Of a DNA stretch of 64,000 nucleotides, positions 1-64,000 are shown one piece after another. This stretch comes from Ramlibacter lithotrophicus (lineage in GTDB: Bacteria > Pseudomonadota > Gammaproteobacteria > Burkholderiales > Burkholderiaceae_C). How positions within the stretch are numbered: the stretch's first letter is position 1; each line of letters begins with the position of its first letter. The notes under the pieces were generated by a model that ran no database searches, had not been told where the DNA came from, and saw only the letters and a list, made by a program, of their open reading frames with translations. The position numbers and the translations under genes are program-made. The stretch is taken from assembly GCF_012184415.1 (NCBI RefSeq), contig NZ_VTOX01000010.1:124001-188000 (forward strand). The letters are read 5' to 3'.

Positions 1-679
1 CGAGTCCGGTGTGCACGTCGATCCAGGCGATGCGCGCGCGCCCCGCGCCGAACTCGCGCAGCGCGCGGCGCAGCGCCAGGTTGCTCCATGTCGGCGCGTG
101 GCCGCCGAAGAAAAGGCCGTCCGGATCCACGTACTGCCCGCCCGACACCGCGGCCTGCAGCGCGCGCATTCCATAGCGGGCGACGAAAGCGGCGAGGCGC
201 AAGGTGTTCATCGCGGGAGGAGGCCACTGGCGGGGGACGAGCAGCGGCGCGATCCGCTCGTAGTCCGGATTGACCGGCCGCGTCCGCGAAAAGTCGATGA
301 AGTTGCGATTGAGGTCGACGTTGTCCTCGGTCACGCGGCTGCCCCAGGAGAATCCGTGCGGATTGAGCGCGTGGATGAACAGCACCGCGACGCCGCGCTC
401 GCGGGCAGCCGCTTCGAGTTCATTGTCGAGCAGCAGCGCGACCTGCGCTCCCGAGCCAGCGTAGCCTTCGATGCCATGGCAGCCGCTGGACACGATCAGC
501 AGCGCTTGCGCGGCGGCGGGCCCCAGCACGGCGAGATCCATCGCCAGCGTCTCGCCGTCGGCGCCTGGCCGCGGCAGTACGTGCGAGCCCACCTGCAGCC
601 CGCGGCGGGTCGCCGCCTCCAGGAACCTGGAGCGCGCCTCGCCGTAGCTGCGCGAAAAGCAATCGATGCGCGACGTCAC
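1..679 (-). CDS. DUF2817 family zinc-peptidase-like protein (3' end outside window)
   Basis: The reading frame runs off the left edge, so only the first 226 residues are visible. The GTG start at 679 gives an N-terminus (MTSRIDCFSRSYGEARSRF) of the kind seen in DUF2817 proteins, which are related to M14 carboxypeptidases. HGIE near residue 65 matches the M14 HxxE zinc site, followed by LNPHG and NVDLNRNF, and the visible part ends at a WIDVHTG segment that would supply the third zinc histidine. The family function is not established; a metal-dependent amidase or peptidase is inferred. It lies 34 bp downstream of the small unknown gene on the same strand. Family call is confident, substrate unknown. 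Confidence 0.85.
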   Translation of the reverse strand, partial: MTSRIDCFSRSYGEARSRFLEAATRRGLQVGSHVLPRPGADGETLAMDLAVLGPAAAQALLIVSSGCHGIEGYAGSGAQVALLLDNELEAAARERGVAVLFIHALNPHGFSWGSRVTEDNVDLNRNFIDFSRTRPVNPDYERIAPLLVPRQWPPPAMNTLRLAAFVARYGMRALQAAVSGGQYVDPDGLFFGGHAPTWSNLALRRALREFGAGRARIAWIDVHTGL

Positions 680-713
680 GGCGGCGCCCCGGGCCGCCCG
701 CGCGCGGCGGCGC

Positions 714-1085
714 TCAGTGCGGCACGTCGCCGGCGTTGGCGGACGTCGAGCGTTCGAGCATCTGCGGCCGGGCCGAGTTGATCCAGGTCACCAGGGAAGC
801 GCCTTTCTCGGTGACGGCGAACATCCCTTCCTCTTCCTGCAGGTGGCCGGTACCGACCAGGAACTGCAGCTTGCCGGCGAAGTCTTCCAGGTTTTCGTAG
901 CGCTTCTCGAAGCGTGCCGCGATCAGGCTGCGGATATCGCTGCTGGAAGCTTGCGGCGTGGCGCTCATCACGGCCAGGATGCGCGCGCTCATGTTGCCGA
1001 CGTTGGAGGGGGTGAGCTCCGTGCAGACGGGAAAGCCCGCCGGGATGGAGCTGTTCTGCACGTGCCCGATGACCTCGATCTTCAT
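714..1085 (-). CDS. conserved hypothetical protein, possible winged-helix fold
   Basis: This encodes 123 residues starting at the ATG at 1085, preceded by AGGAG eight bases upstream; the longer open frame reaching 1160 lacks such a site. I do not recognise the family. The middle (about residues 35-95) alternates helical segments with a short VTEKG turn and a hydrophobic strand, which resembles a winged-helix domain, but there is no clear motif. No signal peptide, membrane segment or cysteine cluster is seen. It lies between the histidine kinase gene and the DUF2817 gene on the same strand; the 155 bp upstream are wide enough for its own promoter. Confidence 0.6.
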   Translation of the reverse strand: MKIEVIGHVQNSSIPAGFPVCTELTPSNVGNMSARILAVMSATPQASSSDIRSLIAARFEKRYENLEDFAGKLQFLVGTGHLQEEEGMFAVTEKGASLVTWINSARPQMLERSTSANAGDVPH

Positions 1086-1240
1086 TGGAGATGCTCCTGA
1101 GTTTCGATGGTTGCTACGCAGGTCGCGCGGCCCGCCTTGTGCGCGGGCCGGCAAGCACATTAGAGCAGGAGCCGCGGCGCCCGTCGCCGGCCCGTGACAA
1201 TTTTTCGATGCAGGTCAACAGCGCGCTGCGGCGGCCCTGT

Positions 1241-2278
1241 TCATTCATCCAGGCAGGCGGGCCGGGCGGCGGGCAGCGAGAACCAAAAGGTCGCGCCACG
1301 TCCGGGCGCGCCTTCGGCCCAGACGCGCCCGCCCTGGCGCTCGATGGTCCGCTTGACGATCATGAGCCCGACCCCGGAACCGGGGAACGCCCGGGCCGAA
1401 GGCAGGCGCGTGAACAGGTCGAACAGGCGCTGGCCCTCTTCCGGGCCGAAGCCGATGCCGTTGTCGGCGACGCTGAAGACGCGCTCGCCCGCCAGGTCGG
1501 CGGCGGCAATGCGAACGACCGGTGCGGGCGCATGCGCCGAATACTTGAGCGCGTTGGATAGCAGGTTGGTCCACACCTGGCGCAATCCGGCGCTGTCGGC
1601 CTGGACGATCCCCAGCGGCGCCAGTTCGATCCGCACGGCGGGCGCCACCTGCAACTCCTGGAGCAGCTCGCGCACCAGGGCGTCGCAGTCGACGGGGACC
1701 CGCTCCAGTCCCATCCGCTCGGCGCGCGACAACTGCAGGAGGCCGTCGATGATCTGCTGCATCAGCCGCGCATTGGCGTCGATCCGCGCGGCATAGTGCG
1801 TCACCTTGTCGTAGTCGCCCGCGCTCACGGCATGGCCAAGCGCCTGGGCGAACCCCTGCAGCCGGCCGGCCGGCGACGAGAGGTCGTGTGCCACCGCATG
1901 GGTGAACATCTGCAGCGCGCGATTGGCGGATTCCAGCGCCCGCGTGCGCTCCTGCACCCGTGCATCGAGCTCCTGGTTCGCCGCTTCGAGCTGGCGCCGT
2001 GCGGCCGTCCGGGCGGCGAGATCCCGCGCCAGGGCCCGGTTCGCCAGGTACAGGAGCAGGTAGACGACGGCCGCCGACACGACCACGAAACCCACGCCCT
2101 TCCACGTCTGGTACGCGGTGAGGCTTCCGACGGTGGCAAACACCCGTTCCCCGACGCGGTCCGAGAGCCAGATCCACAGCGTGCCGAGCGCGAGATAGGT
2201 GCCGGCGCCAAGCGCCGGAAACAGGCGAACCAGTCGTTTGCTGCCGAAGGCCAGTCGTCGGAAGGCGGCAGTGTGCAT
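1241..2278 (-). CDS. membrane sensor histidine kinase
   Basis: The 345-residue protein has two N-terminal membrane spans (about residues 18-38, ending LWIWLSDR, and 63-85) with a short external loop, an arrangement frequent in PAS-less or PAS-linked kinases. A coiled-coil linker follows, then a DHp domain with the phospho-acceptor histidine in HAVAHDLSSP, an N-box (NLLSNALKYS), a G1 box (DNGIGF) and a G2 box (GSGVGLMIVK). It should autophosphorylate in response to an unknown membrane or cytoplasmic signal. No response regulator is adjacent, so it is an orphan here. I chose the ATG at 2278; an alternative start at 2359 would overlap the ligase gene by 28 bp. Confidence 0.85.
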   Translation of the reverse strand: MHTAAFRRLAFGSKRLVRLFPALGAGTYLALGTLWIWLSDRVGERVFATVGSLTAYQTWKGVGFVVVSAAVVYLLLYLANRALARDLAARTAARRQLEAANQELDARVQERTRALESANRALQMFTHAVAHDLSSPAGRLQGFAQALGHAVSAGDYDKVTHYAARIDANARLMQQIIDGLLQLSRAERMGLERVPVDCDALVRELLQELQVAPAVRIELAPLGIVQADSAGLRQVWTNLLSNALKYSAHAPAPVVRIAAADLAGERVFSVADNGIGFGPEEGQRLFDLFTRLPSARAFPGSGVGLMIVKRTIERQGGRVWAEGAPGRGATFWFSLPAARPACLDE

Positions 2279-2331
2279 GGGATGCGGAACGGACCAGCCA
2301 TTGTGGAGCAAGCCGGCCTCGTCACACTTTC

Positions 2332-3045
2332 TTACCCGGGCGCGCCCGAGGCCGCCCACAGCGCACGTGCCAGCTCAGGTCCGAGCGCGCCGGGATCCAC
2401 GTCGATCCCGCCAGAGGTCGGGTATCCCAGGCTCCACGACGCGGACCCCAGGTGAACCCACCCGAGCAGGTCCCAGGGCACCGGCCGCAGCAGCAGCCCC
2501 GCGCTCAGGAGCACGCCCCACTTCCCGCGCCACTGAGCCAGGCCCAGCACCTTGCGCCCGCCGTCGTCCACGAGCTCGCCGTGCGAGAGGCCGGAGAAAC
2601 AGACCCAGTTGACGCCGAGTTCCACCGCCAGCCGGTTCTGCACGGCCGCCTCGGCCGGCCCGGCCTCACTGCAGGCGAAGCCCAGGGATTCGAGCGCCCG
2701 GGCCCATGCGGCGCCGAACTGACGAAAGGCTCCCACGATCCCGGCGGCGGCGAGCGGCGAGGCCGCCGGCACCAGCAGCGCGGCGCCCAGCATCCACGGG
2801 CCGGCGAGGACCGCCCCGCCACCGCTCGGCCGCTGCAGGACGCTGCAGCCCGCCTCGCGCGCGCGCTCGAGGGCCGGGGCGGCGGGCGTGCTGCTGCGCC
2901 CGTAGATGACGGCAGGCGCTTCGTAATGCACCAGGGCCAGGCGCGGCTGCTCGAGGCCGGCTGCGAGGCAGCGGGCGATCCACTCCTGCTCGGCTTGCGC
3001 CGACACGAGGAACTCCGGTTCGATCCGGTTCATGGCCCCGATCAT
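2332..3045 (-). CDS. lipoate-protein ligase A/biotin ligase-fold protein
   Basis: The 237 residues match the BPL/LPL catalytic domain. Visible are a substrate-loop motif RPSGGGAVLAGP (about residues 73-84), the expected catalytic lysine in GGRKVLGLAQWR (about 162-173) and a VNWVCF strand. The family transfers lipoate, octanoate or biotin to a lysine on carrier domains. The protein is shorter than E. coli LplA (about 340 residues) and lacks the C-terminal accessory domain, so it could be a LipM/LipL-like or octanoyl-handling relative rather than a true LplA. No lipoylated enzyme gene is nearby. A second in-frame ATG at 3033 is also possible. It is divergent from selO. Confidence 0.75.
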   Translation of the reverse strand: MIGAMNRIEPEFLVSAQAEQEWIARCLAAGLEQPRLALVHYEAPAVIYGRSSTPAAPALERAREAGCSVLQRPSGGGAVLAGPWMLGAALLVPAASPLAAAGIVGAFRQFGAAWARALESLGFACSEAGPAEAAVQNRLAVELGVNWVCFSGLSHGELVDDGGRKVLGLAQWRGKWGVLLSAGLLLRPVPWDLLGWVHLGSASWSLGYPTSGGIDVDPGALGPELARALWAASGAPG

Positions 3046-3153
3046 CGCTGCTGCGCTCGCCGCCTGGCCTGGGCAGCGCCCACCGTCGCGCGGCGAACGA
3101 GGTCATGGCGCCGGCCGACAGCGCCGCCGCCCGCACTTTGGCAGACTGCGGCC

Positions 3154-4671
3154 ATGCACACCGCCGGCAAGCCCTTGTTCCGCTTCGACAACACCTATGC
3201 CCGCGAGCTTCCCGGTCTGTACCTGCCCTGGAAACCGGCACCGGCGCCGGCGGCGAAGCTGTTGTTCCTCAACGAGCCGCTGGCCGACGAACTGGGCCTG
3301 GACCGTGCCGCCCTGCTGAGCGACGCCGGTGCGGCGATCTTCGCCGGCAACGCGGTTCCCGAAGGCGCCGATCCGCTCGCCCAGGCGTATGCCGGCCACC
3401 AGTTCGGCGGTTTCTCGCCGCAGCTCGGCGACGGGCGCGCCCTGCTGCTGGGCGAGGTCCTGGACCGCCAGGGCCGGCGCCGCGACATCGCCTTCAAGGG
3501 GTCCGGCCGCACGCCTTTTTCGCGCGGCGGCGATGGCAAGGCCGCCGTGGGCCCGATGTTGCGCGAGGTCCTGGTCGGCGAAGGGATGCACGCGCTGGGC
3601 ATTCCGACCACGCGCGCCCTGGCCGTAGCCGCCACCGGCGAGCCGGTCTGGCGCGACAGGGAACTGCCGGGTGCCGTGCTGGCACGGGTGGCGGCCAGCC
3701 ACCTGCGGGTGGGCACCTTCCAGTTCTTCGCGGCGCGCGGCGAGGTCGACAAGCTGCGCCAGCTCGCCGACTACGCGATCCGCCGCCACGATCCGGACCT
3801 TGACGGCGCGACCGGGCGCTACCTCGCGCTGCTGGAGCGCGTCAGCCAACGCCAGGCGATGCTGGTGGCGCAGTGGATGAACGCCGGTTTCATCCACGGC
3901 GTGATGAACACCGACAACATGACGATCTCGGGCGAGACCATCGACTACGGCCCCTGCGCGTTCATGGAAAGCTATGACCCGCAGGCCGTGTTCAGCTCGA
4001 TCGACCAGAACGGCCGCTACGCCTATGCCAACCAGCCGGCGATCGCCCAGTGGAACCTGGCCCGGCTGGCCGAGGCCTTGTTGCCGCTGATGGCGAGCGG
4101 CGACGACGCGCGCGCGACCGCCGAGGCGGTGACCCAGGCCACGGCGGTGCTCGAGGCCTTCCCCGGCCACTACCAGGCCGCCCTGCTGCGCGGCCAGCGC
4201 GTCAAGCTGGGCCTGGGGGACGGCGAGGGGGCGAGGGAAGCGGCCGACAGTGCGCTGGCCAACGAGTGGCTCGCGCTGCTGCAGGCGCAAGGCGTCGACT
4301 TCACGCTCGGGTGGCGGCGGCTGGCCGACGCGGCCGAAGGCAACGATGCGCCCCTGCTGGCGCTGTTCGCGCAGGACGAGCCGCTGCAGGAATGGCTGGC
4401 CCGCTGGCGCGCGAGGTGGACGGCCGAGGATGCGCTGCCGCCCGCGATGCGCGCCGCCGTCATGCGCCGCGCCAACCCCTGGATCATTCCGCGCAACCAC
4501 CGCGTGGAGGAAGCGCTGGAGGCGGCCTCCGAACGTGGCGACCTCGGCCCGTTCGAACGCCTGCTGGCCGCGCTGCGCCGTCCGTTCGAGGAGCGGCCCG
4601 AGGACGCCGCCTATGCCGAGCCGGCCCCGGCCGCCGTCACGGCGTGCTACCGGACTTTCTGCGGAACCTGA
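3154..4671 (+). CDS. selO: protein adenylyltransferase SelO (YdiU family)
   Basis: The 505-residue pseudokinase-fold protein belongs to the SelO family, which transfers AMP from ATP to Ser/Thr/Tyr of target proteins, linked to redox homeostasis. Family blocks are clear: GHQFGGFSPQLGDGRA, FKGSGRTPFSRGGDGKAA, MNTDNMTISGETIDYGP and RYAYANQP, carrying the nucleotide- and metal-binding residues. The C-terminus is FCGT, placing a cysteine at the antepenultimate position where the human homologue has selenocysteine. The ATG at 3154 fits the usual N-terminus. A long upstream extension of the same frame, overlapping the ligase gene, is not coding. Despite the name there is no direct link to the selenium cluster 4 kb away. 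Confidence 0.95.
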   Translation: MHTAGKPLFRFDNTYARELPGLYLPWKPAPAPAAKLLFLNEPLADELGLDRAALLSDAGAAIFAGNAVPEGADPLAQAYAGHQFGGFSPQLGDGRALLLGEVLDRQGRRRDIAFKGSGRTPFSRGGDGKAAVGPMLREVLVGEGMHALGIPTTRALAVAATGEPVWRDRELPGAVLARVAASHLRVGTFQFFAARGEVDKLRQLADYAIRRHDPDLDGATGRYLALLERVSQRQAMLVAQWMNAGFIHGVMNTDNMTISGETIDYGPCAFMESYDPQAVFSSIDQNGRYAYANQPAIAQWNLARLAEALLPLMASGDDARATAEAVTQATAVLEAFPGHYQAALLRGQRVKLGLGDGEGAREAADSALANEWLALLQAQGVDFTLGWRRLADAAEGNDAPLLALFAQDEPLQEWLARWRARWTAEDALPPAMRAAVMRRANPWIIPRNHRVEEALEAASERGDLGPFERLLAALRRPFEERPEDAAYAEPAPAAVTACYRTFCGT

Positions 4672-4717
4672 GCGGCACCGGCGCCCGGGCCGACCGCGCA
4701 GCCGCGCACCATCGCGG

Positions 4718-4762
4718 GCCGCCGCTGTAGGCCGCCGCTGTAGGCCGCCGTTGATCGGCGGC
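4718..4762. repeat. 13-bp tandem repeat ending in a hairpin
   Basis: Two perfect copies of a 13-base unit (GCCGCCGCTGTAG at 4718-4730 and 4731-4743) are followed by a degenerate third copy. The third copy forms a 7-bp stem (4744-4750 with 4756-4762) around a TTGAT loop. It lies 46 bp after the selO stop. It may weakly terminate selO transcripts, but no T-run follows. Confidence 0.55.
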
Positions 4763-4876
4763 GTAGGCCGCGCGCGCATCCTGCGCCTCCGGTCGCGCCA
4801 CCGTGACGGATTCCCGGCGCGCCGTGCCGGCGATGCCCTTCGCTCTCCTATAAAGGCCGCGATACAGGAGAACCGC

Positions 4877-6232
4877 ATGAACCTGCGAATCGCAGCCACG
4901 ATCCTCGCACTGGCCGCCGGCGCCGCGCACGCACAGGTCCCGTCGCCGACGTGCGCGAACATCGGCGCCCTCCAGGTACCCGGCGCCGAGAAGCAGGACA
5001 AGATCTGCCTGGCGGACCTTACGACGAAGTACCTGGTCGCCGTGAACCGCACGGACGCGAGCGACTGGGGCGCCCTGCATTCGCAGGCCACGCGCAACCC
5101 GCCCGGCGCCGTTCCCGGCATCCAGATCGACGGCTACTTCCCGGACACGTCGACGAGCAACGGCTACTTCGGCTGGTTCCACGATTCGCAGTTCGTCATC
5201 CGCCTTCCCGACAACTGGAACGGCAAGCTGGTGATCACCGGCGCACCCGGCGTGCGCCGGCAATATGCAAACGACTATCTGCTGTCCGACTGGTTCGTCG
5301 CCCGCGGCTATGCCTATGCGTCGACCGACAAGGGCAACAACGGCACCAGCTTCCAGAACGACGGGGTCGCGCCCGGCGACGCGATCGCCGAGTGGCACCA
5401 GCGCGTCAGCGAACTCACGGTCGCCGCCAAGGAAGTGGTGCGGCAACGCTACGGCGCCGGACCGACCTACACGTACATGACGGGCCTGTCCAACGGCGGC
5501 TACCTGACCCGCCACGCCCTGGAAAACCGGCCAGACCTCTACGACGGCGGCGTCGACTGGGAAGGCGTCTCCTGGCGCCCCGAAGGGCCCAACATCTTCA
5601 CCTCGCTGCCGCCGGCACTGCGCTGGTATCCCGCGTGGCGGGCGACGGGCGACGCCAACGCGTACGAGCAGATGATCGCCGCCGGCTATGCGCGCGGCTC
5701 GGAGTTCCTGTGGGAGCACCACTACTCGGTCTACTGGGACCTGACGCAGCGCACCTACCGCGAGGAAATGGACCCGACCTACGACGGCACGCTGAACGGC
5801 GGCGTCGCCTTCTGCCAGCCGGGCACGCCGTACTGCGATGCCGACTACCGGTACGCCGATCGCCCGCAGGCGGTCCGCGACGCGGTGTCGAGGATCTCCC
5901 TCACCGGCCGCATCGGCAAGCCGATGCTGACGCTGCACGGCACGCTCGATGCGCTGCTGCCGATCGCCACCAACTCGGACAACTACGCAGCGCTGGTCGG
6001 CAAGGCCGGGCGCGGCCACCTGCACCGCTACTACGTCGTGGAGGGCGGCAATCACGTGGACCAGCTCTACGACCTGTTTCCCGACCGCCTGCGCCCGATC
6101 GCGCCGTGCTACCGCGAAGCCTTCCTGGCGCTGGAGCGCTGGGTGGAGAGCACAGGCAAGCGGCAACCGCCCGGCAGCAAGAGCGTTGCCCGCGCCGGCA
6201 GCGACCTGGCCAACCAGTGTTCGCTGGAGTGA
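4877..6232 (+). CDS. secreted alpha/beta hydrolase, tannase/feruloyl-esterase-like
   Basis: The 451-residue precursor begins with a signal peptide (cleavage expected after AAHAQ near residue 22), so the product is periplasmic or secreted. The nucleophile elbow GLSNGG lies near residue 208. A C-terminal LHGTLDALLP (about 353-362) and GGNHVDQ (about 395) supply a plausible catalytic Asp and His. These features and the cysteine pairs fit the tannase/feruloyl esterase and 3-hydroxybutyrate-oligomer hydrolase side of the alpha/beta-hydrolase superfamily; substrate cannot be decided. The ATG at 4877 has an AGGAG site six bases upstream. It appears monocistronic, with a promoter region of about 200 bp. 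Confidence 0.75.
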   Translation: MNLRIAATILALAAGAAHAQVPSPTCANIGALQVPGAEKQDKICLADLTTKYLVAVNRTDASDWGALHSQATRNPPGAVPGIQIDGYFPDTSTSNGYFGWFHDSQFVIRLPDNWNGKLVITGAPGVRRQYANDYLLSDWFVARGYAYASTDKGNNGTSFQNDGVAPGDAIAEWHQRVSELTVAAKEVVRQRYGAGPTYTYMTGLSNGGYLTRHALENRPDLYDGGVDWEGVSWRPEGPNIFTSLPPALRWYPAWRATGDANAYEQMIAAGYARGSEFLWEHHYSVYWDLTQRTYREEMDPTYDGTLNGGVAFCQPGTPYCDADYRYADRPQAVRDAVSRISLTGRIGKPMLTLHGTLDALLPIATNSDNYAALVGKAGRGHLHRYYVVEGGNHVDQLYDLFPDRLRPIAPCYREAFLALERWVESTGKRQPPGSKSVARAGSDLANQCSLE

Positions 6233-6240
6233 GCGGGCCT

Positions 6241-6295
6241 ATTTTTACCCGGGTGATATTGACGCCGACAATTTAATCCGGGTAATATTCCAGGC
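6241..6295 (+). promoter_or_regulatory. promoter with two near-palindromic operators, predicted leaderless
   Basis: A -35-like TTGACG (6259-6264) and a -10-like TAATAT (6283-6288) are 18 bp apart. Only seven bases separate the -10 from the ATG at 6296, so transcription should begin at or next to the start codon, and no ribosome-binding site is present. Two 20-bp segments, 6241-6260 and 6270-6289, each match the ideal palindrome AATATTACCCGGGTAATATT at 17 of 20 positions. One abuts the -35 box and the other covers the -10, which fits repression. Confidence 0.6.
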
Positions 6296-6883
6296 ATGGA
6301 ATACGACCCCGCCCACAGCTACACGGTGTTCTCGGGCGCGCGCCGCCTTGCTTCGGGACCGCTGGAGGACGTCGCGGTGGCCGCCGTGCGGGCGGGCGAT
6401 CGCTCCGGGCCCCTGCTCGCCTTCAGCGACGCGACCGGCAGCCAGGTGGACCTGGACCTGCGCGGCGACGAAGCACAAGTGCGCGCCCGCTACCGGGCCG
6501 AGCCGCAGCCGGCGGCCCCGCGCGGCCGCGGACGTCCCCGCCTGGGCGTGGTGGCGCGCGAGGTCACGCTGCTGCCCGACCAGTGGGACTGGCTCGCATC
6601 TCAGCCGGGCGGAGCCTCCGTCGTGCTGCGCCGGCTGGTGCAGGAGGCGCGCCGGGCCGGCTCGGCGCGCGAGCGCCTGCGCCGCGCACAGGAGCGCAGC
6701 TACAAGGTGATGGTCGCGATCGCCGGCGACCGGGCCGGTTTCGAGGAAGCGGCGCGTGCCTTGTTCGCCGCCGACCTCGAGGCATTCCGCGGGCACACCG
6801 GACGGTGGCCGGCCGACATTCGCGAGCACCTGCTTCGGCTCGCCGACCCGGACCACGAAGCGACCGCGGGGACTGCCCAATGA
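6296..6883 (+). CDS. DUF2239 family protein, probable DNA-binding protein
   Basis: The 195 residues match the DUF2239 family (N-terminal YTVFSGARRLASGPL). The family has no assigned function. Near residue 75-82 is RGRGRPRLG, the core of an AT-hook. It is followed by an REVTLLPDQWDWLASQPGGASVVLRRLV segment that reads like a ribbon-helix-helix DNA-binding unit, so a DNA-binding role, possibly autoregulation through the upstream palindromes, is inferred. The last four bases overlap the GIY-YIG gene (ATGA), so the two are translationally coupled. The start codon is the first possible ATG and lacks a Shine-Dalgarno sequence. Confidence 0.8.
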   Translation: MEYDPAHSYTVFSGARRLASGPLEDVAVAAVRAGDRSGPLLAFSDATGSQVDLDLRGDEAQVRARYRAEPQPAAPRGRGRPRLGVVAREVTLLPDQWDWLASQPGGASVVLRRLVQEARRAGSARERLRRAQERSYKVMVAIAGDRAGFEEAARALFAADLEAFRGHTGRWPADIREHLLRLADPDHEATAGTAQ

Positions 6884-7239
6884 CCGCAGCCATCCACCAG
6901 CCGGACGCGACCCGGCGCCGCACGCTCTCGCGCCAGGCGCGCGACGCCTTCCCGCCGATGGGCGTCTACGCCGTACGCGACCGCGCCAGCGGCCTCGTCC
7001 GCGTGGGCTGCGCCCGTGACGTCCACGCGCGGCTGGGCCGGATCCAGTTCGAACTGCGCCTCGGCACCCACCCGGACAGAGAACTGCAGGCTGCGTGGCG
7101 GCAGGACGCCGCGCGCTTCTCGTTCGAAGTGCTGGAGCTCGTGAAGCAACGAACCGATCCGGCGTTCGACCATGCGGGCGAACTGCGCGTGCTGGAGCAG
7201 CTGTACCGCGACGAGCTGTGCGCAGGAGCGGCGCGATGA
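6880..7239 (+). CDS. GIY-YIG nuclease family protein, degenerate second motif
   Basis: The 119 residues contain a GIY-YIG-like core: GVY at 28-30, then VRVG at 40-43 where active enzymes usually have Y-I/V-G, and arginines at 51 and 54 in the position of the catalytic arginine region. GIY-YIG domains nick or cleave DNA; the altered second motif leaves activity uncertain. The start overlaps the DUF2239 stop by ATGA, so the pair forms one operon. Another ATGA at 7236 opens a third frame that soon collides with the convergent transporter gene and is probably not a gene. Confidence 0.75.
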   Translation: MTAAIHQPDATRRRTLSRQARDAFPPMGVYAVRDRASGLVRVGCARDVHARLGRIQFELRLGTHPDRELQAAWRQDAARFSFEVLELVKQRTDPAFDHAGELRVLEQLYRDELCAGAAR

Positions 7240-7276
7240 GCCTGGCGGCCCTGCACGCCCGCCTCGAAGGTGAACA

Positions 7277-8149
7277 TCAGCGCGCCCGCATCACCCACAG
7301 CCCCGCACCCAGCAGCAGGGCGATGCCGGCCCACGCCGGTGCGTTGGGGATGTGCCCCCACACGACGTAGCCGAGGACGATCCCGAACAGCAGGCCGCTG
7401 TAGCGGAACGGTGCGATCAGGCTCATTTCCCCGGCGCGCATGGCGACGGTGAGGAAGAAATACCCGCCGCTGAGGAACACGCTCGCGGCGGCCAGCAGTC
7501 CCAGTTGCGCGGGCGTGACCGGCGCCCACTGGTCGAACAGGCTCCACGCGCCGGTGAACAGCGTCACGGCGACGGCGGTGCTCAGCGTGATCAGCAGCGA
7601 CGGGATCGTGTGGTCGATGAACCGCGTCGCGAAATCGCGGCTCGCATGGAACAGCGTGCCCGCCAGGCACAGCAGCGCGTAGCCGCTGAACTCGCTGCCG
7701 CGCGGCTGCACCACCAGCAGCACGCCGGTGAAGCCGACGGCCAGCGCCAGCCAGCGGCCGGCATTCACCTGCTCGCGGAACACGAGCACCGCCAGCAGCG
7801 TGATCACCAATGGCGTGGCCATGTTGATGGCCAGCGCGTTGGCCAGCGGAATGTGGAACAGGGAGAGCAGGTACGCGACCGTCCCCAGGGTGTCGAGTCC
7901 TGCCCGCCCCAGGACGCGCCGGTCGGCCAGGTCCGCCAGCCGACGCGTCGCGCCCATGAAGTGGGCGACGACCAGCAGCAGCGCGGAGGCCATCAGCCCG
8001 CGCAGGAAGATCAACTGGGACGCCGGCAAGGTCTCGCTCACGTACTTCACGAGCGTGTCGTTGACGACGAAACTGGCCATGCCGGCGGAGATGGCGAGCA
8101 CGCCGCGGCGATTGGCGGCATGCAGCGCGGCGGCTGCGTGTGGGGTCAT
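7277..8149 (-). CDS. EamA/DMT-family membrane transporter
   Basis: The 290-residue protein has ten predicted membrane spans in two repeated five-helix halves, as in the drug/metabolite transporter superfamily; the second half begins near residue 150 and includes FRYSGLLFGIVLGYVVWG. Such proteins export amino acids, purines or other small molecules. The gene lies 60 bp downstream of senC on the same strand, with a GC-rich inverted repeat but no T-run between them. Co-transcription with senB-senC is therefore possible, and export of a selenium metabolite is one speculative role. Substrate is unknown from sequence. Confidence 0.85.
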   Translation of the reverse strand: MTPHAAAALHAANRRGVLAISAGMASFVVNDTLVKYVSETLPASQLIFLRGLMASALLLVVAHFMGATRRLADLADRRVLGRAGLDTLGTVAYLLSLFHIPLANALAINMATPLVITLLAVLVFREQVNAGRWLALAVGFTGVLLVVQPRGSEFSGYALLCLAGTLFHASRDFATRFIDHTIPSLLITLSTAVAVTLFTGAWSLFDQWAPVTPAQLGLLAAASVFLSGGYFFLTVAMRAGEMSLIAPFRYSGLLFGIVLGYVVWGHIPNAPAWAGIALLLGAGLWVMRAR

Positions 8150-8209
8150 GCGAGGCGCGATCTTACCCGCGGCGCGGCGCGGGACCCGCGCCGGTGCGCC
8201 GCCGCCGGG

Positions 8210-9280
8210 TCAGCGCACGACCAGCGCCCGCGATTCGCCTCGCGGCTGCACGCTGCCGATCACGGCGGCCGTGCCGAAACCATGCCGCTGGAACACGGCC
8301 AGCACTTCGTCCACGGCCTGCGGCGAGCACGAGACGAGCAGTCCGCCGCTGGTCTGCGGGTCGGTGAGCAGCGCGCGTTCTTCCGCGGCGAAGCCTTCCG
8401 GCAGCGCCACGTCGGCGCCGTAGCCGGCCCAGTTGCGGCCCGAGGCGCCGGTGACGTGCCCGGCCTGCACCAGGTCGCGCACGCCTTCCAGCACCGGCAC
8501 CTGCCGCCAGTCGATCTCCAGCGACAGGCTGGCGCCGCGCGCCAGTTCCAGCGCATGCCCGGCCAGGCCGAAACCGGTGACGTCGGTCAGCGCGTGCACG
8601 CCCTCGAGCGCCGCCAGCTCGGGGCCGGGCGTGTTCAGGCGCGTGGTGGTGGCGATCATCCGCTCGTACCCCGCCGCGTCCAGCTTTTCCTTCTTGAGCG
8701 CCGCCGACAGCACGCCCACGCCCAGCGGCTTGCCCAGGACCAGGACATCGCCGGCGCGGGCCGCGGCATTGCGCTTGACGCGCCTGGGATGGACCAGCCC
8801 CAGCGCCACCAGTCCGTAGATCGGTTCCACCGAATCGATGGTGTGGCCGCCGGCGATGGGAATGCCCGCGGCGCGGCACACCGACTCCCCGCCCTGCAGG
8901 ATGCGGGCTATGGTGGCCGTGCCGAGCACGTTGATCGGCATGCCGACCAGGGCCAGCGCCATGATCGGCTTGCCGCCCATCGCGTAGACGTCCGAAATCG
9001 CGTTGGTGGCGGCAATGCGGCCGAAATCGAACGGATCGTCCACGATCGGCATGAAGAAATCGGTGGTGGCGATCAGCGCCTGCTCGTCGTTGAGCTGGTA
9101 CACGGCCGCGTCGTCGGCCGTCTCGATGCCCACCAGCAGCTCCGGCGGCACCGGCAGGCGGGCCGTGTCCTTGAGGATCTCCGACAGCACGCCGGGGGCG
9201 ATCTTGCAGCCGCAGCCGCCGCCGTGCGACAGCGAGGTGAGGCGGGGTTCGGCGGCGGATGGCGGGACGGCAGCGTTCAT
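8210..9280 (-). CDS. senC: selenophosphate synthetase SenC/SelD
   Basis: The 356-residue enzyme makes selenophosphate from selenide and ATP. The catalytic tip GGGCGCK places the reactive cysteine at residue 23 and lysine at 26, matching C17 and K20 of E. coli SelD; no selenocysteine codon is used. Nucleotide- and metal-binding segments include TTDFFMPIVDDP, AISDVYAMGG and GGHTIDSVEP, with DPQTSGGLL near the end. The start overlaps the senB stop (ATGA). A SelD homologue directly coupled to senB and next to senA is the arrangement called SenC in selenoneine producers. It may also feed selU-type tRNA modification, but no such gene is in the window. Confidence 0.92.
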   Translation of the reverse strand: MNAAVPPSAAEPRLTSLSHGGGCGCKIAPGVLSEILKDTARLPVPPELLVGIETADDAAVYQLNDEQALIATTDFFMPIVDDPFDFGRIAATNAISDVYAMGGKPIMALALVGMPINVLGTATIARILQGGESVCRAAGIPIAGGHTIDSVEPIYGLVALGLVHPRRVKRNAAARAGDVLVLGKPLGVGVLSAALKKEKLDAAGYERMIATTTRLNTPGPELAALEGVHALTDVTGFGLAGHALELARGASLSLEIDWRQVPVLEGVRDLVQAGHVTGASGRNWAGYGADVALPEGFAAEERALLTDPQTSGGLLVSCSPQAVDEVLAVFQRHGFGTAAVIGSVQPRGESRALVVR

Positions 9281-10266
9281 GGTCGGTCGAGTTCGTGCAG
9301 GAGTTGGAGCAGCGCGGCGCGTTCGGCGGATGAGTCGAACAACGGGGCGCGGATCGCGCATTGTCCGGCCAGCCGCGCCAGCAGGCCGCGGGCGGGGTCT
9401 TTCGCCGTCTGGCCGGCGCGGCAGTCGGCGAGCAGCCGCGCCAGCGCCGGCGCATCTCCGTGGGGAAAGTAGCCGCCGTAGTCCGTGCCCAGCATGCCGA
9501 CGTTGCCCGGGACGCGGGAGGCGAGCACCGGGGTGCCGCTGCGCACCGCCTCCATGATCACGTGGGCGCCGCCTTCCATGGCGCTGGTGTGCACCAGCAC
9601 GTGCGCCCGCTGGATGCGCTGCCGGGCGAGGGCATGCGGCACCGGGCCGAGCCAGCGGTAGTTGGGACAGTCGGCCGCCGTGGCGCGCGCCTGTTCGCCC
9701 AGGTCCGCATCGCCGGCGTCGCCGATGTGGTCGATGCGGATGTCGTCGTCCTCGCGCAGCAGCCGCGCCGCCTCGAACAGCGTCTGCGGGGACTTCACGG
9801 CACGCAGGTGGCCGGCCATCACCGCCCGCAGCAGCCGGGCGGACTTGGCGACGGTCGCGCGCTGCGGCGTCGACTGGAAGATCACGCGCGCCTTGTCCCG
9901 GCAGGATTCGGGGAGCGCCTGGGCGCCCAGTTCCTGCAGTACCACCAGGCGCTGTGCCAGTTCCAGCGAGCGTTGCGCCGCCGGATCGGTGGCGATGTCC
10001 TGGTACAGGTCGGTGCCGGTCAGCACGACCGCCAGTCCGCGCCGCGGATGAGCCTGCGACCAGGCTGCGATCGAATCGGCGGACCGCCGCGCATGCAGCG
10101 CCAGCATGAGCGTGTCGCGTGCCGCGTCCGCATCCGGCCACTGCTGCACCACGCGCACCCGGTGCTCCCGTGCCAGCAGCAGCTGCCAGCGGCGAGCGGT
10201 GCGCCAGTTGCCGTTGTTGGCGGCAGCCAGTGCGGGGCTTACGATGACGACCGATGAACGAGGCAT
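9277..10266 (-). CDS. senB: selenosugar synthase SenB (GT-B glycosyltransferase)
   Basis: The 329 residues match the TIGR04348-type glycosyltransferases now known as SenB, which use selenophosphate and a UDP-sugar to form a selenosugar. The N-terminal VVIVSPALAAANNGNWRTA is characteristic, and a C-terminal EGGAHVIMEAVRSGTPVLAS segment (about residues 230-250) is the nucleotide-sugar site of GT-B enzymes. The ATG at 10266 is required to keep the first beta strand. That makes the senB 5' end overlap the oppositely oriented senA start by 13 bp. The stop overlaps senC. A TATAAA hexamer sits just upstream of the ATG, so the transcript may have almost no leader. Confidence 0.9.
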   Translation of the reverse strand: MPRSSVVIVSPALAAANNGNWRTARRWQLLLAREHRVRVVQQWPDADAARDTLMLALHARRSADSIAAWSQAHPRRGLAVVLTGTDLYQDIATDPAAQRSLELAQRLVVLQELGAQALPESCRDKARVIFQSTPQRATVAKSARLLRAVMAGHLRAVKSPQTLFEAARLLREDDDIRIDHIGDAGDADLGEQARATAADCPNYRWLGPVPHALARQRIQRAHVLVHTSAMEGGAHVIMEAVRSGTPVLASRVPGNVGMLGTDYGGYFPHGDAPALARLLADCRAGQTAKDPARGLLARLAGQCAIRAPLFDSSAERAALLQLLHELDRP

Positions 10267-11504
10267 CGCGCGTTTATAGCTTGCCAGCTCCACCCGAGGC
10301 GCTGGCGCTGCGCATGGGCGCGCCCCGGGCCGTGCGCGCGGCGCTGCTGGCGGCGCGCCAGCGCACGCTGTCGCTGGCCGACGACGTGCGCGCCGGCCTG
10401 GGCGCCGAGTACCCGGCAATTCCGTATGCCCCCGAGCTCAATCCGCCGCTGTGGGAGCTGGGTCACGTCGCCTGGTTCCAGGAGTGGTGGATCGCCCGCA
10501 ATCGCGAACTGGGGCTGGGCGTGGCCTGCGATCCGGCGCACGACCGGCCGCCTTCGCTCTTGCCGCAGGCCGACGCCTGGTACGACTCCAGCCGCGTCGC
10601 GCACCCTACCCGCTGGCAATTGCCGCTGCCCGGCGAGCAGGAAACGCGGGACTATCTCGCCCGCACGCTGGCGCAGACGCTGGAATTGCTGGACGCCCTG
10701 CCCGCCGACGCCGGCGACGATGCCTTGTACTTCTTCCGGCTGGCCGCGGTGCACGAGGAGATGCATGCGGAAGCCGCGATCTACATGGCTGAGAACCTCG
10801 GCATCGCCGTGAGGGCCCCTGCGCCCGGCGACGTCCCGGCGGCCGCGGCGGAACTCGAAGTGCCGGCCCAGCGATTTCGCCTGGGATCGGGCGGCGCGGG
10901 CTTCGCCTTCGACAACGAACTGCAGAGCCACGAAGTGACGCTGCAGGCATTCCGCATCGACGCCCGGCCCGTGACCTGGGCGCGGTTCCTGCCGTTCGTC
11001 GAGGCCGGCGGCTACGAGCGGCGCGAGTGCTGGTCGGATGCCGGCTGGGAATGGCTCGGCGGCCAGCCGGCACGCCACCCGGCGCGGCTGCGGCGTGCCG
11101 GAAGTGACTGGGAGCAGCGGCGCGGCGGCCGCTGGCTGCCCATCGCCCCGCCGCAGGCGGCGGTGCACCTCACGGCGCACGAAGCCGACGCGTGGTGCCG
11201 CTGGGCCGGGCGGCGGCTGCCGACGGAGGCCGAATGGGAATGCGCGGCGGTCACGCTGCCCGGGTTCCGCTGGGGCGAAGTCTGGGAATGGACCGCCAGT
11301 TCCTTCGAGCCGTATCCCGGCTTCGCGCCGCACCCCTATCGCGACTATTCGGCGCCATGGTTCGGCAGCCGCCGGGTGCTGCGGGGCGCCAGCCACGCCA
11401 CCGCCCCGGCGCTGGCCCACGCCCGTTACCGCAATTTCTTCGAGCCGCACCGCAGCGACGTTTTCGCCGGTTTTCGCAGTAGCCGCGCTGGCGGCGGGGC
11501 ATAG
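10254..11504 (+). CDS. senA: selenoneine synthase SenA (EgtB-like)
   Basis: The 416-residue protein has the two-domain layout of EgtB-type iron(II) C-S/C-Se bond-forming enzymes: an N-terminal DinB-like helical domain and a C-terminal formylglycine-enzyme-like domain. The iron ligands are visible: H71 (ELGHVAWFQE) and the HxxxHxE motif H167-H171-E173. The C-terminal half has WEWTAS, RGASHAT and RNFFEPHRSDVFAGFR. Adjacent senB and senC identify it as SenA, which joins selenosugar to hercynine, rather than a sulfur-using EgtB. An internal ATG at 10314 is an alternative start that would remove the overlap with senB. Hercynine-forming EgtD is not in the window. Confidence 0.9.
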   Translation: MNEASRVYSLPAPPEALALRMGAPRAVRAALLAARQRTLSLADDVRAGLGAEYPAIPYAPELNPPLWELGHVAWFQEWWIARNRELGLGVACDPAHDRPPSLLPQADAWYDSSRVAHPTRWQLPLPGEQETRDYLARTLAQTLELLDALPADAGDDALYFFRLAAVHEEMHAEAAIYMAENLGIAVRAPAPGDVPAAAAELEVPAQRFRLGSGGAGFAFDNELQSHEVTLQAFRIDARPVTWARFLPFVEAGGYERRECWSDAGWEWLGGQPARHPARLRRAGSDWEQRRGGRWLPIAPPQAAVHLTAHEADAWCRWAGRRLPTEAEWECAAVTLPGFRWGEVWEWTASSFEPYPGFAPHPYRDYSAPWFGSRRVLRGASHATAPALAHARYRNFFEPHRSDVFAGFRSSRAGGGA

Positions 11505-11555
11505 TGCCCTGCGGTCTAATCGGCGGCTGCCCTCGATTCCGGGCAGCCCCTGCCC

Positions 11556-12410
11556 ATGATCACCCTCCTCCCACGCCTGTTGCTGGCGTTCGTTCTGCTG
11601 GCCGCCGCCGTGTCCGTCCAGGCGCAGCAGCTGTTTCGCATCACCGCGATCCCGGACGAATCGCCGACCGAACTGGCGCGCAAGACGGCGCCGCTGGCCG
11701 CCTATCTCGGAAGCAGGCTGGGCGTGAAGGTGGAATTCACCCCCGTCACCGACTACGCGGCCGCCGTCGAGGCGCTGGCCAGCAGGCAGGTTGACCTCGC
11801 CTGGCTCGGCGGCTTCACCTTCGTGCAGGCCAACCAGCGCTCCGGCGGCAAGGTGCTCCCGCTGGTGCAACGCGTGGAGGACGAGCAGTTCCGCTCGGTC
11901 TTCATCACCACCAACGCCGCGATCCGCTCGCTGGCGGACCTCAAGTGGCGCACGCTGAGCTTCGGCTCGCCGTCCAGCACCTCCGGCCACCTGATGCCGC
12001 GCAGCTTCCTGCTGGCGGCCGGCATCGCCCCCGACCGCGACCTCAAGCGCGTGGCCTACTCCGGAGCGCACGATGCGACCGTGGCCGCCGTCGCGTCCGG
12101 CAAGGTCGATGCCGGCGCCCTGAACATCTCGGTCTGGGAAAAGCTGATCGCTGACAAGAAGGTCGACGCGGCGAAGGTGCGCGTCTTCCACACCACGCCG
12201 ACCTACTACGACTACAACTGGAGCGTGCATGCCGACATGCCGGCCGCGCGGCGCGACCAGCTGGTTCGAGCCTTCACCGAGCTGAGCCCCGAGACGCCAG
12301 AAGGCCGGGAGATCCTGGCCCTGCAGCGCGCAACGCGCTTCATCGCGACGCGCGCCGAGAACTACCGTGGCATCGAAGCGGCCGCCCGCAGCGCCGGCCT
12401 GCTCAAGTGA
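11556..12410 (+). CDS. PhnD-like periplasmic binding protein, putative selenium oxyanion ABC importer
   Basis: The 284-residue precursor has a signal peptide ending near QAQ (residue 23) and the PhnD/SsuA-like fold: FRITAIPDESPTELARK at the start of the mature protein, a VDLAWLGGFTFV segment, and GSPSSTSGHLMP at the oxyanion-binding region. It resembles the binding proteins named putative selenate ABC transporter substrate-binding protein (TIGR04553), which tend to occur next to selD-type genes. Its position 51 bp after senA, followed by its own ATPase and two permeases, supports selenite or selenate uptake. Phosphonate or phosphite cannot be excluded; no phn lyase genes are present. Confidence 0.8.
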   Translation: MITLLPRLLLAFVLLAAAVSVQAQQLFRITAIPDESPTELARKTAPLAAYLGSRLGVKVEFTPVTDYAAAVEALASRQVDLAWLGGFTFVQANQRSGGKVLPLVQRVEDEQFRSVFITTNAAIRSLADLKWRTLSFGSPSSTSGHLMPRSFLLAAGIAPDRDLKRVAYSGAHDATVAAVASGKVDAGALNISVWEKLIADKKVDAAKVRVFHTTPTYYDYNWSVHADMPAARRDQLVRAFTELSPETPEGREILALQRATRFIATRAENYRGIEAAARSAGLLK

Positions 12411-12432
12411 CGGCCGGGTCGCGGCTTCGTCC

Positions 12433-13254
12433 ATGAACATCGAGCTGAAGTCATTGTCCGGACGGCACCCGGCCGCCGCCAGCTCCGCGCCCGCGGCGCT
12501 GCAGGGGCTGGACCTGCGGCTGGCGGCCGGCGAACAGATCGCGGTGATCGGCCCTTCCGGCGCGGGCAAGACCACGTTGCTGCACCTGCTGGCCTGCGCG
12601 CTGCAACCTTCGGGCGGCGGCCTCACGCTCGACGCCCGCGATCCCTGGCGCCTGTCAAGCCGCGACCGCCAGCGCCTGCGGGGCGAGCTGTTCCTCGCGC
12701 CGCAGGTACCGCCACTGCCACCGCGCCAGCGCGTCGTGACGGCGGTGCTGGCCGGCCGGCTGCCCCGCATCGGCCTGTGGCACGCCTTGCGCAGCCTGTT
12801 CTATCCCACCGGCATCGCGCAGGCCGACGCGGCACTGGCGCGGTTCGACCTGGCCGACAAGCTGTTCGCGCGGGTGGACCGGCTGTCCGGCGGCGAGCGC
12901 CAGCGCGTGGGGCTGGCCCGCGCCCTGCTCTCGCAGGCGCGGCTGGTGCTCGTCGACGAGCCCTTGTCGGCGCTGGACCCGGCGCGCGCGCACCAGGCGC
13001 TGGCCACCTTGACGCAGTGGGCGCGGGACAGCGGGGCGACGCTGGTGGCGACCTTGCACGACGTGCCGCTGGCGCTGCAGCATTTCCCGCGGATCGTCGG
13101 CCTGCGCGAAGGCCGGCTGGTGTTCGACCTCCCACCCGGGCAGGTGACGCCGGCCTTGCTTGGCGAGCTGTACGCGCACGAGCCGGCGCCGGCGGTGGCG
13201 CCCCTGGACGAAGTCCCGGCGCCGCCGCGCGCCGTCGTGATGCACTGCCGCTGA
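12433..13254 (+). CDS. ABC importer ATP-binding protein (PhnC-like)
   Basis: The 273-residue ATPase has Walker A GPSGAGKTT (about residues 39-47), a glutamine loop in FLAPQVPPLPPRQ, the signature LSGGERQRVGLARAL, Walker B LVLVDEPLSALD and the switch histidine in ATLHDVPLAL. The short, PhnC-like Q-loop region and position 22 bp after the binding protein and one base before the first permease define a four-gene importer. The ATG at 12433 follows the previous stop closely; an upstream in-frame start would overlap that gene. Energises the predicted selenium oxyanion importer. Confidence 0.88.
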   Translation: MNIELKSLSGRHPAAASSAPAALQGLDLRLAAGEQIAVIGPSGAGKTTLLHLLACALQPSGGGLTLDARDPWRLSSRDRQRLRGELFLAPQVPPLPPRQRVVTAVLAGRLPRIGLWHALRSLFYPTGIAQADAALARFDLADKLFARVDRLSGGERQRVGLARALLSQARLVLVDEPLSALDPARAHQALATLTQWARDSGATLVATLHDVPLALQHFPRIVGLREGRLVFDLPPGQVTPALLGELYAHEPAPAVAPLDEVPAPPRAVVMHCR

Positions 13255-13255
13255 C

Positions 13256-14092
13256 ATGGACGGCGTCCTGGCGCGTGAACCGGCGCGGCGCGACCCGGCG
13301 TGGGCGCCCCGCCTCTTCTGGCTCGCGGCGGCCGGCGTGCTGCTGTGGCCGATGCTGGTGCTGGCCGAATTCAAGCCCTGGGTGCTGCTGGCGCCGGACA
13401 GCCTGGAGCCGACGCTGCGCTTCCTCGCCGGCTTCGTGCCGCCCCGGCTGGATGCGGAATTCCTGCACCTGGTGGCGCGCGAGACATGGCGCACGGTCGC
13501 CATCGCCACCGCCGGACTGGCGCTGGCCCTGGTGCTGGCGCTGCCGCTCACCCTGCTGTCGGTGCGCTCGCTGTCGATCTCCGGGCTGGCCGGCCGCATG
13601 GCACCAGTGCCGGCGGCGCTGCGCTTCGCGGTGCGGGCACTGCTGGTCGTCCTGCGCAGCGTGCCCGAGCTGATCTGGGCCCTGGTGTTCGTGCGCGTGG
13701 TCGGCCTGGGCGTCACCGCCGGCGTGCTGGCGATCGCCCTCACCTATGCGGGGATGCTGGGCAAGGTCTACGCCGAGATCCTCGAGAGCGGCGAGGCCCA
13801 TCCGACCGAAACGCTCCTGCGCAACGGCGCCGGCCGGATCCAGGCGTTCTTCTACGGCTTGCTGCCGCAGAACGCCGCCGAACTCACCAGCTACACCGTG
13901 TACCGCTGGGAATGCGCGATCCGGTCTTCGGCCGTCCTCGGCTTCGTCGGCGCCGGCGGACTCGGGCAGCAGATGGACACCTCGCTGAAGATGTTCAATG
14001 GCGCCGAAGTGAGCACCATGCTGCTGGTATTCGTGCTGCTGGTGGCCGCCACCGACCGTCTGAGCGCCTGGCTGCGGCGCGCGCTGGCCTGA
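13256..14092 (+). CDS. ABC importer permease 1 (PhnE-like)
   Basis: The 278-residue inner-membrane protein has six predicted spans. It contains PhnE-type motifs: RSVPELIWALVFV, AEILESGEAHPTE and the cytoplasmic EAA-like loop with YRWECAIRSSAVLGFVGAGGLG, which contacts the ATPase. Only one base separates its start from the ATPase stop. Together with the next gene it forms a heterodimeric channel, as in phosphonate-family importers that carry two PhnE copies. Confidence 0.87.
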   Translation: MDGVLAREPARRDPAWAPRLFWLAAAGVLLWPMLVLAEFKPWVLLAPDSLEPTLRFLAGFVPPRLDAEFLHLVARETWRTVAIATAGLALALVLALPLTLLSVRSLSISGLAGRMAPVPAALRFAVRALLVVLRSVPELIWALVFVRVVGLGVTAGVLAIALTYAGMLGKVYAEILESGEAHPTETLLRNGAGRIQAFFYGLLPQNAAELTSYTVYRWECAIRSSAVLGFVGAGGLGQQMDTSLKMFNGAEVSTMLLVFVLLVAATDRLSAWLRRALA

Positions 14093-14094
14093 TC

Positions 14095-14931
14095 ATGGCA
14101 AGGATCACGCCCAGTCCCGCCGCCAACGAGGTGTACCGGCTGCCGCCGCCCTTGTTCGACGCGCGCTGCCGTGCCTGCTGGGTGGTGGCCGGGATCATCG
14201 CGCTGGTGGTCGCCAGCTTCTGGTCGCTGGACCTGCAGTGGGCGCGCTTCCTGTCGCTGGAGTCGCTCCGGCGCATGGGCCGGTTCGCGGCCGAACTGGC
14301 GACGCCCGCGCTGGAGCCGGCCTTCCTGCGCCAGCTGCTGCCGGCCGTGCTGGAGACGATGGCGATGTCGGTGGTCGGCACCTTGCTGGCGGTGGCGGCC
14401 GCGCTGCTGCTGGCGCTGCCGGCCAGCAAGTTGCACGCGGGCGATCCGGCCCGCTGGCGGGCACCGACGCGGCTCGTGCTCAATGCGCTGCGCAGCGTGC
14501 CGGAACTGATGTGGGCCGCCCTGCTGCTGATTGCGGCGGGGCTCGGGCCATTGGCCGGCACGCTGGCCCTGGCGGCGCACACCGCCGGCGTGCTGGGCCG
14601 CCTCTTCGCCGAAGCGATCGAGAACGCCCCCCAGGGACCGGCCTTTGCATTGCGCGTGCGCGGCGTGCCCGAGGGGCGGGTGTTTCTCCACGCGACCTTG
14701 CCGCAGGTGCTGCCGCAACTGGTGAGTTACACGCTCTACCGCTGGGAAAACAACATCCGGGCCGCGGCCATCCTGGGCGTCGTCGGCGCCGGCGGGCTGG
14801 GCCAGATGCTGGCTTTCCACCTCGGGCTGTTCCAGATGGCAGAGACCGGCTCGGTGCTGGCCGCCATGATCGTGCTGGTGGGCATGGTCGATGGCGCGAG
14901 CTACGCGGCGCGGCGCGCGATGGCGCGCTGA
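14095..14931 (+). CDS. ABC importer permease 2 (PhnE-like)
   Basis: The 278-residue partner permease shares with the previous protein the RSVPELMWA motif and YRWENNIRAAAILGVVGAGGLGQ loop, showing the two arose by duplication. Six membrane spans are predicted. It starts two bases after the upstream stop and is the last gene of the senA-linked transporter series; the next gene begins 77 bp later with its own ribosome-binding site. Confidence 0.87.
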   Translation: MARITPSPAANEVYRLPPPLFDARCRACWVVAGIIALVVASFWSLDLQWARFLSLESLRRMGRFAAELATPALEPAFLRQLLPAVLETMAMSVVGTLLAVAAALLLALPASKLHAGDPARWRAPTRLVLNALRSVPELMWAALLLIAAGLGPLAGTLALAAHTAGVLGRLFAEAIENAPQGPAFALRVRGVPEGRVFLHATLPQVLPQLVSYTLYRWENNIRAAAILGVVGAGGLGQMLAFHLGLFQMAETGSVLAAMIVLVGMVDGASYAARRAMAR

Positions 14932-15008
14932 TCCTCGCGGGCTCTGTTACAGCCGGCCCAGCCGGGCCCCGTTCCGGGCTACGCTGCCGGATTGCTGAAG
15001 GAGTCCGC

Positions 15009-16085
15009 ATGCCCGACATCGAAGTCCGCAAAGGCCAGGCGCCGCCGGCGCACACGCGCGAGGAGTTCCGGGAGCGCTTCCGGGCGCGCTTCTTCGATCC
15101 GGCGTTCCGCGGCGAGGACGAGGCGATCGCCCGCCTCGAGGAGATCGCGTGGCAAGGCTATTGCGGCGCGCGCAAGTCGCCGGTGACGCGCAGGGCCGGC
15201 CCCGGGTTCGCCGATCCGGAGTCCGAGCTGTCGGTCGAGTGGCTGGACACCCGCCACAAGCTGATCGCGGCCCAGCAGCGCTGGGGCGACGCGGCGACCC
15301 CCTCGCGGGTCCTGGTGATCAACGGCGCGACGCGCAACGACGGCACCTGTCCCGGCGAGATGTCCAAGAGCTTTCGCCTGTCGCAGATCGCACGCGAGAC
15401 CCTGACCGCCTGCGGGATGCAGGTCGACCTGCTGGACCTGAGCCGGCTGGCCTCCGATTACGACCACCACATCCATCCCTGCAAGGGCTGCGTGTCGACG
15501 GCCATGCCCTTGTGCCATTGGCCCTGCAGCTGCTATCCGAACCACGAGCTGAGCCAGGTCAACGACTGGATGGCGGAGATCTACGAGCGCTGGGTGTCGG
15601 CGCACGGCGTGCTGCTGGTGACGCCGACCCACTGGTACGGCCCCAGCAGCCCGCTCAAGCTGATGATCGACCGGCTGGTCTGCGCCGACGGCGGCAACCC
15701 CGACCCGACGAGCACCGGCGGCAAGGACCCGGCCAAGGCGAAGGCGCTGGAACTGGATGGCTGGCCGTATCCGCAGCACCTGGCGGGACGGGCCTACGGC
15801 GTGATCGTCCACGGCGACGTGGCCGGCGTCGAGGGGAACCGCCGCGCCCTGTGCGACTGGCTGGACTGGATGGGCCTGATCGACGCCGGGCCGACCAGCC
15901 GGCTCGACCGCTACATCGGCTACTACGAGCCCTACGCCACCAGCCATGCCGCGCTGGATCGCGACGAGGCGGTGCAGGAGGAAGCGCGCAACGCCGCGCG
16001 CGCGCTGGCGCAGGCGGTGGGCGAACTGCGCGCCGGCCGGCTCGGCGCGCCGGGCCGCAACCTGGCGCGGCCGCGGCCCAAGTGA
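15009..16085 (+). CDS. cysteine-rich flavodoxin-fold (NADPH-dependent FMN reductase-like) protein
   Basis: The 358-residue protein has an N-terminal extension of about 95 residues, then a flavodoxin-like domain starting at SRVLVINGATRNDGTCPGEMSK and a TPTHWYGPSSPLKLMIDR segment typical of FMN-binding multimeric reductases. A cysteine cluster near residues 158-175 reads C-x2-C-x8-C-x3-C-x-C (within HPCKGCVSTAMPLCHWPCSC), which could hold an iron-sulfur cluster as in iron-sulfur flavoproteins, or zinc. Function is unknown; an electron-transfer or quinone/metal reductase role is inferred. The start has GGAG eight bases upstream. It follows the ABC importer on the same strand, so a link to selenium oxyanion reduction is possible but unsupported. 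Confidence 0.72.
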   Translation: MPDIEVRKGQAPPAHTREEFRERFRARFFDPAFRGEDEAIARLEEIAWQGYCGARKSPVTRRAGPGFADPESELSVEWLDTRHKLIAAQQRWGDAATPSRVLVINGATRNDGTCPGEMSKSFRLSQIARETLTACGMQVDLLDLSRLASDYDHHIHPCKGCVSTAMPLCHWPCSCYPNHELSQVNDWMAEIYERWVSAHGVLLVTPTHWYGPSSPLKLMIDRLVCADGGNPDPTSTGGKDPAKAKALELDGWPYPQHLAGRAYGVIVHGDVAGVEGNRRALCDWLDWMGLIDAGPTSRLDRYIGYYEPYATSHAALDRDEAVQEEARNAARALAQAVGELRAGRLGAPGRNLARPRPK

Positions 16086-16145
16086 CGGGAGATGCGATGA
16101 TCGCGTGCCGGCATCGGGCGGCGAATCCGGAAAGGAACGAGGCAC

Positions 16146-16616
16146 ATGACACCGGTCACGAGGAAGGACGTCTTCTACAGCGACATGCTGGTGCGGTTTT
16201 CGCACTGCGATCCGGCGGGGATCATCTTCTACCCGCACTACTTCGTCATGTTCAACGGGCTGATCGAAGACTGGTTCAACCATGCCCTCGAGATCGACTA
16301 CGCCCACTTCATCACCGACCGGCGCATGGGCCTGCCGATGGTCAACCTGGTGTGCGACTTCATCAAGCCGTCCAAGATCGGCGAGATCATCACCCTGACC
16401 CTGAAGATCGAGCGGATCGGCAACAGCTCGCTCAAGCTGAACGTCAGCGCGCTGTACAAGGACGAGGTGCGCTCGTCAGCGCACCTCACCGTGTGCGTCA
16501 ACTCGCTGGAGACCGGCCGCGCGGTGCCGATTCCGGACGACCTCCGGGCCCGCCTGGAGGCGTTTCGCCAGGGGCAGCTGGACGTCCCGCGCCCCAGCGA
16601 ACTGCTGCACGAATAG
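16146..16616 (+). CDS. acyl-CoA thioesterase, 4HBT hot-dog family
   Basis: The 156 residues form a single hot-dog domain. The 4-hydroxybenzoyl-CoA thioesterase signature is present near residues 19-33 (SHCDPAGIIFYPHYF) with the catalytic aspartate in HCDPAG. It should hydrolyse an acyl- or aroyl-CoA; the exact acyl group is not predictable. The start at 16146 is preceded by a weak purine-rich site. It stands 60 bp downstream of the flavoprotein gene. Confidence 0.85.
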   Translation: MTPVTRKDVFYSDMLVRFSHCDPAGIIFYPHYFVMFNGLIEDWFNHALEIDYAHFITDRRMGLPMVNLVCDFIKPSKIGEIITLTLKIERIGNSSLKLNVSALYKDEVRSSAHLTVCVNSLETGRAVPIPDDLRARLEAFRQGQLDVPRPSELLHE

Positions 16617-16694
16617 CCCCATGGCGCAGCGCCGGGCCGGCGCCGACGCAACCCCATCCACCCGCAGAAGACCCCTTTGTTGAAGGACGCTGCC

Positions 16695-17231
16695 TTGCCG
16701 TATACCGACACATCCACACCCGTGCACATCGACGCTCCGCTGGCCGGGTTTTCCGAGTGCCATCACGACTTCGTGGCGCAGCTGCATTCCGCGCTCTACC
16801 TGCCCGAACTGGTCACGGCTGCGGCCAAGGCGCGCAGGATGGCCGACGACCTGCTGGCCATGTTCCGCGAAGGCCTGGCCCAGCACCACGCCGAGGAAGA
16901 GCGCGAGCTGTTTCCGGCGGTCCTGGGCGCGGCGCAGCCCGGCCCCGAACTGGACGAAGTGCGGGAGATGGTGGCGCAACTCGTACGCGAGCACCGGGAC
17001 ATGGAGGCACGCTGGTCCGCACTGCAGCCGGCCATCGAGGCCGTAACACGCGGCCAGGTACCCGTGCTCGATGCGGCGGCGATCGAAGACCTGGTGCAGC
17101 ACTTCTTCGCCCATGCTCACTTCGAGGAAGAGCATTTCCTGCCGATTGCCCAGAAAGTCCTGGGACGTCATGGCGAGGTGATGGCGTCGCTCGGCCGCAA
17201 GCTGCACGAGCGGCGCGCCGCCGCGGCCTGA
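16695..17231 (+). CDS. hemerythrin domain protein, TTG start
   Basis: The 178-residue protein carries a four-helix hemerythrin HHE domain with histidines and acids in CHHDF, HHAEEERELF, EHRDME and HFEEEHFLP, the pattern that binds a di-iron centre for oxygen or NO sensing or storage. No ATG lies in the frame before the domain. A TTG at 16695 is preceded at correct distance by AAGGA and gives an N-terminus MPYTDTST; TTG codons at 16677 and 16680 lack such a site. The partner, if any, is unclear. Confidence 0.82.
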   Translation: MPYTDTSTPVHIDAPLAGFSECHHDFVAQLHSALYLPELVTAAAKARRMADDLLAMFREGLAQHHAEEERELFPAVLGAAQPGPELDEVREMVAQLVREHRDMEARWSALQPAIEAVTRGQVPVLDAAAIEDLVQHFFAHAHFEEEHFLPIAQKVLGRHGEVMASLGRKLHERRAAAA

Positions 17232-17286
17232 CCTTTCGATCAGCGTCGCGACGGCGCGCGCCTCGACCGAGGCGTTACTGCAGGGC

Positions 17287-17778
17287 TTACCGCCCGTCCT
17301 TGTCCGAGTCGCCGGGAATCATGCGCTCCGTGGCGTTGCTCACGCGGTCCCACGCATCGCGCGCGGCCGGACGGGCATGTTCCCATTCCAGCGACGAATT
17401 GCCGCGCGCACGGCCCCAGTCACGCTCGATTTCGGGCTCGACGTCCTCGAACCTGCGGTCCGGGTTGCGGTTGTACGACTCCACGCCGGCGCGGTAGGCG
17501 GGCTGGTAGTGGTCGTAGCCCAGGTCCTTGCGGGCGTACGGGCGGGTCCCGTGGTTCTCGCGCCAGTACTTGTCCTCGACGGCCGGATCCGCCGCCTTCT
17601 TGCCCATCACGGCACCGGCCACGGCGCCCACGGCCGCGCCAACCGCCGCACCGACCGGGCCCGTCATGCCGCCCGCCAGCGCGCCGGCCGTGGCACCACC
17701 GACCACGCCACCGGCGGCTGCACCGCCCACGGCGCCGACGCCGGTACCCGCGGCCTTCTTGCCTGTTTCGTCTTTCAT
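17287..17778 (-). CDS. glycine-zipper protein
   Basis: The 163-residue protein starts MKDETGKKAAG and has a long Gly/Ala-rich stretch (about residues 10-60) with repeated GxxxG spacing, broken only by short polar turns, typical of glycine-zipper membrane-associated proteins. The C-terminal half is charged and aromatic, with GYDHYQPAYRAGVESY and several WxxN/D motifs. Related proteins occur in Burkholderiales stress loci but have no defined role. No classical signal peptide is visible. An AGGAG site precedes the ATG. Confidence 0.75.
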   Translation of the reverse strand: MKDETGKKAAGTGVGAVGGAAAGGVVGGATAGALAGGMTGPVGAAVGAAVGAVAGAVMGKKAADPAVEDKYWRENHGTRPYARKDLGYDHYQPAYRAGVESYNRNPDRRFEDVEPEIERDWGRARGNSSLEWEHARPAARDAWDRVSNATERMIPGDSDKDGR

Positions 17779-17937
17779 CTCGATCTCCTGCGGTTGCTGA
17801 TAGAGCCTTGCACTCTAGGCATTTCGCGGCGAACTCGGCCTAGGACCCGAAGCCAAGAACGACGTCAGATCCGACCGGCATCGTTGTCGGCGCAAGCAGA
17901 CACAGCGGTGACGCAGGCCTGGCTCGCGGCCGCGCGC

Positions 17938-18726
17938 TCACCTGGGTCGCGTGACGTAGTCCGAGAGGTCTTCCACCACCCGTTGCTCGATGCCGTTGAA
18001 GCTGTGGAACGCCTGGACCTCGCAGAAGGCGCCGCGGGCATTGCCGCCGTCGTACGGGATGATCCGGCTCGGCGACGGCAGTCTGGCCTGCAGCTCCGGC
18101 AGCTTCGCAGGGGGCGAGACGGCACAGGCATCCTGGGCGTGGTGCAGGACGAGCACGGGGACGCGCAACGCTTCGACGCCCGACTCCTGCAACGGCCGCG
18201 CCGTCGCGGAGCCGAAGCGGCTGCTCTCCAGGATCGCCGCCGCCAGCACGATGCCGTCCGGCGCCGCCTCGCCGGCCAGCCGGGCGGCGGCCGTCACGGC
18301 GGAATGGGTGCCGCGGCTGTGCCCGACCAGCCACACCGGCTGCCCGAACGCCTTCCGGGTGTGGGCGATCACGGCGCCCAGGTCGGCGGCGTGCTCCGCG
18401 CTCTCGCGGAAATCGCCGCCGAGGTCGCGCCGGTCGCTGGGCGCATCGACGAGCACGGCAACGTGGCCGCGGGCCGTGAGCTCGCCGCGCACCCGGGCCA
18501 GGAAATGGCCGTCACGCTGCAGGCTGCCATTGGGATAGATGCCCAGCTGGCCGTTACCGCCCATCAGCAGGACGAGCGTCGCCGCCCTCGGCCCACCGGC
18601 GGGAGCCTGCACCAGCAGCCGCAGCTTCACGGCGGGCCGCGTCGACAGCTCCACCACCTGGGCCGGCTGGGCGACGGCGAGCGACGATGCCAACCCGATC
18701 GCGGCGGCGAGCAACCAGTCCTTCAT
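17938..18726 (-). CDS. exported alpha/beta hydrolase
   Basis: The 262-residue precursor has a signal peptide (MKDWLLAAAIGLASSLAVAQ), so it acts in the periplasm. The nucleophile elbow GHSRGTHS lies near residue 135. A C-terminal LHHAQDACAV segment and AFHSFNG provide a likely acid and histidine. The family covers small esterases and dienelactone-hydrolase-like proteins; substrate unknown. The start at 18726 is set by GGAG eight bases upstream; the longer frame upstream is not coding. Divergent from the GFA gene. Confidence 0.78.
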   Translation of the reverse strand: MKDWLLAAAIGLASSLAVAQPAQVVELSTRPAVKLRLLVQAPAGGPRAATLVLLMGGNGQLGIYPNGSLQRDGHFLARVRGELTARGHVAVLVDAPSDRRDLGGDFRESAEHAADLGAVIAHTRKAFGQPVWLVGHSRGTHSAVTAAARLAGEAAPDGIVLAAAILESSRFGSATARPLQESGVEALRVPVLVLHHAQDACAVSPPAKLPELQARLPSPSRIIPYDGGNARGAFCEVQAFHSFNGIEQRVVEDLSDYVTRPR

Positions 18727-18882
18727 GCAATGAGCTCCATGTCTGTCCTTGCCGCCTGCGATGGCGTCCGCGGCCAAGCGCATGCGGGGCATCTTCGCAG
18801 ATGCCCGCTGCGCGCCGGCCGGCAACCAACTCCGGCATCATCGGCAGCACTGCGCACATCCCGATACCCCAAGGAGACCGCC

Positions 18883-19398
18883 ATGCACCTCGAAGGCTCG
18901 TGCCACTGCCGCAAGGTGAGGTTCACCGTGGAGGCGGCGGAGCCGGTTCCCTTCATGCGCTGCTACTGCTCGATCTGCCGCAAGACGGCTGGCTCCGGCG
19001 GCTACGCGATCAACCTGGGCGCGGCGACGCAGGGCATGAAGGTGACCGGCAAGCGCTACCTGGGCATCTATCGCGCCCGCCTGCAGCAGGACGGGACGAC
19101 GAAGACGCGGGAGAGCCAGGCGCGGCGCTACTTCTGCCTGCGGTGCGGCAGCGCGCTGTGGGTGTGGGACCCGAGGTGGCCCGACCTCGTGCATCCGCAC
19201 GCCGGCGCGATCGACACGCCGCTGCCGGACGCGCCGGAGAACGTGCACATCATGCTCGGCTCGAAGGCGCCATGGGTGAAGGTGGAAGGCGGCGCGGATG
19301 ACCCGCGCTTCGACGGGTACCCCGACCTGTCGCTCGCGCAGTGGCACGAAGCCAGGGGCCTGCGTTCTGCGCCCGGCGACGGGTCCGCGGCGAGCTGA
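18883..19398 (+). CDS. GFA family zinc protein
   Basis: The 171-residue protein belongs to the GFA (glutathione-dependent formaldehyde-activating enzyme-like, Mss4-like) family. Zinc-binding cysteines are at CHC near residue 7, CYCSIC near residue 27 and CLRCG near residue 86, the usual CxC/CxxC pattern. Family members are mostly of unknown function and many are wrongly named for formaldehyde metabolism. The ATG at 18883 follows an AAGGAG site. It marks the left border of the low-GC patch. Confidence 0.88.
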   Translation: MHLEGSCHCRKVRFTVEAAEPVPFMRCYCSICRKTAGSGGYAINLGAATQGMKVTGKRYLGIYRARLQQDGTTKTRESQARRYFCLRCGSALWVWDPRWPDLVHPHAGAIDTPLPDAPENVHIMLGSKAPWVKVEGGADDPRFDGYPDLSLAQWHEARGLRSAPGDGSAAS

Positions 19399-19449
19399 GA
19401 CGGTCGCACCGGGGCACGAGTCTCCGGCCCGACGAAATGGACGGCGACC

Positions 19450-19769
19450 AGTCTGCTACCTGGTGCGGAGCCCGCCGATCGGTGCCTTGCCTCGGCCCTA
19501 CCGGATCTCGGCGCCACCATCGAGGTTAAGAACCGGGCCCGAGTGCATCTCTGGTACGAAGAGCACTTCGGCTATCCATACCCCTCGTGCAAAGCTCCCG
19601 CGAAGGCAAAGACCAGTTTCTGGAGCGCGAGACCCCGGTGACGATCCGCCCGGCGCCCGCAGGATTAGACGTCTACGTGCCGAACGGTCTCCCTGCGCTC
19701 TACACGGACATCCTGGCGGCCAACCCGCTGACTGACCACCGGGCGCTCTTCAGAGCCAAGGTGGCGTCG
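19450..19769 (+). pseudogene. remnant of a nucleotidyltransferase family (PF06042-type) gene
   Basis: Translation around 19504-19580 gives IEVKNRARVHLWYEEHFG, the hallmark of the nucleotidyltransferase family with DUF925 (COG3575). The match then continues in another frame from 19587 (SSREGKDQFLERET, then GLDVYVPNGLPALY and RALFRAKVAS), matching the family C-terminus. A frameshift lies near the CCCC run at 19581-19584. The N-terminal half, including the catalytic GSxxN region, is absent. The gene is therefore truncated and frameshifted. It lies in a 591-bp stretch (19399-19989) that contains no other gene I can support. Confidence 0.7.
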
Positions 19770-19989
19770 TGTCGGCGGCGCCGGCCGTGGTGCAGGTCGT
19801 TGAGTCAGCCGGTGATCAGGGTTGATAGTCACATTCGCAAGAGCCATCGCTCGCCATTGACCGCCATGAAGCATGCTACCCCCTTCGATGGGCGCCACCA
19901 CTTGCCGTGTCCATGGTCGACAAGGGCCGCGCGCCCCTGCGTTTCGATTTCATTCCCGGGACGAAGGCACTCCGATACACTTCGCGCCT

Positions 19990-20685
19990 ATGGAGGCCCT
20001 CCTCGGCGCTGGCATTTACCCACTATCCCAAGCTGCGCGCTTGGTAGGCGAGCCCGCGCGCAATGTGCGTCGTTGGCTCAAGGGCTATTCATGGAAGTAC
20101 CGTGATGGCCGATCCTCTTCTGGGCCGCTATGGCACACCCGCTATGAGGATGAAGAATTGCCCGGAGGCCTCGCGATCGGATTTCGCGATCTGCTTGAGC
20201 TGAGGATGGTCGCACAATTCGCGAGGTACGGCGTTCACCTAAAAGTGATCCGAGCCACGATAGACGCGGCGCGCAGTCACTTCCGCAGTGACTACCCGCT
20301 GACAAACCGGCGATTCTTGACTGACGGGAGGCGAATCTTCCTGGAGGCGGTGGAAGAAACAACCGGCGCTGAAAGGCTCATCGATGTCTTGGGTCGTCAA
20401 TTCGTTTTCAGCGAGGTCATCCGCCCCTCTCTGTACGCAGGTATTGAATATGACCGCTCGGGGGCTAGGCGCTGGTTCCCGGTCCATCGCAGTCGAATGA
20501 TTCTGTTGGATCCGGAAGTGCAATTTGGGACACCAATCATTGCCGATGCGGGGGTCCCGACCGATGCCATTTACGACGCATGGAAAGCGGAGAGCCGGGA
20601 CCAAGTTCGCGTGGCGCGAGCCTATGGCTTGACGCCGAAGATGGTGAGCGCCGCAGTAAACTTTGAGCAGCGCATTCGCGCATAG
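19990..20685 (+). CDS. DUF433-type antitoxin with N-terminal helix-turn-helix
   Basis: The 231-residue protein begins YPLSQAARLVGEPARNVRRWL, a MerR-like helix-turn-helix, and ends with a DUF433 segment (DPEVQFGTPIIADAGVPTDAI plus VARAYGLTPKMV). Such proteins are VapB45-like antitoxins paired with PIN-like toxins. The next gene, 14 bp away, encodes exactly that partner. Its codon use is less GC-rich than the flanking genes, which suggests acquisition. The ATG at 19990 begins the conserved region; upstream in-frame sequence looks non-coding. Confidence 0.8.
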   Translation: MEALLGAGIYPLSQAARLVGEPARNVRRWLKGYSWKYRDGRSSSGPLWHTRYEDEELPGGLAIGFRDLLELRMVAQFARYGVHLKVIRATIDAARSHFRSDYPLTNRRFLTDGRRIFLEAVEETTGAERLIDVLGRQFVFSEVIRPSLYAGIEYDRSGARRWFPVHRSRMILLDPEVQFGTPIIADAGVPTDAIYDAWKAESRDQVRVARAYGLTPKMVSAAVNFEQRIRA

Positions 20686-20699
20686 GCTCTCCTATTCCG

Positions 20700-21110
20700 T
20701 TGAAGTTCTTCTTCGACAACAACCTGCCTCCGGCGTTCGCGCACGCGCTTGCGGCCTTGTGCGACAGAGACCCTGACATCGCGGCTGTCATCCACCTCCG
20801 AGATCGATTTCCAGGCGATACGAAGGATCCGGTTTGGATTCCTGAGCTGGTTAAAGAGTTCGGTCCCTGGTACGTGCTATCGATCGACAAGTTCAAGAAG
20901 GACCATCGTGCTGAGCGCGAGGCGATTCGGAGGGCGGGCCTGACCGTCTACGTTCTGGACTCGCAGTGGTCAGGGCAGCCGTACTGGAGTAAGGCCGCTC
21001 GGCTCGTCCTGTGGTGGCCCACGCTCACCAAGCACGCATCACTATCGTCCGGTGGCGTGTACCGAGTGCCCTGGCGGTTCACCAATCAATCACGACTAGA
21101 AGCGTGCTAG
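20700..21110 (+). CDS. PIN-like domain toxin (VapC45-type), TTG start
   Basis: The 136-residue protein starts MKFFFDNNLPP from a TTG codon at 20700, the standard N-terminus of VapC45/DUF5615-like PIN proteins. The early aspartate D6, the LSIDKF aspartate and later acidic residues would form the metal site of an RNA-cleaving PIN fold. It follows the DUF433 antitoxin by 14 bp in the same operon. Gene order antitoxin-then-toxin is the usual one. Base composition is lower in GC than neighbours. Confidence 0.8.
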   Translation: MKFFFDNNLPPAFAHALAALCDRDPDIAAVIHLRDRFPGDTKDPVWIPELVKEFGPWYVLSIDKFKKDHRAEREAIRRAGLTVYVLDSQWSGQPYWSKAARLVLWWPTLTKHASLSSGGVYRVPWRFTNQSRLEAC

Positions 21111-21244
21111 TTGTGCGAGGTCGCCCGGTCCCCATCTCGCTGGAGAAACGACCAAGCTCACCAGTACAGACCTGATTGCCGAGACGCCGCCCTAGAATCG
21201 CATCTCCGCTTCGCAGCGCCGACGTTCCCTCCGCGGTCGAGCCA

Positions 21245-22588
21245 GTGCGGAGCGTCTGGAACCAGCGACCCTTGCCCCTCCGCCCCGCCCCCCAGCCGCC
21301 CGGCTCGCCGGTCGTCACCAAGCTCGCCAACGGCGTGCGGCTCCTGGCCATCCACCTGCCGCACGTGCGCAGCGCCAGCGTCGGCGTGTTCCTGCGGGCG
21401 GGTTCGCGCGACGAGACACCCGAGACCAACGGCATCGGCCATGTCCTGGAGCACATGGCATTCAAGGGCACGGCCACGCGGTCGGTGCAGGCCATCAACC
21501 TGGACGCCGAGCGGCTGGGCGCCGACGTCAATGCCTACACCAGCAAGGACACGACGGCCTACTACATGACCGGGCTGGGACGGCATGCCGGACGGTTCCT
21601 GGAGATGACGGCCGACATCGTCCTGAACAGCACCTTCCCCGAAGCCGAACTGGGGCGGGAGCTGGAGGTGATCCGGCAGGAAGCCATCGAGTACCAGGAA
21701 GATCCGCAGGAGAGTTCCAGCGACCTGCTGGACCGCGCCATCTGGGGCGAGCATGCGATGGGCATGCCGGTGATCGGCACGGTGGAGAACATCGTCCGCT
21801 TCACCCGCGCCGACCTGGTGGCGCACGTGAAGTCGCATTACGTCGCCGGCAACACGGTGGTGGCGGCGGCCGGAAACTTCGACGTCGACGCCTTCCTCTC
21901 GCTTGGCGAGCGGCTCTTCGCCGGCATGCCGTCGGCGACGGGTGCCACCGCCGTGCCGCCTCCCTACGCGGGCCATGCCATCGGCCGGCGCTTCTCGCAG
22001 GTGTCGCAGGTGTTCCTGAACCTGGCCTGGCCGCTGCTGCCGGCGCGGCCCGAAACCATGCAGGACCCGCGCTGGCGGCTCGCCGCCTCGGCGGCCGCGA
22101 TCCTGTTCGGCGGCGGCATGTCGGCCCCGTTCACCGACACCGTTCGCGAACGGCTGGGGCTGGCCTATACGGCGCAGTCCAGCGCCGAACACGGCGACGT
22201 CTGGTTCAACTTCGTGGTCCATGCGATCACGACGCCGGACAAGCTGGATCAGTTGATGACCGTCACCGGCGCCCTGCTGCGCGAACAGGCCGGACGAATC
22301 GCGCCGGTGCACCTGGAGCGGGCCAAAAACCAGCTGGCCGTGTCGCGGGTGCGCTCTTCCGAGCGGACTCACGCCACGATGGAACGCGCGGTTGAAGAGC
22401 TCTTCGTGCGCGGCACCGTCACGCCGGTCGCGGACACGCTGTCCCTGATCGAGGCCATCACGGCCGACGATGTGCGGGCCGTCTTCGAGGCGATGCTGCA
22501 GCACCGTCCGGCGCTGGCGATCACCGGCAAGGGGGCCACGACCAAGGCCGCGAAGCAGCTCGTGGCGGCGCTGGCCGCGGTCCCCTGA
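21245..22588 (+). CDS. M16 family zinc metallopeptidase
   Basis: The 447-residue protein has the M16 inverted zinc motif HVLEH (residues 66-70) within NGIGHVLEHMAFKGT, and NAYTSKDTTAYY about 30 residues later. The C-terminal M16 domain contains the substrate-binding RERLGLAYTAQSS. This is the pattern of mitochondrial-processing-peptidase-like bacterial peptidases. No signal peptide is apparent. The start is uncertain: I took the GTG at 21245; TTG at 21176 is possible. It lies at the right border of the low-GC patch. Confidence 0.88.
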   Translation: MRSVWNQRPLPLRPAPQPPGSPVVTKLANGVRLLAIHLPHVRSASVGVFLRAGSRDETPETNGIGHVLEHMAFKGTATRSVQAINLDAERLGADVNAYTSKDTTAYYMTGLGRHAGRFLEMTADIVLNSTFPEAELGRELEVIRQEAIEYQEDPQESSSDLLDRAIWGEHAMGMPVIGTVENIVRFTRADLVAHVKSHYVAGNTVVAAAGNFDVDAFLSLGERLFAGMPSATGATAVPPPYAGHAIGRRFSQVSQVFLNLAWPLLPARPETMQDPRWRLAASAAAILFGGGMSAPFTDTVRERLGLAYTAQSSAEHGDVWFNFVVHAITTPDKLDQLMTVTGALLREQAGRIAPVHLERAKNQLAVSRVRSSERTHATMERAVEELFVRGTVTPVADTLSLIEAITADDVRAVFEAMLQHRPALAITGKGATTKAAKQLVAALAAVP

Positions 22589-22603
22589 CTTCGCTGCGTC
22601 CCG

Positions 22604-23422
22604 TCAACCCACTTCCACCGTCACCCGCAGGAAGGTCGCGGGAATCAGCGTCGTGCCCGGATCGCGGCTGCGGTTCTGGGTTTCGAAGAGTCCTGCCAGC
22701 TCGTCCCGCAGCGCCTGCTCGCGTCCGTCCCTGGCGGCCGCCTCGAACGCGTTCATCGTCGGCCCGTAGTACTGGCGGAAGGTGTCGACGAACTCCGCCG
22801 GCGTGCCCTGGAAGGCGAAGACGTAGGTGTCGCGCTCGCAGGTGATGCCTTCCCACGCGATGCCGGCCTCGCCGAAGCGCTCGATCACGTTGCCCGGGAC
22901 GCCCCACGCCATCGGGCTCACGAACCCCTCGGGCGGCGGCGGCGAGTAACTGGTGCTGATCTTCAGCAGCTGCGCCACCAGGGTCGGGTCGCCCGGGATC
23001 CAGTTGCCCATGAGGATGCGCCCGCCGGGCCTGGTCACGCGCACCATTTCCCGGGCGACGTCGACCGGCCGCGGCGCGAACATCGCGCCGAACATGCTGA
23101 TGACGCGGTCGAAGCTCCGGTTCTCGATCCCGCGCAGCTCGCAGGCGTCGCCCTCGAGAAAGCGGCAGGTGGCCGCCAAGCCGAGCTGCGCGGCGCGGCG
23201 ATTGCCTGCGGCCACGAGGTTGCTCGCGATGTCGACGCCCAGCACGTCGGCGCCGAGCTTCGCGGCCGGAAGCGCCGTCGTGCCGTCGCCGCATCCGAGG
23301 TCCAGCACCTTCATGCCGGGCGAGATGCCGGCGTGCCGCACCACGTCCTCGCCGCTTTCGCGCATGCTGGCCGCGATGCGCGTGAAGTCGCCTTTTTCCC
23401 AGAGGGCCTTGTTGGGGTTCAT
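22604..23422 (-). CDS. class I SAM-dependent methyltransferase
   Basis: The 272-residue protein has a Rossmann methyltransferase core with motif I VLDLGCGDGTTALPAA (about residues 39-54), an acidic residue ending strand 2 (LGVDIAS) and RVTRPGGRILMGNW as the post-III region. The substrate is not identifiable. It lies 45 bp downstream of the truncated haemoglobin gene in the same direction, so the two probably form an operon, and its start has a strong AGGAG site. Confidence 0.85.
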   Translation of the reverse strand: MNPNKALWEKGDFTRIAASMRESGEDVVRHAGISPGMKVLDLGCGDGTTALPAAKLGADVLGVDIASNLVAAGNRRAAQLGLAATCRFLEGDACELRGIENRSFDRVISMFGAMFAPRPVDVAREMVRVTRPGGRILMGNWIPGDPTLVAQLLKISTSYSPPPPEGFVSPMAWGVPGNVIERFGEAGIAWEGITCERDTYVFAFQGTPAEFVDTFRQYYGPTMNAFEAAARDGREQALRDELAGLFETQNRSRDPGTTLIPATFLRVTVEVG

Positions 23423-23467
23423 GATGGGATGCTCCTGGTTGCTGTAACGGTTGTGATGGCCGGCGCC

Positions 23468-23842
23468 TCAGACGCGGATCACCTGCCCCTTCAGCGAATA
23501 CAGGACGGCCGTCACCTCGCCGCGCGTCGCCGGGTCGATGTCGTTCTTCTCCAGGGCCGCCAGGATGTCGTCCATGGCGGCCATGTACTCCTGCTCGCTG
23601 ATGTTCATTCCCGTGTGCGTCAGCACCAGGTCCCGGCCGGTATAGGCCTCGGGGCCACCGCAGCCGGCGCAGAAGAACTCCACCGCCATCTTCTTGGCAT
23701 GGTCGAGGTCCCTGGCCGCCGCGAAGCGGGTGCGGATCGCCGGGTTCGCCAGGTGGTTCTCCATCACGTCGTGCACGATCCGGGTGATGCCGTCGAAGCG
23801 GCCGAGGCGGTCATAAAGGGATACGGTTTCGGTACGGTTCAT
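23468..23842 (-). CDS. group I truncated haemoglobin
   Basis: The 124-residue globin has the short 2/2 fold signatures: SLYDRLGRFDGI at the N-terminus, RTRF near residue 37-40 and the proximal haem histidine at H76 (VLTHTGMNIS). Such proteins bind O2 or NO and often act in NO detoxification or redox sensing. AAAGGAG precedes the ATG. The 115-bp region upstream is shared with the divergent SARP-type regulator gene, which may control it. Confidence 0.88.
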   Translation of the reverse strand: MNRTETVSLYDRLGRFDGITRIVHDVMENHLANPAIRTRFAAARDLDHAKKMAVEFFCAGCGGPEAYTGRDLVLTHTGMNISEQEYMAAMDDILAALEKNDIDPATRGEVTAVLYSLKGQVIRV

Positions 23843-23898
23843 TGGGCATACTCCTTTGCAAGGGTGGAAGCAGGCACCGTCGGCGCCTGTGATGCCAT

Positions 23899-23930
23899 GT
23901 TCTCCACCGGGTGTTCCTGAAACGTTCCCG
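23899..23930. promoter_or_regulatory. GTTCC-type heptamer direct repeats, candidate SARP operator
   Basis: GTTCCTG (23913-23919) and GTTCCCG (23924-23930) repeat with an 11-bp period and four-base spacers, the geometry known for SARP binding sites. A related GTTCTCC sits at 23899. They lie 27 bp upstream of the SARP-type regulator gene and between it and the globin gene. Confidence 0.45.
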
Positions 23931-23957
23931 GCCCGCGCCGGCTGCAAGGGGAGTGCG

Positions 23958-26900
23958 ATGGCTGTGCAACCCGCTCGAGAATCGGCACCCGTCTCCATCA
24001 GGCTGCTCGGGCAGTTCAGCCTCGGCGCCGGGTCGGTCGCGCCGGCCGCTGCCAGCGGCACGCCGCCATCGCCGCTCGGCCGCCGCGCCGCCGAGCTGCT
24101 CCAGCTGCTGAGCCTGCAGCCGCAACGCAGCCTCATGCACGAGCAGGTGCTGGAGGCGCTGTGGCCCCACCTCGATCCAGGGGCCGGCAGCGCCAACCTG
24201 CGCAAGGCCGCACACCATGCGCGGCAGTTCGTCGGCGAGCGCGACGCGCTGGTGTTGCGCGGCGGCCGCGTGTTCCTGCTGCCCAACCGCAGCGTCGAAT
24301 GCGATGCGGCGCGCTTCGAGCAGGCGGCCGACGAGGCGCTGGCCGCCGGCGACGCGGTCGCATGCAAGGCGGCGGCCGGGCTCTACGGGGGCGAACTCTT
24401 GCCGCAGTCCCGTTACGAACCCTGGACCGAGGCGCCGCGCCGGCGCCTGCGCGAGAAGTACCTGCAACTGCTGCGGCGCGCCGGGGACCTGGAGCGGCTG
24501 GTACGCGAAGAGCCGACCGACGAAGCCGCCCACCTGCAGCTGATGCGCGAGGAACTCGCCGCGGGCCGGCGGTCGTCGGCGCTGCGCTGGTACGGCCACC
24601 TGCGCGACCACCTGCTGCAGGGCATGGGACTGCGGCCCGGCCCGCAGGTCGAGGCGCTGTACCGCGAATGCATCGCCGGCATGGAAGGCGCTGCGCCGCG
24701 CTTCGTCGGCCGGGCACTGGAGCTGGTGCGCGTGCTGGGATGGCTGCGCGCGAGCCTGGCCGGGAAGCCGGGCGGTGTCCTGCTGCGCGCGCCGGCCGGC
24801 ATGGGCAAGACAGCGTTCTGCCGCCGCGTCGCCGAAGAAGCGCGCGGGCTCGGCTGGCAGGTCCGCGCGCTGCAGGCGAGCGACTGGACCCGCCCGTACG
24901 GGATCACCAGCGACCTGGTCGAGCCGCTGCTGCGCGAGCACCCTGACGCGGCGCAGGCGATCGGTGCGCATGCACAGGCGGTGCTGGCCGCGATGACGCC
25001 GGCCGCCGGCAGCGCGCCGCCGCTGGCGCTGCCGCTCGGGCGGCACCAGATGGTGGGCGCCGTGCGGCGGCTGCTGCTGGCCACCGCCGACGGCAGGCCG
25101 GTGCTTCTGGTCGTCGACGACGCGCACGCGGCCGACGATGCCAGCATCGAGATGCTGATGCAGCTGGCGGCCAGCGGCCCGCCAGTCTTCGTGCTGCTCG
25201 CCTGCCGGCCCGCGCTGCCGGAACTGCTGGAGCGGCACAGCTCGCGCCTGGTGCGCGCCGGGCAGCTGGAAGCCATCGCGCTGGGGCCGCTCGCCGAGGA
25301 CGAAGCGGCCTTGCTGGCCTCGCGCGCGGCACCCGCGGCCTTGCCGGCGGAGGCCGCGGCCGGCGTCGCGCGCTTGTCCGAAGGGATTCCCTTCGCGGTG
25401 ATCGAGCTCGCCAGAGCGCCGCTCGCCGGCAGCCGGCCGGGCCATGCGAGCCTGCCGCGCACCGTGTCGGCGGCGATCGCCGGGCGCCTGTGCGACGCGG
25501 ACCCGCCTGCGCTGGAGGCGCTGCGCCGGCTCGCGCTGTCGGCCGAAGTGTTCGACGTCGCCACCGCGGTGGCGCTGGCCGAGGACGAAGGACAGGACCC
25601 GCTCGCGCGGCTGGACCAGGCCCTCGGGGCCGGCGTGCTGGTGGTGCCGGACGGCCGCTATCGCTTCCGCCATGCGCTGCTGAGGCAGGCGCTCGTCGAC
25701 GGCATTCCCCCGCACCGGCTGGTGGCGCTGCATCGCGATGTCGCCATGCGCCTGCAGCGCACCGGGGCGACGCCGGGACTCGTCGGCCTGCACTGGCTGG
25801 CCGCGGGCGATCCGGACCAGGCGCTGCCGTGGTCGCTCGCCGCGGCGCGCGAGGCGTTCCGGCTCGGCGCCTGCGAGGACGTGCTGCGCCACGTCGAGCC
25901 GCTGCTGGCGCATCGGCCGGCGCACCCGGAGGCGTTGGCACTGCGCGCCGAAGCCATGGACGCGCTGGGCCGTCCCGGCACGCTGGCGGCGTACGACGCG
26001 GCAGCCGATGTCGCCGCCGAAGTTCAGGCCCACGAACTGCGTGCCAAGCGCGCGCTCGCGCAAGTGAAGATGAGCGACCCACCCGGCGCCCTGAAGTATC
26101 TGCGGGACGTGCACCCGACCACCGTCGCCGGCCGGCTGGCCGAAGCGCTGGCCTACAGCGGGGCCGCGGCGCTCGGGTTCGGCGACCCGGCCGAAGGCTC
26201 GCGCCGGTCGGCCGAAGTGCGCCGGCTCGCGCTGGAAACCGGCGACGAAGGAACGCTGGTGATCGCGTCCTGGGCCCAGGCAGCGGCCGCGCACGCCCGT
26301 GGCGACCTGCATGGCAGCGTGTGGGCCGACCTGCAGGAGACCAGCCATTTGCCGCACCTCGCCGTGCGCGTGTTCGACGGCCACCTGTGCATCACGCAGC
26401 GCTTCCTGTACGGCGCGCGGCCGTACGCGGACGTCATCGCCTTCGCCGATGCGCTCGCCGTCGAGGCGCAGCGGCTGGGCGCGGCGCGCGGCCACGCCTT
26501 TGCCGTGACGCTGCGCGGCGAGGCCAAGCTGCTCAGCGGCCAGCTCGACGCGGCCGAGCAGGACCTGGTCGCCGGCGGCCGCCTGCACCGCGCGATCGGC
26601 GGGGCGACCGGCGAAGCGCTGTCGCTGCAGCGCCGGTCCGAACTCGCCATGTTCCGCGGCCAGCCCGACGTCGCGCGCGGATTGCTGGACGAAGCGCTGG
26701 ACGTGGCGCGCCAGTCGGGCGTCGGCTTTCATCTGCTGGACCGCATCTACGGCACCCGCATCGCCCTCGCCCGCGACCCCGATGCCGCGCTGTGCGTGGT
26801 GGAGGAAGCCGCGGCGGCGGTGCGCGGCCCCCTCGAGACCTGCCCCGGATGCCGCATCACGTTCGCCATCCCGGCCACCATCGCGGCGGCACGGGCGCAC

Positions 26901-27131
26901 GAGCTGGACCTCGCCGCCGAGCACGAGCGGGCATCCGACTACCTGGCCAACGTCGTGATGAAGCTGCCGGCCTGGTACGCCGCCTTGCACGAGGCGCGGG
27001 CGCACCTGGCGCTGGCCGGCGGCGACCGCGCGGCCGCGAGCCAGCGCTTTACCGCCGCGGCCCAGGGGTTCCGCGGCTGCGGTCAAACCCTGGACGAAGC
27101 CCGCTGCCGCGTCGCGGCGGCGGGGGAGTGA
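23958..27131 (+). CDS. SARP/BTAD-type transcriptional regulator with AAA ATPase and TPR-like tail
   Basis: The 1057-residue protein starts with an OmpR-like DNA-binding domain (VSIRLLGQFSL, then GRRAAELLQLLSL and LWPHLDPG, about residues 13-90). A bacterial transcriptional activation domain follows (about 95-240). Next is an ATPase module with Walker A APAGMGKT (near 281) and Walker B LLVVDDAH (near 385). The last 450 residues are alpha-helical repeats rich in alanine and leucine. This is the AfsR-like large SARP architecture, which is unusual outside actinobacteria. GGGGAG precedes the ATG. It is divergent from the truncated haemoglobin operon and probably regulates it and itself. Confidence 0.85.
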   Translation: MAVQPARESAPVSIRLLGQFSLGAGSVAPAAASGTPPSPLGRRAAELLQLLSLQPQRSLMHEQVLEALWPHLDPGAGSANLRKAAHHARQFVGERDALVLRGGRVFLLPNRSVECDAARFEQAADEALAAGDAVACKAAAGLYGGELLPQSRYEPWTEAPRRRLREKYLQLLRRAGDLERLVREEPTDEAAHLQLMREELAAGRRSSALRWYGHLRDHLLQGMGLRPGPQVEALYRECIAGMEGAAPRFVGRALELVRVLGWLRASLAGKPGGVLLRAPAGMGKTAFCRRVAEEARGLGWQVRALQASDWTRPYGITSDLVEPLLREHPDAAQAIGAHAQAVLAAMTPAAGSAPPLALPLGRHQMVGAVRRLLLATADGRPVLLVVDDAHAADDASIEMLMQLAASGPPVFVLLACRPALPELLERHSSRLVRAGQLEAIALGPLAEDEAALLASRAAPAALPAEAAAGVARLSEGIPFAVIELARAPLAGSRPGHASLPRTVSAAIAGRLCDADPPALEALRRLALSAEVFDVATAVALAEDEGQDPLARLDQALGAGVLVVPDGRYRFRHALLRQALVDGIPPHRLVALHRDVAMRLQRTGATPGLVGLHWLAAGDPDQALPWSLAAAREAFRLGACEDVLRHVEPLLAHRPAHPEALALRAEAMDALGRPGTLAAYDAAADVAAEVQAHELRAKRALAQVKMSDPPGALKYLRDVHPTTVAGRLAEALAYSGAAALGFGDPAEGSRRSAEVRRLALETGDEGTLVIASWAQAAAAHARGDLHGSVWADLQETSHLPHLAVRVFDGHLCITQRFLYGARPYADVIAFADALAVEAQRLGAARGHAFAVTLRGEAKLLSGQLDAAEQDLVAGGRLHRAIGGATGEALSLQRRSELAMFRGQPDVARGLLDEALDVARQSGVGFHLLDRIYGTRIALARDPDAALCVVEEAAAAVRGPLETCPGCRITFAIPATIAAARAHELDLAAEHERASDYLANVVMKLPAWYAALHEARAHLALAGGDRAAASQRFTAAAQGFRGCGQTLDEARCRVAAAGE

Positions 27132-27158
27132 AACGCCGGTCGGCGCCGCGAGCCGGGC

Positions 27159-27935
27159 TCAGCCGGTGAAGCGGCCGTGCACGCGCCGCTCCAGCGCCAG
27201 CAGCAGCCAGCTGGCGGCGGTCGCGAGCACGACCAGGAGCAGCGCCAGCGCCACGATCACGTCCGGGTTGTTGTTCTCCATGGACTTGATCAGCAGGTAG
27301 CCGATTCCGCGCTGCGACGCGAACATCTCGCCGATCAGCGTGCCGAGCAGGGTCAGCGAGAAGCCGAGCCGGAAGCCCGTGACGATCTCCGGCAGGCTGG
27401 CCGGCACCAGCACGCGCAGGAACATCTGGCCGGGCGACAGGCGCATGGAGCGCCCGGCGCGGATGTACACGTGCGGAATGTTGCGCACGGCGTTCATCGT
27501 GAAGAGGATCACCGGAATGATCCCGTGCAGCGCGCCGAAGGCGATCTTGGCCGACATGCCGAGGCCGAACAGCAGCAGCACGACCGGATACAGCGTGATC
27601 TTCGGGATCGAATAGAGGCCCACCAGCAGCGGCTCGGTCACTTCACCCGAGAGGCGGTGCGCTCCGAGCAGCGCGCCGAGCAGCAGTCCGCCGACCAGCG
27701 AGATCACCAGGGCGACGGCGAAGGCGCTGCCGGTCTCCGCGGCGTGCCCCGCGAAGTCCGGCGCGGCCATCAGGCGGGCGAGCCGCTGCACGGTCGCCAG
27801 CGGCGCCGTGAGCACCTCGGGACCGGTGGCCAGCGACAGGAACTGCCAGCCGACGACCAGCGCCACGAGCAGCAGCAGCTTGTCCTGCAGCGCCGTCGAC
27901 GCGGCCGGTGCCCGAGGCAATGCGTGCGCCGCCAT
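27159..27935 (-). CDS. NitT/TauT-type ABC permease A
   Basis: The 258-residue inner-membrane protein has about six spans. It contains the NitT/TauT (SsuC-like) cytoplasmic loop MRLSPGQMFLRVLVPASLPEIVTGFRLGFSLTL, with the EAA motif that contacts the ATPase. It is the last gene of a four-gene importer; its start is directly adjacent to the previous stop. Substrates in this family include sulfonates, nitrate, pyrimidine precursors and aromatic acids. Confidence 0.87.
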   Translation of the reverse strand: MAAHALPRAPAASTALQDKLLLLVALVVGWQFLSLATGPEVLTAPLATVQRLARLMAAPDFAGHAAETGSAFAVALVISLVGGLLLGALLGAHRLSGEVTEPLLVGLYSIPKITLYPVVLLLFGLGMSAKIAFGALHGIIPVILFTMNAVRNIPHVYIRAGRSMRLSPGQMFLRVLVPASLPEIVTGFRLGFSLTLLGTLIGEMFASQRGIGYLLIKSMENNNPDVIVALALLLVVLATAASWLLLALERRVHGRFTG

Positions 27936-28697
27936 TCAGCGCCCCCCGCGGCGCAGGTACAGGCGCCGCTCCCACGAGTACAGGATCGAGTTGAGCCCGC
28001 CGACGAAGCCGAGCAGCAGGATCATCAGGCCGTACATGGTGGCGTTGTCGAAGCTGTTGTAGGCGAACGCGATCTCGAAGCCGAAGCCGTCACCGCTCAG
28101 CACGAACTCACCGGCGATGACGCCTATGAACGAATAGACGATCGCGAGCTTGAGGCCGGTGAACAGGTAGGGCGCGCAGGACGGGAACACCACCTGCAGC
28201 ATCTCCTGGCGCGTGGACAGGCGCATGGCCCGCGCCGTGCGCCGCAGCACCCGCGGCACCCGCTCGAAGCCCTGCAAGGTATTGAGCGCCATCGCGACGA
28301 CGGCGAAGATGAAGCCGATCGCCACCAGCGGCCAGCGGTTGAGGCCGAACAGCACGATGAACAGCGGATAGAAGATGAAGGTGGGCACCGCGTAGTAGCT
28401 CGCCAGCAGCGGATCGGCGGCACGCCGCAGCCGCGGCAAGGCATAGAGCAGCCAGCCGCCGGCGAAGCCGCTCACCACCGCCAGCGAGCACGCGATCGCC
28501 ACGTTGGACAGCGTGAGCAACATGTCACCGGTGTACTTGCCCGAGGCGAGCAGCCGCCACGCGCCTTGCACCATCAGCGACGGCGCGATCACGGCCACCG
28601 GATCGACCCAGCCCGCGCGGCAGGCCACCTCCAGCGCCAGGACCAGGATCGCCACCGCGACGAGCCGGATGCGTCCGGCGCGGCTCATCGCGCTCAT
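27936..28697 (-). CDS. NitT/TauT-type ABC permease B
   Basis: The 253-residue permease has six predicted spans and an EAA loop (MRLSTRQEMLQVVFPSCAPYLFTGLKLAIVYSF). It differs clearly from permease A, so the importer uses a heterodimeric channel. The start overlaps the ATPase stop by ATGA; a second in-frame ATG lies nine bases later. It appears to be co-translated with the ATPase. Confidence 0.87.
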   Translation of the reverse strand: MSAMSRAGRIRLVAVAILVLALEVACRAGWVDPVAVIAPSLMVQGAWRLLASGKYTGDMLLTLSNVAIACSLAVVSGFAGGWLLYALPRLRRAADPLLASYYAVPTFIFYPLFIVLFGLNRWPLVAIGFIFAVVAMALNTLQGFERVPRVLRRTARAMRLSTRQEMLQVVFPSCAPYLFTGLKLAIVYSFIGVIAGEFVLSGDGFGFEIAFAYNSFDNATMYGLMILLLGFVGGLNSILYSWERRLYLRRGGR

Positions 28698-29551
28698 GGC
28701 ACGGCAGCCGCTTGGCCCGACGCCAGCGACTTCAGCGACTCCGCACGCAACGTGGACCACAGGCGGCCGGTCACGCGGCCGAAGCTTTCCTGCGCGACGA
28801 TCGTGCTGTCGCGCTCGCGTGGCCAACCGGTGTCGACCAGGTCGAGGAACACGCCGGGCCGCGCCGACATGACGCCGACCCGGTCGGACAACATGGCGGC
28901 CTCGTCGAGCGCATGCGTGATCAGCAGGATGGTGGCGCCGGTGTCGCGCCACAACTTGAGCAGCTCGTCGCCCATGAGGAGCCGCGTCTGCTGGTCGAGG
29001 GCGCCGAACGGCTCGTCGAGCAGCAGCAGCCGCGGCCGCGTGACCAGGGTGCGAGCGATGCACAGGCGCTGGCGCATCCCGCCCGAGAGCTGCGCCGGAT
29101 AGGCCTTGACGAAACCGCGCAGGCCCATGAAGGACAGCGCATGCTCGACGCGCTCGCGGATCTCCGTCTCCGGCAGCCCGGCGCGGCGCAGGCCGAAGGC
29201 AGCGTTGTCGTACACGCTGAGCCAGGGGAAGCTGGCATCCTCCTGGAACACGATGCCCACGCCGTCGGGCACCTTGCCCGCCACCGGCTGCCCTTCGAAC
29301 TCCACGGTGCCGGCGGTGGGTACGGCCAGCCCCCCTAGCACGTCGAGCAGCGTCGACTTGCCGCAGCCGGAAGGTCCGACCACGGAGAAGAATTCGCCGC
29401 GCCGCAGGTCGAGGTCCAGCGGGCCCAGCGCGTGCACCGCCTGCCCACCGGGGCCGGCGGGATAGACCCGCGTCACCCCGCGCAGCCGCGCGTGGGGCTG
29501 GCCCCCGGCGGCGGCGTCCAGGTCCGCCGCACCGGTCAGGTCGCGGTTCAC
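28694..29551 (-). CDS. NitT/TauT-type ABC ATP-binding protein
   Basis: The 285-residue ATPase has Walker A GPSGCGKST, Q-loop VFQEDASFPWLSV, signature LSGGMRQRLCIARTL, Walker B LLLLDEPFGALD and the switch histidine ITHALDEA. The DEPFGALD and HALDEA forms are characteristic of the TauB/SsuB group. The GTG start at 29551 overlaps the binding-protein stop (GTGA), giving tight coupling. A further in-frame upstream extension within the binding-protein gene is not coding. Confidence 0.9.
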   Translation of the reverse strand: MNRDLTGAADLDAAAGGQPHARLRGVTRVYPAGPGGQAVHALGPLDLDLRRGEFFSVVGPSGCGKSTLLDVLGGLAVPTAGTVEFEGQPVAGKVPDGVGIVFQEDASFPWLSVYDNAAFGLRRAGLPETEIRERVEHALSFMGLRGFVKAYPAQLSGGMRQRLCIARTLVTRPRLLLLDEPFGALDQQTRLLMGDELLKLWRDTGATILLITHALDEAAMLSDRVGVMSARPGVFLDLVDTGWPRERDSTIVAQESFGRVTGRLWSTLRAESLKSLASGQAAAVP

Positions 29552-30525
29552 TTCTTGCTGCGCAGGTCGGCCGGCAGGTAGCTCTCGTCGATGACGGTCT
29601 TCCAGTCGAAGGGGCCTTCCGGAATCGCCTTGACCATCTGCAGGCCCTTGAGCATGAACTCCATGCCCTCGTAGTCGAACTCGCCGCGGCTCCAGTAGAC
29701 GCCCTTGGCGCCCAGCACGCTCTCGATGGCGGTCTTCGCCTGCTCGGGCGGGATCTTGTATTCGCGGCCCATGATGGGCGCCGCCTCGGCCGGATTGGAC
29801 TTGATGAACTCCACGCCCTTGCGCCGCGCCGCGATGATGCCCTTGATGACGTCCGGATTCTTCTGCAGGTAGTCGGTGCGCACGATGCCGACGGTCTGCG
29901 TCACGCGCGGCGCGATGTCGGTGGACCACCAGGCCACGCGGAAGTTGCCCTTCTCCTTGCTCCACACCGGCTCGGTCACGTAGGTCATGTCGACGCCGCC
30001 TTCGCGCAACGCCGTGAGGCCCGAGCCGATGCCGCCGACCGACTTGCGCTCCACGCTGCTGGCGAGGCCGTTGTTCTGGAGCATGACCGACGTGATGATG
30101 TCGGTCACCGACTTCGGGCTCGAATAGCCGAGCTTCTTGCCCTTCAGGTCGCCGAACTTCCTGAGGCTTTCGTCGTCCTTGCGGGTGATCCACACCTGGT
30201 CGGCCACCGACAGCACGCCGCCGTGCACGATGGTGAGCTTGACGCCTTGCTGGATGGCCGCGATCGCTGCCGGCAGCGCCACTTCGCCGTACGGAATCTC
30301 GGAAGCGAGCGCGTTGCGGATCGTGGTGCCGCCGCCGGCCGAAGTGATGAAGCCGGTGACGTCGAGCCCCGCGTCCGACTTGAACCAGCCCTTCTCCCGC
30401 GCGACGGCGAACGGCACGCCGTACATGCCGGTGCCGAAGTGGGTGACGGTGAGGTCCACCGCCAGCGCCGACGCTGCACCGAGAACGCCAGCGGCGAACG
30501 CCGCCGCACGAAGGAATCCGGACAT
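29548..30525 (-). CDS. NitT/TauT-type ABC substrate-binding protein
   Basis: The 325-residue precursor has a signal peptide ending in ASALAVD (about residue 22) and an NMT1/SsuA-like fold: YGVPFAVAREKGWFK, a GGGTTIRNALASEIPYGEVALPA segment and GYSSPKSVTDI at the ligand cleft. No ligand can be named from sequence. It is the first gene of the importer, with GGAG before its ATG. A short-chain dehydrogenase gene lies upstream on the same strand across 138 bp that contain a GC-rich tandem repeat near 30567-30600. Confidence 0.85.
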   Translation of the reverse strand: MSGFLRAAAFAAGVLGAASALAVDLTVTHFGTGMYGVPFAVAREKGWFKSDAGLDVTGFITSAGGGTTIRNALASEIPYGEVALPAAIAAIQQGVKLTIVHGGVLSVADQVWITRKDDESLRKFGDLKGKKLGYSSPKSVTDIITSVMLQNNGLASSVERKSVGGIGSGLTALREGGVDMTYVTEPVWSKEKGNFRVAWWSTDIAPRVTQTVGIVRTDYLQKNPDVIKGIIAARRKGVEFIKSNPAEAAPIMGREYKIPPEQAKTAIESVLGAKGVYWSRGEFDYEGMEFMLKGLQMVKAIPEGPFDWKTVIDESYLPADLRSKK

Positions 30526-30663
30526 GGTTGTCTCCAGTTTTTGTGCCGTGAATCGGAATGGCTCGGCCGGCGCGGGCCGGCGCGGGCCGGCGCCGGCGCG
30601 AAGGAAAACTGTAGTCACGGGTGGCGCGCGGCCACCACGGGGATTACCCCCGTGCACGAAGGT

Positions 30664-31446
30664 TCAACGCCGGACGAACTCCGCGCCGCCGGCGTAGATG
30701 CGGTTGAACACCGGCGCGATCACCAGCTCGTTGATGCACACGTGCGGCGGCATCTCGGCGATGAAGCGGATGGTGCGGCCCAGGTCGGGCTCCTGCAGCA
30801 TGCGGGCCTTGTCGGCGTCGCTCGGCTCGACCGGCCGCAGCTTGAGGATCGGCGTGGCGGCCTCGCCCGGACACAGCGCCGTCGCGCGCAGGCCGTTGAC
30901 GCCTTCCTCGATGTTGAACGAGTGGGTCAGCGCGATCATGCCGGCCTTGCTGGCCGTGTACGCCGGCCCGGTCAGGAAACTCAGGTGCCAGCCGGCGAAC
31001 GACGCCACGTTGATGACGGTGCCCTGACCGCGCGCGCGCATGCCCGCCACCACCGCCAGGGTGCAATACGCGGCACCGTTGAGGTTGATCGCCACGACCC
31101 GCTCGAAGGTCGCCGCGTCGGTCTCTTTCCAGTACCGCTTGGGATAGTTGACGCCGGCGCTGTTCACCAGGATGTCGACGCCGCCGAATTCCCGCGTGAT
31201 AGCCTGCGCCGTCGCGGCCACGGCGTCCTTGTCGGCGACGTCGAGCACGGCGGGGCGTATGGCTCCCCGCGGCGCGCCCTGCGCGACGGCCGACTCGATG
31301 GCGGCCTGCAGCTTCGCCTCGTCGCGGCCCGAGATGACGACGCGGCAGCCGGCGCGTGCCAGCTCGATCGCGCCGGCCAGCCCGATGCCGCTGCCGCCGC
31401 CCGTGATCCACGCCACCTTGGCGGCTAGCGATGTTCCCTGGGTCAT
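30664..31446 (-). CDS. short-chain dehydrogenase/reductase
   Basis: The 260-residue Rossmann enzyme has the classical SDR cofactor motif TGGGSGIG (residues 15-22), NSAG (95-98), catalytic S149, and the YxxxK pair Y163 and K167. R41 in SGRDEAK after strand 2 favours NADP(H). It oxidises or reduces an alcohol/ketone; substrate unknown. It may be transcribed with the downstream NitT/TauT importer, which would link the dehydrogenase to the imported compound, but the 138-bp gap leaves room for a separate promoter. Confidence 0.88.
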   Translation of the reverse strand: MTQGTSLAAKVAWITGGGSGIGLAGAIELARAGCRVVISGRDEAKLQAAIESAVAQGAPRGAIRPAVLDVADKDAVAATAQAITREFGGVDILVNSAGVNYPKRYWKETDAATFERVVAINLNGAAYCTLAVVAGMRARGQGTVINVASFAGWHLSFLTGPAYTASKAGMIALTHSFNIEEGVNGLRATALCPGEAATPILKLRPVEPSDADKARMLQEPDLGRTIRFIAEMPPHVCINELVIAPVFNRIYAGGAEFVRR

Positions 31447-31512
31447 GATGGTCCCGCCTGTTGCTGTCGACGCGCGATCGTAGTCAGGCCCGCCAGGCCG
31501 GTCAATCGCGCT

Positions 31513-32199
31513 TCACTTCCTGCCGCGTCCGCGGCGCGCCGGCGCGGCGGGCTTCGCCGCCCTCGCCTTGCCCGCCGGCGCCGCCCGCTGCGGCGCGGCC
31601 TGCTCGCGCGCCTGCTCCAGCCATTGCAGCGACTCCACGTGCAGCAGGAAGCGACGCAGGTAGTCCGGCGAGAGCTGGCGCATCAATTCCAGCGAATCAA
31701 GCACCAGCGCGTGCGAGTTGAGCGGCCCGGCGTTGGCCGGCTTGCGCAGCGCGGCCTGCGCCACCTGTTGCTGGCTGCGGCTGGCCGACCAGGCGCGCCG
31801 GAAGCGGCGCACGCTGGCCAGTTCGTCGGGTTGCTGCGATTCGCCCGCGAGCGCCGCGGCGTCCGCCGGCCTGGCGCCGCGGATGGAGCGGTTCAACTGG
31901 GCCAGCGCTTCGCTGCCCGCGCCGACCGGGACCGGCGCGGCGACCGGATGCAGGCCACGCACATTGACCGCCGCTGGCGGCGCCGCGGCGAGGCGCGCCG
32001 CATAGTCCGCGACGGCGGCCTCGAGCCGAGGCTGCAGGATGCGGCGAACCGCCTCCGGCTGCGCGGGCAGCCGCCGCGACAAGGCTTCGAGCCAATGGAA
32101 ACGGGCGGGATCGATACGCCACGCGCCTTCGCGGCGCATTGCCGTGAGCGCCGCCTGCAGCGCAAGGGAGGCCTCCTGCGGGGGCTGCGCGTCGCTCAT
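31513..32199 (-). CDS. DUF2894 domain protein
   Basis: The 228 residues match DUF2894, a family found almost only as the last member of this four-gene cluster in Burkholderiales and relatives. It is predicted soluble and helical, with a RRFRRAWSASRSQQQVAQAALRKP segment and a conserved GPLNSHALVLDSLELMRQLSPDYLRRFL region (about residues 158-185). The C-terminal 35 residues are Lys/Arg/Ala/Pro-rich and disordered. The start overlaps the OmpA-like gene stop by ATGA. A cytoplasmic partner of the motor-like proteins is inferred. Confidence 0.82.
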   Translation of the reverse strand: MSDAQPPQEASLALQAALTAMRREGAWRIDPARFHWLEALSRRLPAQPEAVRRILQPRLEAAVADYAARLAAAPPAAVNVRGLHPVAAPVPVGAGSEALAQLNRSIRGARPADAAALAGESQQPDELASVRRFRRAWSASRSQQQVAQAALRKPANAGPLNSHALVLDSLELMRQLSPDYLRRFLLHVESLQWLEQAREQAAPQRAAPAGKARAAKPAAPARRGRGRK

Positions 32200-32846
32200 C
32201 GCCGCTCGCCGGCCCCGCCCGAGGACCGCGGCACGGGGGCCATCTCCACCCGACGGTTCAGCGCGCGTCCGTGTTCGCTGGCGTTGGAGGCGACCGGCTG
32301 CTCGGCGCCGAAGGCCGCGGCGAACACCTGGGACGAGGGCATGCCTTCCTCGATCAGCGCCCGCGTGACGGTGAGGGCACGCTGCGCCGACAGCTCCAGG
32401 TTGTCGGCGAAGCGCTGGTTGCCTTCCTGGATGCGGCGGTCGTCGGTGAAGCCGCTGACCATCAGCATCTCGCCGCGCTCGCCCAGGTAGACCCGCAGCG
32501 GGTGCACCAGGCTCCTGAGCAACTGCTGGCCCTCCGGCCGCAGCTGGTCCGAGTTCACCGGAAACAGCACGCTGCCGCTGATGCCGATGCGGCCGTCGTT
32601 GAGCGTGACGCGACCGGACGCCAGCGGAATCGCCAGCGCCTTTTCCAGCGCGATGCGGCGCTGCTCCTCGACGCGGCGCTTGGCGACCTCGGCCTGCAGG
32701 CTCGCCACCAGGTCCATCTGCACCACCAGCACGCCGACCAGCACCAGCACGAATGCGCCCACCAGTCCCGACATCAGGTCGCCGAACACGGCCCAGACCG
32801 GCGCCGCCTGCTGCGCGCCGGCGTCGCTGTCGTCCAGCTCCATCAT
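32196..32846 (-). CDS. MotB/ZorB-like OmpA-domain membrane protein
   Basis: The 216-residue protein has one N-terminal membrane span (about residues 17-45) that opens with VFGDLMSGLVGAF. D23 is at the position of the proton-carrying aspartate of MotB, TolR and ZorB. A coiled-coil stalk follows, then an OmpA-like peptidoglycan-binding domain (about 85-205) with SGSVLFPVNSDQL, ELSAQRALTVTRAL and NRRVEM. This is the stator B-subunit plan. It overlaps its neighbours on both sides by four bases, so stoichiometric co-expression with the DUF802 protein is expected. Confidence 0.85.
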   Translation of the reverse strand: MMELDDSDAGAQQAAPVWAVFGDLMSGLVGAFVLVLVGVLVVQMDLVASLQAEVAKRRVEEQRRIALEKALAIPLASGRVTLNDGRIGISGSVLFPVNSDQLRPEGQQLLRSLVHPLRVYLGERGEMLMVSGFTDDRRIQEGNQRFADNLELSAQRALTVTRALIEEGMPSSQVFAAAFGAEQPVASNASEHGRALNRRVEMAPVPRSSGGAGERR

Positions 32847-34675
32847 CGGCGGGCCCCGTTGACCAGCGCGAGCGGCGTGGCCTGCGCCTGCCGCAGGTGC
32901 TCCACCAGGCCCTGCTGCGACGCGATGCTCAGGTCGATGACCTCGCGCGCCTGGGCCACGTAATAGGCCAGTTGTTCGTCGCTGCGTGCGGTGGAGCGCA
33001 ACAGCGATGCTTCGATGCGCTGCAGCGCGGCGATCACCTTGTCGTTGGCCGCCTGGAACAGCTGCATCCCCTGGCCGAAGGCTTCGCCGACGCTGGCCAG
33101 TTCGATCGAGCTGGCCGCGACATGCGCCGCCGCGTCGGCCGCGCGGCCCGCATGGGCCTGCAGCACCTGGTCGAAGCGCTCCGCCGCTTGGTCCAGCACA
33201 CCCGACGCGGATGCCACCAGCGTCTCGATCGCGGCCCGCTGCTCGCCCGCCGCGTGGTTCACCGCCTCCAGCAGCGAGCCCAGTTGTTCGAGCAGCGCCG
33301 TGCGCTCGCGCAGCGCCATGTTGTCGCGCTCGACCAGCCCGCTCGTTTCGTCGCGCAATCGGTCGATCACGCCGGCCGCCGCCTGCGCCACCTGCTCCAT
33401 CCGCTCGCCGTGCTGCTCCAGCCAACGCGCTTCGGTCGCCATGCGCGAGCGCACCAGCTCCTCGGAGCCGGCCAGCAGCTGCGTCCACGCCTGCAGCCTG
33501 CGCTGCTCCGAGTCGGCCTGCTGCGCCTGCGCCAGCGCCAGGCTGTCCTGGACCGCGGCCAGCAACGAGCCGCTGCGCTGCTCGAAGCCCTGCGTGAACG
33601 ACGCCAATGCCCGCTCCAGCGAGCCGGCGACGGCTTCGCCGGCTCGCGCCTGCTGCTGCAGGGCGGCGCGCCAGTGTTCCGACAGCTCGCGGCCGGTGGC
33701 GCCGAAGCGCTCCGACAGCGCGTCGACCTGCGCCTGCGCCGCATCGCCCAGCCTGGCATGCAGTTGCTGCGAGTCCTGCACGATCCGCGCCATGGCGGCT
33801 TCGACGACCGGCGTGATGCTCGCGCCCGCCGCGGCGGCGCCGGCGGCCAGGCTGTCCTGCAACGACGCACCGACGGCGCGCGCCAGTTCCTGGTAGGCCA
33901 GCGTCGCCTCGCGATGGAACTCGCCTTGCCGCGCCACCAGTTGTTCGTCGAGCTGACGCCCGCGCGCTTCGATGCGCTCCATCAGGGCTTCGAGCTGGTC
34001 GGCCACGCGCGGCAGCGCGCCGGCCTGCGCCTGCAGTGCGCGGAAGGTTTCGCGCCGCTGGTGCGACAGCGACAGCGGCCGCAGCACGGTGGCGATGCGC
34101 TGGTCCAGCTGCCGCGCCACCTCCAGCCGCTCGCGCCGGCTGATCGCGGACATCAGGCCCAGCATCGCCGAAGCCGCCACTCCGGCGACGGACGTGCCGA
34201 ACGACAGCCCCAGCCCCTTGATCGGCTCGGCCAGCGCGGCGCGCATGGCCTGCAGGTCGGCCGAGCCTTCCAGCGCGAACACCGCGCCCTGGAACGTCAC
34301 GATCATGCCGACGAAGGTGCCGAGCATTCCCAGCATCACCAGCAGGCCCACCAGGTACGGCGTGAGCGCCGGTCCGGGGAGCGCGCCGCGCTCTTCCTCG
34401 ATGCGCAGCCGCACCGCCTGGCGCAGCGACGCCGGCACGCGTTCCAGCCAGTGCCGCGGTTCGGCCAGGGGCTCGGGAATGTCGGCGAGCGCCGCCGACA
34501 ATCCGGCGTTCGCAGCGCGGAACTGCCGCAGCTCGAACGCGCCAAGCAGGTACACGCCTGCGATCGCGGCGGTCATGAAGAAGGCCAGCCAGTTCGAGCC
34601 GGCAAAGCCCAGGCCCACCCAGCCGACGAGCAGCAGGCCGATGGCAAAGGCCGCCGCGAAAAAACGCTTGCTCAT
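32843..34675 (-). CDS. DUF802 protein, MotA/TolQ-like with long coiled-coil tail
   Basis: The 610-residue protein has two N-terminal spans (about 3-23 and 29-48), then a MotA/TolQ/ExbB-like pair (VGLLVMLGMLGTFVGMIVTF about 108-127 and GLSFGTSVAGVAASAMLGLM about 157-176). Some 430 residues of almost uninterrupted Ala/Gln/Glu-rich helix follow, predicted coiled coil in the cytoplasm. The combination of a five-helix ion-channel core and a long intracellular tail is that of ZorA in Zorya systems, and differs from TolQ or ExbB, which lack the tail. The start overlaps the DUF3348 stop by ATGA. Confidence 0.82.
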   Translation of the reverse strand: MSKRFFAAAFAIGLLLVGWVGLGFAGSNWLAFFMTAAIAGVYLLGAFELRQFRAANAGLSAALADIPEPLAEPRHWLERVPASLRQAVRLRIEEERGALPGPALTPYLVGLLVMLGMLGTFVGMIVTFQGAVFALEGSADLQAMRAALAEPIKGLGLSFGTSVAGVAASAMLGLMSAISRRERLEVARQLDQRIATVLRPLSLSHQRRETFRALQAQAGALPRVADQLEALMERIEARGRQLDEQLVARQGEFHREATLAYQELARAVGASLQDSLAAGAAAAGASITPVVEAAMARIVQDSQQLHARLGDAAQAQVDALSERFGATGRELSEHWRAALQQQARAGEAVAGSLERALASFTQGFEQRSGSLLAAVQDSLALAQAQQADSEQRRLQAWTQLLAGSEELVRSRMATEARWLEQHGERMEQVAQAAAGVIDRLRDETSGLVERDNMALRERTALLEQLGSLLEAVNHAAGEQRAAIETLVASASGVLDQAAERFDQVLQAHAGRAADAAAHVAASSIELASVGEAFGQGMQLFQAANDKVIAALQRIEASLLRSTARSDEQLAYYVAQAREVIDLSIASQQGLVEHLRQAQATPLALVNGARR

Positions 34676-35391
34676 TGATGATGTTCCGCTTCGTTGTTGC
34701 AGGCCTCGACCAGGCCCGCCACGGGTTCCAGGCGCAGGTCCAGTTCCGCGCCGAGGGCGAGCCGCCAATCCCGCTCGAAGGCGTGCAGCCAGCCGCCCGG
34801 CTCGCGCCAGCGCGCCGGATCGTCCGGCGCGCCGGACGCGTCGATCGCCTGCCGGTGCTCGCGGCGCAACCGGTCGAAGCGCCGTTCGGCGATCGCGGCG
34901 ACGGTGGGCAGTACGCCCTGCTCGCGCGGGGCGAGCCATTGCTCGAGCGCCGCATCCAGCGCCGCGAGTTGCCGCAGCCGCGCCGACCGGCGGCAGATGG
35001 TCTGGCGCACGTGCTCGCGCAGGGGCCCGATCATCTGCTCCATGTGCCGCTGCAACTCCGCGTGGCGCTGGCGATATGGCGCGTAGCCGGCGTCGGGGTC
35101 CGGCAGCGGGTCCTGCGCGATCGCGTTGGCCAGCGCCGCCCGCGCGCGCTGCAGGTCCGCCTCCAGCAAGGACGACTGGCCGCGCGGCGCGGCCGTCGCT
35201 TCACGCGACGCGGGCGCCGGCGCGGTCACGGCCCTGATCGACTGGTGCGCGGCCTGCAATCCGATGGCGTCGAACGCGTTCAGCCACAGGCTCAGCCGCT
35301 CCGCGAAGTCCATGCCGGGCGCCTCGGCGGCCAGGGGGCGCCACTCGCCGAGCAGGCGAACGAGCCTCGAACTGCTGAACGTGCTCTGCAA
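34672..35391 (-). CDS. DUF3348 protein, probable TTG start
   Basis: The 239 residues match DUF3348 (SSSRLVRLLGEW, then DFAERLSLWLNAFDAIGLQAAHQSI), always the first gene of this cluster in Burkholderiales. It is predicted soluble and helical; function unknown. No ATG lies close to the conserved start. The TTG at 35391 (MQSTFSSSRL) is preceded by AGAGGA eight or nine bases upstream and fits homologue starts, so I use it. The stop overlaps the DUF802 start. The four-gene unit is transcribed leftward from the 335-bp intergenic region. Confidence 0.75.
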   Translation of the reverse strand: MQSTFSSSRLVRLLGEWRPLAAEAPGMDFAERLSLWLNAFDAIGLQAAHQSIRAVTAPAPASREATAAPRGQSSLLEADLQRARAALANAIAQDPLPDPDAGYAPYRQRHAELQRHMEQMIGPLREHVRQTICRRSARLRQLAALDAALEQWLAPREQGVLPTVAAIAERRFDRLRREHRQAIDASGAPDDPARWREPGGWLHAFERDWRLALGAELDLRLEPVAGLVEACNNEAEHHQ

Positions 35392-35726
35392 AAAACAATC
35401 CTCTGCGCCCAGGCGGCGCCATTCGTAGCTTCTTCGTGGAAGGGCGGCGCAGCCGGCCGCTCGGGCGCACCTGCGGGGTGATCCGCGAGGGCGGTCGCCG
35501 GCGCCTCCTCGCGGGCGGGGAGGCAGTGGCACTGCAACCGTATTAGAAACGATCGGCGGCGGCTCCCGCCGCTTCCGGCACCGCTGCGCGGCGCTCCGCG
35601 GCGTCCATCCAGCCCTCCGGCGCAGCGAAGGCGCAAGGCAGTTGCGCCGGCGCACCGGGTCCGGACTTATTTCGCGGCGGCACGGCCGGGGCGAGCGCCG
35701 TTGCGGGTATCCTGCCCGGCCGACGC
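35392..35726. other. 335-bp intergenic region between divergent genes
   Basis: No gene is seen here. The region should hold the promoter of the four-gene motor-like operon (leftward) and of the small conserved gene (rightward). A TATCCT hexamer at 35708-35713, only 13 bases before the rightward ATG, is a possible -10 box that would leave almost no leader. A GC-rich inverted repeat (CGGCGG/CCGCCG near 35556-35573) lacks a T-run. Confidence 0.4.
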
Positions 35727-36047
35727 ATGGACCCCATGGAAGACCCCAACCAGATCGAAGTCCCGCCTTCCTTCACCGCCCTCTTCGCCTCCCCTTCGGG
35801 GCACCGCCTGCTGCAACCGATGCCGGTGGTGCGCGAGCGCTACGAGCTGTGCGAGGACCTGGCGCAGATGCTGACCGAACAGGCGTCGAGCGTGATGTTC
35901 AAGTCGGGCCGCACCGAGCGCGAGGTGCTGCAGCAGATGCAACTGGCGTTGACTGGTCCCGAGTCCGTCGTCGAGCCCGCGGAAGCGGCCTGGGTGGTGA
36001 GGCGGCTGGCCGAACTGCTCGCCTGGGAGGCGCCGCCGGCGGACTGA
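35727..36047 (+). CDS. conserved hypothetical protein of Burkholderiales
   Basis: The 106-residue soluble protein contains PPSFTALFASPSGHRLLQP and VRERYELCEDLAQMLTEQA, a pattern I associate with an uncharacterised family found widely in beta-proteobacteria. A single cysteine sits in ELCEDLA. No membrane segment or known fold is visible. A second ATG nine bases downstream (MEDPNQ) is an alternative start. Divergent from the motor-like operon, which could be accidental. Confidence 0.65.
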   Translation: MDPMEDPNQIEVPPSFTALFASPSGHRLLQPMPVVRERYELCEDLAQMLTEQASSVMFKSGRTEREVLQQMQLALTGPESVVEPAEAAWVVRRLAELLAWEAPPAD

Positions 36048-36056
36048 AGCGGGCGC

Positions 36057-36449
36057 CTACCCCGGCTGACCGGGGGGCAGCGGCGGCCGGTTCTTGCGGT
36101 ACGAATTCTTCACGGCGATCTTGTCGCCGCGGAACGTGAACAGGTCGCATCCGTTCACTTCGACCCGGCTGCCGTCCTGGCGCGTCCCGCGGAAGGTCCA
36201 TTCGGACACGCCCCGGTCGCCGGCCACGAAATGCCGCGGCGAATCCCACAGGGCGTCCGGATACGTCGTCCAGACCTCCTGGAATCCGGCGCTCACCGCG
36301 TCCCGGCCCATCAAGGCGGTCCCGCACGCGTGCGGTCCTGCCGACGCCTCGAAGACGCAGTCGTCGGTCATGAACGTCATGAGCGCGGCCAGGTCGTGGC
36401 GGTTCCACGCGTCCGCGAATGCCTGCAATGTCTCTACGGTCATCGTCAT
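36057..36449 (-). CDS. SnoaL/NTF2-like fold protein
   Basis: The 130-residue single-domain protein begins VETLQAFADAWNRHDLAALMTFMTDDCVFE, the standard SnoaL-like/nuclear-transport-factor-2-like start, and continues with GRDAVSAGFQEVW and EWTFRGTRQDGSRVEVNGCDLFTFRGDKI. The cone-shaped fold serves many small enzymes (isomerases, cyclases) and non-enzymes, so function cannot be assigned. It is convergent with the preceding small gene. Confidence 0.82.
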   Translation of the reverse strand: MTMTVETLQAFADAWNRHDLAALMTFMTDDCVFEASAGPHACGTALMGRDAVSAGFQEVWTTYPDALWDSPRHFVAGDRGVSEWTFRGTRQDGSRVEVNGCDLFTFRGDKIAVKNSYRKNRPPLPPGQPG

Positions 36450-36614
36450 CGTCGTCTCCCATGATCACGGGAAGCCTGCGCCAGGCGCGCCGTCGTGGCA
36501 CGCAAGGAAACCCGCGCCGGCTGGCCCCGGCGCGCGGCAAGCATGGGTCGCGGCTGGCCACGGAGGCCTGTCCACGCAAGTAGTATCTGCGTGAACGGGC
36601 CCTGGAATGTTCCC

Positions 36615-36869
36615 ATGCCAGACCACCTCAGCAAGCGCACGGCCGTGTTGCCGGTCATCGCCCGCAACCTGTGCACCGGTTGCGGCTGGTGCGTGGCCGC
36701 CTGCCCGGACCACCTGCTCGTGCTGGAGGTGGACGGGCAGCGCAGGAAGGCGGCCGAGTTGCCACGGCCCGAGCTGTGTCCAGGGTGCGGCAAATGCCTC
36801 CCGGTGTGCAACTTCCGAGCGATCAGGCTGGTGAAGCGGTCGGCGCAGGTCCCGGCCGGCGGCCCCTGA
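36615..36869 (+). CDS. 2x[4Fe-4S] ferredoxin-type protein
   Basis: The 84-residue protein has two CxxCxxCxxxC clusters, CTGCGWCVAACP (about residues 20-31) and CPGCGKCLPVC (about 55-65), as in bacterial dicluster ferredoxins. It would carry electrons at low potential for an unidentified partner. The ATG at 36615 is chosen because the frame upstream reads as non-coding. No oxidoreductase gene is adjacent; the 2-oxoacid:ferredoxin oxidoreductase operon lies 13 kb away. Confidence 0.82.
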   Translation: MPDHLSKRTAVLPVIARNLCTGCGWCVAACPDHLLVLEVDGQRRKAAELPRPELCPGCGKCLPVCNFRAIRLVKRSAQVPAGGP

Positions 36870-36903
36870 AGCCGCTTGCCAGCGCCGGCACAACCCGAGG
36901 AGC

Positions 36904-37116
36904 TCAGCCGAAGGCGCCTGCCTGGAGGTCGTGCACGAACAAGGCCGGCCAGCTGCGTCCCAGCTGGTAGACGGCGGCGAACAACGCGCTCTTCACGACG
37001 ATGTGCGTGCCGATCGGGTCGCACTGCATGACCCGCACCTGAAGTTGCAGGTGGTGCTTCTGGCATTCGGCCACGATGTCCTCGAACTGGTCTGTCTGCG
37101 CCTGGGCAACGTCCAT
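36904..37116 (-). CDS. small hypothetical protein
   Basis: The frame gives 70 residues, MDVAQAQTDQFEDIVAECQ at the start, followed by a KHHLQLQVRVMQCDPIGTHIVVKSALFAAVYQLG segment that looks like a small folded alpha/beta unit. I do not recognise it. The upstream ribosome-binding site is weak (GGCGGC). It lies 100 bp downstream of the KTSC-domain gene on the same strand. Confidence 0.5.
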   Translation of the reverse strand: MDVAQAQTDQFEDIVAECQKHHLQLQVRVMQCDPIGTHIVVKSALFAAVYQLGRSWPALFVHDLQAGAFG

Positions 37117-37216
37117 GCCGCCGATCGTAGTGAGCAGCGTTGTCGGACGGCACGCCGTCCGGGTGTCCGGCCCAGGGCGGATTTCACGCTTGGTCGAAGT
37201 GCGTGCCCTGCGCGCT

Positions 37217-37495
37217 TCAGTCGCCTTCGGCGCCGCCGAGCAGGTCGCGCAGGTCCTTCGCGCCCTGGCTTGCCGCGCCCGACTTCGTCGGCACGGTCTT
37301 CGGGTACTCGTCGGCGATCCGGTCTTCCCAGTAAGTGGCCGGATTCGGCGCGCTGCACAAGCGCCGGTACACCTCCTGCGGCACCTGCTTGTACGCCAGC
37401 ACGGACCGGTTGTCCCAGTGCAGCTCCAGCTGTCCGGACGCCGGGTCGTAGTCGGCCCGCCTGATCCGGCCGCTCGTGAATGTCTTGGTGGGCAT
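37217..37495 (-). CDS. KTSC domain protein
   Basis: The 92 residues form a KTSC domain: RIRRADYDPASGQLELHWDNRSVLAYKQVPQEVYRRL, then a YWEDRIADEYP tail. KTSC domains are small folds often found alone or fused to phage or RNA-related proteins and have no fixed biochemical role. GGAGG-like sequence precedes the ATG. Confidence 0.82.
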   Translation of the reverse strand: MPTKTFTSGRIRRADYDPASGQLELHWDNRSVLAYKQVPQEVYRRLCSAPNPATYWEDRIADEYPKTVPTKSGAASQGAKDLRDLLGGAEGD

Positions 37496-37634
37496 CTTCG
37501 CCTCCTGTTCGCCGCTGCCAGTCTACCTATCGCCGCACCCCCGACCCAGCACTGCCGGCATGGTCTTGCCACGGTCGGGCTGCACGAGGCGACGGCGTTT
37601 CCATACACTGCCGCTCCCACTTCAGGAGAGCGAC

Positions 37635-37880
37635 ATGCGTCCTGCGTTTCTCGTTCTTGCGGCCCTGCTGTCAGGCGCTTCCGGCGTCGCCCTGGCCAGC
37701 AGTTGCCCCATGCAGATGAAGGCGATCGACGACAAGCTCGCGTCCAAGCCGGCGCTCGGCGCCGCCGACGCTCAGAAGGTGAAGAAGCTGCGCGCCGACG
37801 GCGAGGCCCTGCACAAGGCGGGCAAGCACGCCGATTCCGAGAAGGCGCTGGGCGAGGCCAAGAAGATCCTCGGGATCTGA
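37635..37880 (+). CDS. small secreted protein
   Basis: The 81-residue precursor has a signal peptide (MRPAFLVLAALLSGASGVALA) followed by SSCPMQMKAIDDKLA and a Lys-rich two-helix segment. The mature protein is about 60 residues, basic and helical. It resembles small periplasmic proteins of Burkholderiales with no known role. AGGAGAG precedes the ATG. It stands alone before the hybrid kinase gene. Confidence 0.65.
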   Translation: MRPAFLVLAALLSGASGVALASSCPMQMKAIDDKLASKPALGAADAQKVKKLRADGEALHKAGKHADSEKALGEAKKILGI

Positions 37881-38004
37881 GGGGCCCGGAACGCGCGTCC
37901 GGCGGGGCGACCTGCTATACGATGGCCGTTCTCGGGGCGGCCGGTCCAGGCCGCGGCGGTCTCTCGCAGTCCGCGGCCCGCAGGCTACCGGAGCGGCGCG
38001 CTTG

Positions 38005-41000
38005 ATGAACACCGAACTGCAGTTCCTCGCCGGGGGCGGCGAGATGGGAGCGCGCATCCGCGCCATGGACTGGAGCCGCACGCCGCTGGGCGCGCCGCGG
38101 CAATGGCCCCAGAGCCTGCGCAGCGCCCTGAGCATCCTGCTGCCCTCCAAGGCACAGATCGCGCTGTTCTGGGGCGACGACCTCGTCACCCTCTACAACG
38201 ACGCCTACCGCCCGGTATTCGGCCGCAAGCATCCCGGCGCCCTCGGAAAGCCTATCCGCGAGGCCTGGGACGAGCTGTGGCGCGCCGGGCTCAAGGAGTT
38301 GTTCGACGACGTCCGCACGACCGGAGAGGCCTTCTGGGCGCGCGACCGCCTCTTCTTCATGGAGCGGCACGGCTACCTGGAAGAGACCTACTTCGACGTT
38401 TCCTACGACCCCGTCCGCGACGAGTCGGGCGCCGTGGGCGGCGTGTTCTGCATCGTGAGCGAAACGACCGGCCGGGTCGTCGGCGAGCGCCGCCTGCGCA
38501 CCTTGCGCGACCTCGGGCACATCGCCCAGCGCGCCCAGAGCGTGGCCGAGGTGCACGCCGGCGCGGCGCAGGTGCTGGGCGCCAACAGCCAGGACATTCC
38601 GTTCGCGCTGGTCTACGGGCTGGCGCCGGACGGGAAATCGGCCAGCTTGCTGGGCCGGCACGGCCTGGAGGCCGCCTCGGCCGCGGCACCAGCCGTGCTG
38701 CCGCTCGACGGCGGCGCCTGGCCGCTGGCAGCGGGACTGCAGGTGCTCGACGGCAACGAAGTCGCCGCGCTCGGCCCCTTGCACGGCGGGCCGTGGCCGG
38801 AGCCGGTCTGCCAGGTGGCCGTGGTGCCCTTCGCATTGCCGGACCAGCCGCCGCTGGGCTGGCTGGTGGCAGGGGTCAGCCCGCGCCGCCGCAGCGACGA
38901 GGACCACCGCGATTTCCTGCGGCTGGCCGGCGCCAACATCGCGGCCGCGGTCGCCAGCGTGCGCCACACCGAAGACGAGCGCCAGCGCGCACGGATGCTG
39001 GCCGAACTGGATCGTGCCAAGACGACGTTCTTCAGCAACGTGAGCCACGAGTTCCGCACGCCCCTCACGCTCATGCTGGGCCCGATGGAGGACGCGCTGG
39101 CCGACCGCGAGCAGGCGCTTCCGGCCGCGCAGCGCGAGCGGATCGAGCTCGCGCGCCGCAGTGCGCTGCGGCTGCAGAAGCTCGTGAACAGCCTGCTGGG
39201 CTTCACGCGCGTCGAGGCCGGACGCGCCCGCGCGCGCTATGCGCCGACCGACCTCGCGTCATGCACGGCCGAGCTCGCCAGCGCGTTCCGCTCCGCCATC
39301 GAGAAGGCCGGCCTGCGCCTGGCCATCGACTGCCCCCCGCTGCCGCAGCCGGTCTTCGTGGATCGCGACATGTGGGAGCAGCTGGTGCTCAACCTGCTGT
39401 CCAACGCCCTCAAGTTCACCTTCCACGGCGAGATCGCGGTGCGCCTGCGCGCCGTGGACGCCGACGTGGAGCTTCAGGTGCGCGACACCGGGATCGGGAT
39501 CGCGCCGGCGGACCGGCCGTACGTCTTCGAGCGCTTCCGCCGCGTCGAAGGCGCGCGCAGCCGCACCCACGAAGGCACGGGCATCGGACTGGCGCTGGTG
39601 AAGGAGCTCGCCCGGCTGCATGGCGGCAGCGTGGCCGTCGAGAGCGTGCCGGACCAGGGAAGCACTTTCACGGTGCGCATCCCGGCGGGGCGATCGCACC
39701 TGCCCATCGACGCCGTGACCCAGGAGGCGGAGCCGCGTGGCGGCGGCTGGGCCGCGTCCTTCGTCGAGGAAGCGTTGCGCTGGCTGCCCGACCCGCCTGC
39801 CGCGTTCGACGAAGTGGCGCAGTCCCCTGACGAGGCGGCCGCGCGCACGGCGCGGCGCGCCCGCGTCGTGCTGGCCGACGACAACGCCGACATGCGCGCC
39901 TATGTCGCCCGGCTGCTGGCGCCGGCCCATGACGTGGAGGCGGTCGCCGACGGCGAGGAGGCCCTGGCCGCCGTGCGGCGGCGGCGCCCGGACCTCGTGC
40001 TCTCCGACATCATGATGCCGCGCCGCAGCGGCCTGGAGCTGCTGCAGGCGCTGCGCGCCGATCCGGCCACCGCGGCCATCCCGTTCGTCCTGCTCTCCGC
40101 GCGCGCCGGCGAGGACTCGCGCATCGAAGGCCTGCTGGCCGGCGCCGACGACTACCTGGAAAAGCCCTTCGGCGCGCGCGAACTGCTGGCCCGCGTGGCG
40201 GCCCGCCTGGAGATCGCCAGGCTGCGCAGCGAGGCCGACGCGGTGCTGCGGCAGCGCGAGCAGCAGCTGCGCTTCATCACCGACCAGGTGCCGCTGCTGA
40301 TCCTCCAGATCGACGCGCAGCAGCGCTACCGCTTCGTCAATGCCGCGTTTGCCCGGCGCATCGGCATCCCGGCCGAGGCCCTGGTGGGCCGCCACCCGAG
40401 CGAGGTGATCGGCCAGTCCAGCTACGAGGTCTTCCAGCCGCTGGTGGAGCGCGCGCTGGCCGGCGAGCGCGTCGAATTCGAGGTGCTGGTGCCGTACCAG
40501 CGGATGGGCCCGCGCTGGATGCATGGCGTGTATGTCCCCGACGTGGCGCCGGACGGTCCGGTGCAAGGTTTCGTCGCGGTGCTGAACGACGTCACGGAAC
40601 GGCGGGCGGCCGAGGAGGAACTGCGCCTGCGCGAGGAGCGGCTGCGCGCCATCGTCGACACCACGCCGGAGTGCATCAAGCTCGTGGCCGCCGACGGCAC
40701 GCTGCTGCAGATGAATCCGTCCGGCCTGGAGATGGTGGGCGCGCCGTCGGCGGAGGCCGTGGTCGGCCACAGCGTCTACGCCCTGATCGCGCCCGAACAC
40801 CGGGACGCGTTCCGCCGCCTCAACGAGTGGGTGTGCCGCGGCGAGCGCGGCCGCCTGGAGTTCGACATCGTGGGGCTGCGCGGCGAACGCCGGCGCATGG
40901 CCACCCATGCGGTCCCGCTGCGGATGCCCGACGGGCGCAACGCGCAGCTGTCGCTGACCCGCGACATCACGCTGCAGCGCGAGGCCGAGGACCTGCTGCG

Positions 41001-42123
41001 CGAGGCGGATCGGCGCAAGGACGAGTTCATCTCCATCCTGGCGCACGAACTGCGCAACCCGCTGGCGCCGCTGCGCAACGCCCTGCACCTGCTGCGCGCG
41101 CGCCGGGTCGAGCCCGCCGCCGCCGACCGCCTGCATGCGGTCATGGAACGCCAGACGAATCACCTGGTGCGCCTGGTCGACGACCTGCTGGAGATGTCGC
41201 GCATCAACCGCGGCGACTTCGAGCTGCGCCAGGAAGCGGTGGACGCCGCAGCCGTCGCACGGCACGCGATCGAGACCAGCGAACCGCTGATCCGCGAGTG
41301 CGGACATCGCCTCGACGTGGACCTGCCCGACGAGCCGCTGCCGCTGGCGGGGGACGCCGTCCGGCTGGCGCAGGTGCTGGCCAACCTGTTGAACAACGCG
41401 GCGCGGTACACCGACCGCGGCGGCAGGATCACCTTGCGCGGCCGGCGCCACGGCGCGGAAGCCGTGCTCTCGGTCGCCGACAGCGGCATCGGCTTCGATC
41501 CCGCCGAGGGGGCCTGGCTGTTCGGGATGTTCACGCGCGGGGATCGTTCCACGGGGCTTGGAATCGGCCTGGCCCTGGCCAGGAAACTGGTGCAGATGCA
41601 CGGCGGCAGCATCGAGGCGCGCAGCGAGGGCCTGGGCCGGGGCGCGGAGTTCATCGTGCGGCTGCCGCTGGCGGCGCAGGCGGCGCTCGAGCCGGCCGCG
41701 GCCGCCCCCGAACCGGAAGCTGGTGCGGCTGCCGCGATCGGGCCGGTAAAGGTCCTGGTGGTGGACGACAACCACGACGCCGCCGACACGATGGAGATGC
41801 TGCTGCGGGTGCTGGGGGCCCAGGTGCGGGTGGCGCGTGACGGGCCGCAGGCGCTGGAGGCTTTCATGCCGTTCGACCCCGATCTGGTCCTGCTGGACAT
41901 CGGGATGCCCGGCATGGATGGCTACGAGGTCGCGCGCGCGCTGCGCGGACGCCACGCCGGTCACCGGGCCCGCATGGTGGCGCTCACGGGCTGGGGCCAG
42001 GAGGCCGATCGCCAGCGTGGGCGCGAGGCGGGATTCGACCATCACCTGGTCAAGCCGGCCGACATCGCCGCGATCCAGGCGCTGCTCGCCGAACTCAGTG
42101 GCGCGGCGGCGGCACGAGCGTGA
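38005..42123 (+). CDS. double hybrid sensor histidine kinase
   Basis: This 1372-residue cytoplasmic protein has two complete kinase modules. In order: an N-terminal PAS-like sensor (about 30-160), a GAF-like region (about 165-325), a DHp with H348 (SNVSHEFRTPL), an ATPase domain with NALKF and GTGIGLALVK, a receiver with phospho-acceptor near D668 (LVLSDIMMP), two PAS domains (about 755-1000), a second DHp with H1013 (AHELRNPL), a second ATPase domain (LGIGLALARK) and a C-terminal receiver near D1299 (LVLLDIGMPGMDGYE). No membrane span is seen. The output partner is not adjacent. ATG at 38005 is preferred to TTG at 38002. Confidence 0.9.
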   Translation: MNTELQFLAGGGEMGARIRAMDWSRTPLGAPRQWPQSLRSALSILLPSKAQIALFWGDDLVTLYNDAYRPVFGRKHPGALGKPIREAWDELWRAGLKELFDDVRTTGEAFWARDRLFFMERHGYLEETYFDVSYDPVRDESGAVGGVFCIVSETTGRVVGERRLRTLRDLGHIAQRAQSVAEVHAGAAQVLGANSQDIPFALVYGLAPDGKSASLLGRHGLEAASAAAPAVLPLDGGAWPLAAGLQVLDGNEVAALGPLHGGPWPEPVCQVAVVPFALPDQPPLGWLVAGVSPRRRSDEDHRDFLRLAGANIAAAVASVRHTEDERQRARMLAELDRAKTTFFSNVSHEFRTPLTLMLGPMEDALADREQALPAAQRERIELARRSALRLQKLVNSLLGFTRVEAGRARARYAPTDLASCTAELASAFRSAIEKAGLRLAIDCPPLPQPVFVDRDMWEQLVLNLLSNALKFTFHGEIAVRLRAVDADVELQVRDTGIGIAPADRPYVFERFRRVEGARSRTHEGTGIGLALVKELARLHGGSVAVESVPDQGSTFTVRIPAGRSHLPIDAVTQEAEPRGGGWAASFVEEALRWLPDPPAAFDEVAQSPDEAAARTARRARVVLADDNADMRAYVARLLAPAHDVEAVADGEEALAAVRRRRPDLVLSDIMMPRRSGLELLQALRADPATAAIPFVLLSARAGEDSRIEGLLAGADDYLEKPFGARELLARVAARLEIARLRSEADAVLRQREQQLRFITDQVPLLILQIDAQQRYRFVNAAFARRIGIPAEALVGRHPSEVIGQSSYEVFQPLVERALAGERVEFEVLVPYQRMGPRWMHGVYVPDVAPDGPVQGFVAVLNDVTERRAAEEELRLREERLRAIVDTTPECIKLVAADGTLLQMNPSGLEMVGAPSAEAVVGHSVYALIAPEHRDAFRRLNEWVCRGERGRLEFDIVGLRGERRRMATHAVPLRMPDGRNAQLSLTRDITLQREAEDLLREADRRKDEFISILAHELRNPLAPLRNALHLLRARRVEPAAADRLHAVMERQTNHLVRLVDDLLEMSRINRGDFELRQEAVDAAAVARHAIETSEPLIRECGHRLDVDLPDEPLPLAGDAVRLAQVLANLLNNAARYTDRGGRITLRGRRHGAEAVLSVADSGIGFDPAEGAWLFGMFTRGDRSTGLGIGLALARKLVQMHGGSIEARSEGLGRGAEFIVRLPLAAQAALEPAAAAPEPEAGAAAAIGPVKVLVVDDNHDAADTMEMLLRVLGAQVRVARDGPQALEAFMPFDPDLVLLDIGMPGMDGYEVARALRGRHAGHRARMVALTGWGQEADRQRGREAGFDHHLVKPADIAAIQALLAELSGAAAARA

Positions 42124-42240
42124 CCGCGGGCCGCCCGGCGCTGGACAGGCCCCCTCTTCTGCGGCTCAAATGGGTGTCCTGCCAAGCCAGAGGCGATCAG
42201 CGACCTGCCCGATCGACGGCCGCAACCTGAAGGAGTCCCC

Positions 42241-42447
42241 ATGTCGAACCACGTCTACAAGACCCTCGAACTCACCGGATCGTCCACCACAGGCATCGAG
42301 GATGCGGTGAACACTGCGATCGCCAAGGCGCACGAGACGGTGCGCAACATGCAGTGGTTCGAGGTGGTGGAGACCCGCGGCCACATCCAGGACGGCAAGG
42401 TGGTTCACTGGCAGGTGACGATCAAGATCGGATTCACCCTCGAGTAG
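42241..42447 (+). CDS. dodecin
   Basis: The 68-residue protein is a dodecin: [14 protein letters not shown] at the start, the flavin-stacking tryptophan in [14 protein letters not shown] and a [12 protein letters not shown] final strand. Dodecamers bind riboflavin, FMN or coenzyme A and buffer free flavin. A AAGGAG site precedes the ATG. It follows the hybrid kinase gene by 117 bp on the same strand but is probably transcribed alone. Confidence 0.93.
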
Positions 42448-42473
42448 CGGCCGGCCGCCCGTATCGCAGCCGC

Positions 42474-42728
42474 TCAGCCGGCGCCGCCGCCGCGGACGGC
42501 GCTGGCACGTTCGCGGCGTCCCACCACCTCGACCGATGGCAGGGTGACGCGCGCCGTGTCGCGCGAGAGCACGCCGGTCGCGTTCTGCACCGCCTGCTGG
42601 CTCTCGTGCCGGGCGGTCACCACCGCCAGCACCAGCAAGAACGCGATCGCGACCGCGGCGCCGATCCGCAGCGGCGCGGAGAGCAGGGATTGCGGTGCGT
42701 TGGCGCGGATGGCAATGCTGGCGTTCAT
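42474..42728 (-). CDS. small single-span membrane protein
   Basis: The 84-residue protein has one hydrophobic span (about residues 21-39, IGAAVAIAFLLVLAVVTA) followed by a polar tail with repeated Arg and Val. It is not recognised. The ATG at 42728 follows a clear AGGAGA site. It is convergent with dodecin, with 26 bp between the two stops. Confidence 0.6.
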   Translation of the reverse strand: MNASIAIRANAPQSLLSAPLRIGAAVAIAFLLVLAVVTARHESQQAVQNATGVLSRDTARVTLPSVEVVGRRERASAVRGGGAG

Positions 42729-42851
42729 GGTCTTCTCCTGGCGGGATCGGCTTCGATGAGTGGACTCTAGGCGCCTGGTCCGTGCCCTTCCAGCACCGTG
42801 CGACGAACTGCACAGGCACGCGATGAACTGCAGGACGCGGGGATGAACCGC

Positions 42852-43781
42852 TCAGCCAGGGGTCGGGCGTGCCGTCCCGACGCCGGGCTCGCTGGCCGCC
42901 GCCTGTAACTTCAGCCAGTGGGAAAACGCCTCCACCGCCGGGTGGGCGCCCAGCGCGCGCCGCCGGCACAGGTAATAGCCGCGCCCGGTCGAAGCGGCGC
43001 CAGGCACCGGGATCACCAGCCGGCCCGACGCGAGATCGGCCTCGACCATGCACTGCTGCACCACGGCCACGCCCATCCCCGCTCGCGCGGCCTCGATCAG
43101 GTTGATCACGAGGTCGAAGCCGGTGCCGCGCCAGCCGGCCGGCAGCGCCGCGCCCACCGCGCCGGCCCACAGTTCCCAGTTCTCGGGGTAGATCGAGTGG
43201 TACAGCAAGGGCCGGGCGAGCAGTGCCTGCACCGTGCCCGCCTTGCGCGCCAGCCGCGGCGTGCAGACCGCGACGACTTCGCGTCCGACCAGGTACCGGG
43301 CCGAGATCTGCCTCGGCCACTGCTGGCGCGACTGCTGCTTGAGCGCGATCCACAGGTCGACGTCCTCGCGCTGGAAGTCGTCGTCGCGGTGGTACTGGCG
43401 GAACTCCAGCTCGATCTCCGGATGGCGGGCGCGGAAGTCCTCCAGCCGCGGCATCAGCCAGAGGTTGCCCAGGCTGGTCACCACCGCCAGCCGCAACCGC
43501 ATGCGGTCCGAGCGGCGTCGCAGCTGCTGCGCGGCCTCCTCGAGCGCGGCGACGGGCGCCTCCACGCGACGGCGCAGCTCTTCACCGGCCGCGGTCAGGC
43601 GCACCCCCGCGCCGGAGCGGGCGAGCACGTCGACGCCCAGTTCCTCCTCCAGCCGCAGGACGGCGCGGCTGACGGCAGCCTGGGTGACATGGAGCTGGTC
43701 GGCCGCCTTGCGGAAACTGCCGGTGCGGGCCACCGCCAGAAAGGCATGCAGCTCGACCAGCGACGGGCTCCGGATCGGCAT
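42852..43781 (-). CDS. LysR family transcriptional regulator
   Basis: The 309-residue regulator has an N-terminal winged helix-turn-helix (HAFLAVARTGSFRKAADQLHVTQAAVSRAV, about residues 11-40) and a C-terminal effector-binding domain with the usual RRSDRMRLRLAVVTSLG opening. It is divergent from the Bug-type receptor and amidohydrolase genes across 97 bp, so it most likely controls them in response to their substrate. Its closest functional class (GcvA-like) binds between divergent genes. Confidence 0.9.
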   Translation of the reverse strand: MPIRSPSLVELHAFLAVARTGSFRKAADQLHVTQAAVSRAVLRLEEELGVDVLARSGAGVRLTAAGEELRRRVEAPVAALEEAAQQLRRRSDRMRLRLAVVTSLGNLWLMPRLEDFRARHPEIELEFRQYHRDDDFQREDVDLWIALKQQSRQQWPRQISARYLVGREVVAVCTPRLARKAGTVQALLARPLLYHSIYPENWELWAGAVGAALPAGWRGTGFDLVINLIEAARAGMGVAVVQQCMVEADLASGRLVIPVPGAASTGRGYYLCRRRALGAHPAVEAFSHWLKLQAAASEPGVGTARPTPG

Positions 43782-43878
43782 GGGGCGATTACATCATGTC
43801 ATCACCCGCGCCGAAAAAGTCGTTGGACCGGCGCGAACCGGAACCTTACCCTCGCCGCCAGTACCAACCAGCCCAACC
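43782..43878. promoter_or_regulatory. shared LysR/Bug-receptor intergenic region
   Basis: The 97 bp separate divergent starts. An imperfect dyad ATTACATCATGTCAT at about 43788-43802 contains the T-N11-A spacing used by LysR proteins and is the best candidate binding site. No strong promoter hexamers stand out. Confidence 0.35.
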
Positions 43879-44859
43879 ATGAACACCCGTCATTTCCTCC
43901 AGGCCGTGGCTTGCGCCGCCGCCCTCGCCGCCGCCGGCGGCGCCTCCGCCCAGCCATCCTTTCCCGACCGCCCGATCAAGCTGGTCGTGCCGTTCGCGCC
44001 GGGTGGCTCCACCGACCTGGCGGCCCGCCTGATCGCCGAATACGGCAGCCGCGAGCTGGGCCAGCCGGTGGTCGTGGAGAACAAGGCCGGCGCCGGCGGC
44101 TCCCTGGGCATGGAATTCGTCGCCAGGTCCAAGGCCGACGGCTACACGCTGGGCATGGCCACCGTCAGCACCCACGGCGCCAACCCGGCCGTGTACGGCA
44201 GCAAGCTGAAGTACGACCCGGTCAAGGACTTCGCCCCGATCACCAACGTGGCGACCACGCCCAGCGTCTTCGCGGTGCACCCGAAGAACCCGGCCAAGAC
44301 GATGAAGGAGTTCGTCGCGCTGGCCAAGGCCAACCCCGGCAAGTACAGCTTCGGCAGCCCCGGCACCGGCTCGCTCGGGCACGCCAACATCGCGCACTTC
44401 GCCGCGCTGGCGAAGATCGACCTGCTGCACGTGCCGTACAAGGGCGCGGGGCAGGCGATGAACGACGCGCTGGCCGGCCAGGTCGACGCGATCACCGACA
44501 ACCTGCCTTCGGCCCTGCCCAACATCAAGGCCGGCCGCCTGCGCGCCCTGGCCGTGCTGTCCGAGACCCGCTCGCCCGCGCTGCCCGACGTGCCGACCTA
44601 CGGCGAACTGGGCTTCCCGCAGATGGGCGGCGGCGGCTGGTTCGGCGTCGTGGCGCCGGCAGGGACGCCCCCCGAGGTCGTGGCCAAGCTCAATGCCGCC
44701 TTCCACAAGGCGATGAAGAACCCCGAGTTCGCGAAGAAGATGGACGAGTCGGGCGCGAAGCTGATTCCCGGCACGCCCGCCGAGTTCGGCAAGCAGATCC
44801 AGCAGGCGATGGAGCGCTACCAGCGCGTGTCGCAGATGGCCAGGATCGCCCTGGACTGA
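43879..44859 (+). CDS. Bug/TctC-family tripartite tricarboxylate receptor
   Basis: The 326-residue precursor has a signal peptide (to about ASAQP, residue 26) and Bug-family motifs: YPDRPI-like FPDRPIKLVVPFAPGGSTD, VVENKAGAGGSLG, YTLGMATVSTHGANP and VPYKGAGQAMNDALAGQVD. These periplasmic receptors bind carboxylates or amino-acid derivatives for TctAB-type transporters. As is common in Burkholderiales, no tctAB genes are adjacent. Six bases separate it from the amidohydrolase gene, suggesting an N-formyl or N-acyl amino acid ligand. Confidence 0.9.
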   Translation: MNTRHFLQAVACAAALAAAGGASAQPSFPDRPIKLVVPFAPGGSTDLAARLIAEYGSRELGQPVVVENKAGAGGSLGMEFVARSKADGYTLGMATVSTHGANPAVYGSKLKYDPVKDFAPITNVATTPSVFAVHPKNPAKTMKEFVALAKANPGKYSFGSPGTGSLGHANIAHFAALAKIDLLHVPYKGAGQAMNDALAGQVDAITDNLPSALPNIKAGRLRALAVLSETRSPALPDVPTYGELGFPQMGGGGWFGVVAPAGTPPEVVAKLNAAFHKAMKNPEFAKKMDESGAKLIPGTPAEFGKQIQQAMERYQRVSQMARIALD

Positions 44860-44865
44860 CGGTCC

Positions 44866-45720
44866 ATGGCGCAACCCTTCACGCTGCTGCCGCCGGCAGC
44901 GGCGGCCGTGCCGCTGGTGTGCGACTCGCCCCACAGCGGCACGACCTACCCCGACGACTACGGCCACGCCGTGCCGCGCGAACTGCTGCGGCGCGGCGAG
45001 GACACCCACGTCGAAGCGTTGTGGCAGGCCGTGCCGGACGTCGGCGGTACGCTGCTGCACGCGCATTTCCCGCGCACCTACATCGACGCCAACCGCAACG
45101 TCGACGACCTCGACCAGGACTTGCTGGACGCGGCCTGGCCCGAACCGCTGGCGCCCAGCGAGAAGAGCCGCCTCGGCTTTGGCCTGGTGTGGCGCAACAT
45201 CCGCGCCGGCACGCCGATCTACGACCGGCCGCTCACGATCGCGCAAGTGCGCCACCGCATCGACGCGTACTACCTGCCTTACCACGCGGCGCTGGCGGCC
45301 AGCATCGAGCAGACGGCACAGCGTTTCGGAGCCGTCTGGCACCTGAACCTGCATTCCATGCCCAACGACGCCTACGAGCGGCTGCAGATCCGCAGTCCGC
45401 ATCCGCTCGCCGACTTCGTGCTGGGCGATCGCGACGGCACCACCTGCGAGCCGGAGTTCGTCGACCTGGTCGAGCGCGAACTGCGCGCGCGCGGCTACAC
45501 GGTGGCGCGCAACGACCCTTACAAGGGCGTGCAGCTGATCGCGCGCATCGGCCAGCCCCAGCGCCGGCGCCACAGCCTGCAGATCGAGATCCGCCGTCCG
45601 CTGTACATGGACGAAGCCACGCGCGAACGCAACGACGGGTTTGCCCGGGTGCAAGGCGATCTCACGGCCGTGCTGCACACGCTGGCGGCCTACGTGAAGG
45701 ACCGCACCGGGGCCCGTTGA
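44866..45720 (+). CDS. N-formylglutamate amidohydrolase family enzyme
   Basis: The 284-residue enzyme matches the N-formylglutamate deformylase family (HutG-like): CDSPHSGTTYP near residue 19, FPRTYIDANRNVDDLD, WHLNLHSMP and an IEIRRPLYMDE segment. It hydrolyses N-formyl-L-glutamate or a related N-acyl acid to the free amino acid and formate. It is coupled to the Bug receptor under likely LysR control; no other hut genes are present, so the substrate may differ from the histidine pathway. Confidence 0.88.
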   Translation: MAQPFTLLPPAAAAVPLVCDSPHSGTTYPDDYGHAVPRELLRRGEDTHVEALWQAVPDVGGTLLHAHFPRTYIDANRNVDDLDQDLLDAAWPEPLAPSEKSRLGFGLVWRNIRAGTPIYDRPLTIAQVRHRIDAYYLPYHAALAASIEQTAQRFGAVWHLNLHSMPNDAYERLQIRSPHPLADFVLGDRDGTTCEPEFVDLVERELRARGYTVARNDPYKGVQLIARIGQPQRRRHSLQIEIRRPLYMDEATRERNDGFARVQGDLTAVLHTLAAYVKDRTGAR

Positions 45721-45803
45721 GGCGCGCGGTCTTCACGCACTCGGCCGCGGGGGGATTCGCACCGGCCGGAGCGGGAAAACCCGAAGGTCGGTTAGAGTTG
45801 CCC

Positions 45804-46160
45804 ATGCAAGACACAAAACTGGCCGACGTCGTCAAGGCTTACTGCGGCGCTTACGTGGCCGAGGACCGGGCCCTCGCCGAGGCGCTCCTGGCCGACGATT
45901 TCACGTTCACGAGCCCCAACGACCACGGCATCGACAAGGCGACCTATTTCGAGCGCTGCTGGCCCAACGGCGACAGCCGCCACCAGCAGCAGGTCGAGAG
46001 CATCATCGTCGACGGCGATCGCGCCTGCGTCACCTACACCTGCGAAACGGCGGAAGGGAAGTCCTTCCGCAACGCGGAGTTCATCACCTTCCGCGGCGAG
46101 CGCATCGCCAGCGTCAACGTCTATTTCGGCCCGGCCTACGAGGACGGCACGCCGCTGTAG
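45804..46160 (+). CDS. NTF2-like/SnoaL-fold protein
   Basis: The 118-residue protein has the fold start DVVKAYCGAYVAEDRALAEALLADDFTFTSP, followed by ESIIVDGDRACVTYTCETAEGKSFRNAEFITFRGERIASVNVYFG. It belongs to the DUF4440/SnoaL-like group, whose members are small isomerases or of unknown function. It lies 83 bp after the amidohydrolase gene, with its own weak start region. Confidence 0.8.
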   Translation: MQDTKLADVVKAYCGAYVAEDRALAEALLADDFTFTSPNDHGIDKATYFERCWPNGDSRHQQQVESIIVDGDRACVTYTCETAEGKSFRNAEFITFRGERIASVNVYFGPAYEDGTPL

Positions 46161-46174
46161 ACCGCCTGCAGGGA

Positions 46175-47551
46175 TTGCGACAGCCAGACGCGCTCCTGCT
46201 GGCCGCGTTGCGCGACGCCCCGCGCCGCTATCGGCTCCCGCCCTTGCCCGATGGCATCGAAGCGGCGTCGGCATCCGCCCCTGAAGCCGCCCTTGCCTTT
46301 GCCGTTGAAGGCGCGCGGAAGGCCAGGCACCATCGTGCACCGCCGCCGGCCGGCCTGCGGGATCTCTTCACCCGCAGCCTGGCCACGCTGATCCGCGCGT
46401 CCCTCGCGGCAGACGGCGGGGACCCGTCGTTCCAGGCGCTGGCGCTGCGCACCCGCGATGCCGATGTCGGCGAATACGTGCGGCTCGCCCGGCAGGCGCC
46501 GGTCGACCGGCGCGCCGTGCGGGCGGCAACCGATGCGTTCGCGCATCCGGGCAAGCTGCGCGCGATGGCAGCGGGACCGCTGCGCGATGCGCTGGGGCGC
46601 GTGCACGAACTCGCGGCGGCCGGCGAATGGGCGGTCCTTGCCGGCGAGCTGCGGCAACTGGCGATGGATCCCCGCGAGGGCGATCAGCTGCAGGCCGCAT
46701 CTGGCGTGCTGCTCGCCAGCCCCGCGCTCGCGCGGCTGCATCGGCTCGACGAATTGCTGCAACGCGAAGCCGTGCGGCGCTACCTCGACTTGTGCGGCCA
46801 GCACGGTCCGGCCGCCGGCAGCGATGCCGCCTCCGCGCAAGGGCGCGCGTCGGCACGCACGGGCGAGGCGGGCGAGCAGGCGACGGTGCAGGCATTCCGC
46901 GGCATTGCGCAGTTGCTGGAGCACAGCGGGGGCGATCCGGGCGGCATGCACGTCGTGCGCGGCCTTCGCACGCCGCGCGGGTTCCCGGGTGCGGCGGACA
47001 AGGCGAAGGAAGAGTGGGACGCCGCCATCGTTCGCAGCGACGGCGGCGGCGCAGCCGACATCCTGCTGCTGGCCGAGGTCAAGGCATCGCCTGCGGCCGC
47101 CACGCCCGACTTCTCGCGCCTGCACCGCGGCCTGCAGCGGCTGGCGCACGCGAGCGGCGAGCGCAGCTACGTGTTCCCCTCGGCCGACGGCGAGGTGCAT
47201 GTCTCCGGCGGGTCGCTGCGCCGGCTGCAGCCCGAGGGCCGCGCCCTGCCCGCACACGTCATCTATTGCTGTTCGGCACCGCCTGAAGTGCAGCCGCCGT
47301 TGCTGGGCGCCGCGAGCAAGGCGGTGCTGCTGGCGGAACCGGCCAGCCTGGCGTTCGCCGGCCAGCTGGCGCGCCGCGGCTCGCCGCCGGACGCCGTGCT
47401 GGCGCCGGTGTGGGACGCCCTGACGACGGCGCCGCGCCTGCGCTCCGCGCTGCACCAGGACGAAACCTCGCGCGCCGTGCGCGAAGCGATGCTGCATCCA
47501 GCCGACCTGCTCGCGGCCGTGGCCGCGCAGGTCGAGGGGCCCTCGGCGTAA
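46175..47551 (+). CDS. conserved protein with possible PD-(D/E)xK nuclease motif
   Basis: The 458-residue protein is of a type found in several Burkholderiales, sometimes mislabelled as DAHP synthase. I recognise no established family. The N-terminal half is helical (about residues 60-200). In the C-terminal half, WDAAI with D282 is followed by a strand ending in LAEVKAS with E301 and K303, the spacing of a PD-(D/E)xK nuclease core; GGGAADILL lies between. It has neither signal peptide nor membrane span. No ATG is in the frame near the start; TTG at 46175 is used here and is uncertain. Its stop is six bases from the convergent oxidoreductase stop. Confidence 0.6.
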   Translation: MRQPDALLLAALRDAPRRYRLPPLPDGIEAASASAPEAALAFAVEGARKARHHRAPPPAGLRDLFTRSLATLIRASLAADGGDPSFQALALRTRDADVGEYVRLARQAPVDRRAVRAATDAFAHPGKLRAMAAGPLRDALGRVHELAAAGEWAVLAGELRQLAMDPREGDQLQAASGVLLASPALARLHRLDELLQREAVRRYLDLCGQHGPAAGSDAASAQGRASARTGEAGEQATVQAFRGIAQLLEHSGGDPGGMHVVRGLRTPRGFPGAADKAKEEWDAAIVRSDGGGAADILLLAEVKASPAAATPDFSRLHRGLQRLAHASGERSYVFPSADGEVHVSGGSLRRLQPEGRALPAHVIYCCSAPPEVQPPLLGAASKAVLLAEPASLAFAGQLARRGSPPDAVLAPVWDALTTAPRLRSALHQDETSRAVREAMLHPADLLAAVAAQVEGPSA

Positions 47552-47557
47552 GGCGTA

Positions 47558-49156
47558 TCAGGCCGTGGGCTGCAGCGCCCGCTGCGTCACCGTGATCGCG
47601 AAGTCCGGGCAGATGTAGATGCAGTTGAGGCAGCCGATGCAGCGCTCGCTGCGGTCGGCGACGGCGGGCTGGTAGCCCGCCGCGTTGAACTGGTCCGACC
47701 GCGAGAACACGCCCAGTTCGCAGACCTCGGCGCAATAGCCGCAGTCCTTGCAGACGGCGGGATTCACTTCCACTGCGTAGTCGCGCAGGTCGCACGACAG
47801 GCAACGCGTGGCTTCGGCGGCGGTCGCAGCGGGGTCGTAGGCCTGCTCCACCAGGTCGAAGCCGCGCAGCCGCAGCTCGGACCCGATGATCCGCCATTGC
47901 TGCCGCGGCGTCCCGCGCGCCGACGCGATGGGCGCCGCCGCGGGATCCGCGGCCGCCGGCCGGTCGATCGCGCCGTCACCGCCGAGGAAGCTGTCCATGG
48001 CCGCGGCCGCCCGTCGTCCCTGCGCGATGGCCTCGATGATCGATGCCGGGCCGAGCACCGAGTCGCCCGCCGCGAAGACGCCGCCGATGTCCGTGGCCAG
48101 CGTGGCCGGGTCCACTTGCGCCGCGCCCGCCGACGCACCGGGCACCGGCAGTTCCACGGACTGTCCTACCGCGACGATGACCGTGTCGGCGGCGATCGCG
48201 TATTCGCTGCCGGCCAGCGGCACGGGTTGCGCGCGCCCGCTCGCGTCCGCGGCCCCCAGCGCCATCCGCACGCAGATCACCTGGCCCGCCGCGATGCGGA
48301 CGGGTGCGCACAGGTAGTCGATCGCCACGCCTTCCTCGAGCGCGGCGGCGACCTCCTCCGCGGAGGCCGGCATCTGGGCCGCGCCGCGCCGATAGAGCTG
48401 CGTCACCTGCGCGCCCAGCCGCCGGCTGACCCGCGCCGCGTCGAGCGCCGTGTTGCCGCCGCCGACGACCACCACCCGCTGCCCGAGGCGCGGTGCGGCG
48501 CCGGCTTTCACGCGGCGCAGGAACGAGAGTCCGTCCAGCACGTGCGGTGAGTCCTCGCCCTGGATGCCCATCCGTGCCGAACGCCATGCGCCGGTCGCGA
48601 TCAGCACGGCATCGAATCCCTGCTGCAGCAAGGCCTGCGCGGACGCGATGCGAACGCCGGTGCGCAGCTTCACGCCGGCCTGGACGATGCGGACGATCTC
48701 GGCATCCACCGCTTCGTCGGGCAGGCGGAATGCCGGAATGCCGAAGCGCAACATGCCGCCGGCTCGTTCCAGCGCCTCGAACACCGTGACGGCGTGGCCC
48801 TGCAGCGCCAGGTACCAGGCCGCCGTCAGGCCGGCCGGCCCCGAGCCGATGACGGCCGCCGTCCTGCCGCTGGCGGGCCGAGCCTCGGCCAGCGCCAGCG
48901 ACTCGCCTTGTTCGGCGGCGGTCCGCTTGAGCATCCTGATCGCGACCGCATCGTCGAGCTGCCGCCGCCCGCACTTCGCCTCGCACGGATGGAAGCAGGC
49001 ATGGCCGCAGACCAGCGGGAACGGGATGCGCTCGCGCACCACGGCCAGCGCTTCGGTGAAACGGCCGTCGCGCAGGTGCCGCACGTAGCGCGGCACGTCG
49101 ACGCCCGCCGGGCATGCCTCCTGGCAAGGGGCCATCTTTGCTGCGAGTGCGTTCAC
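47558..49156 (-). CDS. GltD-like NAD(P)H-dependent FAD/Fe-S oxidoreductase with C-terminal ferredoxin domain
   Basis: The 532-residue protein starts with the cysteine-rich domain of glutamate-synthase small subunits (CQEACPAGVDVPRY, CGHACFHPCEAKCGRR), two [4Fe-4S] sites. An FAD GSGPAGLTAAW motif (about 100), a second nucleotide-binding GGGNTALDAAR (about 230) and the flavin GGVFAAGDSV block follow. At the C-terminus are two CxxCxxCxxxC clusters (CKDCGYCAEVC and CIGCLNCIYICP). The GTG start overlaps the gamma-subunit stop. It probably passes electrons between NAD(P)H and the 2-oxoacid oxidoreductase encoded upstream. Confidence 0.87.
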   Translation of the reverse strand: MNALAAKMAPCQEACPAGVDVPRYVRHLRDGRFTEALAVVRERIPFPLVCGHACFHPCEAKCGRRQLDDAVAIRMLKRTAAEQGESLALAEARPASGRTAAVIGSGPAGLTAAWYLALQGHAVTVFEALERAGGMLRFGIPAFRLPDEAVDAEIVRIVQAGVKLRTGVRIASAQALLQQGFDAVLIATGAWRSARMGIQGEDSPHVLDGLSFLRRVKAGAAPRLGQRVVVVGGGNTALDAARVSRRLGAQVTQLYRRGAAQMPASAEEVAAALEEGVAIDYLCAPVRIAAGQVICVRMALGAADASGRAQPVPLAGSEYAIAADTVIVAVGQSVELPVPGASAGAAQVDPATLATDIGGVFAAGDSVLGPASIIEAIAQGRRAAAAMDSFLGGDGAIDRPAAADPAAAPIASARGTPRQQWRIIGSELRLRGFDLVEQAYDPAATAAEATRCLSCDLRDYAVEVNPAVCKDCGYCAEVCELGVFSRSDQFNAAGYQPAVADRSERCIGCLNCIYICPDFAITVTQRALQPTA

Positions 49157-49704
49157 GCTGCGACCCCCGCCTGCGCCATCAGCGCCGCTCCGGCCGCCAG
49201 CGCCTGGAGATTGACCTGGGCCGCCGGGGCGCCGAAGTGCCGCCGCACCGCCTCCTGCAGGCTGCCGGCGCTCACGACCGGCACGAGCGCGACCAGCGCG
49301 CCCAGCGCGAGGATGTTGACGCTGGCGGGCTGGCCCAGTTCGTTGGCCAGCCGCGTGAAGGCGGCGCCGTGGCACTGCGCCCCGCCTCGTTCGGCGGCCA
49401 GCGTGCTGTCGTACAGCAGCGGCACGCCCCTGGCTGCCCAGGCCTCGAATTTGCGCGCGGACTCCTCGGTCAGCGCCAGCACGACGTCGGGTGAGCGCAC
49501 CTGCTGGAAGATGATCTCGTCGCGGTCGACGATCACTTCGGCCGTGGACAGGCCGCCGCGGCTGGCGATGCCGTACGACTGCGTCTGCACGACGTTCATG
49601 CCGTCGAGCATCGCGGCCTCGGCCAGCAGGATGGCCGACAGCACCAGCCCCTGGCCGCCCGAGCCGGCGAGGATCACTTCGCGGTGGCTGCGGGCGCGGC
49701 TCAT
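49153..49704 (-). CDS. 2-oxoacid:ferredoxin oxidoreductase gamma subunit
   Basis: The 183-residue protein has the gamma-subunit fold of pyruvate/2-ketoisovalerate-type ferredoxin oxidoreductases: GSGGQGLVLSAILLAEAA (about residues 15-32), QSYGIASRGGLSTAEVIV and QPASVNILALGALV. It helps bind coenzyme A in the complex. Its start overlaps the beta-subunit stop by ATGA. Confidence 0.87.
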   Translation of the reverse strand: MSRARSHREVILAGSGGQGLVLSAILLAEAAMLDGMNVVQTQSYGIASRGGLSTAEVIVDRDEIIFQQVRSPDVVLALTEESARKFEAWAARGVPLLYDSTLAAERGGAQCHGAAFTRLANELGQPASVNILALGALVALVPVVSAGSLQEAVRRHFGAPAAQVNLQALAAGAALMAQAGVAA

Positions 49705-50537
49705 GCCGGCCTCGCCTCGAGCCTGGCGGCGGCACGCTGCTGCACCTGCGCATAGCGTTCGACGAAGCCGGGCTCGTCGCGATCGACCAGCGTGCCCACC
49801 GGAAAGCGGTCCGCGCGCTCCGACGGCGGCAGCGCCCGGAACCGGTCCACCGGCATGGAGCGGTCGCGCAGCGAGTGCAGCATCGCCTGGGTCTGCCTCA
49901 TGTCGTTGCGGCGGCCGAACTGCGTGGGACAGGGACTCATCACTTCCACCAGCGAGAAGCCCTTGCGGGTCAGTGCCTGCGTGATGCTCTGCTGCAGCTC
50001 CCAGCCATGCCAGGTGTTGGCCCGCGCGACGAAGTTGGCGCCAGCCGTTTCGGCCAGCGCGCAGATGTCGAATTCGCGCTCCGGGTTGCCATACGCGGTG
50101 GTACTGGTGATGCTGGTGGCCGGCGACGTCGCCGAGGCCTGGCCACCGGTCATGCCGTAGTTGAGGTTGTTGAGGACCAGCGCCGTCAGGTCGATGTTGC
50201 GTCGCGCCGCGTGGATGAAATGGTTGCCGCCGATCGTCACGCCGTCGCCGTCGCCCATCACCACGACGACGTGCAGCCGCGGATTGAAGGCCTTGATGCC
50301 GGTCGCGTACGCTAGGGCCCGCCCGTGCGTGGTGTGCAGCGCGTTGGTCACCAGGTAGTCGTCGAGCTTGCCGGTGCAGCCGATGCCGGTGACCACCACG
50401 GTGTCGGTCTTGCTCCAGCCCAGCTCCTCGAACGAACGCAGCATGGCGCCGAGCATGGTGCCTATGCCGCAACCGGCGCACCACATGTGCGGCAGCACGC
50501 CCGGTTTCAGGTAACCGTTGCCGGTCGGGTACGTCAT
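49701..50537 (-). CDS. 2-oxoacid:ferredoxin oxidoreductase beta subunit (TPP)
   Basis: The 278-residue subunit binds thiamine pyrophosphate and a [4Fe-4S] cluster. Visible are CAGCG near residue 20, GIGCTGK near 52, the TPP motif GDGDGVTIGGNHFIHAARRN (about 95-114) and a fourth cluster cysteine in SPCPTQFG. This arrangement fits KorB-type enzymes that oxidise 2-oxoglutarate or branched 2-oxoacids. It is translationally coupled to both neighbours. Confidence 0.9.
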   Translation of the reverse strand: MTYPTGNGYLKPGVLPHMWCAGCGIGTMLGAMLRSFEELGWSKTDTVVVTGIGCTGKLDDYLVTNALHTTHGRALAYATGIKAFNPRLHVVVVMGDGDGVTIGGNHFIHAARRNIDLTALVLNNLNYGMTGGQASATSPATSITSTTAYGNPEREFDICALAETAGANFVARANTWHGWELQQSITQALTRKGFSLVEVMSPCPTQFGRRNDMRQTQAMLHSLRDRSMPVDRFRALPPSERADRFPVGTLVDRDEPGFVERYAQVQQRAAARLEARPA

Positions 50538-51670
50538 GCCGTTGCCTCCACGGCGCCCGCGGGGCGCAGCATCGCGTCGAGGATGTCCTGCGGGGCGATG
50601 ATGGTGCCGTTCCAGCGGGTGACGCCGCGCAGGTCGACGCCGTCGCCGACCACCTTGCGCACCTCGCCGGCGAGCTGGCCGCTGTAGTTCATCTCCGGCA
50701 CGACGACGGTGCGCGCCCGGGCCGCCAGCGCGGCGACTTCGCGATCGGGGAAGGGCCAGATCGTCTGCAGCTGCAGCACGCCGGCCTTCACGCCGCGCGC
50801 GCGCGCCTCCAGCGCCGCCGCGCGGCCGGCGCGCGTGGTGGCGCCGTGCGTCACCAGCAGCACGTCCATGTCGTCGGTGTCGAAGGTCCTCGTCAGCACG
50901 ATCTCGTCGCGATGGCGGGCGATCTTGTCGTGCAGCTGGGCCACGCGCCAGGTGGCGTTCGCCGGATCGTTGTTGCTGTAGCCGTCGCGCCCGTGCATGG
51001 AACTGGTGACGTGCGTCACGTATTCGCTGCCGTAGGCGGCCAGCGGTGCCACGCTGCCGATTTCGGCGGCGAACGGCAGATAGTCGGCCGGCGCCACCTG
51101 CGGCGCGCTGCGTTGGAGCAACGGCAACTCGCCCGCCGCCGGCAGCACGATGTTCTCGCGCGTGTGCGCCACCACTTCGTCCGGCATCAGGACCACCGGC
51201 ACGCGGAAGCGCTCGGCGAAGTTGAAGGCCTGCACCGCCAGCGTGAAGCACTCGCGCACCGTGGCCGGGCACAGCGCGATCAGCGACTGGTCGCCGTGGC
51301 GGCCCCAGCGCACCTGCATGATGTCCGCCTGCGCCGGCTTGGTGGCCAGGCCCGTGCTGGGCCCGGCGCGCTGCACGTCGACCACCACGCACGGGACCTC
51401 GCCCATGATCGCCAGCCCGAGGTTCTCCTGCATGAGCGAGAAGCCCGGACCGCTGGTGGCGGTGAAGGCCTTGGCGCCAGCCAGCGAGGCGCCGATCACG
51501 GCGGCGATCGAGCCGAGTTCGTCCTCCATCTGGATGAACACGCCGCCGAGCGCGGGCAGGCGCAGCGCGCACAGTTCGGCGATCTCGGACGAAGGGGTGA
51601 TCGGATAGCCGGCATAAAACCTCGCGCCGGCGTACAGTGCGCCTTCCGCGATGGCCTCGTTGCCCTGCAT
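50534..51670 (-). CDS. 2-oxoacid:ferredoxin oxidoreductase alpha subunit
   Basis: The 378-residue subunit starts MQGNEAIAEGALYAGARFYAGYPITPSSEI, the KorA signature, with TATSGPGFSLMQEN (about 80) and a transketolase C-terminal region GLATKPAQADIMQVRWG. The ATG at 51670 is preceded by AGGAAG five bases away, so it is preferred to the GTG at 51691. First gene of the four-gene operon korA-korB-korC-gltD-like. The operon lets the cell oxidatively decarboxylate a 2-oxoacid to an acyl-CoA with reduced ferredoxin or NAD(P)H. Confidence 0.9.
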   Translation of the reverse strand: MQGNEAIAEGALYAGARFYAGYPITPSSEIAELCALRLPALGGVFIQMEDELGSIAAVIGASLAGAKAFTATSGPGFSLMQENLGLAIMGEVPCVVVDVQRAGPSTGLATKPAQADIMQVRWGRHGDQSLIALCPATVRECFTLAVQAFNFAERFRVPVVLMPDEVVAHTRENIVLPAAGELPLLQRSAPQVAPADYLPFAAEIGSVAPLAAYGSEYVTHVTSSMHGRDGYSNNDPANATWRVAQLHDKIARHRDEIVLTRTFDTDDMDVLLVTHGATTRAGRAAALEARARGVKAGVLQLQTIWPFPDREVAALAARARTVVVPEMNYSGQLAGEVRKVVGDGVDLRGVTRWNGTIIAPQDILDAMLRPAGAVEATA

Positions 51671-51847
51671 CAACTTCCTGTGTGTGCCCACCAGCTGCGT
51701 CCGTCCAGGCTGCCGAAGTCCAGATCATCGCGGGATGCGCCCGGCCCGTCGCCCACAATCGCGCCGGTATTTGACCCACGTCAGGTGCGGCACGCCGCTT
51801 GCCTCTTCGCAAACGAGTCCCAGCCGACCCACTCCGCCACGACTGCC

Positions 51848-52330
51848 ATGACCGACACCCTCCTGTGGGCGCTCAGCGCCATCCTGATCCTGCTGGGCCT
51901 GGCGGGCATCGTGCTGCCGGCCCTGCCGGGCACCTTCCTCGTGCTCGCCGGCATCGTGCTCGGCGCCTGGATCGACGACTTCACCCGCGTCGGCTGGATC
52001 GCCCTGGCGGCCGTGGCCGTGCTGGCGGTGCTGGCCTGGGCCATGGACTACGTCGCGGCCATGCTCGGCGCGAAACGCGCGGGCGCCAGCCGGCAGGCCA
52101 TCATCGGCGCGGCCCTCGGTACCGTCGCCGGCATCTTCATGGGCCTGATCGGGGTGCTCTTCATGCCGCTGGTCGGCGCCGCGGCCGGCGAATTCATGGC
52201 GCGCCGCAGCCACAGCGGCGCGGTGCGGGTCGGCATCGCGACCTGGCTGGGCCTGCTGGCCGGCATGCTGGCGAAGTTCGTGCTGGCCTTCATGATGATC
52301 GGCATCTACATCGTGGCTCTGCTGTTTTAG
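51848..52330 (+). CDS. DUF456 family membrane protein
   Basis: The 160-residue protein is very hydrophobic, with about five spans, and matches DUF456: LAGIVLPALPGTFLVLAGIVLGAW, GAKRAGASRQAIIGAALGT and GEFMARRSHSGAVRVG. The family is uncharacterised. Divergent from the KorA gene. The ATG at 51848 is fixed by the hydrophobic start. Confidence 0.85.
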   Translation: MTDTLLWALSAILILLGLAGIVLPALPGTFLVLAGIVLGAWIDDFTRVGWIALAAVAVLAVLAWAMDYVAAMLGAKRAGASRQAIIGAALGTVAGIFMGLIGVLFMPLVGAAAGEFMARRSHSGAVRVGIATWLGLLAGMLAKFVLAFMMIGIYIVALLF

Positions 52331-52413
52331 GCAAGCCAGAACGGGAAACTGTCCTACGCGGGTGCCCGGCGGCAGCAGGGATGCTGTGCCTTTGCTTCGC
52401 ACAGGAGAACGCC

Positions 52414-52584
52414 ATGGCCCCCAAGGAACGCCCGGAAAGCGCCGACGGCTCCGACGAGCAGCCCGAGGAGCATGTGACGCCGGTACCCGACGAAGACGGA
52501 CCGCATGACGTCCCCGACGAGCAGGTGATCGAAAAGACGATGCCGTCCACGCCGCTGCGAAGCGGGGGCAGCGGACCGGCCTGA
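52414..52584 (+). CDS. small acidic hypothetical protein
   Basis: The 56-residue product is acidic and probably disordered (APKERPESADGSDEQPEEHV, then PDEDGPHDVPDEQ). The ATG at 52414 has AGGAGA seven bases upstream. A GTCCTAC heptamer at 52351-52357 lies in its upstream region. Not recognised. Confidence 0.55.
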   Translation: MAPKERPESADGSDEQPEEHVTPVPDEDGPHDVPDEQVIEKTMPSTPLRSGGSGPA

Positions 52585-52602
52585 GCGCGCCGCCGCACCG
52601 CG

Positions 52603-53001
52603 TCAGGGCGCGGCCGCGCGCTCCCGGCCGAAGTTCAGCTCCACCTTGTTGCCGGCGGGGTCTGACAGAAAGAACTGCAGCTGCCCGCTGGCCGGCACCA
52701 CCGCCTTCCTGAACGCGATGCCGCGCCCGCGCAGCAGCGCCTCGACGCCGGCACTGTCCTCGCACTGGAAGGCGACGTGGTCGAACGTGGTGGCGCCATG
52801 GGTCAGCCTGGTTTCATCCGCCCCCGCCTGGTACAGGTGGACGACCGGGCGGCCGCCGGCATAGAGCCAGTAGCCGAAGTGCGGAAAGGGCGGCCGCGGC
52901 CCGACCTCCAGCCCGACGAGGTCGCAATAGAAGTCCTTCAGCGCGTCGAGCGTGGCCCGGTCGGCCCGAAGGTTGATGTGGTCGAGCCCGCGTGTCGTCA
53001 T
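52603..53001 (-). CDS. VOC (glyoxalase/dioxygenase) superfamily protein
   Basis: The 132-residue protein is a single VOC domain: GLDHINLRA with metal ligand H8, a central DHVAFQCED histidine, and a C-terminal glutamate in NKVELNF. The metal-dependent fold covers glyoxalases, extradiol dioxygenases and resistance proteins; substrate unknown. Convergent with the small acidic gene. Confidence 0.85.
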   Translation of the reverse strand: MTTRGLDHINLRADRATLDALKDFYCDLVGLEVGPRPPFPHFGYWLYAGGRPVVHLYQAGADETRLTHGATTFDHVAFQCEDSAGVEALLRGRGIAFRKAVVPASGQLQFFLSDPAGNKVELNFGRERAAAP

Positions 53002-53225
53002 GGCGCATCCTGCCTGCAGCGATGGCCGCATTGTGCGCAAACGCCGTGGACGGCGCACGCCAGGCCGGCAAACCCACGGCCTGTAGGACGGTTGCCCACC
53101 GACCCGTAGGACGCAAGCGCAACCGGCCGATGCAATTGGCGGACGGCAATCCGGCCGTGCCTGTCCACGGTAGATTTCCGGTCCCGGTCCCGCCAGTAGT
53201 GCAGGCCGCTCGCCGAGGAGCAAAC

Positions 53226-53690
53226 ATGAGCCAACGTCCGGACCACCTGCAAGCCGGCCGCCAGCTGCTGGAACTGCAGCTGGCCATGATGAAGGGCGCG
53301 ATGACGCTGATGGCCGACAGCGCGCAAAGGTTCGTCGAGCTCAGTCTCGGCGCCGCCGCGTCGGTCCCGCGAGACGCTGCGGCGCGCCGGCAAGACCGCG
53401 CGGCACCCGCACCCACCCTGGCGGCACCACCCCGGCCGCGCCACGCGCCCCCGCCGTCGCGCACGGCCGATCGCCTCTCCGGCAAGGATTACGCGCTGCG
53501 GATGCAGGAAGACGTGGACTCGATCCTGCACGCATTCGCCATGGTGCCGGACGCTGCCGATCGCCTGATCCGCACGTCGGCGCTGCTGGCGGAAAAGCCC
53601 GACGGGGAAACGGCCACCCGCGGGCGCCGTCCGGCCAAGGCGGCCCCGGCGCGTCGCCACCGGCGTGAAGCCGGCGAGCACGCGCGCTAG
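53226..53690 (+). CDS. hypothetical protein, phasin-like N-terminus
   Basis: The 154-residue protein starts MSQRPDHLQAGRQLLELQLAMMKGAMTLMADSAQRFVELSLG, an amphipathic helix of the sort seen in phasins. A long Ala/Pro/Arg-rich linker and a KDYALRMQEDVDSILHAFAMVPDAADRLIRTSALL segment follow, and a basic tail ends the protein. Not recognised. Two GTAGGAC heptamers at 53083 and 53106 lie upstream of the gene. Confidence 0.55.
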   Translation: MSQRPDHLQAGRQLLELQLAMMKGAMTLMADSAQRFVELSLGAAASVPRDAAARRQDRAAPAPTLAAPPRPRHAPPPSRTADRLSGKDYALRMQEDVDSILHAFAMVPDAADRLIRTSALLAEKPDGETATRGRRPAKAAPARRHRREAGEHAR

Positions 53691-53709
53691 TCGCCGCAAC
53701 GGGACGCGG

Positions 53710-53904
53710 CTATCCGGGCCGCTTGTCCGACCACAGCTCCCCGCCGGTGGCCCAGTCATGGCGCTTGACGTCGAACAGCAGGACGTCGACCGACTCCGGC
53801 CTGGCTCCGAGCGTATCGACCACCGCCTGGGTGATCGCTTTCACGAGCGCTCGCTTCTGGTCGACGGTGCGCCCTTCCATGAGGTCGACGCGGATCGTGG
53901 GCAT
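53710..53904 (-). CDS. 4-oxalocrotonate tautomerase family protein
   Basis: The 64-residue protein is of the 4-OT family: the catalytic proline follows the initiator methionine (MPTIRVDLMEGR), and VKAITQAVVDTLGARPESVDVLLFDV completes the fold. It catalyses keto-enol tautomerisation of a small acid; substrate unknown. Confidence 0.88.
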   Translation of the reverse strand: MPTIRVDLMEGRTVDQKRALVKAITQAVVDTLGARPESVDVLLFDVKRHDWATGGELWSDKRPG

Positions 53905-54054
53905 GGGATCTCCTTGAGACTTGTGAACGAAACCGGATGCGTTCCGGGGAAGGTGCGCATTGTGCGACAGCGCCGGCAGTAACGCGGGGGACTGCCGCCG
54001 CCGCACGGTCGTGCGAAGCTTCGCCGCGTCCGAATACACCGCCTGGAGTGCACC

Positions 54055-54891
54055 ATGAGCGAAACCAAAGCCGCGTCCCGCGACACCGGCACCGCCGACC
54101 TGCTGGCGACGTTGCAGGACGGCATCCTCACCCTCACGCTGAACCGGCCGCAGGCACGCAACGCGATGTCGCGTGCGATGAACGAGTCGCTGGCCCAGCA
54201 GCTCGCGCAGGCCGAGCTCGATCCCGAGGTGAGATGCATCGTGCTGACCGGCGCCGGCAACGCCTTCTGCGCCGGCGGCGACGTGAAGGGCATGGCCGCG
54301 GCGGGCGACGGCACGGTCGGTGCGATGACGATCGACCAGGCGATCCACCGCCAGCGCCTGAACCAGCGCGGCACCGCCGGCCGCCTGTTCAAGATGCCCA
54401 AGCCGACCATCGCCGCGCTGCCCGGCCCGGCCGCCGGCGCCGGGCTGTCGCTGGCGCTGGCATGCGACCTGCGCCTGATGGCCGGCACGGCGTTCCTCAC
54501 GACGGCCTTCGCGCGCGTGGGCTTCTCCGGCGACTACGGCGGCACCTACTTCCTCACGCAGCTGGTGGGCTCGGCCAAGGCGCGCGAGCTGTACTTCCTG
54601 TCCGGCCGGATCGCCGCCGACGAGGCGCTGCGCCTGGGCCTCGTCAACTGGGTCTGCCCGGCCGAAGAACTGGCCGCCCGGACCCGCGAGATCGCGCTGC
54701 GGCTGGCGACCGGTCCGACGGTGGCCTACCGGTACATGAAGGAAAACCTGAACCGCGCGCTGGCGGGCGACGTGGACGACTGCCTCGACCTGGAGGCGAC
54801 GCATCACATCCACTGCGGCCAGACCGAAGACCACCGGGAGGCGGCCCGCGCCTTCGTGGAAAAGCGCGAGCCGGTGTTCAAGGGGCGGTGA
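54055..54891 (+). CDS. enoyl-CoA hydratase/isomerase family protein
   Basis: The 278-residue crotonase-fold enzyme contains NRPQARNAMS, the oxyanion-hole segments AFCAGGDVKGM (about residues 79-89) and GPAAGAGLSLALACDLRLM (about 124-142), and GFSGDYGGTYFLTQLVG. The two usual catalytic glutamates are not obvious, so hydratase activity is not certain; isomerase or hydrolase is possible. Its stop overlaps the convergent hydrolase gene by 14 bp. Confidence 0.85.
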   Translation: MSETKAASRDTGTADLLATLQDGILTLTLNRPQARNAMSRAMNESLAQQLAQAELDPEVRCIVLTGAGNAFCAGGDVKGMAAAGDGTVGAMTIDQAIHRQRLNQRGTAGRLFKMPKPTIAALPGPAAGAGLSLALACDLRLMAGTAFLTTAFARVGFSGDYGGTYFLTQLVGSAKARELYFLSGRIAADEALRLGLVNWVCPAEELAARTREIALRLATGPTVAYRYMKENLNRALAGDVDDCLDLEATHHIHCGQTEDHREAARAFVEKREPVFKGR

Positions 54892-55798
54892 ACGGGGGCC
54901 TGCCCCCCGGCCCGTAGATCGACGGACAGGCGGCCGCCGGATCGCGGGCCGGCCAAGGCCCGCGTTCGACCTGATGGAAGAAGTCGTCGAGCAACCGGTT
55001 GAACATCACCGGCTCCTCGAGGTTGATCGCGTGGCCGCTGCGGGGAAACACCGCCAGGGCGGCCTTTGGAATCGTGCGCTTCAGCAGCAGTGAGGGCTCC
55101 AGGCAGGCCTCGTCCTCGTCGCCCGTCGCGACCAGCACCGGCACGTCGATCGCCGCGATCGCGTCGGTCAGGTCGTACAGGCTCGGACGGCGCGCCTGGT
55201 ATCCCAGCAGCGTGTTGGCCGAACCTTCCGCGGAGTGCTCCGCGAGTTGCGCGATCGCCTCGGCGAAGCCGCGCGGATCCTTGTTGCGGAACTGCACCCG
55301 CGCCGGGCCGTGGCCATAGGTCGCGGCGAGGTGCGCCATCCCTTTGCCGCGGATGCTGGCCGCCAGCGCACGGCTGTCGGCCTGCGCCTGGGCATAGGCC
55401 GCCGGATGCGCGCCGGTGCCGCATCCGGCCACGGTCAGCGACAGCGCGCGCGGCGGGGCGCCCCTGGCGCAGTAGCGCATCCCGAAGTGCAAGGTGGCGA
55501 ACGCGCCCATCGACAGCCCCACGACGTGCGCCGCCGGCAGGTCCAGCGCGTCCAGCACCGACCGCAGGTCCTCGCGCCAACGCTCCTGCGAGTAGCGCTC
55601 GATGCCTTCCGGAACTTCCGACGGCAGGTAGCCCCGGGCGCAGTAGGTGATGCAGCGGTAGCGCCGCGAGAAATGCCTCACCTGCGGTTCCCAGCTGCGG
55701 TGGTCGCCGGCGAATTCGTGAACGAAGACGATCGGCGTTCCGGCGCCCGTGTCCTCGTAGTACAGCTTGACGCCGTCGTCGGTCGTGAGCGTGGCCAT
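54878..55798 (-). CDS. alpha/beta hydrolase
   Basis: The 306-residue cytoplasmic enzyme has VHEFAGDHRSW near residue 26, the nucleophile elbow GLSMGAF with S96, GDEDEACLE as acid region and SGHAINLEEP with the catalytic histidine near residue 263. It resembles carboxylesterases and enol-lactone hydrolases (3-oxoadipate enol-lactonase-like). It is the last gene of the long minus-strand operon, 64 bp after the second binding-protein gene. Confidence 0.85.
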   Translation of the reverse strand: MATLTTDDGVKLYYEDTGAGTPIVFVHEFAGDHRSWEPQVRHFSRRYRCITYCARGYLPSEVPEGIERYSQERWREDLRSVLDALDLPAAHVVGLSMGAFATLHFGMRYCARGAPPRALSLTVAGCGTGAHPAAYAQAQADSRALAASIRGKGMAHLAATYGHGPARVQFRNKDPRGFAEAIAQLAEHSAEGSANTLLGYQARRPSLYDLTDAIAAIDVPVLVATGDEDEACLEPSLLLKRTIPKAALAVFPRSGHAINLEEPVMFNRLLDDFFHQVERGPWPARDPAAACPSIYGPGGRPPFTAP

Positions 55799-55862
55799 GG
55801 ATCTGTCGCCTTTCCGCGTTGCTGACGGCGTCCATTGTGCGCGGGTTGCCGCGCCAGGCCGC

Positions 55863-56900
55863 CTACCTGCCCTGCTGCAGGATCCGCGCCAGCTGCTTTG
55901 CCTCGTCGAGGCTTTCCAGGATCTTGTTGGTGTACATCTCCTGGGGCGCCGGCTTCTTCGGGATCTCCTCGCTGAACACCTCGATGGTGTCCTTCCACCT
56001 GGCGTCGGTCATCCAGCCGAAGCGCTCGCCGTATTCCGGCGACCTGTAGATGTCGTAGATGATCCCGAGCTTGCGGGTCTCCAGCTTGAGGTCGCGGTCG
56101 GGCGAGACCTTGATCACTTCGGCGACCGCCTCCTGCATGTGGTCCTTGGTCCAGATCAGGCTCTTGAGCGTGGCGCGCAGGAAGCGCTTGACCAGGTCCG
56201 GGTTGGACTTGAGCAGCTGCTCGCTGGTATAGATCACGGTGCCGTAGTTGTTCAAGCCGAAGTTCTTCAGCGGCATGACGTTGACCGGGAAACCCTTGTC
56301 CTCCAGCGTCAGCGCCTGGCCGTAGCTGAATCCGTAGATCGCGTCGATCTGCCCGGCGGCGAGCATCTGGACCTCGGAGCCGCGGGCGACGTTCACGTAC
56401 TCGATGTCCTTGCGGGTCAGGCCCCCGGATTTCAGCAAGGGATCGAGCTGCGCCCGGACGTTGGCCTGGAACCAGCTGAGCTTCTTGCCCTTCAGCTGTT
56501 TCGGTTCGGCAATGCCGCTCTTCTTCAGCGTGATCACGGCCACCGGCGTGTCGGGCTGGTCGATCATGATCGCCACGATCGGCACGCCCGAGGCCTTCGC
56601 CTTCACGAAGCTGTCGATGTTGGCGACGCCGAAGTGCTCGCGGCCGCTGGCGATGAACACCTCGTTCTGCTGTCCGCCGGAGGGCGGACGGATCTCCAGC
56701 TCGATGCCTTCCTTGGCGTAGATGCCTTGCGCCTTGCCGCCGAAATACTGGGCGTGCATGCCCCATGGCGTGAAGTTGATGCGCATGATGACGTTGTCCG
56801 CGGCGCTGGCGGGACCCGCGCCGAAGAGGCTGCCGGTCAGCAGCAGGGACCCCGCCGCCAGGACGCGCCGGCGTGCGGCCGATGTGGGAACCGTGGTCAT
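55863..56900 (-). CDS. NitT/TauT-type ABC substrate-binding protein 2 (NMT1-like)
   Basis: The 345-residue precursor has an N-terminal RRRVLAAGSLLL that could be a twin-arginine or ordinary signal, cleaved near AAD. It shares long identical stretches with the binding protein at 62549-63589 (IMRINFTPWGMHAQYFGG, IRPPS-GQQNEVFI, VNVARGSEVQMLAAGQ and LKSNPDLVKRF). It is an obvious paralogue. No separate ATPase or permease accompanies it, so it probably feeds the same channel with a different or broader ligand range. Confidence 0.85.
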   Translation of the reverse strand: MTTVPTSAARRRVLAAGSLLLTGSLFGAGPASAADNVIMRINFTPWGMHAQYFGGKAQGIYAKEGIELEIRPPSGGQQNEVFIASGREHFGVANIDSFVKAKASGVPIVAIMIDQPDTPVAVITLKKSGIAEPKQLKGKKLSWFQANVRAQLDPLLKSGGLTRKDIEYVNVARGSEVQMLAAGQIDAIYGFSYGQALTLEDKGFPVNVMPLKNFGLNNYGTVIYTSEQLLKSNPDLVKRFLRATLKSLIWTKDHMQEAVAEVIKVSPDRDLKLETRKLGIIYDIYRSPEYGERFGWMTDARWKDTIEVFSEEIPKKPAPQEMYTNKILESLDEAKQLARILQQGR

Positions 56901-56940
56901 GATTTGTCTCCTTGTCGATGTGCGAGGCTTCGGCGCGGCA

Positions 56941-58689
56941 TCATTTCGCCGGCACCACCGGCAGCAGCACGTACGGCCGGCTCTCCGCGGAAAAATGCAG
57001 GGTGTAGCGGCCGCCGAAGACCGCGGGCGGCCGGTCGGTGGGATCGGTATGGGTGAACGGGCCCACGCCGTAGAACCTGCGCGTCGGCGCGAACGGCAGC
57101 GTCACGTACGTCCCGTCGTACTCGTAGTCCTTGCCGCGCACGTTCAGCGCGAAACGGTAACCGGCGGGAATGACGATCGACGTGGGCCAGATCTCCACGT
57201 CGAGTTCCACCGGCTGGTTCGGCTTGAGCGGCTGCAATTCGTCGTGCGTATGCCAGGGCCGGTATGGCAGGCTCCTGGCCGGATCGAGCTTGCGGTGCGA
57301 CGCCCGCAGCCAGCCCAGGGCCACCGGCGTGCGCGGATCGTTCGATCCGATGAACGACACCTCCTTGCCCTGCGGGTCGTACACGCGCAGCGCGAGGAAG
57401 ACGTCCGCGTCGTTGGTCTCGGACGACAGGAACAGCCTGGCGGCGATCGGACCCGTGATCTCGAGCTCCTCCTTCAGCGGCGCCGACGTGAACGTCAGCC
57501 CGTCGCTCATCGCGTCGTAGCTCAGGCCGATCTCCTGCTGCGGTACCCTGGTGCCCAGCGATCCGTTGGCGGGGTCGAGGTAGAACCTGGTCCACTGCGT
57601 GCGCGCGAGCGGCCATTCCGACTCGTCGCGCAGGACGAACTTCTCGCCGGGATGCCGCACGTTCAGCTGCACCGGCGGCTGCCGCTCCCACCCCGTGTCC
57701 TCGCCCTTGAGGAAATGGCCGAAGAATCGCTTCTGCAGCGCCATCCCGTAGTTGGAATAGAAATGCGAGAAGTGCGTGTCGCCGTGCACCTCCAGCCACT
57801 TGTCCCGGCTGCCGCCGCGCAGGTAGCCCTCGAAGTTTCCCCTCGGGTGCAGGCCCACGCCGCCCCAGTTCGCCGCCGACAGGAACGGCACCTTGATGTC
57901 CTCGAGCACCGGCGTGCGCGCCCGGTACCAGTCGTCGATCAGGTGGCGCTCGCGCAGCTCCTTCGGCGTATCGGCCCGGTTCTTCGCCAGCTCCTCCTCC
58001 GGCAGCGTCTCGAAACCGGCGATGGGATCGCCCGTCACCTGGCTGCGGGCACCGCGTTCGCCCACGCCGTACTGCACGCTCTGCACCTGGCGCAGGTACC
58101 AGCCGTCGACGAATTCACTGAGGATGCCGCCGTGACGCGCCATCTCGCGATACACGTCGGAAGCGCCTTCCCAGGCGCAGAACGCCGCCAGGTGCGGCGG
58201 GTTCAGCGCGGCGGCCAGCCAGGCGTTCATCGCGTAGTAGGAGATCCCGTTCAGGCCCACCTTGCCGTTGCACCAGGGCTGGGCGGCCGCCCACTCGATG
58301 CACTGGTACATGTCCCTGGTTTCGCGGGGCGAGTAGATGTCGACGTAGCCGGGCGAGTGCCCGGTGCCGCGCGAGTCGATGCGCAGGCAGACGTAGCCGT
58401 CCGGCACCCATTTCTCGGGATCCACCAGTTCCCAGCTCTGGTACTTGTTGGAGCTGCCCTCGGCCACCTCGGGCCAGGCTTCGATCATCCGGGTCCAGGC
58501 GGTCTTGTAGCCTTCCTGGAAGGCGAGTCCCTTGCCGTAGGGACCGTAGGTCATGATGACCGGGTACTTCCCTTCCTGGACCGGCGCCATGATGTCCGCG
58601 CGCAGGACCACACCGTCGTCCATCTCGATCGGCGCATTCCACTCGATCCTCATACCGTCCCGCAGTTCGACCTTGTGACCTTGGTTCAT
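56941..58689 (-). CDS. CocE/NonD (S15) family hydrolase
   Basis: The 582-residue enzyme has the S15/CocE layout: an N-terminal alpha/beta-hydrolase domain with GISYYA carrying S150, RIDSRGTGHSPG near 103, and a C-terminal jelly-roll domain with LELDVEIWPTS-like VELDVEIWPTSIVIPAG. It hydrolyses ester or amide bonds of bulky substrates (cocaine esterase, X-Pro peptidase, amino-acid ester hydrolase are relatives). The final residue of the motif is alanine rather than glycine. In-operon position suggests it acts on the imported compound. Confidence 0.87.
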   Translation of the reverse strand: MNQGHKVELRDGMRIEWNAPIEMDDGVVLRADIMAPVQEGKYPVIMTYGPYGKGLAFQEGYKTAWTRMIEAWPEVAEGSSNKYQSWELVDPEKWVPDGYVCLRIDSRGTGHSPGYVDIYSPRETRDMYQCIEWAAAQPWCNGKVGLNGISYYAMNAWLAAALNPPHLAAFCAWEGASDVYREMARHGGILSEFVDGWYLRQVQSVQYGVGERGARSQVTGDPIAGFETLPEEELAKNRADTPKELRERHLIDDWYRARTPVLEDIKVPFLSAANWGGVGLHPRGNFEGYLRGGSRDKWLEVHGDTHFSHFYSNYGMALQKRFFGHFLKGEDTGWERQPPVQLNVRHPGEKFVLRDESEWPLARTQWTRFYLDPANGSLGTRVPQQEIGLSYDAMSDGLTFTSAPLKEELEITGPIAARLFLSSETNDADVFLALRVYDPQGKEVSFIGSNDPRTPVALGWLRASHRKLDPARSLPYRPWHTHDELQPLKPNQPVELDVEIWPTSIVIPAGYRFALNVRGKDYEYDGTYVTLPFAPTRRFYGVGPFTHTDPTDRPPAVFGGRYTLHFSAESRPYVLLPVVPAK

Positions 58690-58755
58690 CGGATGTCTCT
58701 CAATCTGGTTTGGAAAATGCACGTGACGCGACCGCGGCCCCGGCGGCGCGGGTGA

Positions 58756-59901
58756 TCAAACGGCCAGCGGCGACAAGTCGACCCAGCGCCGCTCGGCATG
58801 GCTGCGGTAGCAGGCGTCGACCAGCTGGATGCCCTTGGCGCCCTCGAGCAGCGGGGATGGAAAGGGCGAGCCCTCCGCAACGTGGCGCAGGAAGAGCTCC
58901 CAGCCGGCGCGGTACGAGTTGCGGTACGCATCGACGTCGGGCACTTCCTGCCATTGGTCGTCGAAGTCTTCCCGGCGCTCGGCCTCGATGTTCCACTGCG
59001 GCTTCGGCGTGGTCGCCAGCGACTGCACCCAGCAACGATGCAGCCCGCACACGGCGGAGCCCAGCGTTCCATCGACCTGGATCGTGAGCATGTCGTCGCG
59101 CCGCACGCGGGTGGCCCACGACGACGTGACCTGCACCAGCGTGCCACCTGCCAGCTCGAACGTGGCGGCGACGTTGTCCTCGACGTCGACCCGGTAGCGC
59201 TCTCCGCGCTCGTCGCGGCGCTGCGGCACGTCGGTGGTGACGCGGCAGGACACGGAGGCAATCGGGCCGATCAGGTGGTCGACGATGTAGCGCCAGTGCG
59301 GGAACATGTCCAGCACCAGGCCGCCGCCGTCCGCCTTGCGGTAATTCCAGCTCGAACGCTGCGCCGACGTGAGCTCGCCGTCGAAGATCCACCAGCCGAA
59401 ATCGAGCCGGGCCGACAGGATCTTGCCGAGAAAGCCGGAGTCGCGCACCCGGCCCAGCTTGACCAGCCCCGGCAGGAACAGCTTGTCCTGCACCACGCCG
59501 TGCCGCACGCCGGCGCGTTCGGCGGCGCGCACCAGCGCCAGCGCGTCCTCCAGCGTTCCGGCGATCGGCTTTTCCAGATAGACGTGCTTGCCGGCCGCGA
59601 TCGCGGCCCGGGCGCGCTCGGGACGGCCGGCGGTCGCGCTGACGTCGAAGTAGATGCTGTTGGCCGCGTCGGCGAGGCAGGCGTTGCGGTCCGTGCTCCA
59701 GGCCAGGCCATGGGCCGTGGCCAGCGCCGAGAGCTTGTCGGCATTGCGGCCCAGCAGCAGCGGCTCGGGCACCAGCCGGGTGCCGTTGCGAAGCGGCAGG
59801 CCCCCTTCCCGGCGGATGTCCAGCAGCGCACGCAGGTGCTGGTTGCCGCCCAGCCGGCCGGTGGCGCCCTCGATGACGATGTTGATCGTTTCGGTGGCCA
59901 T
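58756..59901 (-). CDS. Gfo/Idh/MocA family oxidoreductase
   Basis: The 381-residue enzyme has an N-terminal Rossmann domain with EGATGRLGGN (about residues 11-20) and the family EKP motif at 110-112 (VYLEKPIAGT), then an alpha/beta domain with a GGGLVLDMFPHW segment. It oxidises or reduces a sugar, inositol-like or amino compound with NAD(P). It starts four bases before the C45 gene stop region and is co-directional with it. Confidence 0.87.
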   Translation of the reverse strand: MATETINIVIEGATGRLGGNQHLRALLDIRREGGLPLRNGTRLVPEPLLLGRNADKLSALATAHGLAWSTDRNACLADAANSIYFDVSATAGRPERARAAIAAGKHVYLEKPIAGTLEDALALVRAAERAGVRHGVVQDKLFLPGLVKLGRVRDSGFLGKILSARLDFGWWIFDGELTSAQRSSWNYRKADGGGLVLDMFPHWRYIVDHLIGPIASVSCRVTTDVPQRRDERGERYRVDVEDNVAATFELAGGTLVQVTSSWATRVRRDDMLTIQVDGTLGSAVCGLHRCWVQSLATTPKPQWNIEAERREDFDDQWQEVPDVDAYRNSYRAGWELFLRHVAEGSPFPSPLLEGAKGIQLVDACYRSHAERRWVDLSPLAV

Positions 59902-59905
59902 GGCG

Positions 59906-61027
59906 TCAGTCCCCGTTCAGCGGGTAGGCGACGAAGGCGTGCTCGCAGGGCGGACCGTCGGCTACGTGCATCAGCCGCTCCTCGAGGTCGATGAGCACGG
60001 CGCCGGCGGTCATGGTGCGCCGCGCGGCCGCCTGGCGCGGGTCCGGATGGCGGCACAGCGCGTTGGGATGGCCGAAATGGTCGCTCATCGCGGCGGTCAT
60101 CACCGCCATGTCGATGGCGTTGCCGCCGCGCTCCAGCAGGCGCCGCATGCGGGCGGCGCGGAACAAGGTGTGCGGCCCGACCTTCTCCATCTGCGACTCG
60201 CCGTGGCCGGCGCCGATGAAGTGGTTGGAATGCGTGACGATGCCGTCCGTGGGATACAGGTACGTGACGTGGTCGGGGCTGGTCTCCAGGTCGATGATCT
60301 CGCCTCCCGCCGCCCCGACGACGAAGTTGCCGGAGCAGGTGCGGCGGGTCTCCACCACCGGCCGCAGCGCGTCGTCGTAGCGGTCCGCGTCCAGCACTTC
60401 GCGGCAGCGCATGTGGAACGGCTTCTGGTACGGGTTGCGGCTGTCGTGGCTTGACGCGAGGCCGTTTTCCACGAGGCCGATGCCGCATTCGTTGACGCCC
60501 ATCTTGCCGCCGACGATCCCGGCCTCGGTGAGGCACACCAGGCTGGGCCTGGACTTGCGCCGGATGCGCAGCACGAGGGTGCGGCGGTGCACGCCCTCCA
60601 GCCAGTCCCAGTTCTGTCCCAGCCAGTGGTGGCCGTTGGCCGAGCGCTCCGACAGGATGCCGAATGTGGTGCAGCCGCTGGCCTCGCCCGCGGCCTGGTC
60701 CTTCGAACGGGCGTCCTTGCCGTACAGCAGGAAGGCGATCTCGTAGCGCGCGTTCAGCAGCGCGATCGCGTCTTCGCCCTGGCCGCTGCCGGCGGCGATG
60801 CCGCGCATCTCCTCGACGTACTCGGCGTTCTGCCGCTCCATGGCGCGCAGCCAGTTGCGCGCCTCGTCCAGGGCGGCGCCGCGCGCCAGGCCCGAGGCCT
60901 CGAAGCGCGACAGGTAGGTCTCGAGGTTGGCCTGCACGTCGGCGGCATAAACCTTGCCGTGCAACAACCCGCGCTCGAACGCGTCTTCGCCCACCGTCAG
61001 GCTGGGCATGCGGTTCCTGGTCGTCAT
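59906..61027 (-). CDS. C45 family autoproteolytic acyltransferase/hydrolase
   Basis: The 373-residue protein belongs to the Ntn-hydrolase C45 family (acyl-CoA:6-aminopenicillanate acyltransferase relatives). The expected autoprocessing site is GEASGC|TTF-like, with the nucleophile C119 exposed after self-cleavage; QNWDW near 140, NECGIGLVENG and THSNHF follow. It probably hydrolyses or transfers an acyl group on an amide. Its start overlaps the isochorismatase stop by ATGA, tying it to the same degradation pathway. Confidence 0.85.
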   Translation of the reverse strand: MTTRNRMPSLTVGEDAFERGLLHGKVYAADVQANLETYLSRFEASGLARGAALDEARNWLRAMERQNAEYVEEMRGIAAGSGQGEDAIALLNARYEIAFLLYGKDARSKDQAAGEASGCTTFGILSERSANGHHWLGQNWDWLEGVHRRTLVLRIRRKSRPSLVCLTEAGIVGGKMGVNECGIGLVENGLASSHDSRNPYQKPFHMRCREVLDADRYDDALRPVVETRRTCSGNFVVGAAGGEIIDLETSPDHVTYLYPTDGIVTHSNHFIGAGHGESQMEKVGPHTLFRAARMRRLLERGGNAIDMAVMTAAMSDHFGHPNALCRHPDPRQAAARRTMTAGAVLIDLEERLMHVADGPPCEHAFVAYPLNGD

Positions 61028-61719
61028 GCGGTCTCCACCTCCCGCGCCGCCGCGGCCGTCCCGTGCAGCGCGCCGATGACGTCGCGCGATTCCACGATCC
61101 AGCCGAGCGCCGCCTCGATCACCTTCAGGGCCGCCTCGTGGTACTCCGGGCCGTTCATGCTGGCGCAGACGTCCTTCATCAGCACCACGCGCAGGTCGCG
61201 GTTGAAGGCGTCGAAGCAGCTGCACAGGACGCAGTTGTTGGTGTTGACGCCGCCGATGACGAGCGTGTCGACGCGCAGGTTGCGCAGCAGCAGCTCCAGG
61301 TCGGTGTTGTCGAACGGGCTGTAGCGGTGCTTGAACACGGTGAAGTCGCCCGGCCGCGGCGCGAGCGGCGCGACCACCTCGGTCACGGGCGCGCCCTCGA
61401 CCGCGAGCGACTTGCGCTGCTTGCCCAGCCCCGGCACCGCCTTGCGGTGCTGCGCCATCCAGAACGGGCTCTTGTTGTCGACGATCTCGCCGGTGCGCGG
61501 GTCCTGCCGGTGGTGGGTGCGCACGTAGATGACCGGCAGCCCGGCGGCGGCGAACGCCTCGCGCACGCCGACCGCGCGCTCGATGATCGCCTTCGCCGCG
61601 GACTCCTCGACCAGCATGTGGCCGATCGAGTGGTCCAGGTGCGAACGGTTCATGTCGACCAGCAGCAGTGCGCTGCGTGGCAGCCACGACGCGTCGAAGT
61701 CCTGCGCAGCGTCGCTCAT
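61024..61719 (-). CDS. isochorismatase-family cysteine hydrolase
   Basis: The 231-residue enzyme has the catalytic triad of this family: D22 in LLLVDMNRSH, K130 in FTVFKHRY and C163 in NTNNCVLCSC. Members hydrolyse amides such as N-carbamoylsarcosine or nicotinamide. It is coupled by four-base overlaps both to the ABC ATPase and to the C45 enzyme, suggesting stepwise hydrolysis of one imported amide. Confidence 0.88.
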   Translation of the reverse strand: MSDAAQDFDASWLPRSALLLVDMNRSHLDHSIGHMLVEESAAKAIIERAVGVREAFAAAGLPVIYVRTHHRQDPRTGEIVDNKSPFWMAQHRKAVPGLGKQRKSLAVEGAPVTEVVAPLAPRPGDFTVFKHRYSPFDNTDLELLLRNLRVDTLVIGGVNTNNCVLCSCFDAFNRDLRVVLMKDVCASMNGPEYHEAALKVIEAALGWIVESRDVIGALHGTAAAAREVETA

Positions 61720-62540
61720 GCCATCACCTTGTACAGATCGCGGTTGATTTCCCCCACCAGCCGGATGAAACCGTCCGACAGCCTGGTTTCATGGGTGCGG
61801 GGACGCGGCAGGTCCACGTCGTAGACCTTGTGGATGCGTCCCGGGCGGGCCGTCATCAGCACCACCCGGTCGGACAGGAGCACGGCCTCGGACAGCGAGT
61901 GGGTCACGAAGACCACGGTCTTGCGATAGTGCTGCCAGATCCGCATCAGCTCGAACGCCATGCGGTCGCGCGTGATCTCGTCCAGCGCGGCGAACGGCTC
62001 GTCCATCAGCAGGATCGCCGGGTCGAGCACCAGCGCGCGGGCGAGCGCGGCGCGCTGCTGCATGCCGCCGGACAGCTGGTGCGGCAGCTTCCTCTCGAAG
62101 CCCTTGAGGCCCACCACTTCCAGCAGGGCGCCCACGTCCTGCCGCTTCGCGCCGCCGCCCTTGGCCGCGACCAGGTCCTCCAGCAGGCGCACGTTGCTCT
62201 CGATGTCGAGCCACGGCATGAGGTTGGCCTGCTGGAACACCAGGCCGATGCGGCCGGCGCGGCGCAGCACGTCCGGTCCCGTGTCGCCGATGCGCACGTG
62301 GCCGCGGGTGGGCGGCATCAGGTCGGCCAGCACTTTCAGCAGCGTGCTCTTGCCGCACCCCGACGGGCCCACCAGCGACACGAACGAGCCTTGCGGAATC
62401 TCCAGGCTCACCGGCGCCAGCGCATGGACCGGCTCGCCGGAGCCCACGCCGTAGGTCACCTCGACCCCGCCGATGGAAATGCCGGTGCCCGGCAGCGGCG
62501 CCGCGCGGGCCGGCGCCGCTTCTGCAGTCATGGTGCTCAT
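61716..62540 (-). CDS. NitT/TauT-type ABC ATP-binding protein
   Basis: The 274-residue ATPase has Walker A GPSGCGKST, a Q-loop VFQQANLMPWLDI, signature LSGGMQQRAALARAL, Walker B ILLMDEPFAALD and VTHSLSEA with the switch histidine. It serves the importer whose binding protein precedes it by eight bases and whose permease lies further upstream. Its stop overlaps the isochorismatase start. Confidence 0.9.
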   Translation of the reverse strand: MSTMTAEAAPARAAPLPGTGISIGGVEVTYGVGSGEPVHALAPVSLEIPQGSFVSLVGPSGCGKSTLLKVLADLMPPTRGHVRIGDTGPDVLRRAGRIGLVFQQANLMPWLDIESNVRLLEDLVAAKGGGAKRQDVGALLEVVGLKGFERKLPHQLSGGMQQRAALARALVLDPAILLMDEPFAALDEITRDRMAFELMRIWQHYRKTVVFVTHSLSEAVLLSDRVVLMTARPGRIHKVYDVDLPRPRTHETRLSDGFIRLVGEINRDLYKVMA

Positions 62541-62548
62541 CGCGTCCC

Positions 62549-63589
62549 TTACTTCGCCGGTGTCTTGATCTTGGCCGCCAGCGTCTTCGCCTCGTCGAGG
62601 CTGTCGATGATGGCGTTGGTGTACATCTCCTTCGGGCTCGGCGGCTTCGGCAGGTCACCCGACGCTGCGAGGATGTCGATGGAGGACTGCCACTTGGCGT
62701 CGGTCATCCTGCCGAAGCGCTCGCTGTAGTCCGGCACGTTGTAGAGGTCGTAGATCATCCGCAGCTTGCGCGACTCGAGCTTCAGGTCGCGGTCGGGCGA
62801 GACCTTCACGATCTCCTGCATCGCCGTCTCAACGTTGTCGTGGGCCCAGATCAGGCTCTTCATGGTGGCCCGCACGAAGCGCTTGACCAGGTCGGGGTTC
62901 GACTTGAGCAGCGCATCGTTGGTGTAGATGACGGTGCCGTAGAACTTGACGCCGTAATCGCGCACCGGCATCACGTTGACCGGGAAGCCGCGCATCTCCA
63001 GCGTCAGCGCCTGGCCGAACGAATAGCCGAAGAGGCCGTCGACCTGTCCCGCGGCGAGCATCTGGACTTCGGAGCCGCGCGCGACGTTCACCAGCTCCAC
63101 GTCCTTGCGGGTCAGGCCGCCCTTGGCGAGCACCGGGTCCAGCATCCCGACCACGTTGGCGGGAAACCATGCGATCCTGGCGCCCTTGAGCTTGTCCGGC
63201 CCTGTGATGCCGGTCTTCTTCAGGGAGATCACCGCGAACGGGTTGTCCGGCTGGTCGGCCATCACGGCAACGATCGGGATCCCGGAGCCGCGCGCCTTGA
63301 CGAAGGCGTCGGCATTGGTGACGCCGAACTGCTCGCGGCCGCTGCCGATGAACACCTCGTTCTGCTGGCCGCTCGACGGCGGGCGGATCTCCAGCTCGAT
63401 TCCCTCCTGCGCATAGAAGCCCTGCGCCCTGCCGCCGAAGTACTGCGCGTGCATCCCCCATGGCGTGAAATTGATGCGCATGATCACCTTGTCCGCGGCA
63501 CTGGCCGTGCTCACGGCCGCGAACGAGAGGCACAAGGCGGTGGCGGCGTGCAGCAGGTGCCGCAGTGATGATTGGCCGGTTCTGGTCAT
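62549..63589 (-). CDS. NitT/TauT-type ABC substrate-binding protein 1 (NMT1-like)
   Basis: The 346-residue precursor has an ordinary signal peptide (MTRTGQSSLRHLLHAATALC, cleavage near ASAAD) followed by the same NMT1 fold as its paralogue at 55863-56900. Similarity is spread over the whole mature protein, so the pair came from duplication. The ATG at 63589 has AGGAG upstream. It lies 150 bp downstream of the permease gene; that gap may hold an internal promoter. Confidence 0.87.
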   Translation of the reverse strand: MTRTGQSSLRHLLHAATALCLSFAAVSTASAADKVIMRINFTPWGMHAQYFGGRAQGFYAQEGIELEIRPPSSGQQNEVFIGSGREQFGVTNADAFVKARGSGIPIVAVMADQPDNPFAVISLKKTGITGPDKLKGARIAWFPANVVGMLDPVLAKGGLTRKDVELVNVARGSEVQMLAAGQVDGLFGYSFGQALTLEMRGFPVNVMPVRDYGVKFYGTVIYTNDALLKSNPDLVKRFVRATMKSLIWAHDNVETAMQEIVKVSPDRDLKLESRKLRMIYDLYNVPDYSERFGRMTDAKWQSSIDILAASGDLPKPPSPKEMYTNAIIDSLDEAKTLAAKIKTPAK

Positions 63590-63739
63590 GGTCGCTCCTG
63601 GGTTGGGAATCCGTGCATTGGTGCGGTCACGCTGCCTCGGGGGCGAAGTGGGGCGTGCCGCCTTGTCTCCGTAGAGCGGCGTCCGGTGCGTGCCGCCGCT
63701 CATGCATCTGTGGTCGCGCGGCCCGTGGCCGCGCCGCCG

Positions 63740-64000
63740 TCATATCTGCGACGTGGAGTCGTTGATCCCCGTGCGCCAGGAAATCCTGCGTTCGAGCCAC
63801 GACATCACGTTGAAGAACGTCGTGCCGATGATCGCCAGCGCGATGATCGCGGCGAACGAGCGCGCCGTATTGAAGTTGAAGCTGCCGGACAGCACCAGGT
63901 AGCCCAGCCCGTTCGAGGCCGCCAGCCATTCGGCGACGATGGCGCCGAGCACGGCCAGGGTGGTGCCGATGCGCAGGCCGGCGAAGATGTACGGCACGGC
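63740..64000 (-). CDS. ABC importer permease, NitT/TauT type (5' end outside window)
   Basis: Only the last 86 residues are visible, starting inside the EAA-loop region (PYIFAGLRIGTTLAVLGAIVAEW) and ending in a hydrophobic span and a SWLERRISW tail. This is the C-terminus of an SsuC/TauC-type permease. It would be the upstream member of the importer with the binding protein and ATPase listed next on the same strand. Confidence 0.85.
   Translation of the reverse strand, partial: AVPYIFAGLRIGTTLAVLGAIVAEWLAASNGLGYLVLSGSFNFNTARSFAAIIALAIIGTTFFNVMSWLERRISWRTGINDSTSQI

Follow-up and report, generated by a model that had tools for sequence, protein, structure and literature searches.

The four-gene operon of Ramlibacter lithotrophicus described here is a further copy of the already described Zorya type III, ordinary in kind. 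Its best explanation, and in our judgement probably the right one, is a chromosomal type III Zorya operon directed against phages; phage protection has been published for a relative. In the excerpts of PMC8565338 that concern it, Payne et al. (2021) gave the name Zorya type III to zorAB with DUF3348 and DUF2894 genes on either side (6,401 counted), described DUF3348 and DUF2894 as substitutes for ZorC/D or ZorE, and proposed that these partners regulate ZorAB. Each of the three new system types significantly reduced plaquing of at least one phage in E. coli BL21-AI, and the type III system tested, from Stenotrophomonas nitritireducens, protected E. coli against phage (PMC8565338). The initial annotation had recognised an ion-motor plan, a likeness to ZorAB and, in place of ZorC/D or ZorE, DUF3348 and DUF2894. 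Plan and likeness are borne out, and the replacement is the same one that was published as type III; the labels 'unknown purpose' and 'uncharacterised' did not hold, as the type was named in 2021 and tested against phage (PMC8565338). An excerpt of PMC11953036 lists type III Zorya in a Variovorax. Beyond PMC8565338, PMC11953036, PMC11890865 and PMC13064858, we found no functional studies of DUF3348 or DUF2894 in a search that had most subscription journals outside its reach. The partner names are swapped between sources: DUF3348 is ZorF and DUF2894 ZorG in PMC8565338, while ZorF3 is DUF2894 and ZorG3 is DUF3348 in PADLOC-DB. The same excerpts of PMC8565338 print 'zorBC' where zorAB is apparently intended.

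The four genes lie on the minus strand at positions 31513-35391 of the window, the stretch of 64,000 nucleotides that was analysed, and are transcribed in the order DUF3348, DUF802/ZorA, OmpA/ZorB and DUF2894 (Table 1). That they are joined by ATGA overlaps, as first annotated, was confirmed at all three joints, each with an overlap of 4 bases. ZorA has 610 amino acids, ZorB 216 and DUF2894 228. The DUF3348 gene begins with a TTG start codon, 8 bases upstream of which stands AGAGG; in an alignment, the first residue falls on the start methionine of many homologues.

Table 1. Features of the operon, with their positions in the window and the supporting evidence.
Feature	Position	Strand	Evidence
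DUF3348 protein, first gene	34672..35391	-	PF11828 2.9e-56; PDLC00658 3.1e-59; predicted helical bundle, pLDDT 90.0
ZorA3, MotA/TolQ-like channel core and long cytoplasmic tail	32843..34675	-	PDLC00648 2.5e-218; PF05650 4.1e-14 at residues 320-372; hydropathy
ZorA tail end, residues 564-583 (RSDEQLAYYVAQAREVIDLS), proposed docking tip	32927..32986	-	conservation among distinct ZorA3
ZorB3, one membrane helix with D23 and OmpA-like peptidoglycan-binding domain	32196..32846	-	PDLC00651 1.9e-108; PF00691 7.7e-18
DUF2894 protein, last gene, basic C-terminal tail	31513..32199	-	PF11445 1.8e-47; PDLC00652 8e-55

For all four proteins, the best PADLOC model is a type III model, namely ZorA3, ZorB3, ZorF3 and ZorG3 (E values in Table 1); for ZorA, the best model outside type III is ZorA1 at 3.4e-11. 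The composition of the operon follows the published definition: a ZorA with a MotA/TolQ-like core and a long tail that has ZorA3 as its top match, a ZorB with a membrane aspartate and an OmpA-like peptidoglycan-binding domain, and DUF3348 and DUF2894 genes flanking the pair, as identified with Pfam and by gene order in relatives. Models of DUF3348 and DUF2894 are the only ones that these two remaining genes match, to the exclusion of ZorC, ZorD or ZorE, and PADLOC found no match to the ZorC, ZorD and ZorE models among ten neighbouring frames, which are part of the frames in the window. NCBIfam gives ZorA 36.1 bits against a cut-off of 100 for antiphage_ZorA_2 (NF033915), short of the threshold, and identifies ZorB as the 'hypothetical protein' PRK09040 (355 bits, cut-off 194); the name of type III is absent among the NCBIfam matches of the operon proteins.

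The architecture is widely retained. Among the named loci of other genomes, 74/80 carry the complete set in the same order and on the same strand, which exceeds what chance would yield, and the other six have later genes only, with the matched gene near the start of the available stretch. Overlaps of 4 bases, computed in relatives with start codons chosen by script, are found at the DUF3348/ZorA joint in 76/104 distinct loci, at the ZorA/ZorB joint in 44/106 (1 base in 37 more) and at the ZorB/DUF2894 joint in 38/100 (8 bases in 31 more). In the host family, DUF3348 and DUF2894 are present in the identical 16 of 60 genomes, all of them with ZorB3 matches below 1e-90; four further genomes have ZorB3 matches of 3e-21 to 2e-25 that cover the profile only from position 53 onward. 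Protein distances (Spearman, Mantel test) correlate at 0.84 for ZorA-ZorB and 0.79 for ZorA-DUF3348 across 22 genomes, and at 0.64 for ZorA-DUF2894 across 19. For species history, the values in the 22 genomes are 0.35 for rpoB-ZorA, 0.33 for rpoB-ZorB, 0.42 for polA-ZorA and 0.62 for rpoB-polA, and the correlations together indicate joint inheritance of the four genes, tied less strongly, though genuinely, to the history of the species.

Hydropathy peaks number four in ZorA (residues 5-23, 29-47, 108-126 and 157-175) and one in ZorB (24-42), and D23 of ZorB sits at the start of this helix. The stator aspartate and the peptidoglycan-binding domain that the initial annotation had assigned to the OmpA protein hold up well: D23 is identical in 107/107 distinct ZorB, as are T134, D135, R156 and R199 in the peptidoglycan domain, which Pfam recognises as PF00691. 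On the side of the channel, G116, G119, T120 and S162 of ZorA are identical in 102/102 distinct proteins and T127 in 101/102. The description of the second protein as a DUF802 with a MotA/TolQ-like core and a long tail needs trimming, since Pfam DUF802 (PF05650) spans just 53 residues; the core itself stands through the PADLOC ZorA models, on which the channel assignment rests because PF01618 (MotA_ExbB) scores 15.1 bits on residues 1-209, below its cut-off of 22.9. A profile of the ZorA3 core gives 9.7-20.9 bits to eight type I-like ZorA and at most 9.1 bits to the genome's own five MotA/ExbB-type proteins, a placement by score comparison in which hardly any gap separates the lowest-scoring ZorA from the top own protein. 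Taken together, the core-profile and PADLOC scores favour a ZorA-like rather than a MotA/ExbB-type identity. Among solved structures, ZorB has its best matches in MotB proteins.

The tail of ZorA varies greatly in length. The segment equivalent to residues 301-420 has 19 to 459 residues in relatives, that equivalent to 421-540 has 109 to 327, and the end equivalent to 541-610 has 59 to 78. Within this end, 17 of the 20 positions of 564-583 are identical in at least 98/102 distinct ZorA3. On sequence grounds, the tail is a putative rod of variable length with a near-invariant tip, and it is this combination that leads us to propose the tip as a docking site. PADLOC matches the piece 421-610 with ZorA3 models only, even at an E value of 5. 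A profile of the tail end recovered 8/15 type III-like ZorA in a second set, whose loci are short and may include cut ones, and none of nine type I-like ZorA loci, one of which is split over two frames.

What, then, are the two partners? DUF3348 is predicted to be a compact helical bundle (pLDDT 90.0, pTM 0.86), and DUF2894 to be helical with lower certainty (pLDDT 78.9, pTM 0.45). The last 25 residues of DUF2894 carry a net charge of at least +4 in 75/83 distinct proteins, compared with 2/104 for DUF3348 and 55/109 for ZorB; the end of ZorB, too, is often basic, which makes for no more than a partial contrast. Fold comparison of the partner proteins returned no informative relative, nuclease families matched neither of them even at an E value of 5, and no nuclease family was recognised anywhere in the operon. 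The DUF2894 family search also scored above its cut-off in the control genome Corynebacterium glutamicum, far outside the known range of type III Zorya.

The surroundings of the operon are no clear defence island. Downstream, Pfam identifies an SDR gene followed by an NMT1-type ABC importer, whose NMT1/THI5-like substrate-binding protein (29548-30495) is accompanied by an ABC ATPase and a permease; a second NMT1/THI5-like protein lies at 55863-56900. Upstream are a SnoaL-like gene, a ferredoxin, a KTSC protein and a large hybrid histidine kinase (38002-42123, 1373 residues; PAS_4, HisKA, HATPase and a response-regulator part by Pfam on the scanned piece). Among the ten neighbouring frames, PADLOC matches are confined to a methyltransferase (mad2 model 2e-22; MTase_II 7e-4) and to the two-component parts of the histidine kinase, the latter likely through shared domains, and Pfam finds no flagellar genes. 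Elsewhere in the window (19873-21110), where GC is lower (0.63), a PIN_10 protein is encoded after a DUF433 protein; by resemblance, the two are presumably a toxin-antitoxin pair.

DUF3348 occurs in 8/276 genomes of the host class, 16/60 of the host family and 30/55 of the genus Ramlibacter; among good assemblies of the genus (at least 90% complete, at most 5% contaminated), it is present in 27 of 45 and absent from 18. The system is thus common in the host family: 16/60 genomes have DUF3348, set against 9/150 with a clear match (E value of 1e-20 or better) to the one type I ZorA model that was used. Two host-family genomes (G009 and G019) contain both DUF3348 and a clear type I-like ZorA (1.3e-37 and 3.1e-26). 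Across 20 genomes of the genus, one of them at 9% contamination, at least one gene within 6 kb of the operon is shared in 44/190 genome pairs and at least two in 9 (mean 0.31); around polA, the sole control and possibly an unusually stable locus, the counts are 190/190 and 180 (mean 3.61). Phage records hold no DUF3348 (0/50,697), and ZorB at 1e-40 appears in 27/72,556 plasmid records, all of them replicons of 366 kb to 3.5 Mb, so that no vehicle of movement was seen.

Could such a common operon serve a more general purpose? For a defence system, 27/45 good assemblies is an unusually high frequency, and according to an excerpt of PMC13064858, type III Zorya is persistent in R. solanacearum and there exemplifies a highly conserved system; together, these would also fit a general role. 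A housekeeping envelope motor with a Tol- or Ton-like task, conferring phage resistance mainly upon over-expression, would agree as well with the near absence of ZorB from plasmids, the lack of DUF3348 in phage records and the invariant motor residues. However, the genes are missing from two fifths of the good genus assemblies and from 44/60 family genomes, and the genome has five other MotA/ExbB-type proteins. The incomplete presence in the genus and the mostly differing neighbours, so unlike those of polA, disfavour a fixed housekeeping role, which we consider decidedly unlikely; of the two options that the initial annotation had left side by side, defence is favoured over housekeeping. A flagellar stator (MotAB) or a nutrient-transport motor (ExbBD, TolQR) would account for the OmpA/MotB-like domain and the MotB proteins as best structural matches of ZorB, but the MotA_ExbB model below its cut-off, the core-profile scores, albeit with a small margin at their low end, and the lack of a flagellar gene in the ten neighbouring frames make such a motor very improbable indeed.

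A defence of another kind deserves more weight, though we still hold it to be somewhat unlikely: the motor might depolarise the infected cell in an abortive infection, with DUF3348 and DUF2894 doing nothing but gating it. Excerpts of PMC8565338 report such a proton-channel proposal for ZorAB and suggest the partners as regulators, and the failure of both partners to match a nuclease family fits. Types I and II, on the other hand, defend through nuclease partners and the tail (excerpt of PMC11890865), and the conserved ZorA tip, like the basic tail of DUF2894, suggests that something in the cytoplasm is targeted and that gating is not the whole task.

Under the preferred reading, a type III Zorya defence operon, ZorA and ZorB would assemble at 5:2 into an ion-driven motor that ZorB anchors to peptidoglycan, with D23 as the probable ion-carrying residue, to judge by the invariant residues and by the complexes solved for types I and II. 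In the cytoplasm, the C-termini of ZorA may come together as a rod, which would rotate or switch state upon disturbance of the envelope by a phage, and the tip of this rod could dock a partner, most likely the compact DUF3348 protein. DUF2894 may contact nucleic acid via its conserved helical motif and basic tail and so link the tip with DNA, be it incoming or the host's own. As neither small partner matches a nuclease family, they may act mechanically or recruit another enzyme. At its boldest, this would make type III Zorya a nuclease-free mechanical defence, in which the motor turns the rod, the tip carries DUF3348, the DUF2894 tail grips DNA and the torque blocks entry or replication of phage DNA; we think this version unlikely. 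The type III partners match no nuclease or helicase family, unlike those of types I and II. The ZorA tip and the DUF2894 basic tail are new handles on this mechanism and, with the DUF3348 bundle, provide three definite targets for mutagenesis.

Finally, we would place the operon among related motors. MotAB, TolQR and ExbBD each pair a channel subunit with a one-helix partner that carries an essential aspartate. The operon likewise has a channel subunit and a one-helix partner with an aspartate; it differs in a ZorA below the MotA_ExbB cut-off, a long tail and two extra partners. Zorya types I and II, solved as 5:2 ZorA:ZorB complexes in which ZorB D24, the peptidoglycan domain and its binding, and the ZorA tail are needed (excerpts of PMC11890865), share with it the ZorA/ZorB core, the invariant aspartate, the OmpA domain and the long ZorA tail, whereas DUF3348 and DUF2894 stand in place of ZorC/ZorD or ZorE and the tail end of type III ZorA is without counterpart in the nine type I-like loci. 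Compared with its type III relatives, the Ramlibacter copy has no distinguishing feature that we found; its ZorA is rather short, at 610 amino acids against a median of 719 (range 530-1011) in 102 distinct relatives. With Zorya type III as defined in PMC8565338, it shares the same four families and the same plan, in which zorAB stands between the DUF3348 and DUF2894 genes.
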